Positions 1 through 64,000 of a DNA stretch of 64,000 nucleotides are shown here, piece after piece (position 1 is the stretch's first letter; each line of letters opens with the position of its first letter). The DNA comes from an uncultured Candidatus Poseidoniales archaeon. Lineage in GTDB: Archaea > Thermoplasmatota > Poseidoniia > Poseidoniales > Poseidoniaceae. A program made the position numbers and the translations under genes. The notes below the pieces were generated by a model. That model saw only the letters and a list, made by a program, of their open reading frames with translations. It did not search any database and was not told the DNA's origin. The stretch covers positions 1-64,000 of the forward strand of contig CAJJAP010000002.1 in assembly GCA_905182185.1 (NCBI GenBank), read 5' to 3'.

Positions 1-2131
1 ATGTTGCTTTCATTATTAGCACCAATGGCAAATGCTTCAGTGGCTCAAGAAGAACAAATAGGTATGGCACCGGAAGATGTCTGGTCCTACGAATATGCCA
101 ATATGATATTCCCTTGGGCTGATGAAGGTGAACGTATTTTACAATTCAAAGAGTACCATACATATGAGACAATGAAAGAGCGAATGTTGCGATTAACCGA
201 AAATAATAAGGATATATTTGAATTCCACGAAGGACTCAAAGGCGGCGTAAATGCAAGAGGAGAAGTTGTCAGTCTTGATGCTTATGAAGGCTGGTACTAC
301 GACCATGCCTCGCCTTGGTTGAAGATTACAGGCGATGTCCAAGGCGGAGATTACAATCCCTTTGTCGGAGATCATGGCAATTACGAAGACCGACCAGATG
401 CACTAATCGTTGGCAATCATCACGCTAGAGAATGGATGTCCTACCAAACTCCAATTATGGTTATGGAAGTTATTGCATTTTCATACGATAATATTGGCTA
501 TGATAACGATGGGGATGGTCAAGTTGACGAAGACCCATGGGGAGATGCAGATGGCGATGGCATTTTGGATGACGACGGAGATTGCCTTGCTTTGGATGCA
601 AGTTTCCAAGATTCTAATGGTGATGGAACGCCTTGTGGCGCTGGTGACTTAGGTGTTGACGAAGATTATTCAGAACAATGGATTACTGATTTAGTCAATG
701 GCCGAGAACTTTATCTTATTCCAATGCTCAACGTAGACGGAAATATCTACGATAGAGAAGTATTCTGTCCTGCTCCTGCTTGGGAATCATGCCCATCCGG
801 AGGTTGGAGAAAGAACTTGCGCGATAACACATACACAGGTGTAACTCCATTGCCAGATTTGTTTGAACAGGTTGATGAAGACTGTGATGGTGTAGATCTT
901 AACCGTAATTATCAATTTGAATGGGGCGCACCTTTGGGTGCAACTGGACCTCTAATCCCAGGAACATGTACGCCTGCGGAGGACGAACGAGCAGGAATTT
1001 CAAACAACGATGTTTACAACGGCCCTGTCGATGATAAAGACAATGATGGGGATGGCCAAATTAACGAAGACCACGTTGATGGTAAAGACGATGACGCAGA
1101 TGGACTCACCGATGAAGATTGGTGGGGCGGAAACTCAGAACCAGAAACAAAGTTCATTCAAGACCTAACAGAAATGAATGATGACAATGCAGATTTTTCA
1201 TCTGAGTTCAAGTCAACATTAACCTACCACTCCTATTCTGAATTAGTTCTCTACCCGTGGGGCCATTGTACTGGTTGTGAATCTCCAGACCATGAACAAT
1301 TAATCTATCATGGTGATGAATTGGCTGAAATGACCCAGTATGAAAATATGCAATCATCAGACCTTTATCCAACATCTGGAGATTTCTGCGATTGGCATTA
1401 TGGAGTCCATGGCTCTTACTGCTATACTATGGAAATAGGAACAGCATTCCATCAGAACGAAAACGACATTGATCATATTGCCGTCCGCAATCTCGGTGTT
1501 GCATTCTACATGACAGAGATCGCAGATAATCCAAGAGAACGTGCTGACTTAGCAATATCGGACATTACAAATCAATCATTACAAACTCCTAATGAAGTAA
1601 ATATTCCTGCTAAAGGAGAAATTCCAATCGATATGTGTATTGACAAGAGTTTCCCATATTCAATCGATTCATCGGATTCCCACCTAATGTGGAGAACGGT
1701 GAAGCCGAGTCGTTTGCAAAGTGATTATGGCCCACGTGAATGGTCTACGACCGAAGTGGACAGGTACAGCATTCGAGTTGATTGAAGACGAGAATTGTCT
1801 TATCGGTGGCTCAAAGAACGGAACAATTCTAAGAGCAACATTAGATATTTCAGAAACAACAACTGGTCAATTGCATTACAAAGTTATGCTCGGAACACTT
1901 TCTGGTGGAGATTTATATCAATACCCTGAAAAAGGAACCTACTACACTCTTGACCTCTCATATCGAGAAGCATATGGTAGTGTATTTGGTTCACTATTCT
2001 TGTTCATGGTAGTCGCTGGTTTCGTTTGGGGAGGATTAGCAGTCTGCCTCAGAATGATGCTATCAGATGATGAAGAATTGATTAATTTGGCTGATGCGGT
2101 TCTTGAAGAAGAAGCGAAGACGGAGGGATAA
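1..2131 (+). CDS. Secreted/membrane-anchored M14 zinc carboxypeptidase (frameshifted)
   Basis: This is a metallocarboxypeptidase of family M14, which removes C-terminal residues from peptides outside the cell. The zinc site is visible as HxxE at H141/E144 (NHHAREW), with DLNRNY near 300, a third zinc ligand in TYHSYSE (H410) and the catalytic Glu in TMEIG (E478). Asp-rich DxDGDGxxDxD inserts near 160-200 and 335-370 resemble thrombospondin type-3/dockerin Ca2+ loops. The frame breaks twice, near 1683 and 1718. Adding one base at each (after TCCC and in GCAAAG) restores a continuous protein ending at 2131, with a membrane helix at about 1975-2050 and a short acidic cytosolic tail. The first codon sits on the window edge and the signal peptide looks short, so the 5' end may be incomplete. 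The next gene starts 2 bases downstream, suggesting co-transcription with the transporter. Family assignment is firm; the shifts may be sequence errors. Confidence 0.88.
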
Positions 2132-2133
2132 CC

Positions 2134-3804
2134 ATGTCCGAAGAAGGTAAATCAGACCAATTTAGTGGCCGTATGGGTCTAATCTTTGCTAGTATTGGTG
2201 CAGCGATTGGAACCGGTAATATCTGGCGTTTCCCACGTATGGTTGGTGCAAATGGAGGAGGGACTTTCCTAATCCCTTGGTTAATATTTTTATTCATGTG
2301 GTCAATTCCCTTGGTGATCGCCGAATATGCAATGGGCAAGCGCAGTCGTACTGGTACTATCGGAACCTTCCGTATATTCGCCGGTAAGAAATTTGCCTGG
2401 ATGGGTCTTTGGACCGCATGGATTTCGAGCGCAATTGGATTTTATTATGCGGTTGTTTCGGGATGGACTATCAAATATTTTCAACTTGGAATTACCGGCG
2501 CCCTCAATGGAGAAGGAGTTGATACAACCGAAGTTTGGAATGCTTTCCTACAGGATTCGGGACAAGTGGTATTCTATCAAGCGCTTGTAATCGTTTTGAC
2601 CTTAGCTGCGATTCTAAAAGGTGCAAAGGCTATCGAAAAGGTCAATGTAGTGCTGATGGTTTCACTTTTCTGCCTGTTATTCTTAACATTATTTTTATCT
2701 CTATGGATGGACTTTTCCGATGGAAGTCTTGACGGTGCACTATTCATGTTCACAGTCGATTTTGATATGTTGATGGAGCCTTCTGTTTGGATAAATGGTT
2801 TATCACAATCGGCATGGTCTGCATCAGCAGGTATGGGTATGTGTATTACTTATGCAGTATACATGAGTAAAGATGAGGATACAGTCCTCAACGCTTTTAC
2901 TATGGGACTAGCAAATAATTCGATTTCAATTATCGCCGGTCTTGCCGTTCTCTCAGCAATCTTTGCAGTTAGCCCTGACCCACTCGCAACCGTAACCGGT
3001 GGCTCATCAGCGATAACCTTCCTAGCATTACCCGAGGTATTCGCTCAAGCACCAGGTGGTAATATTGGGCCACTATTCATGATGGCAGGATTTTTCCTAG
3101 CGCTTTCTTTTGCTGCGATGACATCGATGATATCGACCGTCGAATTATGTGTTAGAAATTTCGTTGATCACGGATTTGAGCGCAAAAAATCTGTTTTCCT
3201 AACAGGTGGCCTAATCTTCCTATTCGGAATTCCTAGTGCAGTAATGTCGATAAAACTAGATGCAGCAGGAGTCGCATTCCCAGAGTTCTTAGAAGTTCAA
3301 GACCATATCTGGGGCTATGGATTAATGTTCTCTGGATTATTTATTGCTTTCACTATCTGGCAATATGGCTACAAGAAGTGGCAGGCTGATGTTGAAGAAG
3401 GATTAGCAGACTCAGGATTCAAAGGTTATCTAACAACTGGAGTTCCTGCTTTCAGAAATGATTTCATCAATACCGGTGATAACGACATGTATGTAAATCG
3501 CTCTTGGGATATTCTAATGTATATTGCATTCCCACTATTATTCATCGTACTAATGGGTTCTTATTTCGCAGACATGATTGCAAATACAGATGATGTTTGG
3601 AATCCATCCAATCCACATGGTCTTGGAATTATTTTGATGTTCTGGGGAGTAGTTGCTGGTTTATTCATTGGTTTCAACAAATTATTAGTCAGCAGACCAT
3701 TGTTTAGAAATGTACCAGAAGGTGCAGTATGTGATATCTCAATGCTACCTGGTGGCGATGACCCAATGGTAGTATTGGTTGGAGAAACAGTTCCTGAAGC
3801 ATAA
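2134..3804 (+). CDS. Sodium:neurotransmitter symporter (SLC6/NSS) family transporter
   Basis: A 556-residue polytopic membrane protein of the NSS/SNF family, which couples Na+ entry to uptake of amino acids or related solutes. The N-terminal half carries the family hallmark in TM1 (ASIGAAIGTGNIWRFP, residues about 17-34) followed by the GGGTFLIPW region, and about 12 hydrophobic segments are apparent. An SD-like GGAGG lies just before the ATG. It starts 2 bases after the M14 carboxypeptidase and is followed 37 bases later by a small anchored protein, so the three probably form one transcript. The context suggests import of amino acids released by the peptidase; substrate specificity cannot be read from the sequence. 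Confidence 0.92.
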   Translation: MSEEGKSDQFSGRMGLIFASIGAAIGTGNIWRFPRMVGANGGGTFLIPWLIFLFMWSIPLVIAEYAMGKRSRTGTIGTFRIFAGKKFAWMGLWTAWISSAIGFYYAVVSGWTIKYFQLGITGALNGEGVDTTEVWNAFLQDSGQVVFYQALVIVLTLAAILKGAKAIEKVNVVLMVSLFCLLFLTLFLSLWMDFSDGSLDGALFMFTVDFDMLMEPSVWINGLSQSAWSASAGMGMCITYAVYMSKDEDTVLNAFTMGLANNSISIIAGLAVLSAIFAVSPDPLATVTGGSSAITFLALPEVFAQAPGGNIGPLFMMAGFFLALSFAAMTSMISTVELCVRNFVDHGFERKKSVFLTGGLIFLFGIPSAVMSIKLDAAGVAFPEFLEVQDHIWGYGLMFSGLFIAFTIWQYGYKKWQADVEEGLADSGFKGYLTTGVPAFRNDFINTGDNDMYVNRSWDILMYIAFPLLFIVLMGSYFADMIANTDDVWNPSNPHGLGIILMFWGVVAGLFIGFNKLLVSRPLFRNVPEGAVCDISMLPGGDDPMVVLVGETVPEA

Positions 3805-3841
3805 TAAGTCCAGATCTATAGTTTGATTGGGGGGCCAAAAG

Positions 3842-4677
3842 ATGGAAGAGTTGGTAAAAACACTTCTCACCGGATTAATATTAGCCATTGTTTTTATCGC
3901 AATATCATACTTCTTTTGGAAAAGATTCGATAAGCCAACAGAAAAGATGATCGAAAATCAACAGTCGAAGGCAAAGTTGAGTCATGAACGTAAGATGTGG
4001 CGCGCTGTTGAAGCACAAATGACCAGTGAACAAGCAACTGCTGAAGAAGAAGCAATCTATCAAAGACGCAAAGCGGATGAAAGAGAAAGAGCAAAGCCTC
4101 CAGAGCAAGGAGTCGTTAGTAATGCATGGGCTTCACTGGGAATGGAGAATATTGACAATACAGTACCTACCACTTCTTCAATAGAAGAGAAAAACTTTGA
4201 AGATAATAGTTCCAATGATTCAAACCAACCAACTACGACAGGTGAATCGGAAATAGAGGAAGAAGATGATTCCGATGTTTTACTAGTGCAAACTCCAATT
4301 GCAGTGCGCCAAGATGGTGAGACACTTGATGAGGTCGTTGAAGAAGAAATAGTAGAGGCCCCAAACGCCCCTCCGGATTGGCAATTGGTGGAGAAATTAA
4401 GTCAATTATCCCAGTCCGAAGTTACACAAGAAGTACCACATCCAGAATTACCACAAGCCCCCGATTTACCCACAGATATTGATTTGGTACAAGCTAAGGA
4501 TTTGGAATCTCTACCGTTAGAGGTTGAGCAAGTCTTGCCAACTTTAGAAGCACCAGTCTGAACAAGCACCGTTAAGAAGCACCTGTTGAAGAAAAACAAA
4601 TGCCAGGGGATTCAGTTACTTGGGATTCCGAACGAGCCACTGTTGAAGAGGACCGTTGGGGAGTTAATTGGGATTGA
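3842..4677 (+). CDS. Small membrane-anchored acidic protein (two frameshifts near the end)
   Basis: I do not recognise this family. The start at 3842 is chosen because a GGGGG stretch precedes it and a clean N-terminal membrane helix follows (residues about 5-25, then KRF). After it come a basic, probably coiled-coil segment rich in Glu/Arg/Lys and a long Glu/Pro/Asp-rich low-complexity tail, probably cytosolic. The open frame stops at 4561, but removing one base at about 4558 (GTCTG) and one at about 4574 (TTAAG) continues the repeated EAPV/EQAPLEAPV pattern and gives a tail ending in GVNWD at 4677. It follows the symporter by 37 bases, so an accessory role for that transporter is possible but is inference from position only. 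Confidence 0.65.
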
Positions 4678-4692
4678 ATCAAATCGTTTGAG

Positions 4693-4717
4693 TTTGCAAT
4701 TTTTAATGAATTGCAAA
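4693..4717. repeat. Inverted repeat after the transporter operon
   Basis: TTTGCAAT (4693-4700) and ATTGCAAA (4710-4717) form a perfect 8-bp stem around a 9-base loop, 15 bases after the restored stop of the preceding gene. It could help end the upstream transcript or be a protein-binding palindrome; archaeal termination mostly uses U-tracts, so a terminator role is uncertain. Confidence 0.4.
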
Positions 4718-4729
4718 AAGCCTTGTTTG

Positions 4730-4745
4730 GCGCTAAATAAAAGCG
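4730..4745 (+). promoter_or_regulatory. Putative hisS promoter (TATA region)
   Basis: The segment GCGCTAAATAAAAGCG lies about 40 bases before the hisS start and resembles an archaeal BRE/TATA element. It agrees in part with GCGGTTTAATATGG-type boxes before ftsZ and rps2 in this window. Assignment is by pattern only. Confidence 0.4.
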
Positions 4746-4780
4746 AAGAGGTGATGAACGGTTAGCGGCTGGATTGCAAT

Positions 4781-6118
4781 ATGGTGCAAAAGCCTCGAGG
4801 TACCCGCGACTTCACTCCCGTGGTGATGAAGAGTCGTATGGCTTTGGAGCAACTGCTAGAAGAAAGAGCAAGACGGCATGGATTCAATAGAGTTCAAACT
4901 CCTATTTTTGAGTCACTCGAGTTGTTTACTGCAAAGTCTGGTGAGGGAGTGGTTTCACAACTTTACGCATTTGAGGATAAAGGCGGGCGACCATTGACAC
5001 TGAGACCAGAATTAACCGCCCCTGTGATGAGGATGGTCGCAGAAGAAATGCGAATGGATACCAAACCACTTCGCTTGTCATATTTTGGACAATGTTATCG
5101 CTATGAAGAATTCAAAAAAGGACGCTACCGAGAATTCTTCCAATATGGCGTTGAATTAGTGGGGGCTTCCGGCCCACTTGCAGAAGCAGAAGTGATCGCT
5201 TTAGCAATCGACATGCTAGACTCGTGCGGCTTGAAAAATTGGCAAATACGAATAGGCCATGTTGGTATCTTGAAGGATGCATTAACCGGCTTAGGTTTGT
5301 CTGACAAAATCGAACAAGGGGCTAATGAGGCGGCTGTTGCAAGCGCTATGAGATTCCTTGACAAAGGCGATGATGCTGGACTTGCTAGATTGTTTTCAAG
5401 CAATGGTATAGACCCTTCATTTAGTGAACCGCTGCGCCAATTATCTCAATTACAAGGTGGTGCTGAAACACTTGAACCTGCAAGAGAAATATTATCTGCA
5501 CTTGAAGGAGTTTCTTTGGAATCTCTTGATGAATTGAAAATCACCTTGGATGCAGTTTCTAGTTTAGCAGCAACGCCTCCAAGTTTAGCTGTTGATTTGA
5601 CAGTTGCCCGTGGATTGGATTATTACACCGGAATGGTCTTTGAAGTTCAGGTTGAAGAATTGGGTGGTGAAGGTCAAGTCTTAGGTGGCGGCAGTTACAA
5701 TTTAATGCATCTCTTTGGATTAGCAGACCTTGACCCATGCTGTGGCTTCGGACTTGGATTTGATAGAGTAATGTTAGCACTTGAGGCACAAGCCGAAGCA
5801 GAGGGCAGAGACGAGGTTATTCCAGGTCAACAAGACGGTAGAGGATTAATAGCGGTCATTCCATTCAACGTTGATGCACAAGCAGTTCTTCAAGTTGTTA
5901 GACAACTGCGGGATGCTGGTCAATTGGTTGAGTTAGAATTACGCGGCAGGAAAATCGGTAAGGCATTCACTTGGGCAGATAAAATCGGAGCAACATATAC
6001 ATTGATAGTTGGTCCAAGAGATCTAGAATCGGGGACTGCTATGCTAAAGAATCTAAAAACTGGAATTGAACAAGCAGTTGAATTCGATGCTAATTCGGTA
6101 ATAAGCGCTCTTGATTGA
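4781..6118 (+). CDS. hisS: Histidyl-tRNA synthetase
   Basis: Class II aminoacyl-tRNA synthetase that attaches histidine to tRNA-His in the cytoplasm. The 445-residue length fits the family. Visible marks are the N-terminal PRGTRDF, TLRPELTAP, class II motif 2 (CYRYEEFKKGRYREFFQ, about residues 107-123), the HisRS-specific ARGLDYYTGMVFE (about 273-285), a GGGSY motif, and motif 3 near GFGLGFDRVMLAL. The C-terminal part has the anticodon-binding fold region. It appears to be a single-gene unit with its own promoter; the neighbour downstream is convergent. Confidence 0.97.
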   Translation: MVQKPRGTRDFTPVVMKSRMALEQLLEERARRHGFNRVQTPIFESLELFTAKSGEGVVSQLYAFEDKGGRPLTLRPELTAPVMRMVAEEMRMDTKPLRLSYFGQCYRYEEFKKGRYREFFQYGVELVGASGPLAEAEVIALAIDMLDSCGLKNWQIRIGHVGILKDALTGLGLSDKIEQGANEAAVASAMRFLDKGDDAGLARLFSSNGIDPSFSEPLRQLSQLQGGAETLEPAREILSALEGVSLESLDELKITLDAVSSLAATPPSLAVDLTVARGLDYYTGMVFEVQVEELGGEGQVLGGGSYNLMHLFGLADLDPCCGFGLGFDRVMLALEAQAEAEGRDEVIPGQQDGRGLIAVIPFNVDAQAVLQVVRQLRDAGQLVELELRGRKIGKAFTWADKIGATYTLIVGPRDLESGTAMLKNLKTGIEQAVEFDANSVISALD

Positions 6119-6132
6119 AATTTGAATAAGAT

Positions 6133-6903
6133 TCATATTTCCATTTGTTGACTACATTCAGGACATGTTGCAATACCGGAATATGTAGAAGGGATTCTCA
6201 AAGTTTGGCTGCATGATGGGCACTCATAGCTTACTTTTGACACACTTTGAGTTGAGTTATTTGTTGAACTTTGAGGGAAGAACATGTTTTCAAGAGTCGG
6301 GGGGAATCCTGGTTTCATTGAATTCATATTTATCAGAAATGGAACACCAACTATTACCAAACACGTAGTTGAGCACATAAGTGAGATTGTTTTTGTGAAT
6401 TCATCATTGCCAAAGTCAACGCTTAGAGGAGTTAATCCGCCAAAAATCGAAGTTGCTACTAAACTTAGAAGCCCAGAAAATAACAAGACGAGCAAGGTCA
6501 TCAACAAACCGTTTTTGTAATTCATGGCCGTCAATATTCCCCCGCTCATAAATGCCAAACCAATTACAATTGCTATCAATGAGGCAAATGCTTGAGAACC
6601 GACAGACAAGAAAAGAAAACCCGTCCAAATTCTAAAGAGTGAATAGATGATGATGGCAACACCCAAAAGTATCATCAAAACATCTTTATCATTAGGAACA
6701 AGAACTTGATGAGTATTATGATGAATATTTTGGTTGCCGTGATTAGAAATTAATTGGCTTGGAGGTGAGTTTGCATCATCATTCTCCATCAGTCTAATGA
6801 TGACATCATCCTTCTTTCCTGAAACTATCAAGCCTCTTTCTTTACAAAGGATCTTCAATTCCAAAAGAGTCATACCAGTATATTCCATATATTTGCCTAA
6901 CAT
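6133..6903 (-). CDS. SAP-domain membrane protein with C-terminal zinc ribbon
   Basis: A 256-residue protein with three visible parts. The N-terminus (about residues 10-40, MTLLELKILCKERGL then GKKDDVIIRLME) matches the SAP helix-turn-helix motif that binds nucleic acid in other proteins. The middle (about 75-200) has four hydrophobic segments, presumably membrane helices. The C-terminus has a CPSC...CPEC zinc ribbon (about 230-252). A SAP motif on a membrane protein could tether nucleic acid, or the motif may serve another interaction here. A start at 6888 (second Met) is possible. It is convergent with hisS, 14 bases apart. The function is not known. Confidence 0.7.
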   Translation of the reverse strand: MLGKYMEYTGMTLLELKILCKERGLIVSGKKDDVIIRLMENDDANSPPSQLISNHGNQNIHHNTHQVLVPNDKDVLMILLGVAIIIYSLFRIWTGFLFLSVGSQAFASLIAIVIGLAFMSGGILTAMNYKNGLLMTLLVLLFSGLLSLVATSIFGGLTPLSVDFGNDEFTKTISLMCSTTCLVIVGVPFLINMNSMKPGFPPTLENMFFPQSSTNNSTQSVSKVSYECPSCSQTLRIPSTYSGIATCPECSQQMEI

Positions 6904-7010
6904 TGTTAGGTAATAAAGTTCTATCCGGCAGAATTAATGTTAACTGCCTTGAACGGAATCTAGGTGAAAATCTAAATTGAAAATAAACACGAATATACGT
7001 GCTTAATCAT

Positions 7011-7814
7011 TCACAGTTCTTCTTCAGGCTTCTTGGCATTGATGAATACAGCCATTGCAATAGCCGCTGAAGCAACTACTAAGGTAAATCCTGGAGTATC
7101 TTCAGCAGGTGCTTCCTCTATACCGGCTTGGAAATTTGCACTCCAAGAAGAATCATCTATTGGGAACTCTACATATCCATTTGCACCTAATTGCATACCG
7201 AATGCTGCAGGTTTCCACTTCGGAAAATCCCAAATCGTTGATAGATCGCCTTTGACCTTCATAGTAACTTCAATGATTGGATTGTCGTTGGTCGAATCCC
7301 AAACTGCATCTTCTTCAGTAATTGTATATGAGAACACAATATTCTTCCAATTTCCAGGAACCCAAGGTTGTTCAGTGTGTTGATGAATCGCTGCCGCGCC
7401 TTTGAAGATAGTAATATTCAACCACTCACAGTCATTATTGCAATTTCCGTCGCCACCGTTTTCGTTATCTCCTTCATAATATACATTGAAATTGCCACGG
7501 ATTTCTCCACCGACTGTCATATTTAATCGCTTTTCAAGAGTAGGCTTCATCATGAATCTATACTTGATATCAATAACTCCGTTATCCTTATCTTCTCTAG
7601 TTTCATTTTCTTCAGCAGAATCTTCATCAGTTGAATTAAAATGGCTCCATTCATTATTCAATCCATCATGGAAAATGAATAGAGATGTGTTTCCCATACT
7701 CGGTTGACGAGTATCTTCTTCAGGTTCACTTTGGGATGCAGAAACATCACCTGCTTGAACAGGAGTCAGTAACATTGCCACTAGTACAATCACTACGATG
7801 GTCTTACCTCGCAT
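7011..7814 (-). CDS. Secreted, C-terminally anchored protein of unknown function (PGF-CTERM-like tail)
   Basis: The protein has 267 residues. It opens with a typical signal peptide (hydrophobic 5-20, cleavage likely after VQAGD), has an Asn/Asp/Glu-rich ectodomain with several N-glycosylation-type sequons, and ends with TPGF, a hydrophobic stretch, and INAKKPEEEL. A PGF just before a terminal hydrophobic helix is the hallmark of PGF-CTERM substrates processed by archaeosortase in other Euryarchaeota; here the charged end is KK followed by acidic residues, so the match is imperfect. I do not recognise the ectodomain. It lies 80 bases from the ftsZ stop, transcribed in the same direction downstream of it. 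Confidence 0.7.
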   Translation of the reverse strand: MRGKTIVVIVLVAMLLTPVQAGDVSASQSEPEEDTRQPSMGNTSLFIFHDGLNNEWSHFNSTDEDSAEENETREDKDNGVIDIKYRFMMKPTLEKRLNMTVGGEIRGNFNVYYEGDNENGGDGNCNNDCEWLNITIFKGAAAIHQHTEQPWVPGNWKNIVFSYTITEEDAVWDSTNDNPIIEVTMKVKGDLSTIWDFPKWKPAAFGMQLGANGYVEFPIDDSSWSANFQAGIEEAPAEDTPGFTLVVASAAIAMAVFINAKKPEEEL

Positions 7815-7894
7815 GTGTTAAGGGCGTATGCCGTCTCATTTGACGCTTACTAATGATAGCAGCATAAATTGCATCTTATTGCAATCTGATAATT

Positions 7895-9064
7895 TCAGTC
7901 AAATCGTTGGAAACCGGTGTTTTCTCGATTTGCATCATTTTGATTACGGGTTAAACGAAGAGCATCACCAAGAGCATCTGGTTGCATTCTTGCAGTTTTC
8001 AAATCAGTACCACCAACTCCAGTTATTATCGCCATTACTTTGATAGTATCGCCAAATCCAGCATCTTGACGGGCACCCCAAATTACATTGGCATCTTCAC
8101 TGACCTTTGCAGTTAACAAATCAACAACTCTACTGGCTGATTCAAGAGTCATATATTTACCACCTGTAACATGTATCAGTACTCCGGTTGCACCAGAGAT
8201 ATCAACATCCAATAATGGATGGTTTAGGGCTTCATGAACTACTTCTTCAGGGCCTCTATCCGATTCACCATATAGCATCATAGTGACACCACCATTGGCC
8301 ATTATCGCTCGTACATCGGCGAAATCCAAATTGATTAGTGAAGGCATGGTAATGGTCTCAACAATTCCCTTTACGATTTCAGCGACCAATTGGTCCATGA
8401 TAGAAAATGCTTCATCCAAAGGCAAGTTAGGAACATAGTGTAATAATCTGTTATTATCCAGTACTAATACTGCATCAGAAACTCTTCGTAGTGCCTCTAA
8501 TCCTTCGAGAGCACGAGCCATTCTTTGTCGTCGTTCAACATGGAATGGAGTAGTAACAATTCCAACGACCAAAGCGCCAGCAGCCTTTGCTTCTTCAGCA
8601 ACGATAGGACAAATTCCAGTACCGGAACCTCCACCTAATCCGCTTGCGATGAAAACTAAATCTGCACCGGTTACGATTCTCTTGATCATCTCTCTTCCTG
8701 CTTCAGCACAACGTCGGCCGGTTGCAGGGTCACCACCGGCACCTAATCCGCGAGTAATATGACGGCCAACAAGCAACTTTTGTAATGCTCTTGTATGGTC
8801 TAAATGTTGCTTATCGGTATTGATTGCAACTGTTACAGCTCCTTCAACACCCAAGTGAGTAATTCGGTTGAGAGTGTTATTACCTGAGCCTCCGCAACCG
8901 ACGATCAATATCCGTGGATTTGGCACACCATATGAGCCTAAGTCCTCATCCATGAGTGCAGTTGCACCACCGGTAATCGTTTCTTCACGAAGACCTTCAA
9001 TCATATCTGCTAATGCTTTATCTTGTCCAGTTGTACTAGACTTGGGAGATGTGTTCGGTCCCAT
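7895..9064 (-). CDS. ftsZ: Cell division protein FtsZ
   Basis: Tubulin-like GTPase that polymerises into the division ring. In 389 residues the features are a disordered, Ser/Thr-rich N-terminal extension of about 45 residues, the nucleotide-binding GCGGSGNN (56-63), the tubulin signature GLGGGSGTG (142-150) and the T7 synergy loop NLDFAD (about residue 245), which supplies catalytic Asp to the neighbouring subunit. The signature has Ser where most FtsZ proteins have Thr (GGGTGTG). The C-terminus is short with no obvious membrane-anchor helix. The window holds one copy; many Euryarchaeota have FtsZ1 and FtsZ2, and I cannot say which this is. A promoter box lies at 9098-9111. Confidence 0.96.
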   Translation of the reverse strand: MGPNTSPKSSTTGQDKALADMIEGLREETITGGATALMDEDLGSYGVPNPRILIVGCGGSGNNTLNRITHLGVEGAVTVAINTDKQHLDHTRALQKLLVGRHITRGLGAGGDPATGRRCAEAGREMIKRIVTGADLVFIASGLGGGSGTGICPIVAEEAKAAGALVVGIVTTPFHVERRQRMARALEGLEALRRVSDAVLVLDNNRLLHYVPNLPLDEAFSIMDQLVAEIVKGIVETITMPSLINLDFADVRAIMANGGVTMMLYGESDRGPEEVVHEALNHPLLDVDISGATGVLIHVTGGKYMTLESASRVVDLLTAKVSEDANVIWGARQDAGFGDTIKVMAIITGVGGTDLKTARMQPDALGDALRLTRNQNDANRENTGFQRFD

Positions 9065-9097
9065 CCATTCACTTCCTATTTCTCAAGGCTTCACTAA

Positions 9098-9111
9098 CCA
9101 TACTTAACCGC
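9098..9111 (-). promoter_or_regulatory. ftsZ promoter (BRE/TATA-like)
   Basis: On the minus strand this reads GCGGTTAAGTATGG, about 40 bases before the ftsZ ATG. The same pattern is seen before rps2 (GCGGTTTAATATGG) and, less well, before tRNA-Tyr. Position and composition fit an archaeal TFB/TBP site. Confidence 0.5.
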
Positions 9112-9288
9112 GTGGTATAACTACATCTCAAAGAGAGCCATTTTAACAGTAAATTTTCTCCCTCACAATGAGTAAAATTGTCCAATAATGCCATCATCAG
9201 TTTAGACAAATACTTCTTCCTTTGTCAATCCTTTGTAGAGTTCTATGGTCGGGGTCAACTAAATCATGTATTGAGTATAGGCGATGCT

Positions 9289-10553
9289 ATGCGAAACAGA
9301 ATGGCCTTGTTCATTTTGTTGACTCTTATATTTTCCTTCCTTCAAGGAAGCATCAACAATGTGCCTACTTCTGAGGCTGAAGCTCCTGAAGTAACCGATT
9401 GGCCTGAAGGCAGTAGTGCATATGATAACCTGGTGACAATGACACAGTTTGGCTATCGAAAAATAGATACAACTGCAAATGAAAACTCTCGCAATTGGAT
9501 TGCAGCCCAATTGGAATCTTATGGATATCAAGTTGAACGTCAATCATTTACTACCGACGAATGTTCTAACTGTCAAAACATCGTCGTAACAATCAATGGA
9601 ACATTGGACGATGAGTGGATTGTAGTCGGGGCTCATCACGATGCGATTTGCTATTCCCCTCCTCCACTAATCGGATTTACTTATCCAACTTGTACCTCGT
9701 CAGGGGCTTATGATGACGCTACTGGTTCGGGTGCATTATTGGAATTAGCTCGCACCTTTGCCCAGTGGGATATCACTCCTCAGCACACTTGGAAATTAGC
9801 ATGGTGGGATTATGAAGAGTGGCAAGGCAGTGGCTCTTCGGAAGGTGGAGGAATGGGAAGTTTACATTTCGTTGAGCAACAGATCCCAGAGAATACCAAT
9901 GTAACTTATCTGAACTTGGACATGTTTGCATTAAATTGGCCTGTAGAGATGCCAGCAGCGCTGCAACTTGGCTGTAATGAGGATTATTGGACATTATACA
10001 TGTTCACTTCACCGGTTGAAGATTGGTCATATTATGAGGAGCGTGGACTCGAAGTGACGCCGCAAATGGAGGCTAATGCAGTTGTTTTACAAAGTCAGTT
10101 AAAGGAAATAAATCACAATCTAAGTCATCCGACCGAGTGGGTTAGCGTAGTCGATGATACCAAAGGAAATTCAGATCATTATAACTTCATCATGAACGGC
10201 CATAGTGCTACTTGGTTAAGAGGACAGCATCAATATATTCTTGAGGAAGGAGATAGTTGTGAACAAACTCCTAAACATGCACAAACCGATTCGGTTACCA
10301 CTCTCAATACAATGGCCGGAGGGCGGACTAATGTTGAGTCAGGATTGCAGACAGGATTGGACGTATCATCGCGACGATGGCTTTGTGGGACCGCAATAGT
10401 ACAGCAGATAGTTCAGATGAAGTTGTAATTGCTCAGGCTTCACAAGGAGTTAATTCAGCAATTGCAATTATTGCAATTCTGATTGTAACCGCCATTTTCT
10501 GTGTGGTGATTTATCGCCAAGAAAAAGATATTTTCTACGACAATGAAACTTGA
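9289..10553 (+). CDS. Secreted M28-family zinc aminopeptidase, membrane-anchored (one frameshift)
   Basis: The protein is an exopeptidase of the M28 (aminopeptidase Y/S-like) family. Metal ligands are visible: GAHHDA (His/Asp), GAYDDATGSGA (bridging Asp), the Glu-Glu pair in WWDYEEW, LNLDMF (Asp) and a final His in RGQHQYI. The start at 9289 is preferred because it gives a compact signal peptide (MRNRMALFILLTL). The open frame stops at 10428, but adding one base near 10376 (TCATCGCGACG) continues into a Ser/Asp-rich linker, a membrane helix (about 10465-10520) and a short charged tail ending at 10553. This C-terminal anchor matches other envelope proteins here. Likely role: trimming N-terminal residues of external peptides. 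Confidence 0.88.
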
Positions 10554-10596
10554 TGCCATGCCTAATGCTCATTAACAAGCCTCTCTTAGAAGAGAT

Positions 10597-13500
10597 ATGA
10601 GTGAGTCAGCAACTGTTAGGAAAATTATTTTCCTGAGTATTATTTTACTTATTTCATCACTCTCTCCGATGTTTATTGATTCATCAACTTTAGAATCAGA
10701 AAAGACCTCACAAGTCAGTCAGATCGTTGATGTTAGCACTTTCTCCAGCGGCTCATCAACTGAAACAATAATGGCAGATATGGGTGGGTTCGCCACTATA
10801 AACCATCAAGCAGGGTTTCGTTTACTCAATGCGAGCGTTGCGATAGAAACATTGCCTTATTCTACAACTCAAACCCAGTATCAAAATATGATAAATGCTC
10901 AATCGCTTGGAACACTCAACAACACATCCGTGACTCCAGCAGGAGTTGAACTAACAAATGCAAATACAGGGCCGCCAGGCTCTGGAAATAATTCAACGAC
11001 CATCCTAAATGCAGTGCAATGGTCAGGAACTCATAGTTATGACACCCTCGATATACGTTGCGGAATCCAAGCTTGTGGCTCAATAACTGCTAATGGAAGT
11101 TTAACTATTATCGTTAAAACTTTGGTTGTTGCGGCGGGAACTACAATTTCAGCAAATGCACTCAGTTCTGGTGGCAGTGGAAGCGGAGGCTCAGTATCTG
11201 CAACATCTAGTGGATACAGCGATGGCGGCGGCGGTGCTGGCCATGGCGGTAGTGGAGGCAGTGGTGGTGGAGGCACTGGAGCAGGTGGGTCCACATATGG
11301 TAATTCTACCGAAGCAGGTTCACAAGGTGGCTCAGTAACAAGTTCAAGTCACGCTACTGCAACCGGAGGAAATGGCGGCGGATATATCACAATAATTGCC
11401 AGCCAAATTGATGTCAACGGTACTATTCAATCCAATGGAGGAAATGGTGCTAATGGGCAAGCGATTACCGGCGGTTCAGGACCTGGTGGTTCAGGTGCTG
11501 GAGGTGGAAGTGGTGGTTCAATTTTCATTAAAGCAAATACAGTAAATATCGGTCAAAGTGGTATTATTGAAGCACTCGGTGGAGATGGTGGAAACGGTGC
11601 CAGTAGTTTCTGTACAGGTGCCTGTATCGGCTTTTTCCATGGCGGAGATGGCGGCGGTGGCGGCGGTGGCGGCCGCATTAGCATCATGACCCAATTTTCA
11701 AATTTGAATAATCAAGGAACTATTTCTGTTTCTGCTGGTAGCGGTGGTAGTGGAGGTCAACCCTATGGAAGCGGTTCAACTGGATTGTCAGGTTCTTTAG
11801 GATCAACTGGAGTTAGTAGTTCTTCAACTTGGGCTGGTTACATAATTACAAGTGGTGTGAATATTGATGATGGAACTTTCATTACTGACCCGTGGTCACC
11901 AAATGGTGGACAGATTATTGATGGATGGGTAAATCACACTTCAACAATTCCAGTAAATTCAAGTCTAATATTCACCTATAGATATACAATTTCGGGTTTA
12001 GCAAATAACACCTCTACAGATTGGAGTGATTGGAATATAGGCAATTTATCTTCTCAACCTTTACCGCGATTAACCGCCTTACAATTTTCTTATCAATTCA
12101 ATCGTACCAGTACGCTATCTCCTTTACTGAGCGGCATTTCATTGAATTGGGATGAAGCACATGTTCTCAATAACCTCGAGATGAAGATGCCAAGCGGAAG
12201 CACATTTTTCGGACCTACTTCACAATCGATAGGTTATTCTGATTTTGCTACTATGGTAAGTAATTCCAATTCACATACAGTTAACATTTCAATTCCAACA
12301 TCTTCAATTCCAACAACATCTCTCAATATGTGGATAGATTGGCCAATTAATTCTGCCACAGATACAATTGATGTGATGTTGGGTAGTTCAACAATCTATT
12401 CGGGGGCTATGGATTCACAATTAGGTGGAGTTGATATAGAATTCACAACTCAACAATTAATCAATGCATGGCCGAGTAGTGGAACGGTTGCAACAGATGG
12501 AATTGAAATGAGTCAACTAGTATTCAACATTTCAACAACTATGGTAGTACAATTGGATGCTAAACATCCGCAAATGTCTTGGTCTTGGACGCATGATTTA
12601 GATTTGAAATCAAGCCTAACACAGCATGCATTTGCTTCTTGTAATGATTGGTACAATGCAACATCATCATGTTTACCGTCTTACCTCTTACAAGTTTCAG
12701 GAGATACAGTTCCATTTAACTTGCAAAACTATGAGGTGACACTCAGCAACTTGTCGGTTCAATGGATTGACGATATTGCACCTCAACTATCTTCTGTAGA
12801 CCATAGAATCTCAGGAAATATCGGACAACATATTCGCGTTGGAGATACATTTGCAGTTACTATTGGCGATGTGGTAGGCGAGACAACTCTCTCAGGTTCA
12901 GCGTGGATACATCAAGGTGATAGTACCAAACCTGCAACAACTAATTCGGTAACTTATTTTTCCAGTCTGGGAAGATATTACACTAATTTTGACTCCAGTC
13001 AATATGACCCCTCAATCACAACTCAACACTATATTGCACTAGAGTTAATCGATGCACATGACAATGTGTTATTCATCGAGCAAGCCTATTCATTTGAAGT
13101 CGGACCTACCATTCCATCAGTCACTTCAATAACGATGACAGCAGCGAATAATAGCCATAGCGCAATATTAGAATCTGAAAGTTCTAGTTCTTGGGAATTA
13201 CATGATGAGGGATTCATTTTTTCAGTTACTTCTCTTCACAATCGAAGTGATTTATTAGCATCTGTTACCTTATCACCTTCACACGGAGACTCGCCAATAA
13301 TACTTAATTGGGATCAAAACGAAAGCGTCTATACAGCACATTGGATTCCAGACCATAACGATTTGAAGACATGGCAATTGGAGGTTGACCTCTCAGAGAA
13401 AGATGGACAGATGGCTGAAGATTTGGACGGTTATCAGAATGGCGTTGATTACTCTTTTAGCTTAGTAGATGTCACTGGACCAGTATTAACGGCAATCAAT

Positions 13501-14814
13501 CACGATGAAATCATATCAATTGGTGATGAACTATTAGTGCAACTAGAATGGTTGAGTGGCCCATCCGAATTGGTAAATGGTTATGTTATTGCATCATTCA
13601 ATGGCAGTTCGGTAGCAAATCAAACAATTTCTCCAATCAATACGGGAATGTCTTCAGTTCTATTGCAAACAACAGGTTGGGAGATTGGATTTTATCAACT
13701 TACAGCTTTTCTCTTTGATGGATATGGAAATCCAAGTCAAACTTCCATCAACTCATCAATGTTTGAAATTATTCCGTTAACACCTCTTGTTTCAGGCGAT
13801 ATTAATACATGGCAATTTAATTCAAATAATTTGAATCTAACAATTTCGGGACAACACCAATTCCGCTTCGGACAAGGTTTGGTCACCATTATGAGTGCAG
13901 GCACTACTCTGCTTGACAACCACTCAGTTCAAGATGGCGCTTGGTCATTGGAGGTATCATTATCTTCAATATTACAGGAGACTATCGAAGTACAAGTTAG
14001 AGTCTGTGATGCAACTGATAATAACGAGTGTGAACAATATTCCAATTCTATTAATGCATCTTCAGCAATCGATTTCATTGTGGATATTCAGTGTACTGAA
14101 GCGACACAACCGTTGCAAATGAATACAACTGCAACTCTAGTAAGTTGTATTATCAGCAATGCAAATGGAACTTATCCAATGCAGGTAATTCTAACGGCAT
14201 TGCAAGCGACATCATTCATTCAAGACAGTACATCAGAGGGAGAACTTCCAGCCCAAGGGCAACTTGAACTATCTCTTCTAATAAATACAGGATTTGAACA
14301 AGGAACCTGGAGTCAACCTTGGGTTCTCTCTATTACCGATCGCATTGGGGAAGTTTCGGTTTTGAATCAATCTTCAACGTCGTTCACAGTTATTACAGAA
14401 CAACTGGATGAGAATAAGACCCAAACAACAACCGAAGGCGAGGCAGAATCTTCAACGGGTATGACAGGAATAATAGTCGCCATAATCGCAGTTATCGGCA
14501 TTATTAGTACAATCGGATTCTTGAAACTAAGGAAGGCGGAGGAAGTTCAAGATGATACAAAAAGATTCACTTCAGAATTTGACCAAGTACATCAACCAGT
14601 AGAGCAAGAAATTGTTGAACAGCAACCGACAGAACAGTTACAGCCACAACAACAGCAAGCGGTGGTGCAACAAAGTCAACCACCCGCCCCTGCGATTGAC
14701 GCTATTCCAACATCAACTGATGAATCCGGATATGAATGGTTCACTGAGGAAAATGGCACCAATTGGTACCGTCTACAAGCAAGCGGCAGTGAATGGTATT
14801 TGCATCAACCTTGA
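10597..14814 (+). CDS. Giant Gly-rich surface protein with C-terminal membrane anchor
   Basis: A 1405-residue intact reading frame. The signal peptide is at about 8-28. Residues about 180-420 form a strongly Gly/Ser-rich region (GGGG, GGSG, GGNG runs) alternating with short beta-type segments such as GSIFIKANTV and GGYITIIASQI, resembling the Gly-rich beta-helix part of some adhesins. The rest is a series of beta-rich, Ig-like domains. A membrane helix lies at about 1288-1310, then a Gln/Pro-rich cytosolic tail and a small terminal module with three aromatic repeats (YEWFTEENG, NWYRLQASG, EWYLHQP). It starts 43 bases after the M28 peptidase, possibly in the same transcript. No enzymatic motif is seen; an adhesive or surface-layer role is inference. 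Confidence 0.8.
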   Translation: MSESATVRKIIFLSIILLISSLSPMFIDSSTLESEKTSQVSQIVDVSTFSSGSSTETIMADMGGFATINHQAGFRLLNASVAIETLPYSTTQTQYQNMINAQSLGTLNNTSVTPAGVELTNANTGPPGSGNNSTTILNAVQWSGTHSYDTLDIRCGIQACGSITANGSLTIIVKTLVVAAGTTISANALSSGGSGSGGSVSATSSGYSDGGGGAGHGGSGGSGGGGTGAGGSTYGNSTEAGSQGGSVTSSSHATATGGNGGGYITIIASQIDVNGTIQSNGGNGANGQAITGGSGPGGSGAGGGSGGSIFIKANTVNIGQSGIIEALGGDGGNGASSFCTGACIGFFHGGDGGGGGGGGRISIMTQFSNLNNQGTISVSAGSGGSGGQPYGSGSTGLSGSLGSTGVSSSSTWAGYIITSGVNIDDGTFITDPWSPNGGQIIDGWVNHTSTIPVNSSLIFTYRYTISGLANNTSTDWSDWNIGNLSSQPLPRLTALQFSYQFNRTSTLSPLLSGISLNWDEAHVLNNLEMKMPSGSTFFGPTSQSIGYSDFATMVSNSNSHTVNISIPTSSIPTTSLNMWIDWPINSATDTIDVMLGSSTIYSGAMDSQLGGVDIEFTTQQLINAWPSSGTVATDGIEMSQLVFNISTTMVVQLDAKHPQMSWSWTHDLDLKSSLTQHAFASCNDWYNATSSCLPSYLLQVSGDTVPFNLQNYEVTLSNLSVQWIDDIAPQLSSVDHRISGNIGQHIRVGDTFAVTIGDVVGETTLSGSAWIHQGDSTKPATTNSVTYFSSLGRYYTNFDSSQYDPSITTQHYIALELIDAHDNVLFIEQAYSFEVGPTIPSVTSITMTAANNSHSAILESESSSSWELHDEGFIFSVTSLHNRSDLLASVTLSPSHGDSPIILNWDQNESVYTAHWIPDHNDLKTWQLEVDLSEKDGQMAEDLDGYQNGVDYSFSLVDVTGPVLTAINHDEIISIGDELLVQLEWLSGPSELVNGYVIASFNGSSVANQTISPINTGMSSVLLQTTGWEIGFYQLTAFLFDGYGNPSQTSINSSMFEIIPLTPLVSGDINTWQFNSNNLNLTISGQHQFRFGQGLVTIMSAGTTLLDNHSVQDGAWSLEVSLSSILQETIEVQVRVCDATDNNECEQYSNSINASSAIDFIVDIQCTEATQPLQMNTTATLVSCIISNANGTYPMQVILTALQATSFIQDSTSEGELPAQGQLELSLLINTGFEQGTWSQPWVLSITDRIGEVSVLNQSSTSFTVITEQLDENKTQTTTEGEAESSTGMTGIIVAIIAVIGIISTIGFLKLRKAEEVQDDTKRFTSEFDQVHQPVEQEIVEQQPTEQLQPQQQQAVVQQSQPPAPAIDAIPTSTDESGYEWFTEENGTNWYRLQASGSEWYLHQP

Positions 14815-14955
14815 ACGCTTCTAGCCAGTGATGATTCAATTTAAAATGAACACTTGAGGTTGAACACATTTGCAAATTGTAAATAAGTTGGCTAGCAGTG
14901 GCGTTACCGCGAGCAAAGTATTATTGAAAGCGTTAAGGAAAGAGGAGCGATATTT

Positions 14956-16314
14956 TTGAATGCAGAATATGATATTGTTATCGATGGTTCAAATCTGATT
15001 AATCATGCTGAAAAAGGCGTAACTAAACTAATACCAAGCCGTTTAATCAAAGCAATCCGCAAAGTGGAATTACTCGGATATACTCCTTTAACTTGCATTG
15101 ATAGGTCAACATATAATCAAGCAAAAAAGCAAAAGAAACCCCTCGAAGGCAGTATCGAAGATTTTGCAAAGTTAATCGATGAAGAGGGAATGCGATTTAT
15201 GAATCGTGACGATGAAATGATCGACCATGCATTACAACGTGGAGCATTAATACTAACCAATGACAGATTTAGAAAATGGAAAGATGGAACTGAAGAAACC
15301 AAATTTGAAATTGACTGGGATCTGGTTGAGGACAAATTAGTTCAGTGGTGGTTTGAGGATGACTTCTTCATGCCAGAATTATTAAAAAAGCCCACCCAGA
15401 CATCAAATACATCTGCAACATTACCAATATCTCGTGCCAAAAAAGGGGCAAATAACAATTCAAATCACAATCCTCAAAAGAAAAAACGAGGTGTATTTAT
15501 CAAGGTGCTAGATCTAATCTTTGATAATAAAGAAAAGACTACTAAGGCACAAAAGAAGACGAAAGTACAGCAAAAATACCAATCAAAATCAAAATCCCAA
15601 ACCTCAAAAGCAAAACCTCAAGCCCAAACAAAATCGCAGGCAAAACCACAACAAAAGAAGTCCAAGCCTCAACAAAGGAAACCGAAAGTAAAAGCGAATC
15701 CTCAAACTCAAAAGGCAGTAAAATCAAATCCTCAAACTGCAAGTAAAGAAAAGAAACCTAATCCTCAAAGCAAAAAAACTCCACAAGCTGCAAAACCAAA
15801 ACAGGCTAAATCACAACCAAAGAAGTCAAACCCCCAACAAAAGAAAGCAAAAGCAAATCCTCAAGTCCAAAAGGATGCAGTGCAAGAGAAGAAATCTAAT
15901 CCTCCAAGTAAGAAATCACTGCAGGCTAAGCCACCCCAAAAGAAACCTCAACCAAGTGCGAAGAAAATGCAGGCTAAGCCACCCCAAAAGAAACCTCAAC
16001 CAAATCCGAAGAAAAGTAACAAACCAAAGCAAGTCAAAACTACTTCTTCAGAAATAAACGATTTCAAATCTAAGATCTTGGAAATACTTCCTGACAGCAG
16101 AATTTCAATAGCCGGTCTTGCTACAATTATCAACAAACAGATGTTAGCTGCAGGTATCGAAAAGAATCCAACCACAGAGTTTCTCAAACAATATAAACTT
16201 CCGAAGGGCTTGAAAAAGGCCATCGGCGCTCACATGAGTGATGAAGTTGATATTACTGGAACCGGAACAAAATTCTTTATTGAAAAGAAAAGTAAAACCG
16301 ATGAAAAGGCCTGA
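14956..16314 (+). CDS. NYN-domain (Regnase/Zc3h12a-like) ribonuclease with Lys/Gln-rich linker and LOTUS-like C-terminus
   Basis: TTG start, preceded by GAGGAGCG. Residues about 3-135 match the NYN/PIN fold of Zc3h12a-like RNases: YDIVIDGSNLIN supplies the first catalytic Asp, CIDRST a second, and RDDEMIDHALQRGALILTND with DRFRKW gives the characteristic DD and NDxFR motifs. All four expected acidic positions appear present. A roughly 200-residue Lys/Gln/Pro/Asn-rich linker follows, built on degenerate NPQxxKK units including a 48-bp tandem repeat. Residues about 370-445 form a compact domain (FKSKILEILPD through GTKFFIEKK) whose pattern resembles OST-HTH/LOTUS RNA-binding domains. The expected role is endonucleolytic RNA decay. 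The NYN call is good; the LOTUS call is inference. Confidence 0.75.
   Translation: MNAEYDIVIDGSNLINHAEKGVTKLIPSRLIKAIRKVELLGYTPLTCIDRSTYNQAKKQKKPLEGSIEDFAKLIDEEGMRFMNRDDEMIDHALQRGALILTNDRFRKWKDGTEETKFEIDWDLVEDKLVQWWFEDDFFMPELLKKPTQTSNTSATLPISRAKKGANNNSNHNPQKKKRGVFIKVLDLIFDNKEKTTKAQKKTKVQQKYQSKSKSQTSKAKPQAQTKSQAKPQQKKSKPQQRKPKVKANPQTQKAVKSNPQTASKEKKPNPQSKKTPQAAKPKQAKSQPKKSNPQQKKAKANPQVQKDAVQEKKSNPPSKKSLQAKPPQKKPQPSAKKMQAKPPQKKPQPNPKKSNKPKQVKTTSSEINDFKSKILEILPDSRISIAGLATIINKQMLAAGIEKNPTTEFLKQYKLPKGLKKAIGAHMSDEVDITGTGTKFFIEKKSKTDEKA
15920..16003 (+). repeat. 48-bp tandem repeat in the NYN-protein linker
   Basis: Two 36-base identical segments (15920-15955 and 15968-16003) begin with TGCAGGCTAAGCCACCCC and lie 48 bases apart. 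They encode the repeated QAKPPQKKPQP stretch. They are the most recent duplication in a linker built from shorter, degenerate units. Confidence 0.85.
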
Positions 16315-16343
16315 AATATCTTTGATTCGAATCAAACTCATCC

Positions 16344-18800
16344 TTAGTTGGATAAATCCTTGATCTTCTCAATGAGGTCCATTCGATGAATTCGCCATAC
16401 GCCAATAGGTGTCATAGCCACAGCAATAGCAAGAACACCACCCATCAATTGGTAGGCAACACTTGGCACAAGTACGACGGGAACATGGAATTGCCAGGTC
16501 GAAAAGGATGCAGCCGAACCGACCGCCCCACCGTAGGCAAATAACACTCCAACCAAACCACCAAGAAGTCCAATCATCAAACTTTCGAATAACAACATCA
16601 GTCCTAAACTCTTGATAGAGGCCCCTAAAACTCGTAACGTTGCCAATTCAAAATCACGCTCAGCCACATTCATCACCATGGTATTGAACATCACGACAAC
16701 GGTAAACATCAATCCAAGATACATCATCGATTGGAATATTTGTGTTTGCTGTTCAAGGATACTTTCAATTCCATCCAACAAGGTTTGGCGTCCAACGATT
16801 CCGGCAGAAAGTTCTCCCAATTCATTGTCAACTTCAACACCATCGGGCAGGTCAAGGTAAACCGATGTAGCATTAACGCCTACGATATCACTCAAATCAG
16901 AACGAAGGAAATACATTGTTCTGGCCATTTCTCCTCGGCTTGAACCAATAATTTCTACATCGTGTTCATCACCGTTCAGCAATACTTGATGTTGTTCTCC
17001 AACCTTCCAACTTAGGAAAGCCATTGCTCCTTCATCCATGATGACTTCAGTAATAACGGGATTGAGAGACGGAGTGGTTCCTTCGACAATGTCAACCGAA
17101 CGCATACCTGTATTTTGCTCATAGGAATCAAGACCAACTAAAGTGAAAATACGGTCGACTCCATCACCGTCTACAAGAATCCCTAATTGTGTCTCGATAA
17201 TCAGTTCGAATGATGCATTGTTTTGATTGGCCCAATCGATAACACCGCTCTCTCCTTCAGGCATGATGTAGACTTGTTGATCCCAACTTTGCTGTTCTTC
17301 CAAACCGCCGACAAGGGTTTCTTCAAGACCGGCTGACATCATTTGAATTGAGCCAAATAGCATCAAGGAAATACCAACTGCGATGAATGTCATCATCAGG
17401 CGAATTGGCTTTCGGAAACTAGACCGAATAGAAAGGCCGAGAGTTGTTGGCATCCAAGCTGTTAGCGTTTTCAAGAAGTTCGAACCAATTCTCATTTCGG
17501 AGTGTCCACCGAGTATTTCGAGCGGCTCTAAACGGCTTGCTTTCCATGCAGGGAAAGCGCCTGAGAGGAAGACTACAAGCATGGTTAATCCAATGACGGT
17601 CGTATAAACTGAAATTGGAACTGCGCGGTCAACGATTGGAATTCCAACAAGGTCTTGGTAGAAATCCAACATTCCATTCATTCCAGAAGGCCCAGCGAGT
17701 GCACCAAGACCACAACCAATTGCGCCAATGAACAAAGGCGCCATCAAGTATCCAGTCATCAATGAGGTTCGGTCGACACCGAGTGTTCGTAGAACTGCGA
17801 TTTCTCTGGATTGACTCTGAACAAGGCGTTGCAGGCTAAGGACAATGGTAATTGAGGCAATGACAGCAATCATCACGGTAAAGGGGACGGTGGTTCGCTT
17901 GGACCCTTCTAAATCTTGACGCATGATCTCAATCGGTTCATTTTGGCCACGGTCACGGACGCGTGCATCAATATTATTTTCGTCCATGGAGGTGCCAACC
18001 ATCGCTTTGACGGCATCAATTTCATCACCTTCGTAAACCGCAGTTGTTGGAAGGTCAAAGGAAGGAGTTCCATCGATTTCAAGAACAATAGTATTACTTG
18101 AACCAAGTGATTCTCCAGTTAGCCTTGCCATTCCCGAATCAGAAAGATAACCAACGACAAATTCACCTATTTCTGGTGGAAATAGGGTTCCTTCGGGCGC
18201 CATCATCACATGCAGGGGATGGAAACCAATTCCGACAACAGTGAAGTTCCCACTGTCTCCACCTGCACCGATTCGAACGGTATTTCCTAATTTAATCTCA
18301 AGTACTTCTGCTACATGAGCATCGATAACAATTTCATCATCAGCAACAGCAGTTCGACCTTCTGAATACCCTTCAGGGAGCCATACTCGGTCGGCATTAG
18401 CATCTGCAGGAATACCGTGCCAAAGTGAATTGATGATGCGTTCACCTGATGAATCATTATGGAAAAGAGCACCTTGGAGAATGGTTCGTCCCTCACAACT
18501 GTCCAAAGACATCAATTCAGCCGAGGAGTTTTCCCATCCAGCACTCAAATCATTACAGAAAGAAGAAACTTGTTCTGGTGTCCATACTGCACTTCTGTTA
18601 TCAAGCCATAGATCGGCAAGATTCCCTCCATCCTCACTATCGCCTTGAAGCGTATCGTACATGTTATCGAGACTTTGAGAGTATCCTCCAAAGGTGATTC
18701 CAGCGAACACACCAACGAACACCATCAAGACAACTGCAACAAGTCGTAACTTGGTTCGCCAAAGGCTACGTGCCAAGCGCTTATTGAGTAATATAGACAT
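16344..18800 (-). CDS. FtsX/MacB-type ABC transporter permease
   Basis: A membrane subunit of about 818 residues of the MacB/LolCE class, which moves lipoproteins, peptides or other hydrophobic cargo by mechanotransmission rather than through a classical channel. The start at 18800 is chosen because GGAGGG lies 5 bases upstream; a TTG at 18818 overlaps the ATPase stop. Topology visible: an N-terminal helix (about 18-40), a large outer domain, three helices (about 315-450), a further N-terminal-like helix and MacB-PCD-like periplasmic domain (about 465-700), and three terminal helices. This is the duplicated FtsX layout (two FtsX domains in one chain). It follows the ATPase with essentially no gap, so the two are translationally coupled. 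The substrate is unknown. Confidence 0.88.
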   Translation of the reverse strand: MSILLNKRLARSLWRTKLRLVAVVLMVFVGVFAGITFGGYSQSLDNMYDTLQGDSEDGGNLADLWLDNRSAVWTPEQVSSFCNDLSAGWENSSAELMSLDSCEGRTILQGALFHNDSSGERIINSLWHGIPADANADRVWLPEGYSEGRTAVADDEIVIDAHVAEVLEIKLGNTVRIGAGGDSGNFTVVGIGFHPLHVMMAPEGTLFPPEIGEFVVGYLSDSGMARLTGESLGSSNTIVLEIDGTPSFDLPTTAVYEGDEIDAVKAMVGTSMDENNIDARVRDRGQNEPIEIMRQDLEGSKRTTVPFTVMIAVIASITIVLSLQRLVQSQSREIAVLRTLGVDRTSLMTGYLMAPLFIGAIGCGLGALAGPSGMNGMLDFYQDLVGIPIVDRAVPISVYTTVIGLTMLVVFLSGAFPAWKASRLEPLEILGGHSEMRIGSNFLKTLTAWMPTTLGLSIRSSFRKPIRLMMTFIAVGISLMLFGSIQMMSAGLEETLVGGLEEQQSWDQQVYIMPEGESGVIDWANQNNASFELIIETQLGILVDGDGVDRIFTLVGLDSYEQNTGMRSVDIVEGTTPSLNPVITEVIMDEGAMAFLSWKVGEQHQVLLNGDEHDVEIIGSSRGEMARTMYFLRSDLSDIVGVNATSVYLDLPDGVEVDNELGELSAGIVGRQTLLDGIESILEQQTQIFQSMMYLGLMFTVVVMFNTMVMNVAERDFELATLRVLGASIKSLGLMLLFESLMIGLLGGLVGVLFAYGGAVGSAASFSTWQFHVPVVLVPSVAYQLMGGVLAIAVAMTPIGVWRIHRMDLIEKIKDLSN

Positions 18801-18814
18801 TAAAAACCCTCCAA

Positions 18815-19513
18815 TCAAGCTTCTTCATCTGAGTTGTTAACGCTTTCATCTGAAATTATTCGGCCACTATCTATACGAATAACTCGTGTAGCGAATCTTG
18901 CCAATCCTTCATCGTGAGTAACAAAAACAGCAGTGATATTTTCTCGTTCACAAGCATGAACTAATGCTTCCATCACTTTGTTTGAAGTTTCTGTATCGAG
19001 GTTACCGGTCAGTTCGTCGCCAAGCAACAGCGTTGGGCGCTTAGCAATACTTCGAGCAATGGCAACACGTTGTTGTTGACCGCCACTTATCTCTCCAGGA
19101 AATCGGTTAACCTCGGCTTCAAGACCGACCAGTTCGAGTAAGTCCTTGGCTCGTTCAGCATCTTTTTTACCAGCGAGTTCTTGGATCAAAAGGATATTCT
19201 CTAGAACGGTGAGGTCTTGAAGAAGATTGAAAAATTGGAAGACATAACCAATGTTATTGCGGCGAAATGTGGTCATTTTTTCAGAATGCTTTCGTGGCAC
19301 TTCGCTCTCTTGGAACAGGTAACTCCCTTGGGTTGGACTATCGAGTGCAGACAAGCAGTTGAGGAGTGTTGTTTTTCCTGAGCCAGAAGGGCCGAGAAGA
19401 ATGACTCTTTCACCTTCATGAATTTCCAGGTTAATTCCATCAAGGGCTTTGACAACACCTGCAGGAGTTTTGTAATAACGCTCTATGTTGTTCATTTCGA
19501 GTAGTTTCATCAT
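18815..19513 (-). CDS. LolD/MacB-type ABC transporter ATPase
   Basis: A 232-residue nucleotide-binding subunit. Walker A is GPSGSGKTT (about 41-49), the signature is SGGQQQRVAIARS (about 143), Walker B is LLLGDE with the following LTGNLD D-loop, and the H-loop is FVTHDE. The near-Walker TGNLD form is typical of the LolD/MacB/FtsE branch. It is first in a two-gene unit with the FtsX-type permease. ATG-ATG start, with AAGGTGA just upstream. It powers the permease by ATP hydrolysis at the inner face of the membrane. Confidence 0.95.
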   Translation of the reverse strand: MMKLLEMNNIERYYKTPAGVVKALDGINLEIHEGERVILLGPSGSGKTTLLNCLSALDSPTQGSYLFQESEVPRKHSEKMTTFRRNNIGYVFQFFNLLQDLTVLENILLIQELAGKKDAERAKDLLELVGLEAEVNRFPGEISGGQQQRVAIARSIAKRPTLLLGDELTGNLDTETSNKVMEALVHACERENITAVFVTHDEGLARFATRVIRIDSGRIISDESVNNSDEEA

Positions 19514-19739
19514 TTCACCTTCTTTGTTGTATTAGTTGTTTAAAATCCCTGAAATTGAAATCGATTTTTATGATAAATCTTGCACTATCTTCTATTTGCT
19601 GAAAATTCCGATTGCCACATGATAGTCCATAATCCCCCGATTATTGAAATTACCCATTACTTCTTGACAATGAGATTATGAAAGCGGGTGTAAATGGTTT
19701 AGAATAAAACCTAAATATCATTTAGATTTTCAAAGAATT
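19514..19739. other. Intergenic region between divergent genes
   Basis: This 226-base stretch separates the ABC operon (minus) from the DUF1059 gene (plus). It is AT-rich, and no gene is seen. It must carry promoters for both directions; GTAAATGGTTTAG near 19690 is a possible TATA element for the plus-strand gene. Confidence 0.4.
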
Positions 19740-19982
19740 ATGAAAACAATGACTTGTAATCAATTGGGAGGGGCTTGTGAGTGCGAATTTTCTGCTGATT
19801 CTTTCGAGGAAATCGCAGAACTAAGTAAGCAACATGGGATGGAGATGTTTTTCAAAAACGATCCAGCGCATCTAAAGGCTATTTCCAATATGCAAGCACT
19901 TATGCAGACGCCTGGAGCTATGCAAGAGTGGTTTGAAGAGAAGAGAAAAGAGTTTGAAGAATTACCAGATAAGACCTCCTAA
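19740..19982 (+). CDS. DUF1059 small protein
   Basis: An 80-residue soluble protein whose layout matches DUF1059: KTMTCNQLGGACECEF, SFEEIAELSKQHGMEM, then an acidic helical end (QEWFEEKRKEFEELP). Three cysteines in the first 15 residues could bind a metal. The biochemical role of this family is not established. It stands alone upstream of the tRNA-Tyr repeat region. Confidence 0.85.
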   Translation: MKTMTCNQLGGACECEFSADSFEEIAELSKQHGMEMFFKNDPAHLKAISNMQALMQTPGAMQEWFEEKRKEFEELPDKTS

Positions 19983-20124
19983 AGCAAAGGATATGGCTGC
20001 TGATGCGGATGCGAAGCAACCGCTCAATAAATTTTGTACGAGAATACCTAGTATCGAAATGGTCCCAGCCCATGAAAGCGGGCTTCGCTTCAATCAAAAC
20101 AAATCAAAGAAAACGCTTGAGTAA

Positions 20125-20164
20125 GCGTGAACTGAACATTACTCCACATTATGGCTGTTCACGC
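20125..20164. repeat. Inverted repeat GCGTGAAC/GTTCACGC
   Basis: GCGTGAAC (20125-20132) and GTTCACGC (20157-20164) form a perfect 8-bp stem with a 24-base loop. It is the outermost in a run of hairpins behind tRNA-Tyr. Confidence 0.6.
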
Positions 20165-20168
20165 GTAG

Positions 20169-20219
20169 GAGCGGGTACCACGATAAAATCTGATGCTAAC
20201 GAAGTGGTCCCCGCTCCCA
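20169..20219. repeat. 51-bp palindromic direct repeat, copy 1
   Basis: Identical over 51 bases to 20259-20309. Within the unit, GAGCGGGTACCAC and GTGGTCCCCGCTC form a 13-base stem with one mismatch and a 22-base loop. Its last 15 bases copy the 3' end of tRNA-Tyr, including the CCA. Confidence 0.9.
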
Positions 20220-20222
20220 TGA

Positions 20223-20254
20223 GAGAGGATACAATAGAAATCGTTCAACCTCTC
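20223..20254. repeat. Short hairpin between the two 51-bp repeats
   Basis: GAGAGG (20223-20228) pairs with CCTCTC (20249-20254), filling most of the 39-base gap between the repeat copies. Confidence 0.45.
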
Positions 20255-20258
20255 GATA

Positions 20259-20309
20259 GAGCGGGTACCACGATAAAATCTGATGCTAACGAAGTGGTCC
20301 CCGCTCCCA
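20259..20309. repeat. 51-bp palindromic direct repeat, copy 2 (overlaps tRNA-Tyr 3' end)
   Basis: Second copy of the unit at 20169-20219. Bases 20295-20309 are the CCA, discriminator, acceptor strand and first T-stem bases of tRNA-Tyr; the remainder is its immediate trailer. Confidence 0.9.
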
Positions 20310-20399
20310 GACTTGAACTGGGGACACCCTGATGTCTGCTGAGACGTTTTGTACTAATACAACTACAGTCAGGTGCTCTACCAACTGAGCTAAGCGAGG
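20295..20399 (-). tRNA. tRNA-Tyr (GTA) with a 29-base intron at 37/38 and encoded CCA
   Basis: Read on the minus strand: acceptor CCTCGCT pairs with AGCGGGG, discriminator A, then an encoded CCA (20295-20297). The D-arm is GCTC-AGTTGGTA-GAGC, the anticodon stem is CCTGA/TCAGG and the T-arm is CCCAG-TTCAAGT-CTGGG. The anticodon GTA is at 20364-20366. A 29-base insert (20334-20362) lies after position 37, the usual site of archaeal tRNA introns. Removing it leaves exactly 76 bases. The first pair is C1-G72, the identity pair of archaeal and eukaryotic tRNA-Tyr. It is transcribed towards the hairpin repeats. Confidence 0.95.
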
Positions 20400-20420
20400 T
20401 AATCCGTCGCACTTGGCTCC

Positions 20421-20435
20421 ACTACTTAACCCCAA
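20421..20435 (-). promoter_or_regulatory. Putative tRNA-Tyr promoter
   Basis: On the minus strand this contains GGTTAAGTAG, about 25-30 bases before the tRNA 5' end, similar to the ftsZ box GGTTAAGTATGG. Confidence 0.4.
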
Positions 20436-20485
20436 CCGCATGATGGCAAGGCTATTTCACTATCAGTAATCAAGAGACTTGACGC

Positions 20486-21199
20486 CTACTGCTTTAGCCG
20501 ACGTTGTCTAAGTGCCTCTACTGCAAGAACACTAACTGCAACTTGCAGGTTGTAAGATGGAACAAATCCATCCATCGGCAAAATTACTATTTCATCAGCC
20601 GCATCTTGAACCAATTGACTAACACCATGTTTTTCGGCACCTACAACCAATAGCACATCGCCGGTCATATCAACATCCCAAGGCCCTACTTTACCGGTAT
20701 CTTCGGCGACGATTATTCTGACTTGATTGGATTTTGCCGCTGCTAAAATTTCTTCACTAGTTGAATAGACAACGGGGAGAAAGCGATCGGCTCTCATGCT
20801 GGCTCTGCGAATAGTCCTTCTCTCCTCATGAGTTTTAGCAACATTGAGAACAACTGCATCAGCTCCAGAAACTTCCGCAGTTCGTATTGTAAAGCCGAGA
20901 TTTGTTGAATATTCAACTCCGTCAAAGAACCAAATGGTTCCACCTCTTTGCATAACTTCATCAAGAGTCCCCTCAATATTTCTTCCAATTAAAGCCAAAG
21001 CATCTTGTGCACCATCATGCGACATTCTCCACAAGTCATTGGTTGAACCTTCTTGTAAAGGAACTCCATTTTGTTGACAAAGTTCCCTGATGAGAGTTGT
21101 ATCTTTCTCTCTATCGACCAATACCATGTCCAAGGCTTGTCCTTGCTGCAATGCCGCGAGTACCGCATCGCTTCCGGTCACTTGGCCTGCCATGACCAT
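20486..21199 (-). CDS. TrmH/SpoU-family RNA 2'-O-methyltransferase (SPOUT)
   Basis: A 237-residue protein with an N-terminal substrate-binding domain (about 1-80, resembling the L30e-like domain of SpoU enzymes) and a C-terminal SPOUT domain. The three SPOUT motifs are visible: NLGFTIRTAEVSGADAV (motif 1), LLVVGAEKHGVS (motif 2) and ILPMDGFVPSYNLQVAVSV (motif 3), which form the knotted S-adenosylmethionine site. In motif 3 a Tyr replaces the more usual Leu of SLN. The expected role is ribose 2'-O-methylation of tRNA or rRNA; the target cannot be inferred. The start lies just downstream of the YdjM-like gene, so the two are probably co-transcribed. Confidence 0.9.
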   Translation of the reverse strand: MVMAGQVTGSDAVLAALQQGQALDMVLVDREKDTTLIRELCQQNGVPLQEGSTNDLWRMSHDGAQDALALIGRNIEGTLDEVMQRGGTIWFFDGVEYSTNLGFTIRTAEVSGADAVVLNVAKTHEERRTIRRASMRADRFLPVVYSTSEEILAAAKSNQVRIIVAEDTGKVGPWDVDMTGDVLLVVGAEKHGVSQLVQDAADEIVILPMDGFVPSYNLQVAVSVLAVEALRQRRLKQ

Positions 21200-21233
21200 C
21201 CGTTGTGCAAACTGCTCAAGAGCCTGCTCATCG

Positions 21234-21767
21234 TCAAACTCTTTCGTTATTGATTCTCCATTGCATTGTCATCACAGATACAGAATACCATGCTGCCAAT
21301 GCTATCATTACTGAAACCAACCACCAAACAGGCGACCAACTCCAAGGGTCGCCAACGCCTTCGATTTGACCAGGGAATGGGAAAAAGGGCCACATTGACC
21401 ACGCCCCAGTATGCGAGATTATGTCGAAAGCGGCGTGGCTAGACCATGCCACTACCATCCAAGTTCGCCAATTTTTGTATTTGAAATAAATGAAAACCAA
21501 TAATGGTAAAAGAAGAGAATGGGTAAACCAGTATCCAGCAAGCCACATAGAATTCTCAACTCCAGCCCAATGTGCAGGGTCATAAACCCAAGGCCAATCC
21601 CCGGCTGACCATGAAAAAACAATTTGTGCCGGAATCGCTGCCAAATCTGGTGCAGTACCCAAAAATGCCCCTATCCATCTTCCATGTTTTCGTTGTTGAG
21701 ATGGTTTTTCCCACAACACTAGTTCGGCGATAATAGCGCCGATGATGGCATGGGTAATCATGTCCAT
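21234..21767 (-). CDS. YdjM/DUF457-like membrane protein (predicted metal-dependent hydrolase family)
   Basis: Start at 21767 (MDMITHAIIGA) is preferred because the family begins with this THxxxG helix; the frame extends to 21788. About four membrane helices are present, carrying the conserved His/Asp positions of the family: THAIIGA near the N-terminus, GTAPDLAA, FTHSLLLPL and SSHAAFDIISHTG. Related proteins are called inner-membrane metal-dependent hydrolases, but the activity is not well established. The protein is rich in Trp. It precedes the SPOUT methyltransferase gene on the same strand. Confidence 0.75.
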   Translation of the reverse strand: MDMITHAIIGAIIAELVLWEKPSQQRKHGRWIGAFLGTAPDLAAIPAQIVFSWSAGDWPWVYDPAHWAGVENSMWLAGYWFTHSLLLPLLVFIYFKYKNWRTWMVVAWSSHAAFDIISHTGAWSMWPFFPFPGQIEGVGDPWSWSPVWWLVSVMIALAAWYSVSVMTMQWRINNERV

Positions 21768-21788
21768 GTGATTCCGTAAAAGCCGCAA

Positions 21789-22033
21789 TTAAAAAACTCA
21801 TTGTTACAGTTATTGAAAATATTTTTTTAACAAGACAAGAATTGTAAGAAAAGCAGTAATCATTACTATTTATCCGGTGTTTGGTGAGCCAATAGTGTGA
21901 AATAATAATATTGAGTAAAGTGAATTATCGGCGTATAGGGCAGCCAATCGCGACATAGCACTCGTTTAGCCGCGTGGACAGACTCATAAAGGGGAGTTAG
22001 GTCGGCAGAACGCTGAGAAGCAGAGTGTTCATC
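21789..22033. other. Divergent intergenic region upstream of rpl15e
   Basis: Between the YdjM-like gene (minus) and rpl15e (plus); no gene is seen. The CATAAAGGGGAG segment near 21988 and the TATCGGCGTATAGGG segment near 21925 are candidate promoter elements for rpl15e. Confidence 0.35.
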
Positions 22034-22636
22034 ATGTCACAAGGATTGTATCATCATATTCGTGCAACCTGGAAGCGTCCAAAAGATGCTCTTCCTCACA
22101 TGTATCGTCAGACTCGTATGGCAGAATGGCGCCGTGAGCCGGTAAATTGCCGTATCGAGCGTCCTACTCGTTTAGATGCTGCTCGCAGAATGGGCTACAA
22201 AGCAAAGCAAGGCGTTGTTGTAATCAGAACTAGAGTCCGCCGTGGTGGACTTCGTAAGAGTAAGATTAACATGAAGCGTAAGCCATCCAAGATGGGTATG
22301 AAGAAGATTACCATGGGTAAGAATATTCAGCGTATGGCTGAAGAGCGTGTTGCACGTCACTTCCCTAATTTAGAAGTTCTAAACTCCTATTGGGTTGGCC
22401 AAGATGGAAAGCACAAGTTCTACGAGGTTATCATGATCGATACCGACCACCCATCAATAATCGCTGACAAGCAACTTGGTGTATTCTCCCGTGCAAATGG
22501 AAACAAGTCCCACCGTGGACGTGTTTACCGTGGTATGACCTCTGCTGGAAAGCGCGGTCGTGGATTGTACAACAAGGGTAAGGGCGCAGAAAAGCTACGT
22601 CCTTCTCTAAAGGCAAACCTGAACCGTGGAAAGTGA
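22034..22636 (+). CDS. rpl15e: Large ribosomal subunit protein L15e
   Basis: A 200-residue basic protein of the archaeal/eukaryotic eL15 family, absent from bacteria. The N-terminus SQGLYHHIRATWKRP and the core RRGGLRKSKINMKRKPSKMG, YEVIMIDTDHP and the Arg/Gly-rich end are characteristic. ATG at 22034 is preferred to GTG at 22025 because it starts the conserved region. Codon use is strongly biased to CGT and AAG, typical of highly expressed genes. Confidence 0.97.
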   Translation: MSQGLYHHIRATWKRPKDALPHMYRQTRMAEWRREPVNCRIERPTRLDAARRMGYKAKQGVVVIRTRVRRGGLRKSKINMKRKPSKMGMKKITMGKNIQRMAEERVARHFPNLEVLNSYWVGQDGKHKFYEVIMIDTDHPSIIADKQLGVFSRANGNKSHRGRVYRGMTSAGKRGRGLYNKGKGAEKLRPSLKANLNRGK

Positions 22637-22724
22637 TTTACTCACAATTCATTTCAGCCTTTGAATTGTTAAGGCTTCATTAATTGTCGTTGTATGATTC
22701 ATTTTACAATAGGCGGATTTATTG

Positions 22725-23006
22725 ATGGGCTATACTACAGGTCAAAACATGGTGCAAGGCGAGGATGTGATGACGAGACTTTCAGGTCTCGAGGTCTATC
22801 TCCCAGATGGGCGCCGACTCGGCCTTGTTCACGATGCTGTTATCGATGAAAATACAATGCAATGCACTCACTTATTTGTTAGAGAAACCGACCCTCAATT
22901 AGTCGAGGGGAGTATTCACCTAGCCGTTCCATGGCGCTGGGTTAGAGGGATAGATCGTATAGTGGTATTACGCTGGTTCCCTGCAACTCCAATACCACTC
23001 AACTGA
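22725..23006 (+). CDS. PRC-barrel domain protein
   Basis: A protein of about 93 residues. The core (about 18-85) fits the PRC-barrel fold: SGLEVYLPDGRRLGLVHDAVIDE, a central beta segment, and VPWRWVRGIDRIVVLR at the end. Archaeal stand-alone PRC-barrel proteins often lie near RNA-processing or ribosomal genes. It ends one base before the RNase Z-like gene and follows rpl15e by about 90 bases. The start could also be the GTG at 22749. The role is unknown. Confidence 0.75.
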   Translation: MGYTTGQNMVQGEDVMTRLSGLEVYLPDGRRLGLVHDAVIDENTMQCTHLFVRETDPQLVEGSIHLAVPWRWVRGIDRIVVLRWFPATPIPLN

Positions 23007-23007
23007 G

Positions 23008-24147
23008 GTGACTTATTTGGCATTCGATGTTCACGTTCTTGGTACTGCTTCGGCCCGTCCTACATCCAAAAGACAAGTTAGTGGAAGCATCATAAAATGT
23101 GATGAAGGCACTGTTGTTATCGATGCAGGTGAAGGTTTTCAAACACGATTCGCCAACCAGCGCAAGAATCTGAAACTGTTTGAGAAAGGTACAACTCTGA
23201 AAACAGTAAAAATTGATGCTGTATGTTTAACTCATGGGCATTTGGATCATACTTGGGGATTATTGCCATGGTTACAAAGCATGAGTTTAGACAATAGAGA
23301 AAATCCATTGTTGGTATTAGGACCTACTAGTGTGGAAGTATTCGATTCACTGTTGAATAATCAACAAATCCCTGACCAAGCACCTCCCGCAGAATTAGCA
23401 CGTCAGTTCAGATATTGGCAATCATTAGGGGGCAATCATGAAGCCTTATCTTACCCAATTCGTTGGGTGCTAGGGGATATTGAAAATAATCGCTGGCTAG
23501 AATTTGATACACAACAAAATAGTGTCCATCAATTACAGGGTATGCCTCAACCTAACTGGAAAAACAACAAACTTTGCCCTTTGAAAACTAACCATTCAGT
23601 ACCATCTTGTGCATGGATGGTGGAATCAAAAGCAAAATCTGGTACTTTCAATCGAATGAAGGCGGCAGAAAACCGACTTGATGATGTGCAAAAAGGGGCA
23701 TTGGCTAGCGGCCAAGATATTGAATTGGATGATGGTACAAAATTACACGCTGCTGACTTTAGGGGTGAGCCCAAAAACGGATTGCGGGTAATAATCTCTG
23801 GAGATACTGCAGAACTAGCACCAGGAATTACCAATTTAGATAATTGTGATCTGCTAATTCACGAGGCAACTTTTGTTGAAGATGCAGCGAAATGGGCTGA
23901 CGATTTCTTGCATAGTACTGCCACTGGCGCTGCAAGAACAGCCGTTCAGTGCGGCGCTAGGCACCTAGCGATAACTCATTATTCTTCTAGAACCAAAGAT
24001 TCAGGAGAACCTTTGAGAGAGGCACAATCAATTCTACAAGATAGCGCAATTTCTTGCTCAGCACTCGCAGATGGGGACAGAATAATTGTTGAAAACGATG
24101 GCCAAATTGTCCATCTATTTTGGAACGGCAATGGCTGGAGCCGTTGA
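23008..24147 (+). CDS. rnz: Ribonuclease Z-like metallo-beta-lactamase fold protein
   Basis: A 379-residue enzyme of the RNase Z/ElaC group, which cleaves the 3' trailer from tRNA precursors. The metal motif THGHLDHTWG (about residues 74-83) is intact, the N-terminal DVHVLGTASARPT and ISGDTAE are typical, and LLIHEATF then ITHYSSR provide the remaining His/Asp ligands. GTG start overlapping the end of the PRC-barrel gene; TTG at 23017 is an alternative. It is about 70 residues longer than the common 300-310 residue form, with extra sequence at about 125-190. The tRNA-Tyr gene here encodes its own CCA, which makes trailer processing of interest. Confidence 0.88.
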   Translation: MTYLAFDVHVLGTASARPTSKRQVSGSIIKCDEGTVVIDAGEGFQTRFANQRKNLKLFEKGTTLKTVKIDAVCLTHGHLDHTWGLLPWLQSMSLDNRENPLLVLGPTSVEVFDSLLNNQQIPDQAPPAELARQFRYWQSLGGNHEALSYPIRWVLGDIENNRWLEFDTQQNSVHQLQGMPQPNWKNNKLCPLKTNHSVPSCAWMVESKAKSGTFNRMKAAENRLDDVQKGALASGQDIELDDGTKLHAADFRGEPKNGLRVIISGDTAELAPGITNLDNCDLLIHEATFVEDAAKWADDFLHSTATGAARTAVQCGARHLAITHYSSRTKDSGEPLREAQSILQDSAISCSALADGDRIIVENDGQIVHLFWNGNGWSR

Positions 24148-24193
24148 TTCAAGCAAGCAAACTATTGAAGTGTGTTAAGGCGAGGGCCAAATC

Positions 24194-26681
24194 ATGCAAT
24201 CTCGCATCGTTGCTCTGTTACTGGTCATTATGATGATTTGGCCTTCTGCTATTGCTGCCGAATCAGGGCGAGCAACTCCTAATTGCTTACAGCAAGATAT
24301 CTCAAGCATTCCTGGCTCTATTGGAATAGATGGTGGAGTTTGTGTCAAAGTAGATTTAGGACAATTACAATCAGGAGATGTCTATCAATTTGACATCACA
24401 ATATTGCAATCTATCGACTTATTGCTATTTGATGAGAATGGAGTCCAAGCATATGACTTAGGCCAATCATATCGCAACGCCTTTGAACAGATTGTAAGCA
24501 CAGAACAAGCGGAAGGCCAATACCAATTCAATTGGCAAGTGCCAGCATCTATTACTGCAAAAACGTGGTATGTTGTTCTAGATAACTTGGCTCATGATGG
24601 AGACCAAGACATGGGTGACCAAGGTGGAAACCAATCACAGGTTTCTATCTCTGTGGATAAAATGGACCAATCTTATTGGACACCATTCCACAATTTGATT
24701 CATATCGAGAACCAAAGTAGTCAAGTGCTATTATCTGGTGATGATTTGAAATTAGACGCAGGAACCTCGATAGTCATTTCCGCATGGGCTTTGCAAGGAC
24801 AAGCTGATGTATATTTGCAAACAAAGGAAATGTATGACTTGTATGCAAGTGGTGGCGTTGGTTCACTATATGTTAACGGAGGGGCTTTGCAAAATGTGGC
24901 AGACTCCGCTTCTATGACTTGGTTGGTTCCTGCAGAATTAGATGGCCAAGAATTGGTTGTTATCGCAGATAATACAGACACCCCAGTGGGTGGCGGCGAT
25001 GGAATCGAAGAGGTTAGAATGACGGTTAGAGTTGAGTTAGCACCACCACTAAACCCAATTATTAGTGATGAAGATAATTCAACAGTAGCAATAGGCCAAT
25101 CCATCACATTGAATGCATATTTAACTCCTAATCAGTTACAACAAATCGATACGCTGAGTTGGGATTTTTATTCCGCTGATGGATTAGCAAATGATGATGC
25201 TAATGGTTGGGAAGTTGAAGCCACTTGGCAAGTCCCTGGTCTCAAAACAGTAACCCTAACCGCGACTTCACAAACAGGAGAAATCGCTCAAACAAATTAT
25301 TCGATTACAGTTATTGATGTGGTAGATCCGGTTGCTAGAATTTCCGGCAGTGGATTGCCGGTCAGTAATGGATGGAGAGTAAATATTGCCGAAACTATAT
25401 CTTTCAATTGTGATTCGAGTACTGATGATTACAGCGAATTATCTTGCGCATGGACTCTTGAGGGAATACCATATGGTCAAAATAATTCAATTGTTCTAAG
25501 TTGGAATGACATTGGCACTCACAGTATTGGGCTAACAGTTTCAGATGGGGCTGGAAATACAAATTCAGTATTGACTAGCGTTATCGTCTTAGATACAACA
25601 CTCCCAGTACTAGAATCATCCAGTCTTGAAGGGTTTGCTTCCGCAGGAACAGTTGGAGAGAAACTCACTTTCTCAGTTTCAGCCACAGATTCCTATGATG
25701 ACATCACCAAGTTACGTTACCACTGGGATTTGCAACCGAGCAGAGATACTGATAACAACGGAAACCCTAGAGATGATGCAGATTTACTCGGATATCAAAC
25801 CAGTATCACCTTCAATAAAGTTGGTCGTAATGAAGTAGTGCTAACCGTATTTGATGAATCAAACAATTCAGACTCACACGCTTTTGCAGTCAATATAGCA
25901 TCGGAACCAATACAAGACGGACTAACTCCGATTCTGTTTTTGGTTCTATTTATTGTAGCGATTACATCTGCAGTTGCACTCTTGGGTCATAGAAGGTGGC
26001 AATCTCGGATAGCGAGGGAAATATTGTCTGGTAGAGGATTATCCGAATCAGAAGTGATTGCTCACATGGCTACTGTAAAGCATACTAGAGCGTTGCCATT
26101 ATTTGCCAGCGCGACCCAATTAGCAGGACTAGATGGGGGAGAAGTTCAATCAAGTTCCGATAGAGAATTAGCGGAGAAGGAAGCAGAATTACAGTCAATA
26201 TATGGTGATGAAAATACTGCAGACCTTGGATTTGCAAGTAATAGCGGATACTCTCAAGCACCTCAAATGAGTGCGGGAAGTATTTCCTCAGCAGCAGAAG
26301 CTTCAGCACTATTGCAAGAAGAAGAGAGTTCAACAGCACAACCAGCAGAACAACCGATAACACAACCAGTTGCGCAACCGACTCAAAATGAAGCACCTAA
26401 AGCGATAGTCGAAAGTGGTGGAATTTCTCTTCCCGAGGGAGTATTAGGGACTCGTCCTGTAGTAGAGCAACAAGTTCCAGCAGTCGTTGAACAACCAGTT
26501 CAGCATGTTGAACAACCAGTTGCAGCAGTTGTAGAGCAACAAATTGACTGCAGTTGCAACTGAACTGAAATGTGTTTGCGAATCATGTGGAACAGGATTT
26601 GAGATCACGCTCCCAGCAGGAGTTCCTAAAGCGATTGTAGCATGTCCATCTTGTCAAGTAGACAATATGATTGGTGCATAA
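24194..26681 (+). CDS. Large PKD/Ig-type envelope protein with membrane helix and cytosolic zinc ribbon (one frameshift)
   Basis: Signal peptide at about 3-22 (cleavage near AIAAES), an N-terminal PPC-like domain, then PKD/Ig-like repeats (for example STDDYSELSCAWTLEG, TVSDGAGN, RYHWDLQPS). A membrane helix lies at about 578-600, followed by a cytosolic tail with a helical part (LSESEVIAHMATVKHTRALP) and a VEQPV repeat region. The frame stops at 26563; removing one base near 26546-26556 (ATTGACTGCAG) continues into CVCESCGTGFEI and CPSCQ, a zinc ribbon ending at 26681. It starts 46 bases after RNase Z. No catalytic motif is seen. Confidence 0.75.
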
Positions 26682-26800
26682 CTCAATGCACACTAGATAG
26701 TCGTTGAGCAGGTTTGATTGTTACTATAAATCACTGAAATCACCCTAGAAGTATACAAAGAGGCGAATGCTTCTCATAGGTGTTAATCTTCCTTTAGTAT

Positions 26801-29800
26801 ATGGATGAGCGCAAGCCTCGCTTGATACGCCAAGGTTTGCCGCAAAAGGCCGACCCTAGGCGGATGTCAATTTTCCTCGTCTTGGTAATGATGTCTTCAA
26901 TCGCAGTACCCGCCAATGCAGATGTTAGCGTAGCAACAGATGACTTCGGAATCCTTGATGCTCTCACTCAAACATTGGCAGACAGGGAACAAAGCGGTGA
27001 ATCATTCATCGCCGTTCAAGGTGCGGATAATTCATTGGCCTATGTTGATGCAGCTGCCAGACCAATTACTACTGGCGATGCATTAAGTGAAGCGGATAGT
27101 TATCTTAATGATATTGAAATGCGAGATTCTACGCCGTTTGAGGCAGACCATCCTAAGCCGTATCAATTTCTCATTGGAGAGGCTACACATCCAGATGGAT
27201 GGCCTTACAATCTGTTTGAAACTTTATTTTCAACTGAACAATTTGGATTAGACAATTTATTGGGCGTTGGAATAAATACCTATGCAATTTATGTTAATTA
27301 TTCTTCAAGGAACGATGGGCCATCACATGAGGCTTGGGATTCAGGTACATTCACTGGCGAAATTTTCACCGCTTCTGGTGGATTAACGTTATTTGAAAAT
27401 TATATTGATGTTGATGGTGATGGCGTCGATGACCTTTCTGTTGCATTAACGGTTGAGGGAATTGCCACAATCGGTGAAGGAATCGGCGTTGAATTCAGCG
27501 ATGATATAATTCCTCTTATCGAGGAGATTTGGATACGGCCTACTTTCAAATGGGCGGTAACCACTCTCGATCAAAATGACCCGTTATGGAATGAACTTGC
27601 ACATTTGGAAGTCAGCCTAATGAAGGGATTATCCTTTGATATTACCTTAGACAATTCAGAATCTTATGCAATAGTAATCGATACACGTTTCACTCAGCCC
27701 CCTAATGATTTTTCATTAGGAGTCGGAATTCAAAGGATGACATTTGATGTCAATGCAGCTTTCACCAGTGCCATTGCACTGGTAGCAGCGTTAATAAGCG
27801 GACAAGTCAACTCATCCGAACTAACATTGACTGCAGTATCAGCACCTTATGCATTAAGAATTCTCAATCCAAACTCACGATTCTTCAGATCCTCAAACCG
27901 ATTGTGAAGATGATGATTATTTTGACCCAATCAATGACCATATGGCAGAATCACGTATGCACAAATGTGGATTTAGTGTCGGCATTGGCTATGTTCACTT
28001 TGGGCAACAAAATGAAGGAGGGTCTGTCCCCGTTTTGGAATTAGCATATATCGATGCAGGTTTCCATCCAGAACAAGGTTCAACATTACTTCCAGGCGAA
28101 GTCGATTTGACTTTGAGAAATGACAATCTTGGTAAGAACTCATTTGATACAGTAGAAGTATATTCCGATACTGGCATAGATCTCTATGTCCACTATTATG
28201 AAGATCGCTCTGAAGTTCCAGAAGGAGATTTACCATTTGGAAATATCACCGATTCAAGGGTTTGGATTAGAGGATTACCGTCAGGCACTCTACATAGCGA
28301 TGAAATAAATGCGGTTTTCACCATGATTGGAGAAGCACCGGGTTCTGCCAACCTTCCAGGAGATATGCCAACTAGATTATCACTGATTATCGCAATTAAA
28401 AATTTCACAGATGATAAAGATGGAAATGTCAATGACCCAACATTACCAGTGAACCCAAGCAGCCCACCAAATACATTAATCGCCATTGTTGGAACAGAAT
28501 CAATAGACCGATTGGAATACAAATCAACTTTCATGAGAGGTGGTTATGCTAATGATTCATCATCTCTGCAAGTCGCAATTGATAATGTACCAAAAGCAAT
28601 AGTTGTACAGGGTAGTTTCTTAGTTCCAAGCAGCGGTCTTGGAAGAATTAATTTTGATAATCCAAATTTAAACACAGTCGCACAAGTATTCGATAACGCG
28701 CTACTCTCACTCGTTGAAATCATTTTGGATATTGGCGATGTTGTTAATGGATTGCCATCTTCTATTGTAGGGACCGCGGGTTCAAGCGGTGGTGAAGTCA
28801 ATATCAATTGTTACAATCAAATAAAGCAGAGTTTACCGACATCGGTAAGAGAACCGATGGAAATTGGTAGCCTACAGTTAGCAATCTCTTCCTCAGACCA
28901 ACCTTGGCTTCCTGAGATGGATCACATTCTTCTTTCCCAAGATATGAATTTAGATGTTGTAGCCGGCAGGCTAGGAAACCAACCACCACTAGTACCGGTT
29001 GCAATCAGCATAAAAATTGGTGGTATAAGTCATATTAAACATGCCTTTGATCCTGTAAATGAAATTAGAAATATGGAATTAGATGGTATCGAAGGTGGGG
29101 CATTATTGATAGGTCATATCAATCATCATGGTCTGGACTTAGAAAATTCAGTACAACAATCTGCAACTGTTTCAAATCGTCCTAGCAGTTTTTTAGTTGT
29201 CCAAACAGCTTCTGAATTATCATATTCGGCAAGCACTCCTATCGGTACCATCACCTATGGGGGGACATCCGGTGATCAAAGAAATGCGATACGTCTTGCT
29301 GGACTCCCAGCCACATTTTCTATATTACTAGGGGATACAATCGGCTATGTTGCTAGCGAACCGATGGATTCGATTCAGATTCAAATGACAAATGCATCAC
29401 AACCATTGACCATGGATGGAGACCATTTCAGATATTGGGTTGATGGAAACAATGGTGAAGCAAGTCTTAGCACTCAGATATCCAATGTTACTAGTCTACA
29501 AAGATTGTCACCTCTTGTACCATCTGCTAGCGGCCCTGAAGGTAATTCCCGAATACAATTATTACGTTCTAGTTCATCTCCATTTAACATAATCATGGAG
29601 GATGTTTCGGTTTACGACGATCCATTTTTGGGCCTGAATGGGAGAGCAAGGCTTGACCCATTACCTGGAAATATTACTATGGCGTATCCAAGTTCAGTCG
29701 ATTCAACAAATTTACAACTACCAGACTTTGGAGATGATGAAGGAATTGAAGCTGTGTCATTCTTTTTGGGCGATCTTGTCGATTTTGGAACAGTCGTAAA

Positions 29801-31465
29801 TGATTTAATTTATTCCATGTCAATGGATTTAGCAGGGGCATCCGGAAATAATGAGGATATGGCAATCGGTTTGGATCTAGAAACTGGTGAAGAGTTTGAT
29901 ATTACTGCTGAGTTTACCAAAGGCACAAATGTTGACAATGTTCCTAGTTGGCAGCATGGTTTATCAATGGAAGTTGAAGAACAAACTCGTATAATCTTTA
30001 ATCTCTCAAGAATGCCAACATTTACTCTTTCTAGTCGCCAAGTTGTCAATTCTGCATTAGAAGATGGCATGATCAGTAGAGGCTGAGGTAGATGCGGTAG
30101 TCGGTGCACTAGAGGCAGCAAATATCACCGATGCCCGAATATTTGCTAATTCACTTTCAGATTCTGTCATCACAGATGAAGAGATTGCTCGTGTTAATCT
30201 ATCAAAATGGGAAGAGCAAGGAATCACTATTGAAGATAGACGTTCATGGCATATTCGCTCATGGTTACCGAATTTACCTCCTGGAACGATTCTAATAGAA
30301 TATGATTATAGAACACTTGACGGTATTCCAACCTATGAATTAGATATTGAATTAGACCAATGGCAACCTGAACGCCAGCAATTGACACTTGAAGTAAATG
30401 GGTTTGATGGAAAAGATTTGAAATTAGTCTTAGATGGACTTGATAATCAGAAACCCAACAATGTTGTCGCTAATGCAGTATTTTCCACGCAAGACAATCT
30501 AACTGTGCCGCGTGTTACAGTTGACATGTACTATGATATCGGACAAGGTTAAATTCAGCACATGCAATTTTTATTGATAAACATGTGATGAATAGAATTG
30601 AAGCACTTATCATCGGTGTCCCCCAATCAACTGATTTTTCAGCAACGATTGGAGATGTATTGTTGGTAGATATCGAGGTGCCAAGCGAATACCAAATAGA
30701 TGGCCATTCAGCAGATGCAATCATGCTGCAATCAATGAGTATATTGATGGCTTTTGGTGGCCTGCAACAGTTTTCATGAGAGATTTACCTGGAGTTATGC
30801 AGTTGAAGGCACAACCACAACTTGTGTTTGATATTCGCGAAATGAGTTCTTTCCAAGGTATGATGAGTCTAGATTATACTTCTAATACCGATGATATGGA
30901 CTTGTATCTTGAAGCAAATGGAAGAGCGATTGATGCCAAAGGAGATATTTTGATGTTGGCCGAAGATTTACCAAGGCGTTTCGTACTCGTGCCAACTGAA
31001 GATTGGGGTATGAAGGTTGATTCATCCGGTGTTGGAGTTAAACGTGTCTATATCCGTCAAAGCAATATTCCAAGTGCTCCTGGAGTTACAATTGATAGAA
31101 TTGAAATCGTTGGACAGGATTTGAAATCTGCAACAATTCATATTTATGAAGGCCCGTTCAAGTATCCAATAATTGTCTTGGATGATATTACAAATGGCAG
31201 AATAATAGTGAGCGCTCAGGCCACAATAGAACCAGAGTTTTACTATCCGGCATTGGACGGCGTTGTTCTAGACGGTAGAGCAGTTCTTCTTGATGCACAA
31301 TTTACCGGGGTAATACCAACAGCATCTTCTTTAGGTGTTAATGGAATTGTTACCGACCTTTCATTGGTTGGAACATTGACGGGTGGTGCTGTTGAAACAA
31401 GGCACATCATGGTCGTCGAACCGTTGACCACAATGCTTGCTTCAGGCTTAATGCTACTAGGGTGA
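26801..31465 (+). CDS. Very large secreted protein of unknown family (about 1550 residues, four frameshifts)
   Basis: N-terminal positively charged region then a signal-type hydrophobic segment (MSIFLVLVMMSSIAVPANA). The remainder is beta-rich with Asp/Asn loops such as DVDGDGVDD and no recognisable enzyme motif. The locus falls into fragments because of single-base shifts near 27888 (extra base; restores DPQTDCEDDDYFDP), 30072 (extra base; continues SVEAEVDAVVG), 30549 (missing T; restores GQGLNSAHAIFID) and 30735 (missing A; restores LQINEYIDGFWW). Joined, it is a single protein ending in a weakly hydrophobic LASGLMLLG. It is followed 4 bases later by a single-helix protein, so the two are probably expressed together. 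I do not recognise the family. Confidence 0.65.
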
Positions 31466-31469
31466 TCAC

Positions 31470-32150
31470 ATGACAAGTAGATCTGAATCAAATAGAATTG
31501 CAGTGGGCCAAGACGGCGAACTGTTAGTTCATGAGGATGATATCACAGAAACCGGCGGATTAATGGCTAGAGTTTTGGATAAACAAGCTGAATTAGGAGG
31601 ATTTGACAGTGATAATGAAGAGGATAGAGATGACTGGGAGTATGCCCAAGAAGCAGCAAAGAATCTTCGTGACAAAGTGATTGAAATCGATCCATATCAA
31701 GTGGTGCTGGCAGGTTTTGTGATTCTCTTGATGATAGGAGTTGTCCTCAGTGGATGGTACTGGGTACTTCCGCGAGATTCGGTAGTTCTTGAAACACATT
31801 ACAAGCAACGTGGTGGACATTTGATGATGTCCGAATTAACCAATGAAGGTAGTAGGGAAATCACAGATGTTGTAATCCAAGTAGAATTCCAAGATGTTGA
31901 TGGTTTAGTTCTAGATAAAATGAGAATTGAATTAGATAGAGTTTCGGCCCATTCCTCCATAGCAGGAGATGATTTGGAGATGTTAGTTTCTGGTTATACC
32001 GTTTGGGATAATTACGTAGTTCACACCCATATAGAATGGACCGATTACAATGGCGATGAAAATCGTCAAGACTGGTATCATTATGTTGGTCATTGGTCAA
32101 GTGAAATATTCATTGATGAAGGCGATAAAAGCACTTGGCCCTTCTCTTGA
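31470..32150 (+). CDS. Single-pass membrane protein, partner of the giant secreted protein
   Basis: A 226-residue protein with an acidic cytosolic N-terminal part of about 80 residues, one membrane helix (about 87-109, YQVVLAGFVILLMIGVVLSGW) and an outer beta-type domain of about 110 residues ending in STWPFS. No signal peptide is needed for this orientation. The gene follows the giant protein by 4 bases and its start has TGATCAC just before it, suggesting coupling. Unrecognised family. The outer domain may be a docking or assembly module for its neighbour, by position only. Confidence 0.6.
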   Translation: MTSRSESNRIAVGQDGELLVHEDDITETGGLMARVLDKQAELGGFDSDNEEDRDDWEYAQEAAKNLRDKVIEIDPYQVVLAGFVILLMIGVVLSGWYWVLPRDSVVLETHYKQRGGHLMMSELTNEGSREITDVVIQVEFQDVDGLVLDKMRIELDRVSAHSSIAGDDLEMLVSGYTVWDNYVVHTHIEWTDYNGDENRQDWYHYVGHWSSEIFIDEGDKSTWPFS

Positions 32151-32224
32151 TTCAGTTTTGATTTGACATACTATGCAATCATTGTACCCGAAGCGATAAA
32201 GCGGGGCAGTTCAGCCCTCAACTT

Positions 32225-35200
32225 GTGCAAACAAGCAGTTCTCTTAGGATGGCGTTGTGCTTAGTTGTGATATTCGTATTGCAAAGTCTAAGCCCTATGC
32301 TTCACCCTGTGGGTGAACAAACGGGTGCATCCGAACTGGATTCAAGTCAAACCGACTGGGTTCGATTTGATTTGGTCGATGGAGTATATTCAGATGCCAT
32401 TGGCGAATATGATCATACAAATTCTCTCGAAGATAGGCCAAATATAGCATCATCACGGATTGGCGATTTTGACCAATACGGATTTACAGCATCAAGACCA
32501 TTGCCGATGGAATTGATGCAAGCGCGACCAGACCTCTCACTTTTGATAGTAGATGATTCTATCAGAATGGAACAAGCAAGGCAACAATTGAATCAAATTC
32601 AAGGATTAATAATTAGAGAATTCATTGCACCTTCCGGATTACTAATCCAAGGCACTTCAAATTCAATTCAGCAAGCAAGCAACGTGCAAGGTGTAGTCGC
32701 AACTCATCAAATCCCATTAGCACTTTTAATCGATGACGCGATCTTGGATGTTATGATGCTAACCGATGGAGCTGATGCCCTCCAAGGACAAGCGGTGAGA
32801 ATAGAAGGTTGGAGAGATGAATTAGGCCCGGTTGATTCTGTTGAATTAACAGACGAGCAAGGATTTACTATTTTTCAGTCGCTTGAAGAAGTTTCCAAAG
32901 TAGGCTTGTCTGAAATCATAAAATGGGATGAAGGGCGTTATGAAGGGCTGTTGAACAGTGACCTGATTGCAGAATTAATTATCCAACCGAGTGTTCGTTC
33001 ATTCCGCTTTAACCCACAATTCACTATTGATAATGATAACGCCCGCAGTAATATGAAAACTAATGTGATGGAATCATACTTCACTACAGATTTAGATGGC
33101 TCAGGACAAATAGTTGCAGTTGCCGATTCGGGATTGGACGGAGATCATGGCGATTTTGGTACGAGAGTGGTTAGCAGTAATGATGTGATTGGAGATGGCT
33201 CTACCGCAGACAAACATTCAGGTCATGGGACTCACGTTGCATGCACGGTATTGGGTGATGGTAGCAAAGGTGGATATACAGGAGTAGCACCTTCTGCAGA
33301 ATTATATTTCCAGGCGATGGAGAATGATAATACTGGTAATTTCCAATCACCATCCCTCAATTATTTGATGAATTCAGCATATAGTGCAGGTGCAAGAACC
33401 CATACCAACTCGTGGGGTTCAAGTGCAGCAAGCCAGCAAGGGAAATATGATTCAGAAGCAGAAGATGTTGATGACCGGGCAAATTATTACGATAAATATT
33501 ACAACGGCAGAGAGGGCTTGACGAGTTCTATTCGCTGCTGGAAACGATGGCCCAGGGACCGGGACAGTTTCTCCTCCAGCCACTGCAAAAAATATTCTTT
33601 CAGTTGGCAATCATCAAAATCGTTATTCTGGTGCACCTGATACATTTGATGAGTGGTTCAAGCCGTGGACCTACTGATGATGGCAGAATAAAACCTGACA
33701 TCATTGCACCGGGCGGATATGTGCGCTCATGCCGCGCTCAAGAAGCAACAGATACTTCCGGTTCAACTTGGTCTAACAGTTGGTATCTCGAGTATACTGG
33801 GACTTCGATGGCAACTCCAAATGCAGCAGGGGCTGCTGCGATGGTTCGAGAGTATCTTGAGGAGATAGCACAACGTCCAGCGCCTCAAGGTGCTTTGGTT
33901 AAGGCCTTACTCGTTCTTGGTGCCCAAGATGTCGGGACAAGAGATATTCCCAACAACGATGAAGGATGGGGGCGACTCAATCTTAGAGAAACTCTCGCGC
34001 CTCAAGGCGGTCAAGGAATTTGGGTAGATGATAGATCAGTTCTTTCAGGTTCTGGAAACTCCAAATCATATACATTTAATTTGACACAGAACAATGGAAA
34101 ATTCAAGGTTGTTTTGACATGGTCAGATGAGAGAGGCTCTTCCTTTTCAACAAAGAAATTAGTCAATAATTTAGATTTGATTGTAACTTCTCCAGATGGA
34201 ACCATCTACAAAGGAAATGATTTCGCTAACGGAGTTTCAACAACCGGTGGAAGTGCAGATGATACCAATAATTTGGAAGTCGTATTACTCGATTATGCTA
34301 TGAGTGGCGTATGGACTGTTAAGGCAAAAAACACCTACCAAGGAGGTAGTTCTGCCCAGACTTATTCAATTGCAGTAATGGGGCATGGTGTCAATGATTT
34401 ACGACCGGACCCAATGGTGATGGTAGATCAATTTTCAATGGATGTTAGCATCCCGCAAGTGGGCGACCCAGTTAATATTGAAACCAAAGTATTCAATGCA
34501 GGAAACGTAGAAGCCGAATCCTTTGATGTTGTATTTTCAGTTGACTCAACAGAGGTTGATCGCAAAAATATCGATTTAGGTGCAGGATCTGCTAAGGCAT
34601 TATTCTGGACTTGGACTCCACTGAATTCTGGGCAGGTAACTCTTAGTTTCACAATAGATCCAGATGAGGAACTTGAAGAAATATTAGAAAATAATAATCA
34701 ACATAACATCGTGGTCAATGTTACTGCTCCGGGTGTGAAATTATCAAGTGAAACCCAAATAACAGTTCTAGATAACACTCAATCTTCCGCTACTTCATGG
34801 AATGTTTCTCTGACCAATACAGCATTGATACCAACCAATGCATCATTATTTGTTGATAATTTGATTCATGTTGAAAGTAATTTGGCTTTATCATGGTATG
34901 TTGGTACGACACAATCCAACCATTCTCTCGAGGGTCAACAATCAACAGGAATCACAGTCACATTAGTCCATCCAACACCCCCAGTCCCAGGAACATACCG
35001 GATTAGTTTAATCGGGATAGATGTTGATAATGGTGTAAATTATCCATATGCACTGGACTTAGTAGTTCCAAGTTTATCCAAAGTCAATATTGAATATGAT
35101 TATGAAATTGTTCCAGTGCATCCAGTTACCCCTACGAGCATAGATGTTAGATTCTTCAATATTGGTAATGACGATATTGGCTATGACCTATTCTTGGAAG

Positions 35201-36816
35201 CTCCAGCAGGATGGCAAGCAGGATTCGATGATTTGGGCAGTGAGCCGGGTGCGATTTCCGGTTCGACCGGATTGATTATCCCAGATGGCCAGAAAAACCT
35301 CGGCATCACATTCACTCCTCCACAAGTAATGACTGGAGCAGGTGCCGAGAGAATGGTCAAATTAACAGCAGTTTCACAGACCGAAAATCCAGTTTCATAT
35401 GTATACAATATCCCAATAAAAGTAATGGAGATAAGAGATATAGATCTCGACTTACAAAATAATTTTGGAAAGATGCGGCCAGATTCATCCCTCAGTCTAA
35501 TGTTTAGCATCCAGAATAGTGGTAATATCGACCTAGATTTAACTCCCTCAATACAATTGCCAAGTGGTTGGCAATGGGCTTCATCAAGCGAAACAATTGA
35601 GTTAAATTGGGCATCGACCAGCAACATCATTGTAACGGTTAACTCACAAGGCTCAGGGAAATCTGGAGAAATTAAATTCAATCTTGACAATGGCTCAGAT
35701 AGGTATTCTTGGACTGGATATATTGATGTTGAAATCTTAGCACAACCAACATTAGATTTTTCTTCACTCATACTTGCAGATGGAACCTCATATGGCCATC
35801 CATTGGGTACTGGCTCACATCCGAGCGGAGAGAGTCTTAACTTCACTTGGCTAGTGGGCAATGACGCAGATGTTGATTGGGAGCCTTCAGTTTCAGTCAC
35901 TCTAGACCCAGGACTATTCGGGGAGTGCCGAAATATTGGAGTTGTAGGATATTTACAATTCCAATTACTACAATGTTCTATTCTGATTTCAGGAAATATG
36001 GCGCCTAAAAGTGAACCTTCCTTCACGGTGGTATTGGAGGGTAATGGAGTCGAATATGTCGAACAAGTCGGATTATATGTGGCCTCTGTAGAATCTGCTA
36101 TATGGGATGCATCAAGAAATGAAAAGTTCGCAACAGGTGTAGTAGAGACGGTCTCAATCGATGTGACAAATTCCGGTAATGTAGCATGGTCATATAAAAT
36201 TCAAGCCAATGCATCAGAAGATTGGTATTGCGAAGTAATCGGCAATGATGTGATCTCGCTTGAAGCCGGTCAGTCAAAGGTTATTAGAATAAATGTCAGA
36301 GCAGATAGACCGGGAGATGGAACGATAACATTACAATTTGAACAATCCAATTCACTTTCAAATCCGAGTGTATCATTTGATGTTTCAGCGGAAGGAGAGC
36401 CTACTGGGACCGCAAGTGAATCATTCATCAATAACGGTGCTGCAATCGCTATAATTCTAGTGATATTGTCATTGATTGGAGTTATATTGTATCGGACTAA
36501 AAAGCCGGATGAGGAAAAGAGCTTCCTTCCAATCAACAATCTCCAACCACCATTTACAAGCCAATTAGCATCACCACTAGTTGCTCCTTTGCCACAGAAA
36601 TTCATACCTCAACCAATAATTGAACCGATACAAGAAAATGATTCACAGCCAGTTACAATGTGTTGGACATGTAAATCTTCGGTTAAAGAGAATATCGTCG
36701 GTTGCCCTTCCTGCGGTGCAAGGTACCACGGTGTTGCAATAGATGGCTGTGATATATCACAATTAGAACACTGTGTAAACTGTCAAACACCTGCCAGCGA
36801 ATTCATCAAAGCATGA
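32225..36816 (+). CDS. Subtilisin-like (S8) protease with CARDB-type repeats, membrane anchor and cytosolic zinc fingers (two frameshifts)
   Basis: Signal peptide region near MALCLVVIFVLQSL. The protease domain has the catalytic Asp in VAVADSGLDGDHG (about residue 300), His in HSGHGTHVA (about 333), the oxyanion Asn in AAGNDGPG and Ser in GTSMATPNAAG. Shifts lie near 33521 and 33651; removing one base at each joins FAAGNDG to GSSRGPTDDGRIKPD. Downstream are a P-domain-like part, CARDB/NEW3-like domains (for example ILENNNQHNIVV), a membrane helix (about 36430-36490) and a tail with CWTC, CPSCGA and CVNC motifs, probably two zinc-binding knuckles. The substrates are probably extracellular proteins. 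Confidence 0.85.
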
Positions 36817-36904
36817 TGCCCGCAGAACAAGAAAAGTCTCATATTTTTCGTTTCGTTACACAACTGAGCATAGCCTTATGATAGTGGTGGCTTGTCCGGG
36901 AGTC

Positions 36905-39787
36905 ATGGACTCCCGTGGAAATCAAACAAGAAAGCAGTCAAAGGCTGCAATTTTCTTAATGGCTTTACTATTGTTTTCTATGGTTCCTGCCGTGGCTCCA
37001 ATCGCTTCTGCAGACGGGGCCCGTGACGCTTCTATTTCCGTCACAATAATGCCAAATGGTCAAGATATAAATCCAGGCGAATCTGGCGAATATACAATTC
37101 GTGTTCGCAATACAGGTTCGGACCCAGTGACAGTACAAATTTCTTCAAGTGAAGAAGGGACCGCTGAATGTGGCCAATATTCATCTCAAGCAAGCCAAAT
37201 CACAGGACCCATAGATGCTGGGACATATGAAGAGACTACCATGAATGTAACCTTGACTCAAACCGCAGAGGCCAGTTGTGATACAACGGTCACCGTTTCT
37301 GCCGCTGACGGAGCAACACCCCCAGGTCAACCTGCTCAAGAAACTTCAACAGTGACTACAACTGCAGGAGATGGCTCAGGTAGTGCAATATTTCGGTGTT
37401 GATTTGAAGATGTCATCACCGTCAAAAACATGGGCCGGAGAAAGTGAAGTTGAATACAGCCTTGAAGTTGAAAATACTGGTCAGCAGGAGGAAACAATTA
37501 ACTTGGCTGTTAACGAAGCATCCGGCCCAGGTTGTTCTAATACAGGAGCAATCAGTGTCACTCTAAGTGACATCATCAGTAACTGTTGCACCCAACGAAA
37601 GTGAGTTTGTCACTATTTCAGTTGATGTGCCTGAAGGACAGGCAGCAGACAAGTATTGCTGGAATATCGACGGTGTTGTTACGCAACGACCCCTCTCAGG
37701 GTTCAACCGATAACCAAGAGTTTGATTTGACAGTTCCAGAGTTACATGAGTGTACGATGAGCCTGAGTAAGAGTTCCATTACGGTTGCACCTGGAGCAGA
37801 AGGTACATTTTCTGTAATATTCACAAATGATGGAAATGTAGACTGGACAATCTCAGTCGGAAAGTTCGGTTCAAAGGCAGGATGGGTGAGCGTTGATGGC
37901 GCATCTTCAGGATTGCTCGAATACGATGACGGTGCTGGAACAAAAACCTTTGATTTAATAGTCAGCCCTGATGATTCGATTGAAGCAGGTTCGGAATCAC
38001 TTGTAGCGATTCAAGGCAAAGAAGGAAGTTCTGTTAAGTGTACCAAGGATATTAGAATTATTTCGGGTCAATCTCATGATGCTTCACTTTCACTTTCTAA
38101 CTCATTATTATCAAATATTCAACCGGATGGTAATGGCACTACCACATTAGTAGTTACAAATCAAGGAAATGGTGTAGATACTTTCAGAATCTCCCCTTCT
38201 TCACCACCTCAAGGTTGGAGCGTTCAAATGTCAAAATCAACGATTGCACTCGGTTCAAAGCACGGAAATGAAAGAAGTGGGGACATCGAGGTTCAAGTTA
38301 ATGTTCCATTCAATGCTCTTGCAGACGAACAAGTGAATATTATTCTAACAGTCCAATCCAATAATGGGGCAGTAGATTTTGCTGAGATTACGTTATCGGT
38401 TACTGTTGCTGCAAATCATGGCATGGAAGTTGATACAAGTTCACCGGACCAAACCGGACGTTCTGATACAGAGGTTAGTTTCCCGATTACAATTGAAAAC
38501 AGCGGTAACGTAGAGGACACATTCCGCTGTGCAGTAATGTCGCAAACAGCGACTCCTAGTTGGGGAACATCATTCGAAGATGCCGATGGAAATAAATTCA
38601 CTGAAATCAATATTGCACCTAGAAGTACAATGCTTGTATTCCTTGTAGTGAGTATTGATGGTGAAGAAGAATTAGACAGCAGCAGATTAACCATTCGCAT
38701 CACCAATAAGGATGATACTAATTCCCAAGATCTAGATGAGGATGGGGTGCCGGATAATCAAAGAGAATTAGTCATGTTAGCAATCCAATCAGATAGAAAT
38801 TATCAGATGGATGTCCGTCTAGATGATGGCGGTTTAGATGGGCGTAATGGAATGGCCACCCTCGCTCCAGATGGCGTTAAAGAATACGGGGTCTGGGTCA
38901 AAAATACAGGTGATGGTAAAGACTTCGCTGTGTTTGAAATCAATGGATTAGAAGGACTTGCAACTAGGACTTTGAGAATGAATGGTTTGGTGGTAGGAGA
39001 TCCAATTCAAATCCCTATTGGCTATGGTATTTGGAACCTCACAAGAGGTCAATTCGTATTGGATGAATCCGCAACACCAATCACAGAATCTAGCAAAAAT
39101 GGTGTAGAATCAAGAATGTTAGAATTAGATTTATTTGCTGGCCATGAAGCAAGGCTATTTGAACAATACTTTTTGTTGACACTAACCGTCAACCCAAGTG
39201 CCGAAACAGGCGATGGGGGGCTGTTGGAAATTGTGGTTATGAGCGAGTCTAATTCTGCCAATCGCTCCGGAAAAGTTTCAATCTCATTAGACGTTCAAAT
39301 CATCTATGAACTTACTTTTATGAGTGAAGAAATAGGTGAAGAAATAACCGTAGAATATGATGTTTCTTTCTCGGAGAAGACGCAATTTGAAATTGAATTA
39401 CAAAACACTGGTAATATCCGTTCAGAAATACGAGTTTTCGCTTCAGAAAATTTACGTGGATGGAGTGTATCTCTAGAAAACTCCTTTGAATGTAATCGTG
39501 AAGGTGGGGAATTGGTCTGTTGGGTGGATGTAGATTCCTCAGTTCTTATCGAAGTGACCGTACGCCCACCAAGCGGTGCAGAGATGGATGACACATTCAA
39601 ATTCACACTCTCTTCTGAACCAGTAGAAACCGGTGTAGTCGATCGTCAAAATCTTGAGTTTACCGTGAATGGTAAACAAGATTCAGGATTATTCGGTGAT
39701 GCGTTGGGTAGTAACACTGCTTCTCTGATAGCAAGTGGATTAGTAATTTCGTTATTAGCTGCATATTTCATGCGCAAAAAGCCATGA
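36905..39787 (+). CDS. Envelope protein of repeated NEW3/CARDB-like domains with C-terminal anchor (three frameshifts)
   Basis: Start at 36905 gives a short basic end and a clear signal peptide (KAAIFLMALLLFSM, cleavage near ASADG). The body is a chain of beta-sandwich domains with the NEW3-type pattern GESGEYTIRVRNTG, AGESEVEYSLEVENTG, GAEGTFSVIFTNDG and similar, each about 100-120 residues. The C-terminus is a membrane helix (LIASGLVISLLAAYF) followed by MRKKP. Shifts lie near 37383, 37571 and 37684, all requiring removal of one base; the joined reading restores continuous domains. A structural surface role, such as an S-layer-like or stalk protein, is inference. Confidence 0.75.
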
Positions 39788-39942
39788 TTAACGGCTTCAA
39801 AGATTTAGAATGCAAAAAAATTAGTGAATGTGCTAAAAGGGATACTGAGCCGCTCTATTTAGGGGGCTCATTTGGTAACGCTTATGGGTGGTCTTCTAGT
39901 GGGACAAATCGCACAGCGTATGCGTTGTGTGGAGATGATTAA

Positions 39943-40428
39943 ATGTCCGGCATAGAATCAGTTCCAAGTGCCTATCTGTCAATTGGCTTTTTGGCGATTC
40001 TTGGAATCATAATGCCGCTGACTAATTTCCTCATAACTTGGGTTGTTAGGCCAAAGGTCGACCCTGCTCGGCCACACATCACAAAATCATATCTTTTGGA
40101 GGGATACGAGGTTGACCACAGCCTCTACCCACGTCGTTTAACCACCTTTGAGTGCGGTAGTGAGCCAGTTGGAGATGCAATGATTCAATTTCACTTCCAA
40201 TACTATTGGTATGCGATTATTTTCTTAGTTTTTGATGTCGCATTCATGTTCTTGGTGTTAGGCGGTATGGTAGTTGGTAATGCAACTTCGCCAGACCTTG
40301 CAGAACACAGCCGTGAGACTGCCGTCGAAGATGCCAAGATGGCAATGATGATTCTAGCAATATTCTTCAGCACTATGTCTGCTGGAGTTTGGTATGTATT
40401 CCGAAAGAGAGGACGCATCTACATTTGA
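39943..40428 (+). CDS. nuoA: Complex I subunit NuoA
   Basis: A 161-residue membrane subunit of the respiratory complex I family. Three hydrophobic helices are seen, with the conserved loop YPRRLTTFECGSEPVGDA between the first and second; the Glu-Cys-Gly is a hallmark. GGAGATGATTAA precedes the ATG. It is first in a 12-gene operon with tight spacing to nuoN. It contributes to proton pumping and to the quinone-access region. Confidence 0.95.
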   Translation: MSGIESVPSAYLSIGFLAILGIIMPLTNFLITWVVRPKVDPARPHITKSYLLEGYEVDHSLYPRRLTTFECGSEPVGDAMIQFHFQYYWYAIIFLVFDVAFMFLVLGGMVVGNATSPDLAEHSRETAVEDAKMAMMILAIFFSTMSAGVWYVFRKRGRIYI

Positions 40429-40439
40429 GGTGAAATATT

Positions 40440-41033
40440 ATGTCTAATGATGGAGAAAATTTTGCAGCTTTCAACAGCAGAGCGCTAGTAGAAATGGTCG
40501 GCGACGTCACCGATGAAGCCCTAAAGGCGACCAAGATCAAACAATTCCTTGGAGTTTTAGCAGGGCGATATTTCAATTGGGCTGGCCGCAAGTCATTATT
40601 TACACTGCATTTGGGAATCAAGTGCTGTGCTATTGAAATGGCAGCAGCAGCAACACCTCGCTTCGACGGTGATAGATTCGGCGTCTTGTTCCGTTCATCC
40701 CCTCGCCAATCCGATGTATTGTTGGTGAATGGCCCAGTTACAAAGAAATTCGCTGATAAAATCGTTCGCCTATGGGAGCAAATGCCTGAGCCAAAATACT
40801 GTATCGCTATGGGTGAATGTGCAATTTCCGGCGGACCATATTTCCAGTCGTACAATATCCTAGAAGGAGTCGACACGGTAATTCCAGTTGACGTATATAT
40901 TCCTGGTTGCCCACCGCGACCTGAGGCTTTAATCGATGGTTTCGGTTTGCTTCGTGAAAAGATAATCCGCATCGGCGGTGCTCCAAGCACTGGCCGTGAC
41001 GGAGAGAAGCCAGTTATCGTAGGGGAGGACTGA
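40440..41033 (+). CDS. nuoB: Complex I subunit NuoB
   Basis: A 197-residue peripheral-arm subunit carrying cluster N2. The Cys set is visible as GIKCCAIEM (about residues 58-66), GECAISGG (about 124) and PGCPPRPEA (about 154), as in family members. GAGGTG precedes the start. The function is to pass electrons from the iron-sulfur chain to quinone together with NuoD. Confidence 0.97.
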
Positions 41034-41035
41034 AC

Positions 41036-41689
41036 ATGGGAATGCGAGTAACTCTTGAACAAAGTGATAGCGCTGCTAAATCTTGTGTTGCAGTTTTGAA
41101 TGAACGATTCTCTGGCAGTGGCATCAACTCCACAGTTGAACACCATTCAAATGCCTTCAAAATGCCATTCGTTAGAATTCACGTTACGCCACAGCACTGG
41201 TTGGCAGTTGCCAAATTTATGAAGTACGATATATCTGTTAATTATTGCTCGATGGTAACGGGTACACATTTCCCAGATGGACCTGCTGAAAGAGGCTGGG
41301 AAGTCGCATACCACATGATGAGGATGCCAGTTTCGAATGTAAAACCTAACACTAATACAAAGCATGTCGCTGAGAAATTAAGTGGTAACGATATCCCGTT
41401 AGAGTTTGAAGTCCTCATCGCTCTAGAGCAAGGAGATACTCCAACCGTTCCTTCGGTCCAAAGTATCTGGGTTGGCGCTGATTGGAATGAAAAAGAAACA
41501 TGGGACTTAGTCGGTATCAACTTTGAAGGCCATGAAAACATGCACCGCGTCCTCAATCCACACGATAGCCCAGAACAATTCCACCCGCTACAAAAGCAAC
41601 ACAAATTGCGATACCACGGGCATAACGAAATGTACGACGACCCTCAAGGGTTCGGTCGTAAACCTGCGGACGAGGGCCGCAACAAGTGA
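41036..41689 (+). CDS. nuoC: Complex I subunit NuoC
   Basis: A 217-residue peripheral-arm subunit. The family pattern is seen in the second half: SIWVGADWNEKETWDLVGINFEGHEN (WxERE-like motif), then RVLNPHD. The N-terminal part is less conserved. It starts 2 bases after nuoB, with GGAGG upstream. No metal or cofactor site is expected. Confidence 0.93.
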   Translation: MGMRVTLEQSDSAAKSCVAVLNERFSGSGINSTVEHHSNAFKMPFVRIHVTPQHWLAVAKFMKYDISVNYCSMVTGTHFPDGPAERGWEVAYHMMRMPVSNVKPNTNTKHVAEKLSGNDIPLEFEVLIALEQGDTPTVPSVQSIWVGADWNEKETWDLVGINFEGHENMHRVLNPHDSPEQFHPLQKQHKLRYHGHNEMYDDPQGFGRKPADEGRNK

Positions 41690-41699
41690 GGTGAATATC

Positions 41700-42839
41700 A
41701 TGGCACAAATGTGGATTACAATGGGGCCTCAACACCCGATGACTCACGGACTTTGGACTCTGCGCGTCAAAGTAGATGGCGAAACTATCGTTGACACAGA
41801 TGCCGAACTTGGATACATCCATCGCGGTGTTGAAAAGATATGCGAAGACCGCGATTTCACTCAAATCACTCCTTATTGCGACCGTCTTTGCTACGTGTCT
41901 GCAATGACTTGGGCAAACTCATACATCTATGCAGCAGAAGACCTGTTAGAGGCTGAAGTTCCTGAGAGGGCAGAATTCATAAGACTAATTTCTGCTGAAC
42001 TACAACGTCTTGCTTCACACTTGATGTGGCTTGGCGCATTTGGGCCGGATATTGGTTCTCTGACATTGATGACTTGGTGTATGCGTGATAGAGAAATGTT
42101 CTTGGATTTACTGCAAGAATTAGGCGGTTCAAGAATGCATTATAATTATCCTCGTATCGGTGGTGTCAAGCGTGATATTCCGGTTGGATTCGCTACCCGC
42201 ATGATCGCTAAAATCAAATTATTCGAGAAGAGAATCGAAGAATACGAGATGCTACTTGACGAATCAACAATTTGGTTGGTCCGTTTGCAGGGTGTTGGCT
42301 ACACAAAGGCAGAAGACATGGTCGAAGCAGGTGTATCAGGGCCAAATGTTCGCGCTGCTGGTGTAAACTATGACGTTCGCTGGGCTCATCCTTATTCCGT
42401 TTACGACCAAGTTGATTGGGAGCCAGCTGTTGAGAAACCAACTTCTGTCAAAGGAGCCGATTGCTATGACCGATACAGAGTCAGAATGGAAGAGATGCGC
42501 CAATCTAGTAAGATGATTCTAGATGCTATTGAAAAGATACCAGGTGGCAAGAATACCAACTACTCAGCAGGAGATGAAATGATTATGACAAAGGCTCCTA
42601 CCAGAGCCCCAGAAGGAGCAACAGGCTTCTCTAACTACGAATGTACTCGCGGTGCATCACAATTTTACATCAAAGGGGGCGGTGAAGGTCGCGGTAAGAA
42701 TCCATATCGATTGTCGATTCGTTCACCGATGTTCATAACGATTCCATATGTGGCTAAAACAATGATCGGTTATAAAATCGCAGACATACCTGCGATTATG
42801 GGTAGTTTCGACCCTTGTATTGGAGAGACGGACCGTTGA
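41700..42839 (+). CDS. nuoD: Complex I subunit NuoD
   Basis: A 379-residue, 49-kDa-type subunit homologous to the large subunit of NiFe hydrogenases but without metal ligands. MGPQHPMTHG, the ELGYIHRGVEKI region and PRIGGVKRDIP are typical. It forms the quinone pocket with NuoB. The ATG at 41700 is preceded by GAGGTG. It is encoded separately from NuoC, unlike the NuoCD fusion of some bacteria. Confidence 0.97.
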   Translation: MAQMWITMGPQHPMTHGLWTLRVKVDGETIVDTDAELGYIHRGVEKICEDRDFTQITPYCDRLCYVSAMTWANSYIYAAEDLLEAEVPERAEFIRLISAELQRLASHLMWLGAFGPDIGSLTLMTWCMRDREMFLDLLQELGGSRMHYNYPRIGGVKRDIPVGFATRMIAKIKLFEKRIEEYEMLLDESTIWLVRLQGVGYTKAEDMVEAGVSGPNVRAAGVNYDVRWAHPYSVYDQVDWEPAVEKPTSVKGADCYDRYRVRMEEMRQSSKMILDAIEKIPGGKNTNYSAGDEMIMTKAPTRAPEGATGFSNYECTRGASQFYIKGGGEGRGKNPYRLSIRSPMFITIPYVAKTMIGYKIADIPAIMGSFDPCIGETDR

Positions 42840-42850
42840 GGTGATTTGTG

Positions 42851-44356
42851 ATGGAAGATGTATACGACCTACGTTCTTTACTGTTCGGCATAGCTGATAA
42901 GACAGTTACCAAATTGTTAACCGGGACTCCCCTAGAAAGCCAAATTGAAACTATTTCCTTCGGCTTAGGGACTTTCGTCATCGTCAATGTTGTCTTTTTG
43001 ATGCTATTCTTTTCCCAATTCGCAATTCTTTGGATCGAGAGAAAATGGTGCGCTCGTATGCAGGACCGCCGTGGTGCAACTACGGCACTTCGCTCCCTTT
43101 GGGTTGGTGAAAATGGTCAAACTGCAGGTGAATGGTGGAACATGCTTCCGTTCGGAGCAGGCAAACCAGTTGGTATGTTAAACGGCTGGCTCAACAAAAA
43201 CTTCGGTAATAGTGATGAACGCGCAATGGTAGACCGAGTCGGCAATCGTTCATGGATGGGATTGCCTATTCTACCAGGATTCTTCCAAAATGTTGCCGAT
43301 GGAATGAAATTCCTTCTCAAGGAACACATGGTTCCACAACGAGCCGATAAATTGATTTTCGAAGTATCTCCGTTCCTCATCGTCTCAACAACACTACTTA
43401 TTCTTGGGCTGATTCCTCTATCCAGTGGAATATATGCTACAAATCCTGAATTGTCAATTTTGTATATCATTGCAATCTTCGGAATCGCGCCTATAGGTGT
43501 GTTTTTCGCAGGATGGTCTAGTAATAACAAGTATACATTGATCGGTGGAATTCGTTCAGCAGCCCAACTTACTTCCTACGAGATACCACTTCTTCTCACT
43601 TTGTTGAGTGTAAGTATTCTTACTGGAACATTCAATATCATTGAAAGTATCCACTTCCAACATTCAGCAGGAGCATGGAATATTTTCCTTATGCCCCTCG
43701 GTGGTGCTTTATTCCTCTTAACTATGATAGCGGAGGTAGAGCGTGTTCCTTTCGACATGCCAGAAGCGGAAGCCGAACTTGTTGAAGGTTGGTGGACTGA
43801 GTATGGTGGAATGAGATTCGGTATGCTATTCATGGCAGAATATATCCGAACCTATGCTGCTTGTTTCCTCTTTGCACATTTCTTCTTAGGCGGATGGCAT
43901 TTACCATTCCAAGGAACAATTGGCTCTATTGGATTCCTTGGACTTGGTTCCCTCTATCTATTGATTCCAGGTGCAGTTGTAACATTGGTAAAGGCTTGGC
44001 TTGTATTCCTCGTAGTATTCGTAATGGCACGTTTCGCTTTGGCTCGTATCCGAACAGACCAAATCTTAGAATTTGGCTGGAGAGTACTATTGCCACTTTC
44101 AGTTCTCCAAGTCGTCTTGGCTGTAATTTACAGATTGTGGTTATTCGACCCAACCGCAGTATCTGATTCAGTTGCTGGTGGTATGGCATGGAATGCATTT
44201 GGCATTCCACACTTCGTTCCAATTGCAACAACTGTATTCTGGCTTGCACTATTCTTCTTGATGTTAAGGGATGAAGACAAAGATGCTAGCCCTGAAAGAA
44301 TGTTCCATGTACAAACAATGCAGCCTGCGGGAAAGCATATCCCGGGGCAGGAGTGA
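42851..44356 (+). CDS. nuoH: Complex I subunit NuoH
   Basis: A 501-residue membrane subunit (the frame offers GTG at 42848; ATG at 42851 is preferred). Eight or nine hydrophobic helices are visible, with ERKWCARMQDRRG near residue 65-80 and the conserved AEVERVPFDMPEAEAELVEGWWTEYGG segment lining the quinone channel. It is longer than bacterial NuoH (about 330) through extra sequence in the first loop region (about 90-160) and at the C-terminus. Confidence 0.95.
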   Translation: MEDVYDLRSLLFGIADKTVTKLLTGTPLESQIETISFGLGTFVIVNVVFLMLFFSQFAILWIERKWCARMQDRRGATTALRSLWVGENGQTAGEWWNMLPFGAGKPVGMLNGWLNKNFGNSDERAMVDRVGNRSWMGLPILPGFFQNVADGMKFLLKEHMVPQRADKLIFEVSPFLIVSTTLLILGLIPLSSGIYATNPELSILYIIAIFGIAPIGVFFAGWSSNNKYTLIGGIRSAAQLTSYEIPLLLTLLSVSILTGTFNIIESIHFQHSAGAWNIFLMPLGGALFLLTMIAEVERVPFDMPEAEAELVEGWWTEYGGMRFGMLFMAEYIRTYAACFLFAHFFLGGWHLPFQGTIGSIGFLGLGSLYLLIPGAVVTLVKAWLVFLVVFVMARFALARIRTDQILEFGWRVLLPLSVLQVVLAVIYRLWLFDPTAVSDSVAGGMAWNAFGIPHFVPIATTVFWLALFFLMLRDEDKDASPERMFHVQTMQPAGKHIPGQE

Positions 44357-44367
44357 GGTGATTAGAT

Positions 44368-45342
44368 ATGCCAATGCATCCAAGAGCACAACCAAATTTT
44401 AGAAACCTTTTCTGGTACCCATTTAAGATTACACTGATCACCGCATTGCGGACCTTCCCGTTCATTGGTAAGAGATGGGGTCACAAAATGGGGGCCTATC
44501 ATAACACAGAACATCCAGAATTCTTGGATGAGGCTACGAAGAATCGAATGGCCAGCAATGCCCACATCAATGATATTTCAAAGCAAAGATTTGCGCCGGA
44601 TAGAGTGACAACAGATTTGACGCCAACTCTATGGAAGCCTCAAACAGTTCAGTACCCATACGAAAGACTTGAAGAAATTGAACCTTGGCTTTTCAAGCCA
44701 GGCAATTACAATGGTCGTATCGGTATTATTTGGGAAACTTGTACCGCCTGTAAGTTATGTGTTACCGCCTGTCCAAACGATTGTCTTCACATGAGCACAG
44801 AATTACGCGTTGACGTATTGGATGGTGCTGATGGAGAAGATGCAGGACTCGGAGCCGACCTTGAAGTCGGAGGTTATGCTGCTTTGGCGATATCTCAAAT
44901 CGATGATGATTTGGAAACATTCAACTTAGCAACTGCTCACAGCGAAGCACCTGAGCAGTGGAGATTTGCAGAAGTTCTCGACCTTTCTGGAGATACTGCA
45001 ACAGTTCGCTGGAATGATTCTGGTGAAGAATCCGATGTTAATACCTCAGAATTGCGAACTGCCGATGAGCAAATCGTATCCGGTAGAATTGATTTAGGAA
45101 GGTGTATGTTCTGTGGATTATGTGCTGAAGCATGTGGATTCACTTCATTCTTTATGACCAACGAATACGATGGTATGTCCGGTTTTTCACGTCAAGACCT
45201 TTGGATGGATGCTAGTAGAACTCGCCTTCTACCAACAGTCCACCAAGAAGCGGTTGATGGGGAATTAGCAAAGAGAGCAAGCAAGGAACGCACCAAGCGC
45301 GAAAAGGCTGCAGCAAGGGCTGCAAAACAGGAGAGTGCTTGA
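44368..45342 (+). CDS. nuoI: Complex I subunit NuoI with an insertion between its two [4Fe-4S] motifs
   Basis: Ferredoxin-like subunit of 324 residues, against about 160-220 in most relatives. The first cluster motif is CTACKLCVTACP (Cys 125, 128, 131, 135) and the second CMFCGLCAEAC (Cys 246, 249, 252, 256). The motifs are normally some 35 residues apart; here they are 111 apart. The extra 75 or so residues contain an acidic Gly/Asp stretch and a segment GDTATVRWNDSGEES with a Tudor/SH3-like barrel look. A second extra segment lies between the N-terminal amphipathic helix and the first cluster. The C-terminus is Lys/Arg/Ala-rich. Confidence 0.93.
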   Translation: MPMHPRAQPNFRNLFWYPFKITLITALRTFPFIGKRWGHKMGAYHNTEHPEFLDEATKNRMASNAHINDISKQRFAPDRVTTDLTPTLWKPQTVQYPYERLEEIEPWLFKPGNYNGRIGIIWETCTACKLCVTACPNDCLHMSTELRVDVLDGADGEDAGLGADLEVGGYAALAISQIDDDLETFNLATAHSEAPEQWRFAEVLDLSGDTATVRWNDSGEESDVNTSELRTADEQIVSGRIDLGRCMFCGLCAEACGFTSFFMTNEYDGMSGFSRQDLWMDASRTRLLPTVHQEAVDGELAKRASKERTKREKAAARAAKQESA

Positions 45343-45618
45343 ATGGAAATTCAAATGATTGCAGAGTCAGCAGTATTCTTTCTGTTTGCAACTATAGTTA
45401 TACTCGGTGCAGTTGGAATGATATTTGCACAACGCGTTGCACACTCCATGCTTTCACTTATTTTCTGTTTCATGGCAGTTTCAGGAGTCTTCATTCTAAT
45501 GGGTGCAGAGTTTTTGGCAGCGATTCAAATTTTAGTCTACCTAGCAAGTGTCGGATTGGTGGTATTATTCGCTATCATGTTGACAAGAAGGCAAATTTTA
45601 GAGGAGGATTTTGAATGA
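45343..45618 (+). CDS. nuoJ: Complex I subunit NuoJ, N-terminal part
   Basis: A 91-residue membrane protein with three hydrophobic helices, matching the front half of NuoJ (FFLFATIVILGAVGMIF, and AAIQILVYLASVGLVVLF, the conserved VYxG-like helix). The gene overlaps the next one by four bases (ATGA), so NuoJ is encoded in two parts, as in several Euryarchaeota. Confidence 0.9.
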   Translation: MEIQMIAESAVFFLFATIVILGAVGMIFAQRVAHSMLSLIFCFMAVSGVFILMGAEFLAAIQILVYLASVGLVVLFAIMLTRRQILEEDFE

Positions 45619-45908
45619 AGTTGATGTCATCCCTCACCAGAATTGGTCTGGTAGGCCTTGGTTTTATTCTGGTCAAAGTTGTATCAGATGCCTCGACTTG
45701 GCAATCATCAAAGAATCCCGACCTGTATCCAACCAATGCTGGATTAGCATCAGGTCTATTCAATGACTGGGCTCTTCCTTTGATGATACTCGGAGTTCTA
45801 ATGGCTATCGCAATGATAGGTGCTGCATATCTTGTTAGAGATGAGAGGAGAGAGAATCTTCTCTGGGAATTTAAAACAGATTCAGATGATGGAGGTGAAG
45901 AAGAATGA
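45615..45908 (+). CDS. Complex I subunit NuoJ, C-terminal part
   Basis: A 97-residue protein with two hydrophobic helices (about 8-25 and 50-75) and an acidic tail. Its position between nuoJ and nuoK and the size deficit of NuoJ imply the second half of a split NuoJ. Four-base overlaps with both neighbours indicate coupled translation. Confidence 0.8.
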   Translation: MKLMSSLTRIGLVGLGFILVKVVSDASTWQSSKNPDLYPTNAGLASGLFNDWALPLMILGVLMAIAMIGAAYLVRDERRENLLWEFKTDSDDGGEEE

Positions 45909-46207
45909 TTGATCCAGCATGGGTTTCCGGACTTTCCGCTATTTTGTTCATCATTGGACTGATAGGAGTTTTCACAAGAAAGAATGCCATCATCGTATTG
46001 ATGTGTATTGAATTAATGCTCAACGCAGCAAATATGCAATTCGCAGCAGCTGCAGTTCACCACGGTGATGCAACCGGTTGGGTTTATGCCCTCTTCGCAA
46101 TTGCAATCGCCGCTAGTGAAGTTGCTATCGGTTTAGCCATCTTCTTGGCTGTTTACGGAAAGCACGAAACGATAACTCTGGACGATATCAATGTCCTGAG
46201 TAACTGA
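45905..46207 (+). CDS. nuoK: Complex I subunit NuoK
   Basis: A 100-residue subunit with three membrane helices. The conserved Glu of helix 2 is in VLMCIELMLNAAN, and a further Glu lies in ASEVAIGLAIFLAVYG, both of which serve proton transfer in the family. Length and motifs are standard. Confidence 0.95.
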   Translation: MIDPAWVSGLSAILFIIGLIGVFTRKNAIIVLMCIELMLNAANMQFAAAAVHHGDATGWVYALFAIAIAASEVAIGLAIFLAVYGKHETITLDDINVLSN

Positions 46208-46216
46208 GGTGGTATC

Positions 46217-48451
46217 ATGTCTGGTTCAAGTAGTTCAGAAGTAGTTCACAGTTCAATGGCTGAGTATGCCCCTCTCATCATTTTATTACCAATGCTGGCA
46301 ATGCCAGTAATCTTATTCTTAGGTAAGGTTTTCAATACAAATCCTACCTGGAAGAATACACTAAAGGAAGGCGGAATAATCGCTTTAGTAGCAATGGGTG
46401 CAGCATTATTCATTTCATTGGCTATTATCAAGGATTATCTTGGTAGTTTTTCAAATAACGGAGATATCTTCTCTTTGACATGGTTGAATACTGCAATCTG
46501 GGAAGGGGGAGCATCGACAACACCAATCTCTTTCGGTTTTGGAATTTACATCGATCACATCACCGTAATGTTGCTATTCGTTGCAGCATTCCTATGTTTC
46601 TTAATCAATATCTTTGCGATTGGATACATGAACACCGATGAAATTAATGATAACAGAAATCATCGCTTCTATGCAGAATTCGTATTATTTTGTGCCGCAA
46701 TGCTCGGAATGGTACTTTCTGATTCATTCCTCTGGCTATTCATATTCTGGGAAATAATGGGACTTTGTTCATATTTACTAATCGGCTTTTATTACGAGCG
46801 CCCAAGTGCCGCATCGGCAGCAAAGAAAGCATTCATGACCACTCGTATCGGTGATGTATTCCTAATGATTGGACTCGTCATGCTTTGGGATTTGTTTGGT
46901 TCATTAGATTATAGCATTGTCTTTGACCCAGCAAATATCGCTTTAGTCAATCCTGGTTCTTTACAAATGGCCCTTGGAATGATGTTTATCGGTGCAATTG
47001 GTAAATCAGCACAATTCCCATTACACGTTTGGCTACCGGATGCTATGGAAGGTCCAACACCGGTATCTGCTCTAATTCACGCAGCGACAATGGTCAATGC
47101 AGGACTGTACCTAGTTGCTCGTATGTTCCCATTCTTCGGTGCAGAATCTATGTCTGGTGAATTGGTTGACCTGGCATTCATCATCGCTTCTATTGGCGGT
47201 ATTACAGCGGTCATGGCTGCTGGGATTGCCTTTGTTCAAGATGACTTGAAGAAGGTACTAGCATATTCTACAATGAGTCAACTCGGCTATATTTTCACTG
47301 GGCTAGGTGTGGCTTTATGGCTCGCAAATTCATTGGATTGGCATCACGACTCCGCATCTCATACTATTGTAGTCGTAGCATTTGGAGCAGCATTATTCCA
47401 CTTATTCAACCACGCAATGGCAAAAGGAATGCTGTTCATGGCAAGCGGTTCAGTAATTCACGAAGTACATCATGCGCACCACCACCTTCACCACGACGAT
47501 CATGGAGATGATGACGAATTTGATGCTCAATCTATGGAGAATATGGGCGGTTTAGCGAGCAAGATGCCTATTACTGCAACAGCAATGTTAGTCGGTTCCG
47601 CATCGATTATGGGATTGCCTTTGATCGGAGGGTTCTGGTCTAAGGAAGGAATAATTGCCAATGCTTGGAGAGTTGCACTCGAAGACCCGAGATTCCTCTT
47701 CCCTGCAGCCTGCGTATTACTCGGTGCAGGAATGACAGGATTTTACATGACAAGAATGTGGGTTAAAACCTTTGCAGGTAAGCCAAATAATGAAGTTGCG
47801 GCACATGTCGGGCCAACAAATAGTTGGATTAAGACACCTCTTTTCATTCTAACATTCGTAACATTATCATCAATACTATTGGCTGGAATGGGCTTCACAC
47901 ATTGGGCTCCAGACTCAGAATACAGTTTCCTATCGGACAAAGGTTTAGGGGCTGGGATCATGTATGAACTAGGCCATGCTTTCGCAAACCATGATGCATT
48001 CTACTTCATATTGACATATGTTGCAATTGCTCTCAGTGCAATTGTTGGACCATTTATGGCAATGTCATTATTTGGTGGTAAACTTGAGGAAGGCGAGGAT
48101 TGCAAGCCTTGGTTCAAACCGGTAATAGCACTCAACAACTGGGTTTACAACAAATATCACTGGGACAATAGTGGAATCGCAACATCCGGTCTAGCAGTTG
48201 CTTTGCAAAATAGATTGTATATTGACAAGTATTACGATTTGGCAATGGTCAAAATAGTCGCCGGATTCTCAAATAAGGCTGCTGAAGTTGATACAAAAAT
48301 CATCGATGGGGCCGTCAAGCAAATTGAAGATAAATCACAAAAGATTTCAACTATAGTTCGTTCCCTAACAACAGGTTCTGCTCGTGATTACATTCTTTGG
48401 GTGGCGATAGGGACCTTATTGATTTTCTTCTTCATATGGGGGGTGGCCTGA
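46217..48451 (+). CDS. nuoL: Complex I subunit NuoL (antiporter-like)
   Basis: A 744-residue antiporter-like subunit. Conserved segments are FWEIMGLCSYLLIGFYYERPSA (helix with the catalytic Glu), GAIGKSAQFPLHVWLPDAMEGPTPVSALIHAATMV (with essential Lys) and KKVLAYSTMSQLGY. The C-terminal long lateral-helix region is present. A His/Asp-rich loop (HHAHHHLHHDDHGDDDE, near residue 418-434) interrupts a conserved loop after helix 12 or so and looks like a metal-binding insertion. It starts at 46217 with GAGGTGG upstream. Confidence 0.95.
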   Translation: MSGSSSSEVVHSSMAEYAPLIILLPMLAMPVILFLGKVFNTNPTWKNTLKEGGIIALVAMGAALFISLAIIKDYLGSFSNNGDIFSLTWLNTAIWEGGASTTPISFGFGIYIDHITVMLLFVAAFLCFLINIFAIGYMNTDEINDNRNHRFYAEFVLFCAAMLGMVLSDSFLWLFIFWEIMGLCSYLLIGFYYERPSAASAAKKAFMTTRIGDVFLMIGLVMLWDLFGSLDYSIVFDPANIALVNPGSLQMALGMMFIGAIGKSAQFPLHVWLPDAMEGPTPVSALIHAATMVNAGLYLVARMFPFFGAESMSGELVDLAFIIASIGGITAVMAAGIAFVQDDLKKVLAYSTMSQLGYIFTGLGVALWLANSLDWHHDSASHTIVVVAFGAALFHLFNHAMAKGMLFMASGSVIHEVHHAHHHLHHDDHGDDDEFDAQSMENMGGLASKMPITATAMLVGSASIMGLPLIGGFWSKEGIIANAWRVALEDPRFLFPAACVLLGAGMTGFYMTRMWVKTFAGKPNNEVAAHVGPTNSWIKTPLFILTFVTLSSILLAGMGFTHWAPDSEYSFLSDKGLGAGIMYELGHAFANHDAFYFILTYVAIALSAIVGPFMAMSLFGGKLEEGEDCKPWFKPVIALNNWVYNKYHWDNSGIATSGLAVALQNRLYIDKYYDLAMVKIVAGFSNKAAEVDTKIIDGAVKQIEDKSQKISTIVRSLTTGSARDYILWVAIGTLLIFFFIWGVA

Positions 48452-50095
48452 TTGCAAGACCTAATTTCAATGCCTTTAGTCGGGTTTCCGATAATAGCGA
48501 GCCTAATAATTATGGGAACTATCTCAAATATGAGCGAAGAAGTCCGTGAGAAGTTGGTCAATCCAATTAGATGGGCTGTCTTGATATTCTCTTTGGTCTT
48601 GCTCGGTTTGACCACAACAATGTTCTACAATTTCTTCGGAGATCTAAATGGGTTTGAAGGAATTGCATTCAATACTTACGAGTATCATATTAGATATAAT
48701 TGGGTTGAATCATTGGGAATTCATTGGAGTGTTGGGCTCGATGCCCTTTCCTTCCCTATGGTTTGGTTGACAACATTACTTCTTCCGGTTACAATCATTG
48801 CAACTTGGAACGAAAAGAATGGAGCATTCTATCACCCTCTGCTCCTGTTAATGGGTGGAGCATTAATCGGTGTCTTCGTTGCTCTAGACCTGTTCATGTT
48901 CTATGTATTCTGGGAGTTAACTCTAATTCCAATGTTCTTCTTGATTCTCAAGTGGGGTGGTGAAGACAGAAAATATGCTGCTCAGAAATTCTTCATCTAT
49001 ACCTTCACAGCCTCAGTTGTAATGTTACTCGGTCTTGTAACTCTATACTTCTTACAGAACCCATTGGAGCCATTGGCTCACTCGGGTACAATGACAGGAC
49101 GTACATTTGATATTAGTTCAATTGTCAGCCACGCACATCAAGCTAATATGGGTGGGAATTGGTTCTTGGGTGCTTCAATGCAGAAGATTATCTTCGCAAT
49201 GTTGATGCTCGGATTCTTAGTTAAGTTGCCAGCAGTTCCTTTCCATACTTGGCTTCCAGATGCTCACGTTCAAGCACCTACAGGCGGTTCAATGCTGCTT
49301 GCTGGTGTAATGTTAAAGATGGGTGCTTATGGTATGTTTAGATTACCGATTGCACTATTCCCTCATGCTTTGGAATACTTCCAATTAGTATTGATGGCAA
49401 TTGGTATGGTTTCATTGGTTTGGGGTTCAATCGTTTGTTTAGGTCAGACCAACCTCAAGAAGATGGTTGCATATTCATCAGTATCTCACATGGGAGTAAT
49501 CTGTATCGGTATTGCTACAATGCAACCGATGGGTTGGGCTGCAGCTCTATTCATGATGTTTGCACACGGTATTATCTCGCCTCACTTATTCGCTGTATGT
49601 GGCGCATTCAAGCACCATTATCACAGCATGGAAATCGGTTCAATGCGAGGTATGGCCAAACATTCACCTTGGTTAGCGACCTCTATGATGTTCGCATGGA
49701 TGGCTTCTCTTGGGCTTCCTTTACTAGCAGGATTCGTCGCAGAATTGATGGTCTTAATCGCTCTATGGCACTTCTTAGTTGCTGAAGGTTGGAGCGTATT
49801 GTGGATGGTTGGTCCAGCACTTGTCCTAGCCGTTACAGCAGCATATTACCTGTGGAGCATGCAACGCACCATCTTCGAGGGTGGGGATGAAACACAACCA
49901 CCTGCTTCAATGGATGGTCAGCCGATCCCTGATATCGGCAACCATGAGAAGTTGGCAATGTTCGTATTAGCCATGTTCACAATCTTGTTCGGTGTAATGC
50001 CATGGATCGCTTTGGATATGATGAACGATTGGTCAATCCAAATCTTTGAAGGACTGATAATGCCGATTCTAGGCAACTTTAACGGAGGCGTCTGA
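48452..50095 (+). CDS. nuoM: Complex I subunit NuoM (antiporter-like)
   Basis: A 547-residue membrane subunit homologous to Mrp antiporters. VFWELTLIPMFFLIL (Glu helix), KLPAVPFHTWLPDAHVQAPTGGSMLLAGV and KKMVAYSSVSHMG are conserved. TTG start directly after the nuoL stop. It forms one proton channel of the membrane arm. Confidence 0.96.
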   Translation: MQDLISMPLVGFPIIASLIIMGTISNMSEEVREKLVNPIRWAVLIFSLVLLGLTTTMFYNFFGDLNGFEGIAFNTYEYHIRYNWVESLGIHWSVGLDALSFPMVWLTTLLLPVTIIATWNEKNGAFYHPLLLLMGGALIGVFVALDLFMFYVFWELTLIPMFFLILKWGGEDRKYAAQKFFIYTFTASVVMLLGLVTLYFLQNPLEPLAHSGTMTGRTFDISSIVSHAHQANMGGNWFLGASMQKIIFAMLMLGFLVKLPAVPFHTWLPDAHVQAPTGGSMLLAGVMLKMGAYGMFRLPIALFPHALEYFQLVLMAIGMVSLVWGSIVCLGQTNLKKMVAYSSVSHMGVICIGIATMQPMGWAAALFMMFAHGIISPHLFAVCGAFKHHYHSMEIGSMRGMAKHSPWLATSMMFAWMASLGLPLLAGFVAELMVLIALWHFLVAEGWSVLWMVGPALVLAVTAAYYLWSMQRTIFEGGDETQPPASMDGQPIPDIGNHEKLAMFVLAMFTILFGVMPWIALDMMNDWSIQIFEGLIMPILGNFNGGV

Positions 50096-50096
50096 A

Positions 50097-51914
50097 ATGT
50101 CTGAAATAATATATGTTCAACCATTTGATGATAACTTCACTACTGCTCTTTTGCCAGAGTTGATTTTGGTTGCTGGTTTATTTGCACTGATTATAATACC
50201 AAATCTAGGTAAGGCTACCTTTAGGGTTCCAGGAACTCAAATTCGGTTGCCATATTTCCTAGGTGGGGAGCGTTATTCACTAATATCCAATCCACGCTTA
50301 CCAAGTTGGATTGCAGTTACTACACTACTTCTGGCATTTGTGGAAGTGATAATGAACTTTGAGAGTGGATTACAACGCTACATGATCGTTTCAGAACTGC
50401 TCCCTACGACAATTAACGGGGCAACTGCAGGAGACATACTGGTCAATGGCGGTAGTCATATTGTTCCGGGAAGTTCAAAGGAATTATTGCTCATAAATGA
50501 TTTCTCACGTCTATTTGAGATGATATTCTTCGGAGCAATTTCTCTCGCTGCTATCGCTAGTATGAACCGTTTGCAATCATTTGACAGTTCTGATAAAAGC
50601 ACAAACGCTCTCTACAACAACCGTCGTCAAGCAGATTTCTACATCTTATTATTGACTGCTGCAATGGGAATGGCAATAGTCGCTTTAGCACAGGACCTAT
50701 TCGTTCTATTCCTCGGTTTGGAGTTAGCAAGTTTCTCATCATATGTACTAGTTGCATTCCACAAAGAATCAAAGGAAGGTACAGAGGGTGGAATGAAATA
50801 TTTCATCGTAGGTTCAGTTGCATCTGGTGTAGGGCTATATGGCCTTTCAATGCTATATCTGTGGGCAGGTACTCTACAATTGGGAGAATTATCAGTTGCA
50901 TTTGATGCAGCAATGGCCCCACAAGGTTTTCCAGCATTACCATTGATTGCACTTGGTTTTATTCTGGTAGGATTCGGTTTCAAAGTTAGCGCTGCACCTT
51001 TCCACTTTGCTGCACCGGATGCTTACGCAGGAGCAAGTTCACCGGTCGCTGGGATATTGGCAACTGCAAGTAAAGCGATGGGTATTATCGGTTTGACTCG
51101 AATGTTGTTAATCGTTGCAAGTCCAGAATCTAATGATGGTTCGGCAATATGGCTAGTAGCATTAGGTATTCTTTCAGTAGTCACAATGACTTGGGGCAAT
51201 ATCGCGGCACTAGGTTCTGACAATCCAAAGAGAATGTTGGCCTATTCATCAGTTGCTCATGCAGGATACATGCTTGCGGGATTAACTGCGATTGGGGCAT
51301 GGAATTGGGATCCTGAACTTGCAGGTCATGGTGGAGATGCTGCAATTATGGTAATGACGGCGATACTATTCCATTTGGTGGTATTAGTATGTTTCAAGTT
51401 AGGCGCTTTCCTCGTTCTTTCAATACTAGAAAGTGAGGGAGAAGTTTCTAAAATGTCTAGTTTAAGAGGTCTTTCAAAGAGAGAACCCCTACTTGCAGTA
51501 TCGATGTTTATCTTTATGATAAGCCTTGCAGGTGTTCCTCCAATGTCTGGATTCATGTCCAAACTATTGATGATAATGGGAATCGTAAAGGTTTCGATTG
51601 GGAACATGGGAGATGCATTATCTAACGGAGATATTCTCAGTATTGGTGATGCACACTGGGTTTGGTGGTTAGCATTGATTATGGTCCTTAATTCAGCGAT
51701 TTCAATGTTTTATTATCTACGTGTCATCGTTACAATGTATTTCCATGAACCAGAAGGAGATAGGCAAGGCCCACTCCCGATTGGTTGGCAAGTACGAACA
51801 GCAATATTTGCTTGCGTAGTCGCTTCAGTCTTCTTCGGAATAAATGCAGATGGATTAATCGAATTGTGTGAAATGGCGGCAAATAGCTTAAACTATAGTT
51901 GGGCAAGTCAATAA
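50097..51914 (+). CDS. nuoN: Complex I subunit NuoN (antiporter-like)
   Basis: A 605-residue membrane subunit, longer than bacterial NuoN (about 480-490), with an additional outer segment at about 40-140. FLGLELASFSSYVLVAF, GFKVSAAPFHFAAPDAYAGASSPVAG and KRMLAYSSVAHAGYM mark the family. It begins one base after the nuoM stop and ends the operon. No nuoE, F or G is found anywhere in the window. Confidence 0.95.
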   Translation: MSEIIYVQPFDDNFTTALLPELILVAGLFALIIIPNLGKATFRVPGTQIRLPYFLGGERYSLISNPRLPSWIAVTTLLLAFVEVIMNFESGLQRYMIVSELLPTTINGATAGDILVNGGSHIVPGSSKELLLINDFSRLFEMIFFGAISLAAIASMNRLQSFDSSDKSTNALYNNRRQADFYILLLTAAMGMAIVALAQDLFVLFLGLELASFSSYVLVAFHKESKEGTEGGMKYFIVGSVASGVGLYGLSMLYLWAGTLQLGELSVAFDAAMAPQGFPALPLIALGFILVGFGFKVSAAPFHFAAPDAYAGASSPVAGILATASKAMGIIGLTRMLLIVASPESNDGSAIWLVALGILSVVTMTWGNIAALGSDNPKRMLAYSSVAHAGYMLAGLTAIGAWNWDPELAGHGGDAAIMVMTAILFHLVVLVCFKLGAFLVLSILESEGEVSKMSSLRGLSKREPLLAVSMFIFMISLAGVPPMSGFMSKLLMIMGIVKVSIGNMGDALSNGDILSIGDAHWVWWLALIMVLNSAISMFYYLRVIVTMYFHEPEGDRQGPLPIGWQVRTAIFACVVASVFFGINADGLIELCEMAANSLNYSWASQ

Positions 51915-51989
51915 TTACCCAATAATCACTGTATTGGTATGTGAACCCTTCAAGAAGGGTTGGCCGGTGGAGCAGTTAGGTGCAAGCAT

Positions 51990-52652
51990 ATGGGACGTCG
52001 TCGTGAAGAGAAAGTAGACGTGGAAGAATTAGCCCGTCTTGAATCTCCTGAGGGAGGAACAGGCGGCAAAATCCGTGTCAAGATGCCAAACAAAAAGGTC
52101 AACGAAATGTTTGCCTTGGCAGATCAAATTCTCGGAGGTCGTCGCGTTTCAGTATTGTGCGCAGATGGTGAGACTCGAATGGCTCGCATACCAGGTAAAA
52201 TGCGCCGCCGTCAATGGGTTCGTGAAGGCGATTTAATTATCGTATGGCCTTGGGATTTCCAAGATGCTAAAGCAGATGTTAAGCATAGATATAGCAAGAC
52301 ACAATCAATGTATCTCTCAAGAAAAGGAGTACTTCCTGAATCAGTAGATGTGTTCGGAATGAATACTCGCCAAGACGATGATGATGAATTCGACGATTTA
52401 TTCGGTAACGCATCAGAAATAGCGGATATCACATCTAAAAACGAGATTGCAGCAGAAGAAGCTGCTGCTGATGAAGCGGAAGACATGTTCGAAGATGACG
52501 ATGACGATGATGATTTGTTTGAAAGTGAAGAAGCAGAAGTCACTGAAGTTGCAGAAGTTACAGAAGAATCAACTCAAGAGATTGAAGAAGAACCAGTTGA
52601 TGATGATGACGATGATGACGACGACGATGATATCGACGCATTATTCGCTTGA
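51990..52652 (+). CDS. eif1A: Translation initiation factor aIF1A with long acidic C-terminal tail
   Basis: Start at 51990 (MGRRREEKVD) gives the usual N-terminus. Residues about 15-110 form the S1-like OB fold (RVKMPNKKVNEMFALA, RMARIPGKMRRRQWVREGDLIIVWPW). This factor binds the small-subunit A site and promotes scanning-independent start selection in Archaea. A roughly 100-residue acidic tail follows, with three Asp runs each close to a Leu-Phe: DEFDDLFGN, DDDLFESEE and DDDIDALFA at the very end. Such a tail is unusual for archaeal aIF1A, which commonly stops near 110 residues. It is adjacent to rio1 on the same strand. Confidence 0.93.
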   Translation: MGRRREEKVDVEELARLESPEGGTGGKIRVKMPNKKVNEMFALADQILGGRRVSVLCADGETRMARIPGKMRRRQWVREGDLIIVWPWDFQDAKADVKHRYSKTQSMYLSRKGVLPESVDVFGMNTRQDDDDEFDDLFGNASEIADITSKNEIAAEEAAADEAEDMFEDDDDDDDLFESEEAEVTEVAEVTEESTQEIEEEPVDDDDDDDDDDDIDALFA

Positions 52653-52707
52653 GTAGTCCGGCGCTTTGATGGTGTATTGCTATGCTGGGCAGTCATAGGT
52701 GAGGCTA

Positions 52708-53709
52708 ATGGGTTCGGACGATTGGGAAGATTTGACGTCAAACACTCGTCAGCATCGCCATAACCGAAAAAAGAATCGGGGCAGCAAGGTCACTGATAGG
52801 CAAAAAGAGGAAGAAAAGTTTGATGAGCGTCAATCAAAAAAATTCCTCAAAGATTTGGAGCCCCAATCTGGCCGATATGGCTGGATGAAAGAAACTCGTC
52901 ACAAGAGAATGTTCCGTGATATCGAATCCAAACTTCAAGGCGTTATCGGCAAGGGTAGTTATGATTGGGTAGACCGCCGTGTTTTCGACCAAGTTTTTGA
53001 CCGATTAACATTGATGTCGTTGTATAAGTTGATGAAAACTGGGGTAATTGATACCCTTGATTTCCCAATTGCTAGAGGAAAAGAAGCGCACGTATTTCAT
53101 GCAACGGATGTAGATGGCAAAGTGGTTGCAGTCAAAATTTTTCATACATCAAACGCCGTCTTCAAGAATTTGATACAGTATATCGAAGGCGATAGAAGAT
53201 TCGGAGGATTACGTCGCCGACACAGAGATCTAGTAGATATCTGGGTGAGAAAGGAACATAGTAACTTGACAAGACTTTCTCGTTGGGGATTGAAAGTTCC
53301 GAAGCCATTGGGAATCCACAAAAATGTCCTAGTGATGGAGTATCTAGGTGATGAAATCTCGCCTAGTCTAAAATTAAGAGAAGTAAAAGTAGATTTTCCA
53401 GAGCCTGTTTATGATGAACTACTGGAGTTTTTAGCGGTTACTTGGCAAAAAGCAAAACTTGCACATGGTGATTTTTCACCATATAATATCTTGTGGCATG
53501 ATGGAGGACCGGTAGTAATAGATGTGGGTCAAGCGGTAATAGAAACTCATCCCAAAGCCCAAGAATTCCTCGTAAGAGATGTCACTAGATTGGTCGAATG
53601 GGGTCAGAAGCAAGGTCTTGAAGTTGATTTAGCCGGTGCTATGTATGAAGTTTTGAATATGAATCTCGACCATATTGAAAAATTAGAAATAGAATTTGAA
53701 GAAGAGTAA
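52708..53709 (+). CDS. rio1: RIO1-type serine kinase
   Basis: ATG at 52708 with GGTGAGG upstream is preferred. The N-terminal about 80 residues are basic. The RIO kinase fold then shows RGKEAHVFHATDVDGKVVAVKIF (glycine-loop plus Lys), HGDFSPYNIL (catalytic loop) and VVIDVGQAV (metal-binding DFG equivalent). RIO1 acts in maturation of the small ribosomal subunit. It lies between aIF1A and the convergent KH gene, all of which concern the small subunit or translation start. Confidence 0.95.
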   Translation: MGSDDWEDLTSNTRQHRHNRKKNRGSKVTDRQKEEEKFDERQSKKFLKDLEPQSGRYGWMKETRHKRMFRDIESKLQGVIGKGSYDWVDRRVFDQVFDRLTLMSLYKLMKTGVIDTLDFPIARGKEAHVFHATDVDGKVVAVKIFHTSNAVFKNLIQYIEGDRRFGGLRRRHRDLVDIWVRKEHSNLTRLSRWGLKVPKPLGIHKNVLVMEYLGDEISPSLKLREVKVDFPEPVYDELLEFLAVTWQKAKLAHGDFSPYNILWHDGGPVVIDVGQAVIETHPKAQEFLVRDVTRLVEWGQKQGLEVDLAGAMYEVLNMNLDHIEKLEIEFEEE

Positions 53710-53710
53710 A

Positions 53711-54457
53711 TCACTCTTCTTCTGAATAAGTGATGCTTTCATCTTCACCTAATTCCATCATTAACTCAACGGCCTCTAAGTCTTCAGGGTCAACTTGAGA
53801 AGCGCGCATTCTTCTATTGCGCTTATTGCTCAAATCTGCAAGTCCAGGCACTAGGTTTTCAAACACAGTTTCGCCAGACACTTCGCCTTTGATTTCGATA
53901 CTATCCAAACTACGGCTAGCTAATTTAGACCTGCGCCTATCCTTTTCTAGGAAGTTCAAAACGGTGCCATGCTCAGCACCACCAGCAATCATCTCAATCG
54001 CACCTCTCGCTGCTGCTAATCCTTCTTCATGACCTACTAAAACTACTGTTGATTTGTAAATAGTGATTTCAGTATTTGTCAATCCTTCGATCAACTTTCT
54101 GATTTTACCTTCACTTCCGATAATTCTAGCGCGAATTCTGCGTTGTTGATTTGCTCTTTTTCCAACATATCCACGCAATTCAACCAATTCAAAAAAGTGG
54201 TCATCTTGGAGTAATCTAATCGCTGCCATAGGTGCCATTCCTCTAGCGATTGCTTTGATAACATCTGGTAATTTCATTGCCTTAACCGGATCATAAGTGC
54301 CAGGTTCACCCCAAAGGACCTCTACATCACCTGTTTCGGAATCAATTTTGAACTCCTTACAGCCTGAAGCCTTATGCAAAGACCTTGCAGTAACCCCTTT
54401 TGCTCCAATAAGAACCGCAATACGGTCTTGCGGGACACGAGGAAGAGATTGGCGCAT
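53711..54457 (-). CDS. KH-domain RNA-binding protein, Dim2/Pno1-like
   Basis: A 248-residue protein with two KH domains: the first near 10-60 (VLIGAKGVTARSLHKASG, a GxxG loop), the second near 105-155 (RIRARIIGSEGKIRKLIEGLTNTEITIY). This is the layout of archaeal Dim2/Krr1-like proteins, which bind the 3' end of 16S rRNA in maturation. The C-terminal part is acidic and Lys/Arg-mixed, ending SITYSEEE. It converges with rio1 one base apart, and conserved proximity to RIO1 and aIF1A is known in Archaea. Confidence 0.9.
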   Translation of the reverse strand: MRQSLPRVPQDRIAVLIGAKGVTARSLHKASGCKEFKIDSETGDVEVLWGEPGTYDPVKAMKLPDVIKAIARGMAPMAAIRLLQDDHFFELVELRGYVGKRANQQRRIRARIIGSEGKIRKLIEGLTNTEITIYKSTVVLVGHEEGLAAARGAIEMIAGGAEHGTVLNFLEKDRRRSKLASRSLDSIEIKGEVSGETVFENLVPGLADLSNKRNRRMRASQVDPEDLEAVELMMELGEDESITYSEEE

Positions 54458-54483
54458 AAGGCGAGGCTACCGCCCACCTCATT

Positions 54484-56301
54484 TCAAGCGTTGGTTCTTC
54501 TTTGGAGGTGTGAAATTACGATTCCAGCGAATAATAGTGCGATTATTGAAGGAGCGAAAGAAGGCACTAACCCTGCACTTGTTATCGCAGCACCAGTGAC
54601 TACCATGTGATTGTAATTATTTCCTTCATCATACTCATCTACTACATTGCTATAATCTATCACTAGGCGTAAATCGTATTGACCAGTCTTTGGAACTGTA
54701 TAATTCCATATCAGAGTTTCATTTGAGTCTGAAAGACTTCCTGAGGCAAGAGTTCTTGCTTCCATCACCGTCCACTGCACGGTGGAAGAGCGGTCGGCTG
54801 GTGCAGATTCAAGTCTAACTACTACACTACCGCCATAGTCTTGATTACTTTCCAAAACACTGGTTATTGTGATATTACCAAAACTTTCACCAGGTCTTAC
54901 TACTAATCTATCTAGATTAGTTTCTGTTTCATTCCAGTACAAGTCCAATCCAGGGAGAATTTGATACGATGCTGGTGCGGTTGTAATAGAGTTACCAGCA
55001 ATATCGAAAACCACTGCTTGAAGCATTAGATGCTGACGAGACTTAGTCGCCCAATTAGATAGTCCAACAGTTCCGTCAAGACCATTGGCACCCAAAGTGA
55101 TCCAACGTCCAGAAAGGTCGGGTGTTTGTCCAACTCCATTAGAGTCAAACCCATATTGAATATATGAGGCAGTTGTATCAATTCCAGATTGTTCATCGAT
55201 AGCGCTGAATGAAACATTGGCACCACCGATTTTACTGGTAGTCAATTCATCAACAGTCCAGCCATCAGCTTCAGGTTGAGTTCCATCGACTCTAATTGTA
55301 ATTGTATTACTTGGTCCAGTATTACCTACATTGTCAATTGCTCTAAATGCGATATTATGGACACCTTCAATCATTGTCAAAGTGGTTGAATCATTGTAAA
55401 CAGTATTCCATGTAACTCCAATATCATCAGACCATTCAACATGGCTAACACCGCTACCTTGAGAGTCATCACTTCCAGTGATCAAGCCGGATAGAGTAAC
55501 GGTAGTACTCTGCTGCCACGAAGAACCGTCACCAATTGTTATAGAGCCTATACTAGGGCCAGTTCTATCAATTCCGATGAATATTGTAGAAGAGTTTGAG
55601 AGTCCAGAGTTATCAAAGACAGTTAGTCGAGGATTCGAAGAACCTTCAGACATATTACCGCTGGCCCAATCCCAGCCATAATTGAGAGTTCCTGGCCCAT
55701 CTGCAAGTGGAGAACTAGGTCCCGGGGCATTGGTTAGTGTTGCTCGTTTCAGATCATCATCAATAGCGCCCCAACGAAATGAAATCGCTTCATCGGATTC
55801 AATATTGAACCATGCTCTATCGGTGACGGAATCACCAGTTCCATAATCTGAATTCAAAACTTTGAAAATAGTTATTTCGGGAATGTGATTGGTAATATTG
55901 AATTCTTCACCGAGTGCGGTTGTAGTATTTGCGACATCATCATCCCATGCAGTAGCCCTTAGTGTGTAATTACCATTCGTATAAGCGGTTGAATCAAAAT
56001 GCTTCAACCATGGCGTGCTGGTCAAGTTTGTGACTAGATTCCATGAGCCAGAATCCAAAATCTCAATTAATATTGAAGAAATATTACCAGTCCCACTCAA
56101 TGTAAAAGTAAGGGTGTGTAATCCTGTGATGTTATCATCGCTATTTGGCCCATTACTGAATGCAATACTGGTATTAGAAGGTGAATTATTTACTATAATT
56201 GCATCTGACAAAGTGTCAATCTGATCATTATAATTTAATAATGGAGAGACAAAACTAGCGAGTAGAAAAACAAGTGCGATACTCACTGCCCTCCCCTGCA
56301 T
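54484..56301 (-). CDS. Ig-like/CARDB surface protein with C-terminal anchor
   Basis: A 605-residue intact frame. Signal peptide at about 5-22 (VSIALVFLLASF). The ectodomain has several Ig-like repeats with the pattern TGPSIGSITIGDGSSW, THVEWSDD and AIDNVGNTGPS, many Asn-X-Ser/Thr sites, and a CARDB-type last domain (VVDEYDEGNNYNHMVV). The terminal helix (SIIALLFAGIVISHLQ) precedes RRTNA. No catalytic motif is apparent. Divergent from the next surface gene. Confidence 0.8.
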   Translation of the reverse strand: MQGRAVSIALVFLLASFVSPLLNYNDQIDTLSDAIIVNNSPSNTSIAFSNGPNSDDNITGLHTLTFTLSGTGNISSILIEILDSGSWNLVTNLTSTPWLKHFDSTAYTNGNYTLRATAWDDDVANTTTALGEEFNITNHIPEITIFKVLNSDYGTGDSVTDRAWFNIESDEAISFRWGAIDDDLKRATLTNAPGPSSPLADGPGTLNYGWDWASGNMSEGSSNPRLTVFDNSGLSNSSTIFIGIDRTGPSIGSITIGDGSSWQQSTTVTLSGLITGSDDSQGSGVSHVEWSDDIGVTWNTVYNDSTTLTMIEGVHNIAFRAIDNVGNTGPSNTITIRVDGTQPEADGWTVDELTTSKIGGANVSFSAIDEQSGIDTTASYIQYGFDSNGVGQTPDLSGRWITLGANGLDGTVGLSNWATKSRQHLMLQAVVFDIAGNSITTAPASYQILPGLDLYWNETETNLDRLVVRPGESFGNITITSVLESNQDYGGSVVVRLESAPADRSSTVQWTVMEARTLASGSLSDSNETLIWNYTVPKTGQYDLRLVIDYSNVVDEYDEGNNYNHMVVTGAAITSAGLVPSFAPSIIALLFAGIVISHLQRRTNA

Positions 56302-56507
56302 ACCCTAGAGACGTTCGGGCTCAGCCTTCAATGCTACCCCTAGAAATGCTTCTTTTGACGATTAAGTGAAGGTTACAATCTTTACCAAAATAAGAATTAC
56401 AAAGCGATTTAATGTATTTTGGCGAGCCAAATAATCTCAAACATTTGGCAACTATAGGCCTAGATTTGAGATGGGTTCAAGTGCTACGCAATATCACGCT
56501 TAGATAC

Positions 56508-59303
56508 ATGGCGAATGAGTTGAAGTCCATACTGGTCGTAGTATTGTTGGCTCTGACAATAATGCCCCTCTCCGTTTCGGCAGAAACTAGCGGCGGTATT
56601 CAGGCCTCAACATCGACTTTGAGCATCCTGCCGGCTTCCCCTGAAGCCGGTGACTCAATCACTATTTTGCTAACACTTTACAACTCTCAACAAACTGATG
56701 CCTTCGATGTAAAATACTCAATTTACAAAGATGGAACCAGTTCCGGAGACAGACTTGCAATGAACACAGTCAATATCCTGGGTGAAGAAACAGTTGATGT
56801 TAGTGCAACATGGAATTCACTGACCGAAGGAAATCACAAAGTGTGGGTGATATTTGAGGCTAACCAAGACACTGAAGCATCATTTTACCTAGATTTCGTA
56901 GTGACAGGACTACCAAACCTGAGAATTGTTGAAACTGCTTTATCTCCTGCGAGTGATATTAAATTCGGAGATAATGTTACAGCATCAACTCGGATAACCA
57001 ATATTGGTAGTGTTGATGCATCAACAAGTACCCTTCATTTTTCAACATCCAGCGGCGAACAACAATTTTTGCCAACCCCAGCAATAGCCGCTGGCCAATC
57101 TCAATGGGTTAATACTACATTTATTGCACCGCAAAGTGGAACTCATACGATTTACTTTAATCCAGATTATTATGAAGAAGTACACGAAGCATCGGAGTTA
57201 AACAAGATTGTTGAGTTATCTTTGTTAGTTGAGACTCTGATGGATGTCTATCATATTGGTGACCTAACAGTAACTGTTGAAGAAGGGGCCTTAGAAGGGC
57301 CATGGACTATTGAAGGAACATTGGGTAGAACCAATGGGACTGGAACTACTGAAGTCCCGCTACGTCTAGAGATTCCAACTGATAATGGTGGAATACTGAT
57401 GATGCCTCCATTTACTGTAACTCTCTCCGGCGCAGGATATGCAGAAAAGTCATGGAGTCAAGTACTTACAATTAATGACCTATCTTCTCTGAGTGATGGT
57501 TTACATATTGTGGCGGCCCAAGTAGATCCATTCAATTCAGGCGACTTTGTTCAAGAGTCAACAAACAATGATCGAATCGCAGGCCAATTATCTATTTACC
57601 CGATTCCAGATATTTTTGTTGATGGAGATGCAATACCTTCTTCTTCATCAATTGCTTCAGGTGAAGATGTAACCTGGAGAGTTAGTATTTCCAATATTGG
57701 TGATATCCAAGTGCGAGGGCAAATAGTCTATATTTGGGAAGGCGTAGAAAGTGAATCCGGCTGGATATTTATCGATGCAGGTGCAACTCAACCATGGGAT
57801 ATTACTTTGACCACATTAATTGGTTCACATTCAGCAGAATTCGAAGCACAGTGGGTTCCACATCCAACTAGTTGGGATAGTAATCCATTGAATAGTAAAG
57901 CAACAGGTAGTATTTCTGTTGAGGCTCCGTTGAGGTTACAATGGGTCTATACATCTATTTCATTGACTGATATAACTGGAAATACAGCCTCTCAACCATT
58001 GCAAAGCGGAGATTCATACACAGTGTCAATCAATATGACAAGTATTGAAACTGGTAATGTGTCCTTCAACTGTTTTGATGGTTCTGGAACTCTGCTAGAG
58101 ACCTTGTTTGTAGATATAGAAGTTAGATCTGACAGAGCTACAGTTTCCTGCAACTTCATCGCTGCATCACCAATTAGTACAATCCGAATTTCACCATCAG
58201 ACATCACAGTTGCTAGCACCTTCACACGCGCTTTCCCAACAGTTGCTACCGATGGGGGAACAACAGATGCAGAAACATCTGCCAAGGGTACAATGACTTT
58301 GCTTGGAGGCGGTGTTATTGGATTGATTGCACTATTGGTGGTAGCATATATTCTTACTAGAGAAAGAGAAGAAGAAGTGGAAAGAGATATTTTCGATTAT
58401 TGTCCATCATGTGATGGTGAATTAGAAGGGGTCGAAGACCGCTGCCCTCATTGTTCATTCAACCTTAAGAAAGCCAGAAAGCAATTCCACGATTGCCATG
58501 AATGTACAGAATCTATTCCGGATTTGATGGAAGATTGCCCGTATTGTGGTACTGCGCAAGATGTATCGTCATTCTTTGAGCAACGACAAAAAAGAGTTGT
58601 AGAAAAGAAAGAACTTGTTGCTATTGAGGAAGAGGACGATGAAGATGAAATCGTTACAGGTGCAGAAGACTTCGCATCCACTGTTCAAGAATTTGGTTAT
58701 GATGAAGAGGATCTCGGTCAAGAGTGGGATAAGAACTTGAAGAGTGCTGAAGATGAAGTTGAAGCTGCATACGATAGAAAACATGCAGGTGAGTTGGCGC
58801 TTGAAGGACTCACAGATGAAGAGATTGAAGAATTGAATAACGAGGTTACGACGACACTCAAGAGCGCTAAAGATGCCGCAGTTGGTGTCGGAATCGAAGA
58901 GATGCTCAGCGGTCGTGAAATTCATGCTCACTTGGATGATGGGCAAGATCTATCGGCAAGTGATGCAGGGATTAGGGAGCAAATATTCAACGTCACAGGT
59001 GAGGATGGAGTTCTACCAGGGGATAAGTTTGAAGTTGGAATGAATGTAACCGATAATTCATTAGCAGGAAATGAGGTCAAAGATTCAACAGCAGATTTCT
59101 CCTTTGAAGAGGACGAAGCACCACTTTCAGCATCAACTAAGTCGGATACAGAAGTTGCAACTGCAAGGGAAGCACAGAAGCCAAAACGTCGCGCCCCTAA
59201 GCGAAAAGAAGAAACCCCACAGGTAGCCGAATGTGGTGCATGTGGAGCAGATCTTCCAGTTGAAGCAAATGAATGTGGTACTTGCGGTGCAAAGTTCGAA
59301 TGA
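56508..59303 (+). CDS. CARDB-domain envelope protein with membrane helix and multiple cytosolic zinc ribbons
   Basis: The start at 56508 is preferred because it begins a signal peptide (ELKSILVVVLLALTIM, cleavage near VSAETS); the frame opens earlier, at 56412. The outside part carries CARDB-like domains (ITNIGSVDASTSTLHFS, EEVHEASELNKIVEL) of about 100 residues each. A membrane helix is at about 595-617. The cytosolic part of about 310 residues has two tandem ribbons (CPSCDGELEGVEDRCPHCSF; CHECTESIPDLMEDCPYCG), an acidic helical middle and a final ribbon (CGACGADLPVEANECGTCGAKFE). Function unknown; an outside-in link is inference. Confidence 0.85.
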   Translation: MANELKSILVVVLLALTIMPLSVSAETSGGIQASTSTLSILPASPEAGDSITILLTLYNSQQTDAFDVKYSIYKDGTSSGDRLAMNTVNILGEETVDVSATWNSLTEGNHKVWVIFEANQDTEASFYLDFVVTGLPNLRIVETALSPASDIKFGDNVTASTRITNIGSVDASTSTLHFSTSSGEQQFLPTPAIAAGQSQWVNTTFIAPQSGTHTIYFNPDYYEEVHEASELNKIVELSLLVETLMDVYHIGDLTVTVEEGALEGPWTIEGTLGRTNGTGTTEVPLRLEIPTDNGGILMMPPFTVTLSGAGYAEKSWSQVLTINDLSSLSDGLHIVAAQVDPFNSGDFVQESTNNDRIAGQLSIYPIPDIFVDGDAIPSSSSIASGEDVTWRVSISNIGDIQVRGQIVYIWEGVESESGWIFIDAGATQPWDITLTTLIGSHSAEFEAQWVPHPTSWDSNPLNSKATGSISVEAPLRLQWVYTSISLTDITGNTASQPLQSGDSYTVSINMTSIETGNVSFNCFDGSGTLLETLFVDIEVRSDRATVSCNFIAASPISTIRISPSDITVASTFTRAFPTVATDGGTTDAETSAKGTMTLLGGGVIGLIALLVVAYILTREREEEVERDIFDYCPSCDGELEGVEDRCPHCSFNLKKARKQFHDCHECTESIPDLMEDCPYCGTAQDVSSFFEQRQKRVVEKKELVAIEEEDDEDEIVTGAEDFASTVQEFGYDEEDLGQEWDKNLKSAEDEVEAAYDRKHAGELALEGLTDEEIEELNNEVTTTLKSAKDAAVGVGIEEMLSGREIHAHLDDGQDLSASDAGIREQIFNVTGEDGVLPGDKFEVGMNVTDNSLAGNEVKDSTADFSFEEDEAPLSASTKSDTEVATAREAQKPKRRAPKRKEETPQVAECGACGADLPVEANECGTCGAKFE

Positions 59304-59478
59304 ACTGTTCATTGATTGAATGAATTGAATGTGCCCGTCGGCTTTCATAGGGTTCGTCATCGCTTTCGCTCGGCCACCATGTGCGTCATTCAGGCGATTT
59401 GAACCAACCCACTACTTGCCTTCAAAGTGCCTCAAGCGAGGGAGGTATTCAAAACAAAAGAAGGATTGGCTATATTTG

Positions 59479-60030
59479 ATGCAACAAAGAGTATTGCCAA
59501 TGCTCGTCGTTTTGACAATGTTATTGACTTCTACAGTTGGTTGCTTGGGGTTGATTCCAGCCCGTGAGGCTGTTGAGGGGTTTAGAGAGCCTGCTGGCGA
59601 TGCTTTGACCTACCAAAAGATAGATGTTTCACACACCTATACTTCCTTGGAACTACAGCCTTATACAAATAAATCGGTATTTATTGTAGATGATTCTGTG
59701 ACTGAGATTTCGATTTATTTCAAGGCAGCATTTACATTTTCTGACATATTTCCACAAATTGAAAACAATACGAGATATGTCAGAGCAACATTAACTGATT
59801 CAGAAGGAGTAATTCAATGGTCTAAAGATGTTAGTTCCGATTCAGCACCTATCGAAGAAAAACTTGAACCTAATCCTGCATTTCCCAAAGGTGATTGGGA
59901 ATTAAACGTTGAAGCGAGAGGCATTGGTGAAGAAACGCTAGGATTAATCCATGATAATTTCAATATCCAATTGACCATTACAAAGAGATGCGTCCAATAT
60001 CCAATGGAACAATCTTGTTCAACTGATTGA
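59479..60030 (+). CDS. Predicted lipoprotein of unknown function
   Basis: The start at 59479 (MQQRVLPMLVVLTML) gives a signal peptide with a lipobox-like STVGC, so Cys23 would be lipid-modified. The frame opens upstream at 59329 but that part has no coding character. The mature protein, about 160 residues, is beta-rich with a conserved-looking YFKAAFTFSDIFP and a final Cys pair. It converges with the nuclease-like gene, 1 base apart. Unrecognised family. Confidence 0.7.
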   Translation: MQQRVLPMLVVLTMLLTSTVGCLGLIPAREAVEGFREPAGDALTYQKIDVSHTYTSLELQPYTNKSVFIVDDSVTEISIYFKAAFTFSDIFPQIENNTRYVRATLTDSEGVIQWSKDVSSDSAPIEEKLEPNPAFPKGDWELNVEARGIGEETLGLIHDNFNIQLTITKRCVQYPMEQSCSTD

Positions 60031-60031
60031 A

Positions 60032-61219
60032 TCAAATCAATGCTTCAGTACATGCATAATTGCGTGAGCAGTTTTTACATTTCCCTGGTCTTTCATGGTT
60101 TCTTTTGGGATCGTTGTGAACCATTAATCTCTGGACTTCAGCAATAGCATCGAATAACATTGATTTATTTGCATCATCCCATGGGATTTGATGTAAGTCC
60201 TCATTTCCATATCTTAGCACTCCATAAGGAGTGGCTCTTTTAGTACTAATCTCTACTAAATGCAAATACGCCAAAACTTGTATCTTGTGAGAGCGGTGAG
60301 GGAATTTTGGTACTCTTCCAGTTTTCTGTTCAACCGGAATAAATTCGCCATCTACTATCACTATCTGGTCTGGCCTTCCTCGAAGGCCAGTTATTGGATC
60401 TTTCAATAGACTCGTAGAATCTTCATTGTCAGAATATGCGATTTCTGTATTTTCTTTCAATCCAACAATTTCTCTTGCGATTTCTAATGAATTTTCTACA
60501 AGTAGAGCTCTTTGCAACTGCCAAGAAGCGAATAATGTCCAAGACATTGCTAATACCGCAAACAAGAAACCCGCCTGACTTTTGTTCTCTGCACCTATGA
60601 GGGCCATGGAATGCAGAGCCAATGCTATTGATGCTAACAATAATGCCGCCTCTATCCGACCTGCTTCAAACCATCCACCGATGAAACCTTGAGGCTGTAA
60701 TACCGATTCAAGATGATATGTATCGCTCTCTTGAAAATTACTTTTTGATTTTGCAATCGTATCCGTCCATCCAATCCATTCTCTCCATGGCAGATAAACT
60801 GCTACAATTCCAGTAATTAGGAGAGATAATGCCCAGAGTGCCATGTATCTAGCAATTGATTCGGTGGTGTAAGCAGCATCTTCTATCAAAGAAAAAACGA
60901 TAGCATCTATGATGAATACTAAGATGACACCAAACCACCACGACCAGATGACCATGGCTCTTCGTAATTTAGCGTGTTTTTCTTGATAGTCTTTTACTTG
61001 GCCGTGAATTGTGGCGTGTTTTTCGAACCCAGCTGTAATTGCTTCACCTTGGCCACTTTTCCCTTCTCGCGCTAGTGACCAAGAGAGAGGACAATATTCG
61101 TGGCGTTCCAAATCGCTGGCACTAACTCTCAATGGTTCACCAGTTTTTAATCGCCAAACACCGTCCTCATGGAGTTCAGCGCCATTAAATTGGTCTGATT
61201 GAGGAGAATCTTGAGCCAT
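60032..61219 (-). CDS. Cas4/RecB-like PD-(D/E)XK nuclease with inserted membrane helices
   Basis: A 395-residue protein (ATG at 61219; positions below count from the TTG at 61222). The N-terminus has SASDLERHEYCPLSW (Cys44), then FEKHATIHGQ (about 67-75). The core nuclease motifs are GRPDQIVIV (Asp285), PVEQKTG (Glu298, Lys300) and QVLAYL (Gln315). The C-terminus has KCKNCSRNYAC (Cys382, 385, 391), so with Cys44 the four Cys of a Cas4/AddB-type [4Fe-4S] cluster are present. Between about 90 and 240 are four hydrophobic segments (about 91-112, 126-145, 188-210, 216-238), which would put the nuclease on the membrane. There is no CRISPR array or cas1/cas2 nearby. Biological role unknown. Confidence 0.8.
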   Translation of the reverse strand: MAQDSPQSDQFNGAELHEDGVWRLKTGEPLRVSASDLERHEYCPLSWSLAREGKSGQGEAITAGFEKHATIHGQVKDYQEKHAKLRRAMVIWSWWFGVILVFIIDAIVFSLIEDAAYTTESIARYMALWALSLLITGIVAVYLPWREWIGWTDTIAKSKSNFQESDTYHLESVLQPQGFIGGWFEAGRIEAALLLASIALALHSMALIGAENKSQAGFLFAVLAMSWTLFASWQLQRALLVENSLEIAREIVGLKENTEIAYSDNEDSTSLLKDPITGLRGRPDQIVIVDGEFIPVEQKTGRVPKFPHRSHKIQVLAYLHLVEISTKRATPYGVLRYGNEDLHQIPWDDANKSMLFDAIAEVQRLMVHNDPKRNHERPGKCKNCSRNYACTEALI

Positions 61220-61334
61220 CAATTATTTCCCCCGTATGCAGCGTGGGGGGTGGGCTCTTTCTTTTATTCTCCGCCGTCACGATTATGGCGATTTCACTAA
61301 ATACTGAAATTCTGAAAGTCTTAGTCAGTGCGAA

Positions 61335-61349
61335 GCGGTTTAATATGGG
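61335..61349 (+). promoter_or_regulatory. Putative rps2 promoter
   Basis: GCGGTTTAATATGGG lies about 40 bases before the rps2 start and matches the ftsZ box. A short leader with TGAGGTTT follows before the ATG. Confidence 0.5.
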
Positions 61350-61380
61350 GGTTATGTGGGCGGCTTGCTGAGGTTTATCT

Positions 61381-61992
61381 ATGTCCGATGAAGAAGCAAC
61401 ATTACTGATACCGTTTGAAGACTATGAAGAGAACGCCGTAAATATCGGTACTCAACAGAAAAGTTCAGACATGAAGAGATTTATTGAACGTGTTCGTGAG
61501 GATGGGTTATACCTTTTGGACGTCAATATCACCGATGCTCGTATCCGTTCAATCGCTGCTTTCCTCAATCATTTTGATTCCCCTCGTATAATGGTAGTTT
61601 CAGCTCGTCAATACGGACAGAGGCCAGCACGTCTTTTCTCAGAAGCAATCGGAGCAAATTCCGCAGTCGGTCGCTTTATTCCAGGTTCACTTACCAATCC
61701 AGTTCTTCGTTCATACGTCGAACCAGATGTGCTTTTCGTAACAGACCCTGCTGCTGACCAACAAGCATTGATCGAAGCGGTTAACTCCGGTCTTCCAATC
61801 GTCGGTATCGTGGACGCAAACAATAATCTTCGTAATGTTGACATCGCACTTCCTGCAAATAACAAGGGTCGTCGCTCTCTTGCTCAAATTTACTGGCTAC
61901 TCGCCCGTGAAGTACTCAAACTACGTGGAAAAACCACAGATGAAGATTGGGCTAAGGAACAAGATCTTGAAGAGTGGCAATCAACCTTCTGA
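61381..61992 (+). CDS. rps2: Small ribosomal subunit protein uS2
   Basis: A 203-residue ribosomal protein of archaeal type. Conserved stretches include NIGTQQKSSDMKRFIERVREDGLYLLD, PGSLTNP and PDVLFVTDPAADQQALIEA, with LPIVGIVDANN. Codon bias is strong (CGT, GGT). Here rps2 is expressed alone from its own promoter and not beside rpoN/rpoK or rpl13 as in some Archaea. Confidence 0.96.
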   Translation: MSDEEATLLIPFEDYEENAVNIGTQQKSSDMKRFIERVREDGLYLLDVNITDARIRSIAAFLNHFDSPRIMVVSARQYGQRPARLFSEAIGANSAVGRFIPGSLTNPVLRSYVEPDVLFVTDPAADQQALIEAVNSGLPIVGIVDANNNLRNVDIALPANNKGRRSLAQIYWLLAREVLKLRGKTTDEDWAKEQDLEEWQSTF

Positions 61993-62077
61993 GTATTGTT
62001 GAATGCCTGTGCCTTTTTTGGCATATTAGTTTCAATATTGAATGGATGTTATTTACATAAAGGTATCATAAGCAAGT

Positions 62078-63013
62078 ATGTTTTGCCATAATATACACGG
62101 AGGGTCTAATATTTCTAAATCCTCATCCAAACAATTTTTCCCAATTCGTGCAATAAAGTTCGGATTAAGAATGCCTGGGAGATTTTTCAACCATTACATT
62201 ATCTATCCACTTTTGGATAAAAAAATTGCTAACAGCGAATTAGATCTTTACGTCCATGACAAGGAAAGAGGATTGCTAAGGGAATTAAATACCGGAGAAC
62301 GCGTCAATTGGAGTCTCGAATCTGGCAAAGCATGCGATGCAGTACCTTGGTTAGACAGAATTAATCCGCTGGTAGATAAAAATGATATTGTATTTGATGT
62401 CGGGGCAAATATAGGCGTTGTCTGTCATTGGTTCGCCCATAGATGTGCCGTAGTTCATGCTTTTGAACCACATCCAGGTAACTTGAACACAATAAAAAAT
62501 CAAATCGATTTGAGAAATATGCAAAATATTTCACTACATTCAATTGCGCTTGGAAAAGAAAATACGACAATGAAATTACATGTAAAGGGATTTCATGGCC
62601 ACCATTCTCTCGGTGATGTGAATAATAGTCCGACAATTGACCAAATCGATGTTGATGTTAAGTGCCTTGACGATGTTGCCAAAGAACTTGAAATCAATCA
62701 CATCAATTTCCTGAAAATAGATGTAGAAGGCTTTGAGGTTGATGTATTACTCGGAGCACAACAATTACTCGCTAACAAGCAAATTGATTATGTTCTTTTT
62801 GAATTACAAGATTCAATTCTACATTCTATTAATCGCACTTCACGGCAAGCATTACAGCCATTATTTGATGCAGGGTACGATATTATTGATCTATACGGTA
62901 AATTAGTGGATGCCAATAATTCTGAGCCAATCGCAAATGGCGATTATTTGGCTTGTATCAATGGCGCTGAAACTGCTAAGAAATTGGGGTCATCGCCCTT
63001 TGAACTGATTTAA
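62078..63013 (+). CDS. FkbM-family methyltransferase
   Basis: A 311-residue protein of the FkbM type, which methylates sugars or polyketide-like hydroxyls using S-adenosylmethionine. FDVGANIGVV (about 106-115) is the AdoMet motif I, HAFEPHPGNL (about 127-136) motif II and FLKIDVEGFEVDVLLGAQ the family signature. The N-terminus of about 95 residues is basic and not conserved. In envelope-rich archaea such enzymes often modify surface glycans; no glycosyltransferase is beside it here. ATG start, SD unclear. Confidence 0.88.
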   Translation: MFCHNIHGGSNISKSSSKQFFPIRAIKFGLRMPGRFFNHYIIYPLLDKKIANSELDLYVHDKERGLLRELNTGERVNWSLESGKACDAVPWLDRINPLVDKNDIVFDVGANIGVVCHWFAHRCAVVHAFEPHPGNLNTIKNQIDLRNMQNISLHSIALGKENTTMKLHVKGFHGHHSLGDVNNSPTIDQIDVDVKCLDDVAKELEINHINFLKIDVEGFEVDVLLGAQQLLANKQIDYVLFELQDSILHSINRTSRQALQPLFDAGYDIIDLYGKLVDANNSEPIANGDYLACINGAETAKKLGSSPFELI

Positions 63014-63018
63014 CTCAG

Positions 63019-64000
63019 TTAAAGCTCTAATTCCTTGTATGATGAGAGGAAATCCGATGTGGCTTTGGCGAATTCTTCTCTAGTAACCTTGCCATGCATA
63101 ATCGACCTTATTTTTTTGGCGCTTGGTAACCCTCTAGTAAACGATACTGCATGCCCGCGCAGATTTTTCAAATCTAAACCAGTAGTTTGCGTTGCCAATT
63201 CGATGTACCTGTCCCAGCACCATCTCCTGGTCTCAAATTGCTGAGCGACTTCTGATAAAGAGTTCCAATTGCCCTCGAAATGCTCTATCCAAGGTAATTG
63301 GGTTGCATCCATCCATCCCAATTCTACTTTCATTTCACCAAAAACGGATGGCCGGCCAATAGCTCCCCTTCCTATCATCAATCCAGCTGCCTGTGTTTGT
63401 AATAGGCAGGCGGAAGCAGAAGCTCCGTTGACAATGTCACCATTTGCAATCACAGGAACTTCAACAGCTTGAACTGCATTTGCAATATAATCCCAATCGG
63501 CTTCACCAGAATACCTTTGTCTGAGTGTTCTGCCATGAATGCATAATCTTTGAACTCCTACATTCTCTAATTCCTTGCAAATTTCAAGTGCATTATTTTC
63601 TCCTTTGCCAGTACCCAATCTCATTTTTGCAGTGACAGGGATATCGATTCTATCAACGATTTGGGAGCACATGTCAACCAAACTTTTAGGTTCTGCCATC
63701 AAAGCAGCCCCGGCACAAATCTTGGTTACTTTTGGTGCAGGGCAGCCAAAATTCAAATCAATTATATCGGCATTAGCACTAAGCATTTCCGCGGCACGAG
63801 CCATATCTTCAGCAACCCCTCCAAATATTTGGGGGATAAATGGAGATTCTTCCTCACAGGTCTCCATTCTACTCCAAGACCTTGCTGCTTCACGGGATAA
63901 AGCAGTTGAATTAGTGAATTCAGTTATGGTAAAATCAGCACCACATTCCTTGGCCAATAGGCGAAATGGTAAATCGGTGACTCCAGCCATTGGTGCAAGA
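63019..64000 (-). CDS. tRNA-dihydrouridine synthase (5' end beyond window)
   Basis: An FMN-dependent Dus-family enzyme reducing uridine to dihydrouridine in tRNA. Visible marks are APMAGVTDLPFR at the start of the visible part, DLNFGCPAPKV with the catalytic Cys in the ICAGAALM-type region, TAKMRLG, LCIHGRT and IANGDI. The reading frame continues upstream of the Met at 63990 (Leu-Ala-Pro before it), so the gene runs off the window's right end. It converges with the FkbM gene, 5 bases apart. Confidence 0.93.
   Translation of the reverse strand, partial: LAPMAGVTDLPFRLLAKECGADFTITEFTNSTALSREAARSWSRMETCEEESPFIPQIFGGVAEDMARAAEMLSANADIIDLNFGCPAPKVTKICAGAALMAEPKSLVDMCSQIVDRIDIPVTAKMRLGTGKGENNALEICKELENVGVQRLCIHGRTLRQRYSGEADWDYIANAVQAVEVPVIANGDIVNGASASACLLQTQAAGLMIGRGAIGRPSVFGEMKVELGWMDATQLPWIEHFEGNWNSLSEVAQQFETRRWCWDRYIELATQTTGLDLKNLRGHAVSFTRGLPSAKKIRSIMHGKVTREEFAKATSDFLSSYKELEL

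Follow-up and report, generated by a model that had tools for sequence, protein, structure and literature searches.

The window analysed here, a stretch of 64,000 nucleotides from an uncultured Candidatus Poseidoniales archaeon (contig CAJJAP010000002.1 of assembly GCA_905182185.1), carries on its minus strand a complete ORF of 395 amino acids that begins with the ATG at 61219. Its features are collected in Table 1. Residues are numbered from this ATG; an in-frame TTG at 61222 gives numbers that are one higher. An earlier sequence-only reading of the locus counted from the TTG, so that the catalytic and cysteine residues it listed are real although each of its numbers is one too high.

That reading likened the protein to Cas4 and RecB-like nucleases, and two Pfam models agree with it. 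The protein scores 36.6 bits against PF01930 (Cas_Cas4; cut-off 22.7) and 31.1 bits against PF12705 (PDDEXK_1; cut-off 22), both matches being confined to residues 258–391, and it narrowly misses the NCBIfam cas4 equivalog TIGR00372, with 60.1 bits at a cut-off of 65. Each of the 38 proteins in a diverse alignment matches the cas4 model at E ≤ 0.01, and the PF01930 cut-off is also passed by relatives with two, four and eight membrane helices and by members whose gene is split. The 395-residue protein has no Pfam match to a helicase domain, to DUF4041 or to GIY-YIG. Judged by its sequence, it is a PD-(D/E)XK nuclease of the Cas4/PF01930 family, and is neither a CRISPR Cas4 nor a SNIPE protein.

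Table 1. Positions of the gene and its predicted features in the window, with the basis for each.
Feature	Position	Strand	Basis
Putative membrane-inserted Cas4-type nuclease	60032..61219	-	ORF; PF01930 and PF12705 above cut-off
Cys43, first of four presumed Fe-S ligands, motif YCP	61091..61093	-	Orthologue conservation, alignment A3
His68 and His72, in helix running into TM1, N-terminal half of nuclease domain	61004..61018	-	Conservation
Predicted membrane helix 1, ~residues 92–111	60887..60946	-	Hydropathy; AlphaFold helix 59–111
Predicted membrane helix 2, ~residues 124–144	60788..60850	-	Hydropathy; AlphaFold helix 119–142
Predicted cytosolic loop of ~45 residues between hairpins, conserved GGW-x3-G	60653..60787	-	Spacer length, conservation
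Predicted membrane helix 3, ~residues 190–208	60596..60652	-	Hydropathy; AlphaFold helix 188–208
Predicted membrane helix 4, ~residues 214–236	60512..60580	-	Hydropathy; AlphaFold helix 213–252
PD-(D/E)XK core, Asp284, Glu297, Lys299, Gln314	60278..60370	-	Conservation; Cas4 structure alignment
Cys381-x2-Cys384-x5-Cys390, three presumed Fe-S ligands, RNHxRxGKCxxCSRxxxC	60050..60079	-	Conservation, alignment A3

The conserved set comprises Cys43, His68, His72, Asp284, Glu297-x-Lys299, Gln314, Cys381, Cys384 and Cys390. Among 91 distinct Poseidoniales sequences, Glu297, Lys299, Gln314, both histidines and the three C-terminal cysteines are 100% conserved; the figure is 98.9% for Asp284 and 97.8% for Cys43 (89 of the 91 have Cys, and the other two have undetermined letters). 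The catalytic D, E-x-K and Q are nearly invariant across the phylum too, and in the phylum alignment (A3) Cys43, the equivalent of His68 and the C-terminal Cys trio are invariant; the C-x2-C-x5-C arrangement and the motif RNHxRxGKCxxCSR are present throughout the phylum's intact members. Both the complete PD-(D/E)XK set and the four Cas4/AddB-like cysteines described in the sequence-only reading are thereby borne out, and the catalytic Asp, Glu and Lys, whose loss from orthologues it had named as a ground for doubt, are kept. The best PDB matches of the family profile are the Cas4 structures 4r5q, 8d3l and 4ic1, with which the PD-(D/E)XK core aligns. On the strength of these residues, the protein is very probably an active nuclease, and its four cysteines would be the ligands of an Fe-S cluster.

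Solo-Cas4 proteins are mostly inherited vertically and have no known role (Hudaiberdiev et al. 2017, PMC5704561). The present family resembles them in its PD-(D/E)XK core, four cysteines, RecB-like fold, mostly vertical inheritance and lack of CRISPR context, and differs from them in having membrane hairpins inside the nuclease domain and in its two-gene forms. The text of PMC5704561 mentions no membrane forms: 'transmembrane' and 'insertion' are absent from it, and its single 'membrane' names another protein. No description of a membrane-inserted Cas4-type family was found in the literature searched. Our conclusion is that the family forms a branch of solo-Cas4 that is integral to the membrane. 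What is new here is its spread across the phylum, an insert of two, four or eight helices that grew by duplication, the predicted cytosolic placement of the nuclease, the split genes and, in one family (f27), linkage to smc and scpA.

CRISPR Cas4 proteins (4r5q, 4ic1, 8d3l) have the same order of catalytic motifs and the same C-terminal Cys cluster, but they are soluble, are of approximately 200 residues and work with Cas1–Cas2, whereas a search for cas1 in 142 genomes of the order found none (the control genomes were positive). A role in CRISPR adaptation was rejected on this ground, and the earlier statement that the gene has no CRISPR context stands. Characterised members of the Cas4 family have an uninterrupted soluble nuclease domain (which is not part of the profile definition), in contrast to the insert of two to eight helices described below; an annotation as a Cas4 domain only, in the CRISPR style, hides this different architecture. 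AddB, Dna2 and the UvrD–Cas4-like fusions (PF12705) contain the same Fe-S PD-(D/E)XK module; the present protein differs from them in consisting of nuclease and membrane helices only, without a helicase domain.

The membrane insert

Membrane helices and their sidedness were called by hydropathy and charge rules. His72 and the core are separated by four hydrophobic segments, with family-averaged hydropathy above 1.6 at approximately residues 94–110, 130–142, 194–206 and 222–232. Helix 4 is the weakest in the window's own copy, in which three helices are called at a strict threshold; at that threshold, four are called in 83 of 147 Poseidoniales copies and three in the other 64. The loop between the two hairpins is longer in Poseidoniales than elsewhere (the spacer is of 239–247 residues, compared with 196–200 in other four-helix families), and G182, W183, G187 and E190 are invariant in its region.

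AlphaFold2 predicts four long helices in the window protein, all outside any soluble fold, which speaks against the possibility, raised in the sequence-only reading, that the hydrophobic segments are folded inside a soluble domain; the model is of mediocre quality (mean pLDDT 65, with the catalytic region below 50). Helices 59–111 and 213–252 continue from the nuclease halves directly into TM1 and TM4. A Foldseek search with this model gave matches to Dna2 and Cas4 only, none of them significant. When the phylum profile is aligned with Cas4 4r5q, it matches in two segments; the gap between them is of approximately six residues in the Cas4 chain (107, 114) but of 157 positions in the profile, which indicates that the helices occupy a short link of the soluble Cas4 fold. 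In a two-helix member (L173), the PF12705 model spans residues 15–272, on both sides of the insert. The hydropathy peaks and the two-piece alignment support the earlier placing of four predicted helices within the nuclease domain.

In Poseidoniales, mean numbers of K+R are 3.4 before TM1, 5.75 between TM2 and TM3 and 2.5 after TM4, as against 1.3 and 1.1 in the TM1–TM2 and TM3–TM4 loops; in other families, they are 1.9–3.3 at predicted inner segments and 0.6–0.8 at outer loops. This positive-inside pattern would place both nuclease halves in the cytosol. One genus (L127, 5020–5364; L128, 5062–5406) has an extra domain of approximately 90 residues within the predicted outer TM1–TM2 loop, which has no Pfam family above its cut-off and contains a Cys pair and N-G-T/S sequons, as expected for a loop outside the cell. 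We consider it highly probable that the architecture is membrane-inserted with the nuclease on the cytosolic side.

A membrane position was taken in the sequence-only reading to suit DNA uptake, and Poseidoniales are heterotrophs, which would also fit a nuclease that processes or degrades imported DNA, whether for uptake or for nutrition. However, none of 142 genomes of the order was found to carry ComEC, the active site would lie inside according to the charge pattern, and no uptake genes are adjacent. Uptake in the usual sense is accordingly not upheld, and we regard the processing of imported DNA as most unlikely.

Distribution and hairpin duplication

The deep homologue search covered this archaeal phylum, and the genome families searched are referred to by f-numbers. 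Of 60 relatives, 40 have the gene, as do 87 of the 146 genomes of the order, and the family profile was matched in 244 of 390 genomes, representing most families of the phylum. The protein, which had been taken for a singular case, is a member of a phylum-wide family in which the insert ranges from two to eight helices and the gene is split in three families. The usual form is of approximately 330 residues with four helices; a four-helix form occurs in a complete genome of 1,486,778 bases. The gene is missing from several small-genome genera of the order and from most of family f17, which implies that it is not essential. For an origin from a virus or plasmid, the search covered viral contigs (with two different profiles) and phage records, and relatives were found in neither.

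The number of helices in the insert is two, four or eight; a sister family in the same class has two only, in a protein of approximately 280 residues, and eight are seen in three members. When aligned with each other by hhalign, hairpins 1 and 2 of the four-helix form stay in register over 49 columns and score 55 (E 1e-12), as against scores of 17 or less, and E of 0.002 or worse, for reversed and block-shuffled controls. The hairpins are repeats of each other, which indicates that the insert grew by tandem duplication of one hairpin. On the explanation that we favour, a membrane hairpin was inserted into a solo-Cas4 between the N-terminal helix, with the first Cys and the His residues, and the catalytic core, and was duplicated later; the two halves of the nuclease, both cytosolic, would be joined through the membrane bundle.

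Three unusual members may be recorded here. An eight-helix member (L178, 3929–5884) has a TRAM (RNA-binding) domain fused at its C-terminus. One genome (G003:C6) has, besides an intact copy, a second one that is broken into pieces in several frames (L131, 5697–6906). Another (G410) encodes a paralogue of the C-terminal half only, with an N-terminal hydrophobic helix of its own (L208, 1234–1848), beside an intact four-helix copy in the genome.

Naturally split genes

In 30 of the 32 genomes examined from three families, the gene consists of two overlapping or abutting ORFs (loci L189–L204 are among them). The counts are 14 of 14 in f16, 12 of 13 in f27 (the thirteenth yielded the C half alone) and four of five in f6. 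At all 16 split loci that were read closely, ORF1 has a Cys and TM1 and ends 0–6 residues after TM1, and ORF2 starts with TM2, followed by the G[KR]PD core and CxxCx5C; the cut therefore falls at the hairpin's outer tip. Assembly error was rejected as the source because the split recurs in 30 genomes of three families, single-contig ones included. Three of the f27 genomes are single contigs that are 97–99% complete, and the split, smc-linked form is present in complete genomes of the phylum. The family tree, weak in its deep nodes and with long branches, is compatible with either one or several fissions. Annotation pipelines may mistake such genes for fragments. Each chain is left by the fission with a membrane-spanning helix, which would fit a pairing of the two chains in the bilayer.

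The stop of ORF1 and the presumed start of ORF2 often overlap by four bases (ATGA, TTGA or GTGA), with ATAA or ATAG at some f16 loci. As a separate observation, ORF2 would need ATA as its start codon at some f16 loci. Alternatively, the two ORFs might yield one protein by programmed frameshifting: a -1 frame relation is common to most splits, a Shine-Dalgarno-like stretch (GGTGAT) lies just ahead of the junction at six of seven f16 loci, and at four f16 junctions the overlap position has ATA and no usual start codon. Against this, no slippery heptamer common to the junctions was found, several junctions have ATG, TTG or GTG overlapping the stop, and others have an ATG one base past the stop or an in-frame stop (L196). 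Re-initiation through the four-base overlap fits better, and we consider frameshifting distinctly improbable compared with the production of two chains.

Gene neighbourhoods and possible roles

In Poseidoniales, 147–148 of approximately 152 loci (a figure in which some places are counted twice) show the same setting: rpsB on one side of the gene and a lipoprotein gene on the other, each encoded on the opposite strand; the rpsB neighbour in the window is confirmed by PF00318. In the sister family, the gene precedes NTPase_1 and Trm1 genes. Other neighbours of family members include trm1, glmS, abce1, tyrS, MJ1316 and an eRF1-like gene. In one group of families, TPD (PF14811, a CDIN1-type nuclease) is directly upstream on the same strand at L164, L167, L168, L170, L174, L176 and L179, in one case overlapping; it was rejected as an obligate partner because TPD is widespread without the nuclease, for example in those genera of the order that lack it. 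Partner genes differ from clade to clade, and no single pathway is therefore fixed by them.

A different setting is seen in f27 (L219–L223 and eight more genomes), where smc, a ScpA-like gene, the split pair and tyrS form, in this order, a tight run on the same strand, with fen1 and radB opposite. The smc gene lies 0.8–1.2 kb from the nuclease gene in 13 of 13 genomes and belongs to the TIGR02169 equivalog (i.e. it encodes the chromosomal SMC); the scpA-like gene has a profile match to PDB 6ivh (E 1e-4). As a general partner smc-scpA was rejected, because no such linkage was found in the remaining families that were checked. Wadjet (MksBEFG; PMC10586767) likewise has a nuclease encoded beside SMC, but the f27 run has the chromosomal SMC and a Cas4-type, predicted membrane-bound nuclease in place of the Toprim nuclease JetD.

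With rpsB, trm1, MJ1316, abce1 and an eRF1-like gene among the neighbours, and a TRAM domain fused to one eight-helix member, it might be suggested that the protein is an RNA or ribosome-associated membrane nuclease and not a DNA enzyme. The substrate of the characterised Cas4 and AddB-type relatives is DNA (PMC5704561), and the f27 setting, with smc-scpA, fen1 and radB, is DNA-related. Both points argue against the suggestion, which we take to be very unlikely.

The main rival to a role in DNA maintenance is the surveillance of entering DNA, in which the nuclease would be anchored to meet incoming viral or plasmid DNA and the anchor would keep the chromosome safe. A cytosol-facing nuclease anchored in the membrane is the design of SNIPE (DUF4041 and GIY-YIG), in which a nuclease deprived of its TM is toxic to the host (PMC13190303), and the predicted layout here is similar. 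Added to this are the absence of cas1 from the order (0 of 142 genomes), the over-representation of solo-Cas4 in small CRISPR-less genomes, for which defence or repair was suspected (PMC5704561), and the loop domain of approximately 90 residues found in one genus, which could be a sensor. However, SNIPE has an unrelated nuclease fold, a single TM near the N terminus and a patchy distribution as a defence gene, whereas here the nuclease domain is broken up by the helices, and the gene is carried by almost all members of whole families and passed on without change of locus. Its neighbours are rpsB, smc-scpA, trm1, glmS, abce1 and tyrS, and the loci examined showed no cas genes, defence genes or mobile elements next to it. 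Defence at the membrane, which the sequence-only reading had put forward, thus keeps a place among the candidate roles but is not favoured by such stable, vertically inherited housekeeping neighbourhoods, and we rate entry surveillance as unlikely.

Maintenance of DNA at the membrane is favoured by the vertical inheritance, the housekeeping neighbours and the smc-scpA run. The assembled Fe-S nuclease would be kept against the inner membrane face, where it would cut or trim the DNA that reaches it, most likely DNA ends or branched DNA at a membrane-attached nucleoid. Taken as a whole, the explanation that we judge best, a cytosol-facing, membrane-tethered Fe-S nuclease inherited vertically for DNA maintenance, has in our estimation a somewhat better than even chance of being correct; for a housekeeping role as such, we would put the chance at a little below even. 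This is of interest because few archaeal nucleases with no known role are as widespread as the solo-Cas4 proteins, and the membrane form gives a concrete hypothesis of action at the inner face and occurs in tractable hosts; its anchored and sometimes split form points to a DNA-processing role there that has not been described.

A bolder proposal, which we put forward tentatively as rather doubtful, is that of a phylum-wide membrane machine, in which nothing but the membrane helices joins the nuclease halves (which in several lineages would be separate chains that pair within the bilayer) and the halves act with SMC-ScpA or on entering DNA. If this were true, it would represent a natural split nuclease and the first link between condensin, the membrane and a Cas4-type nuclease.

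Two other genes of the window may be mentioned in their own right. A 963-residue protein with CARDB and zinc-ribbon domains is encoded at 56412–59303, adjoining the lipoprotein gene, and is conserved at 142 Poseidoniales loci. On the other side, between rpsB and a dihydrouridine synthase gene, lies a gene for an FkbM-type methyltransferase (62078–63013), with similar neighbours at only 17 loci.
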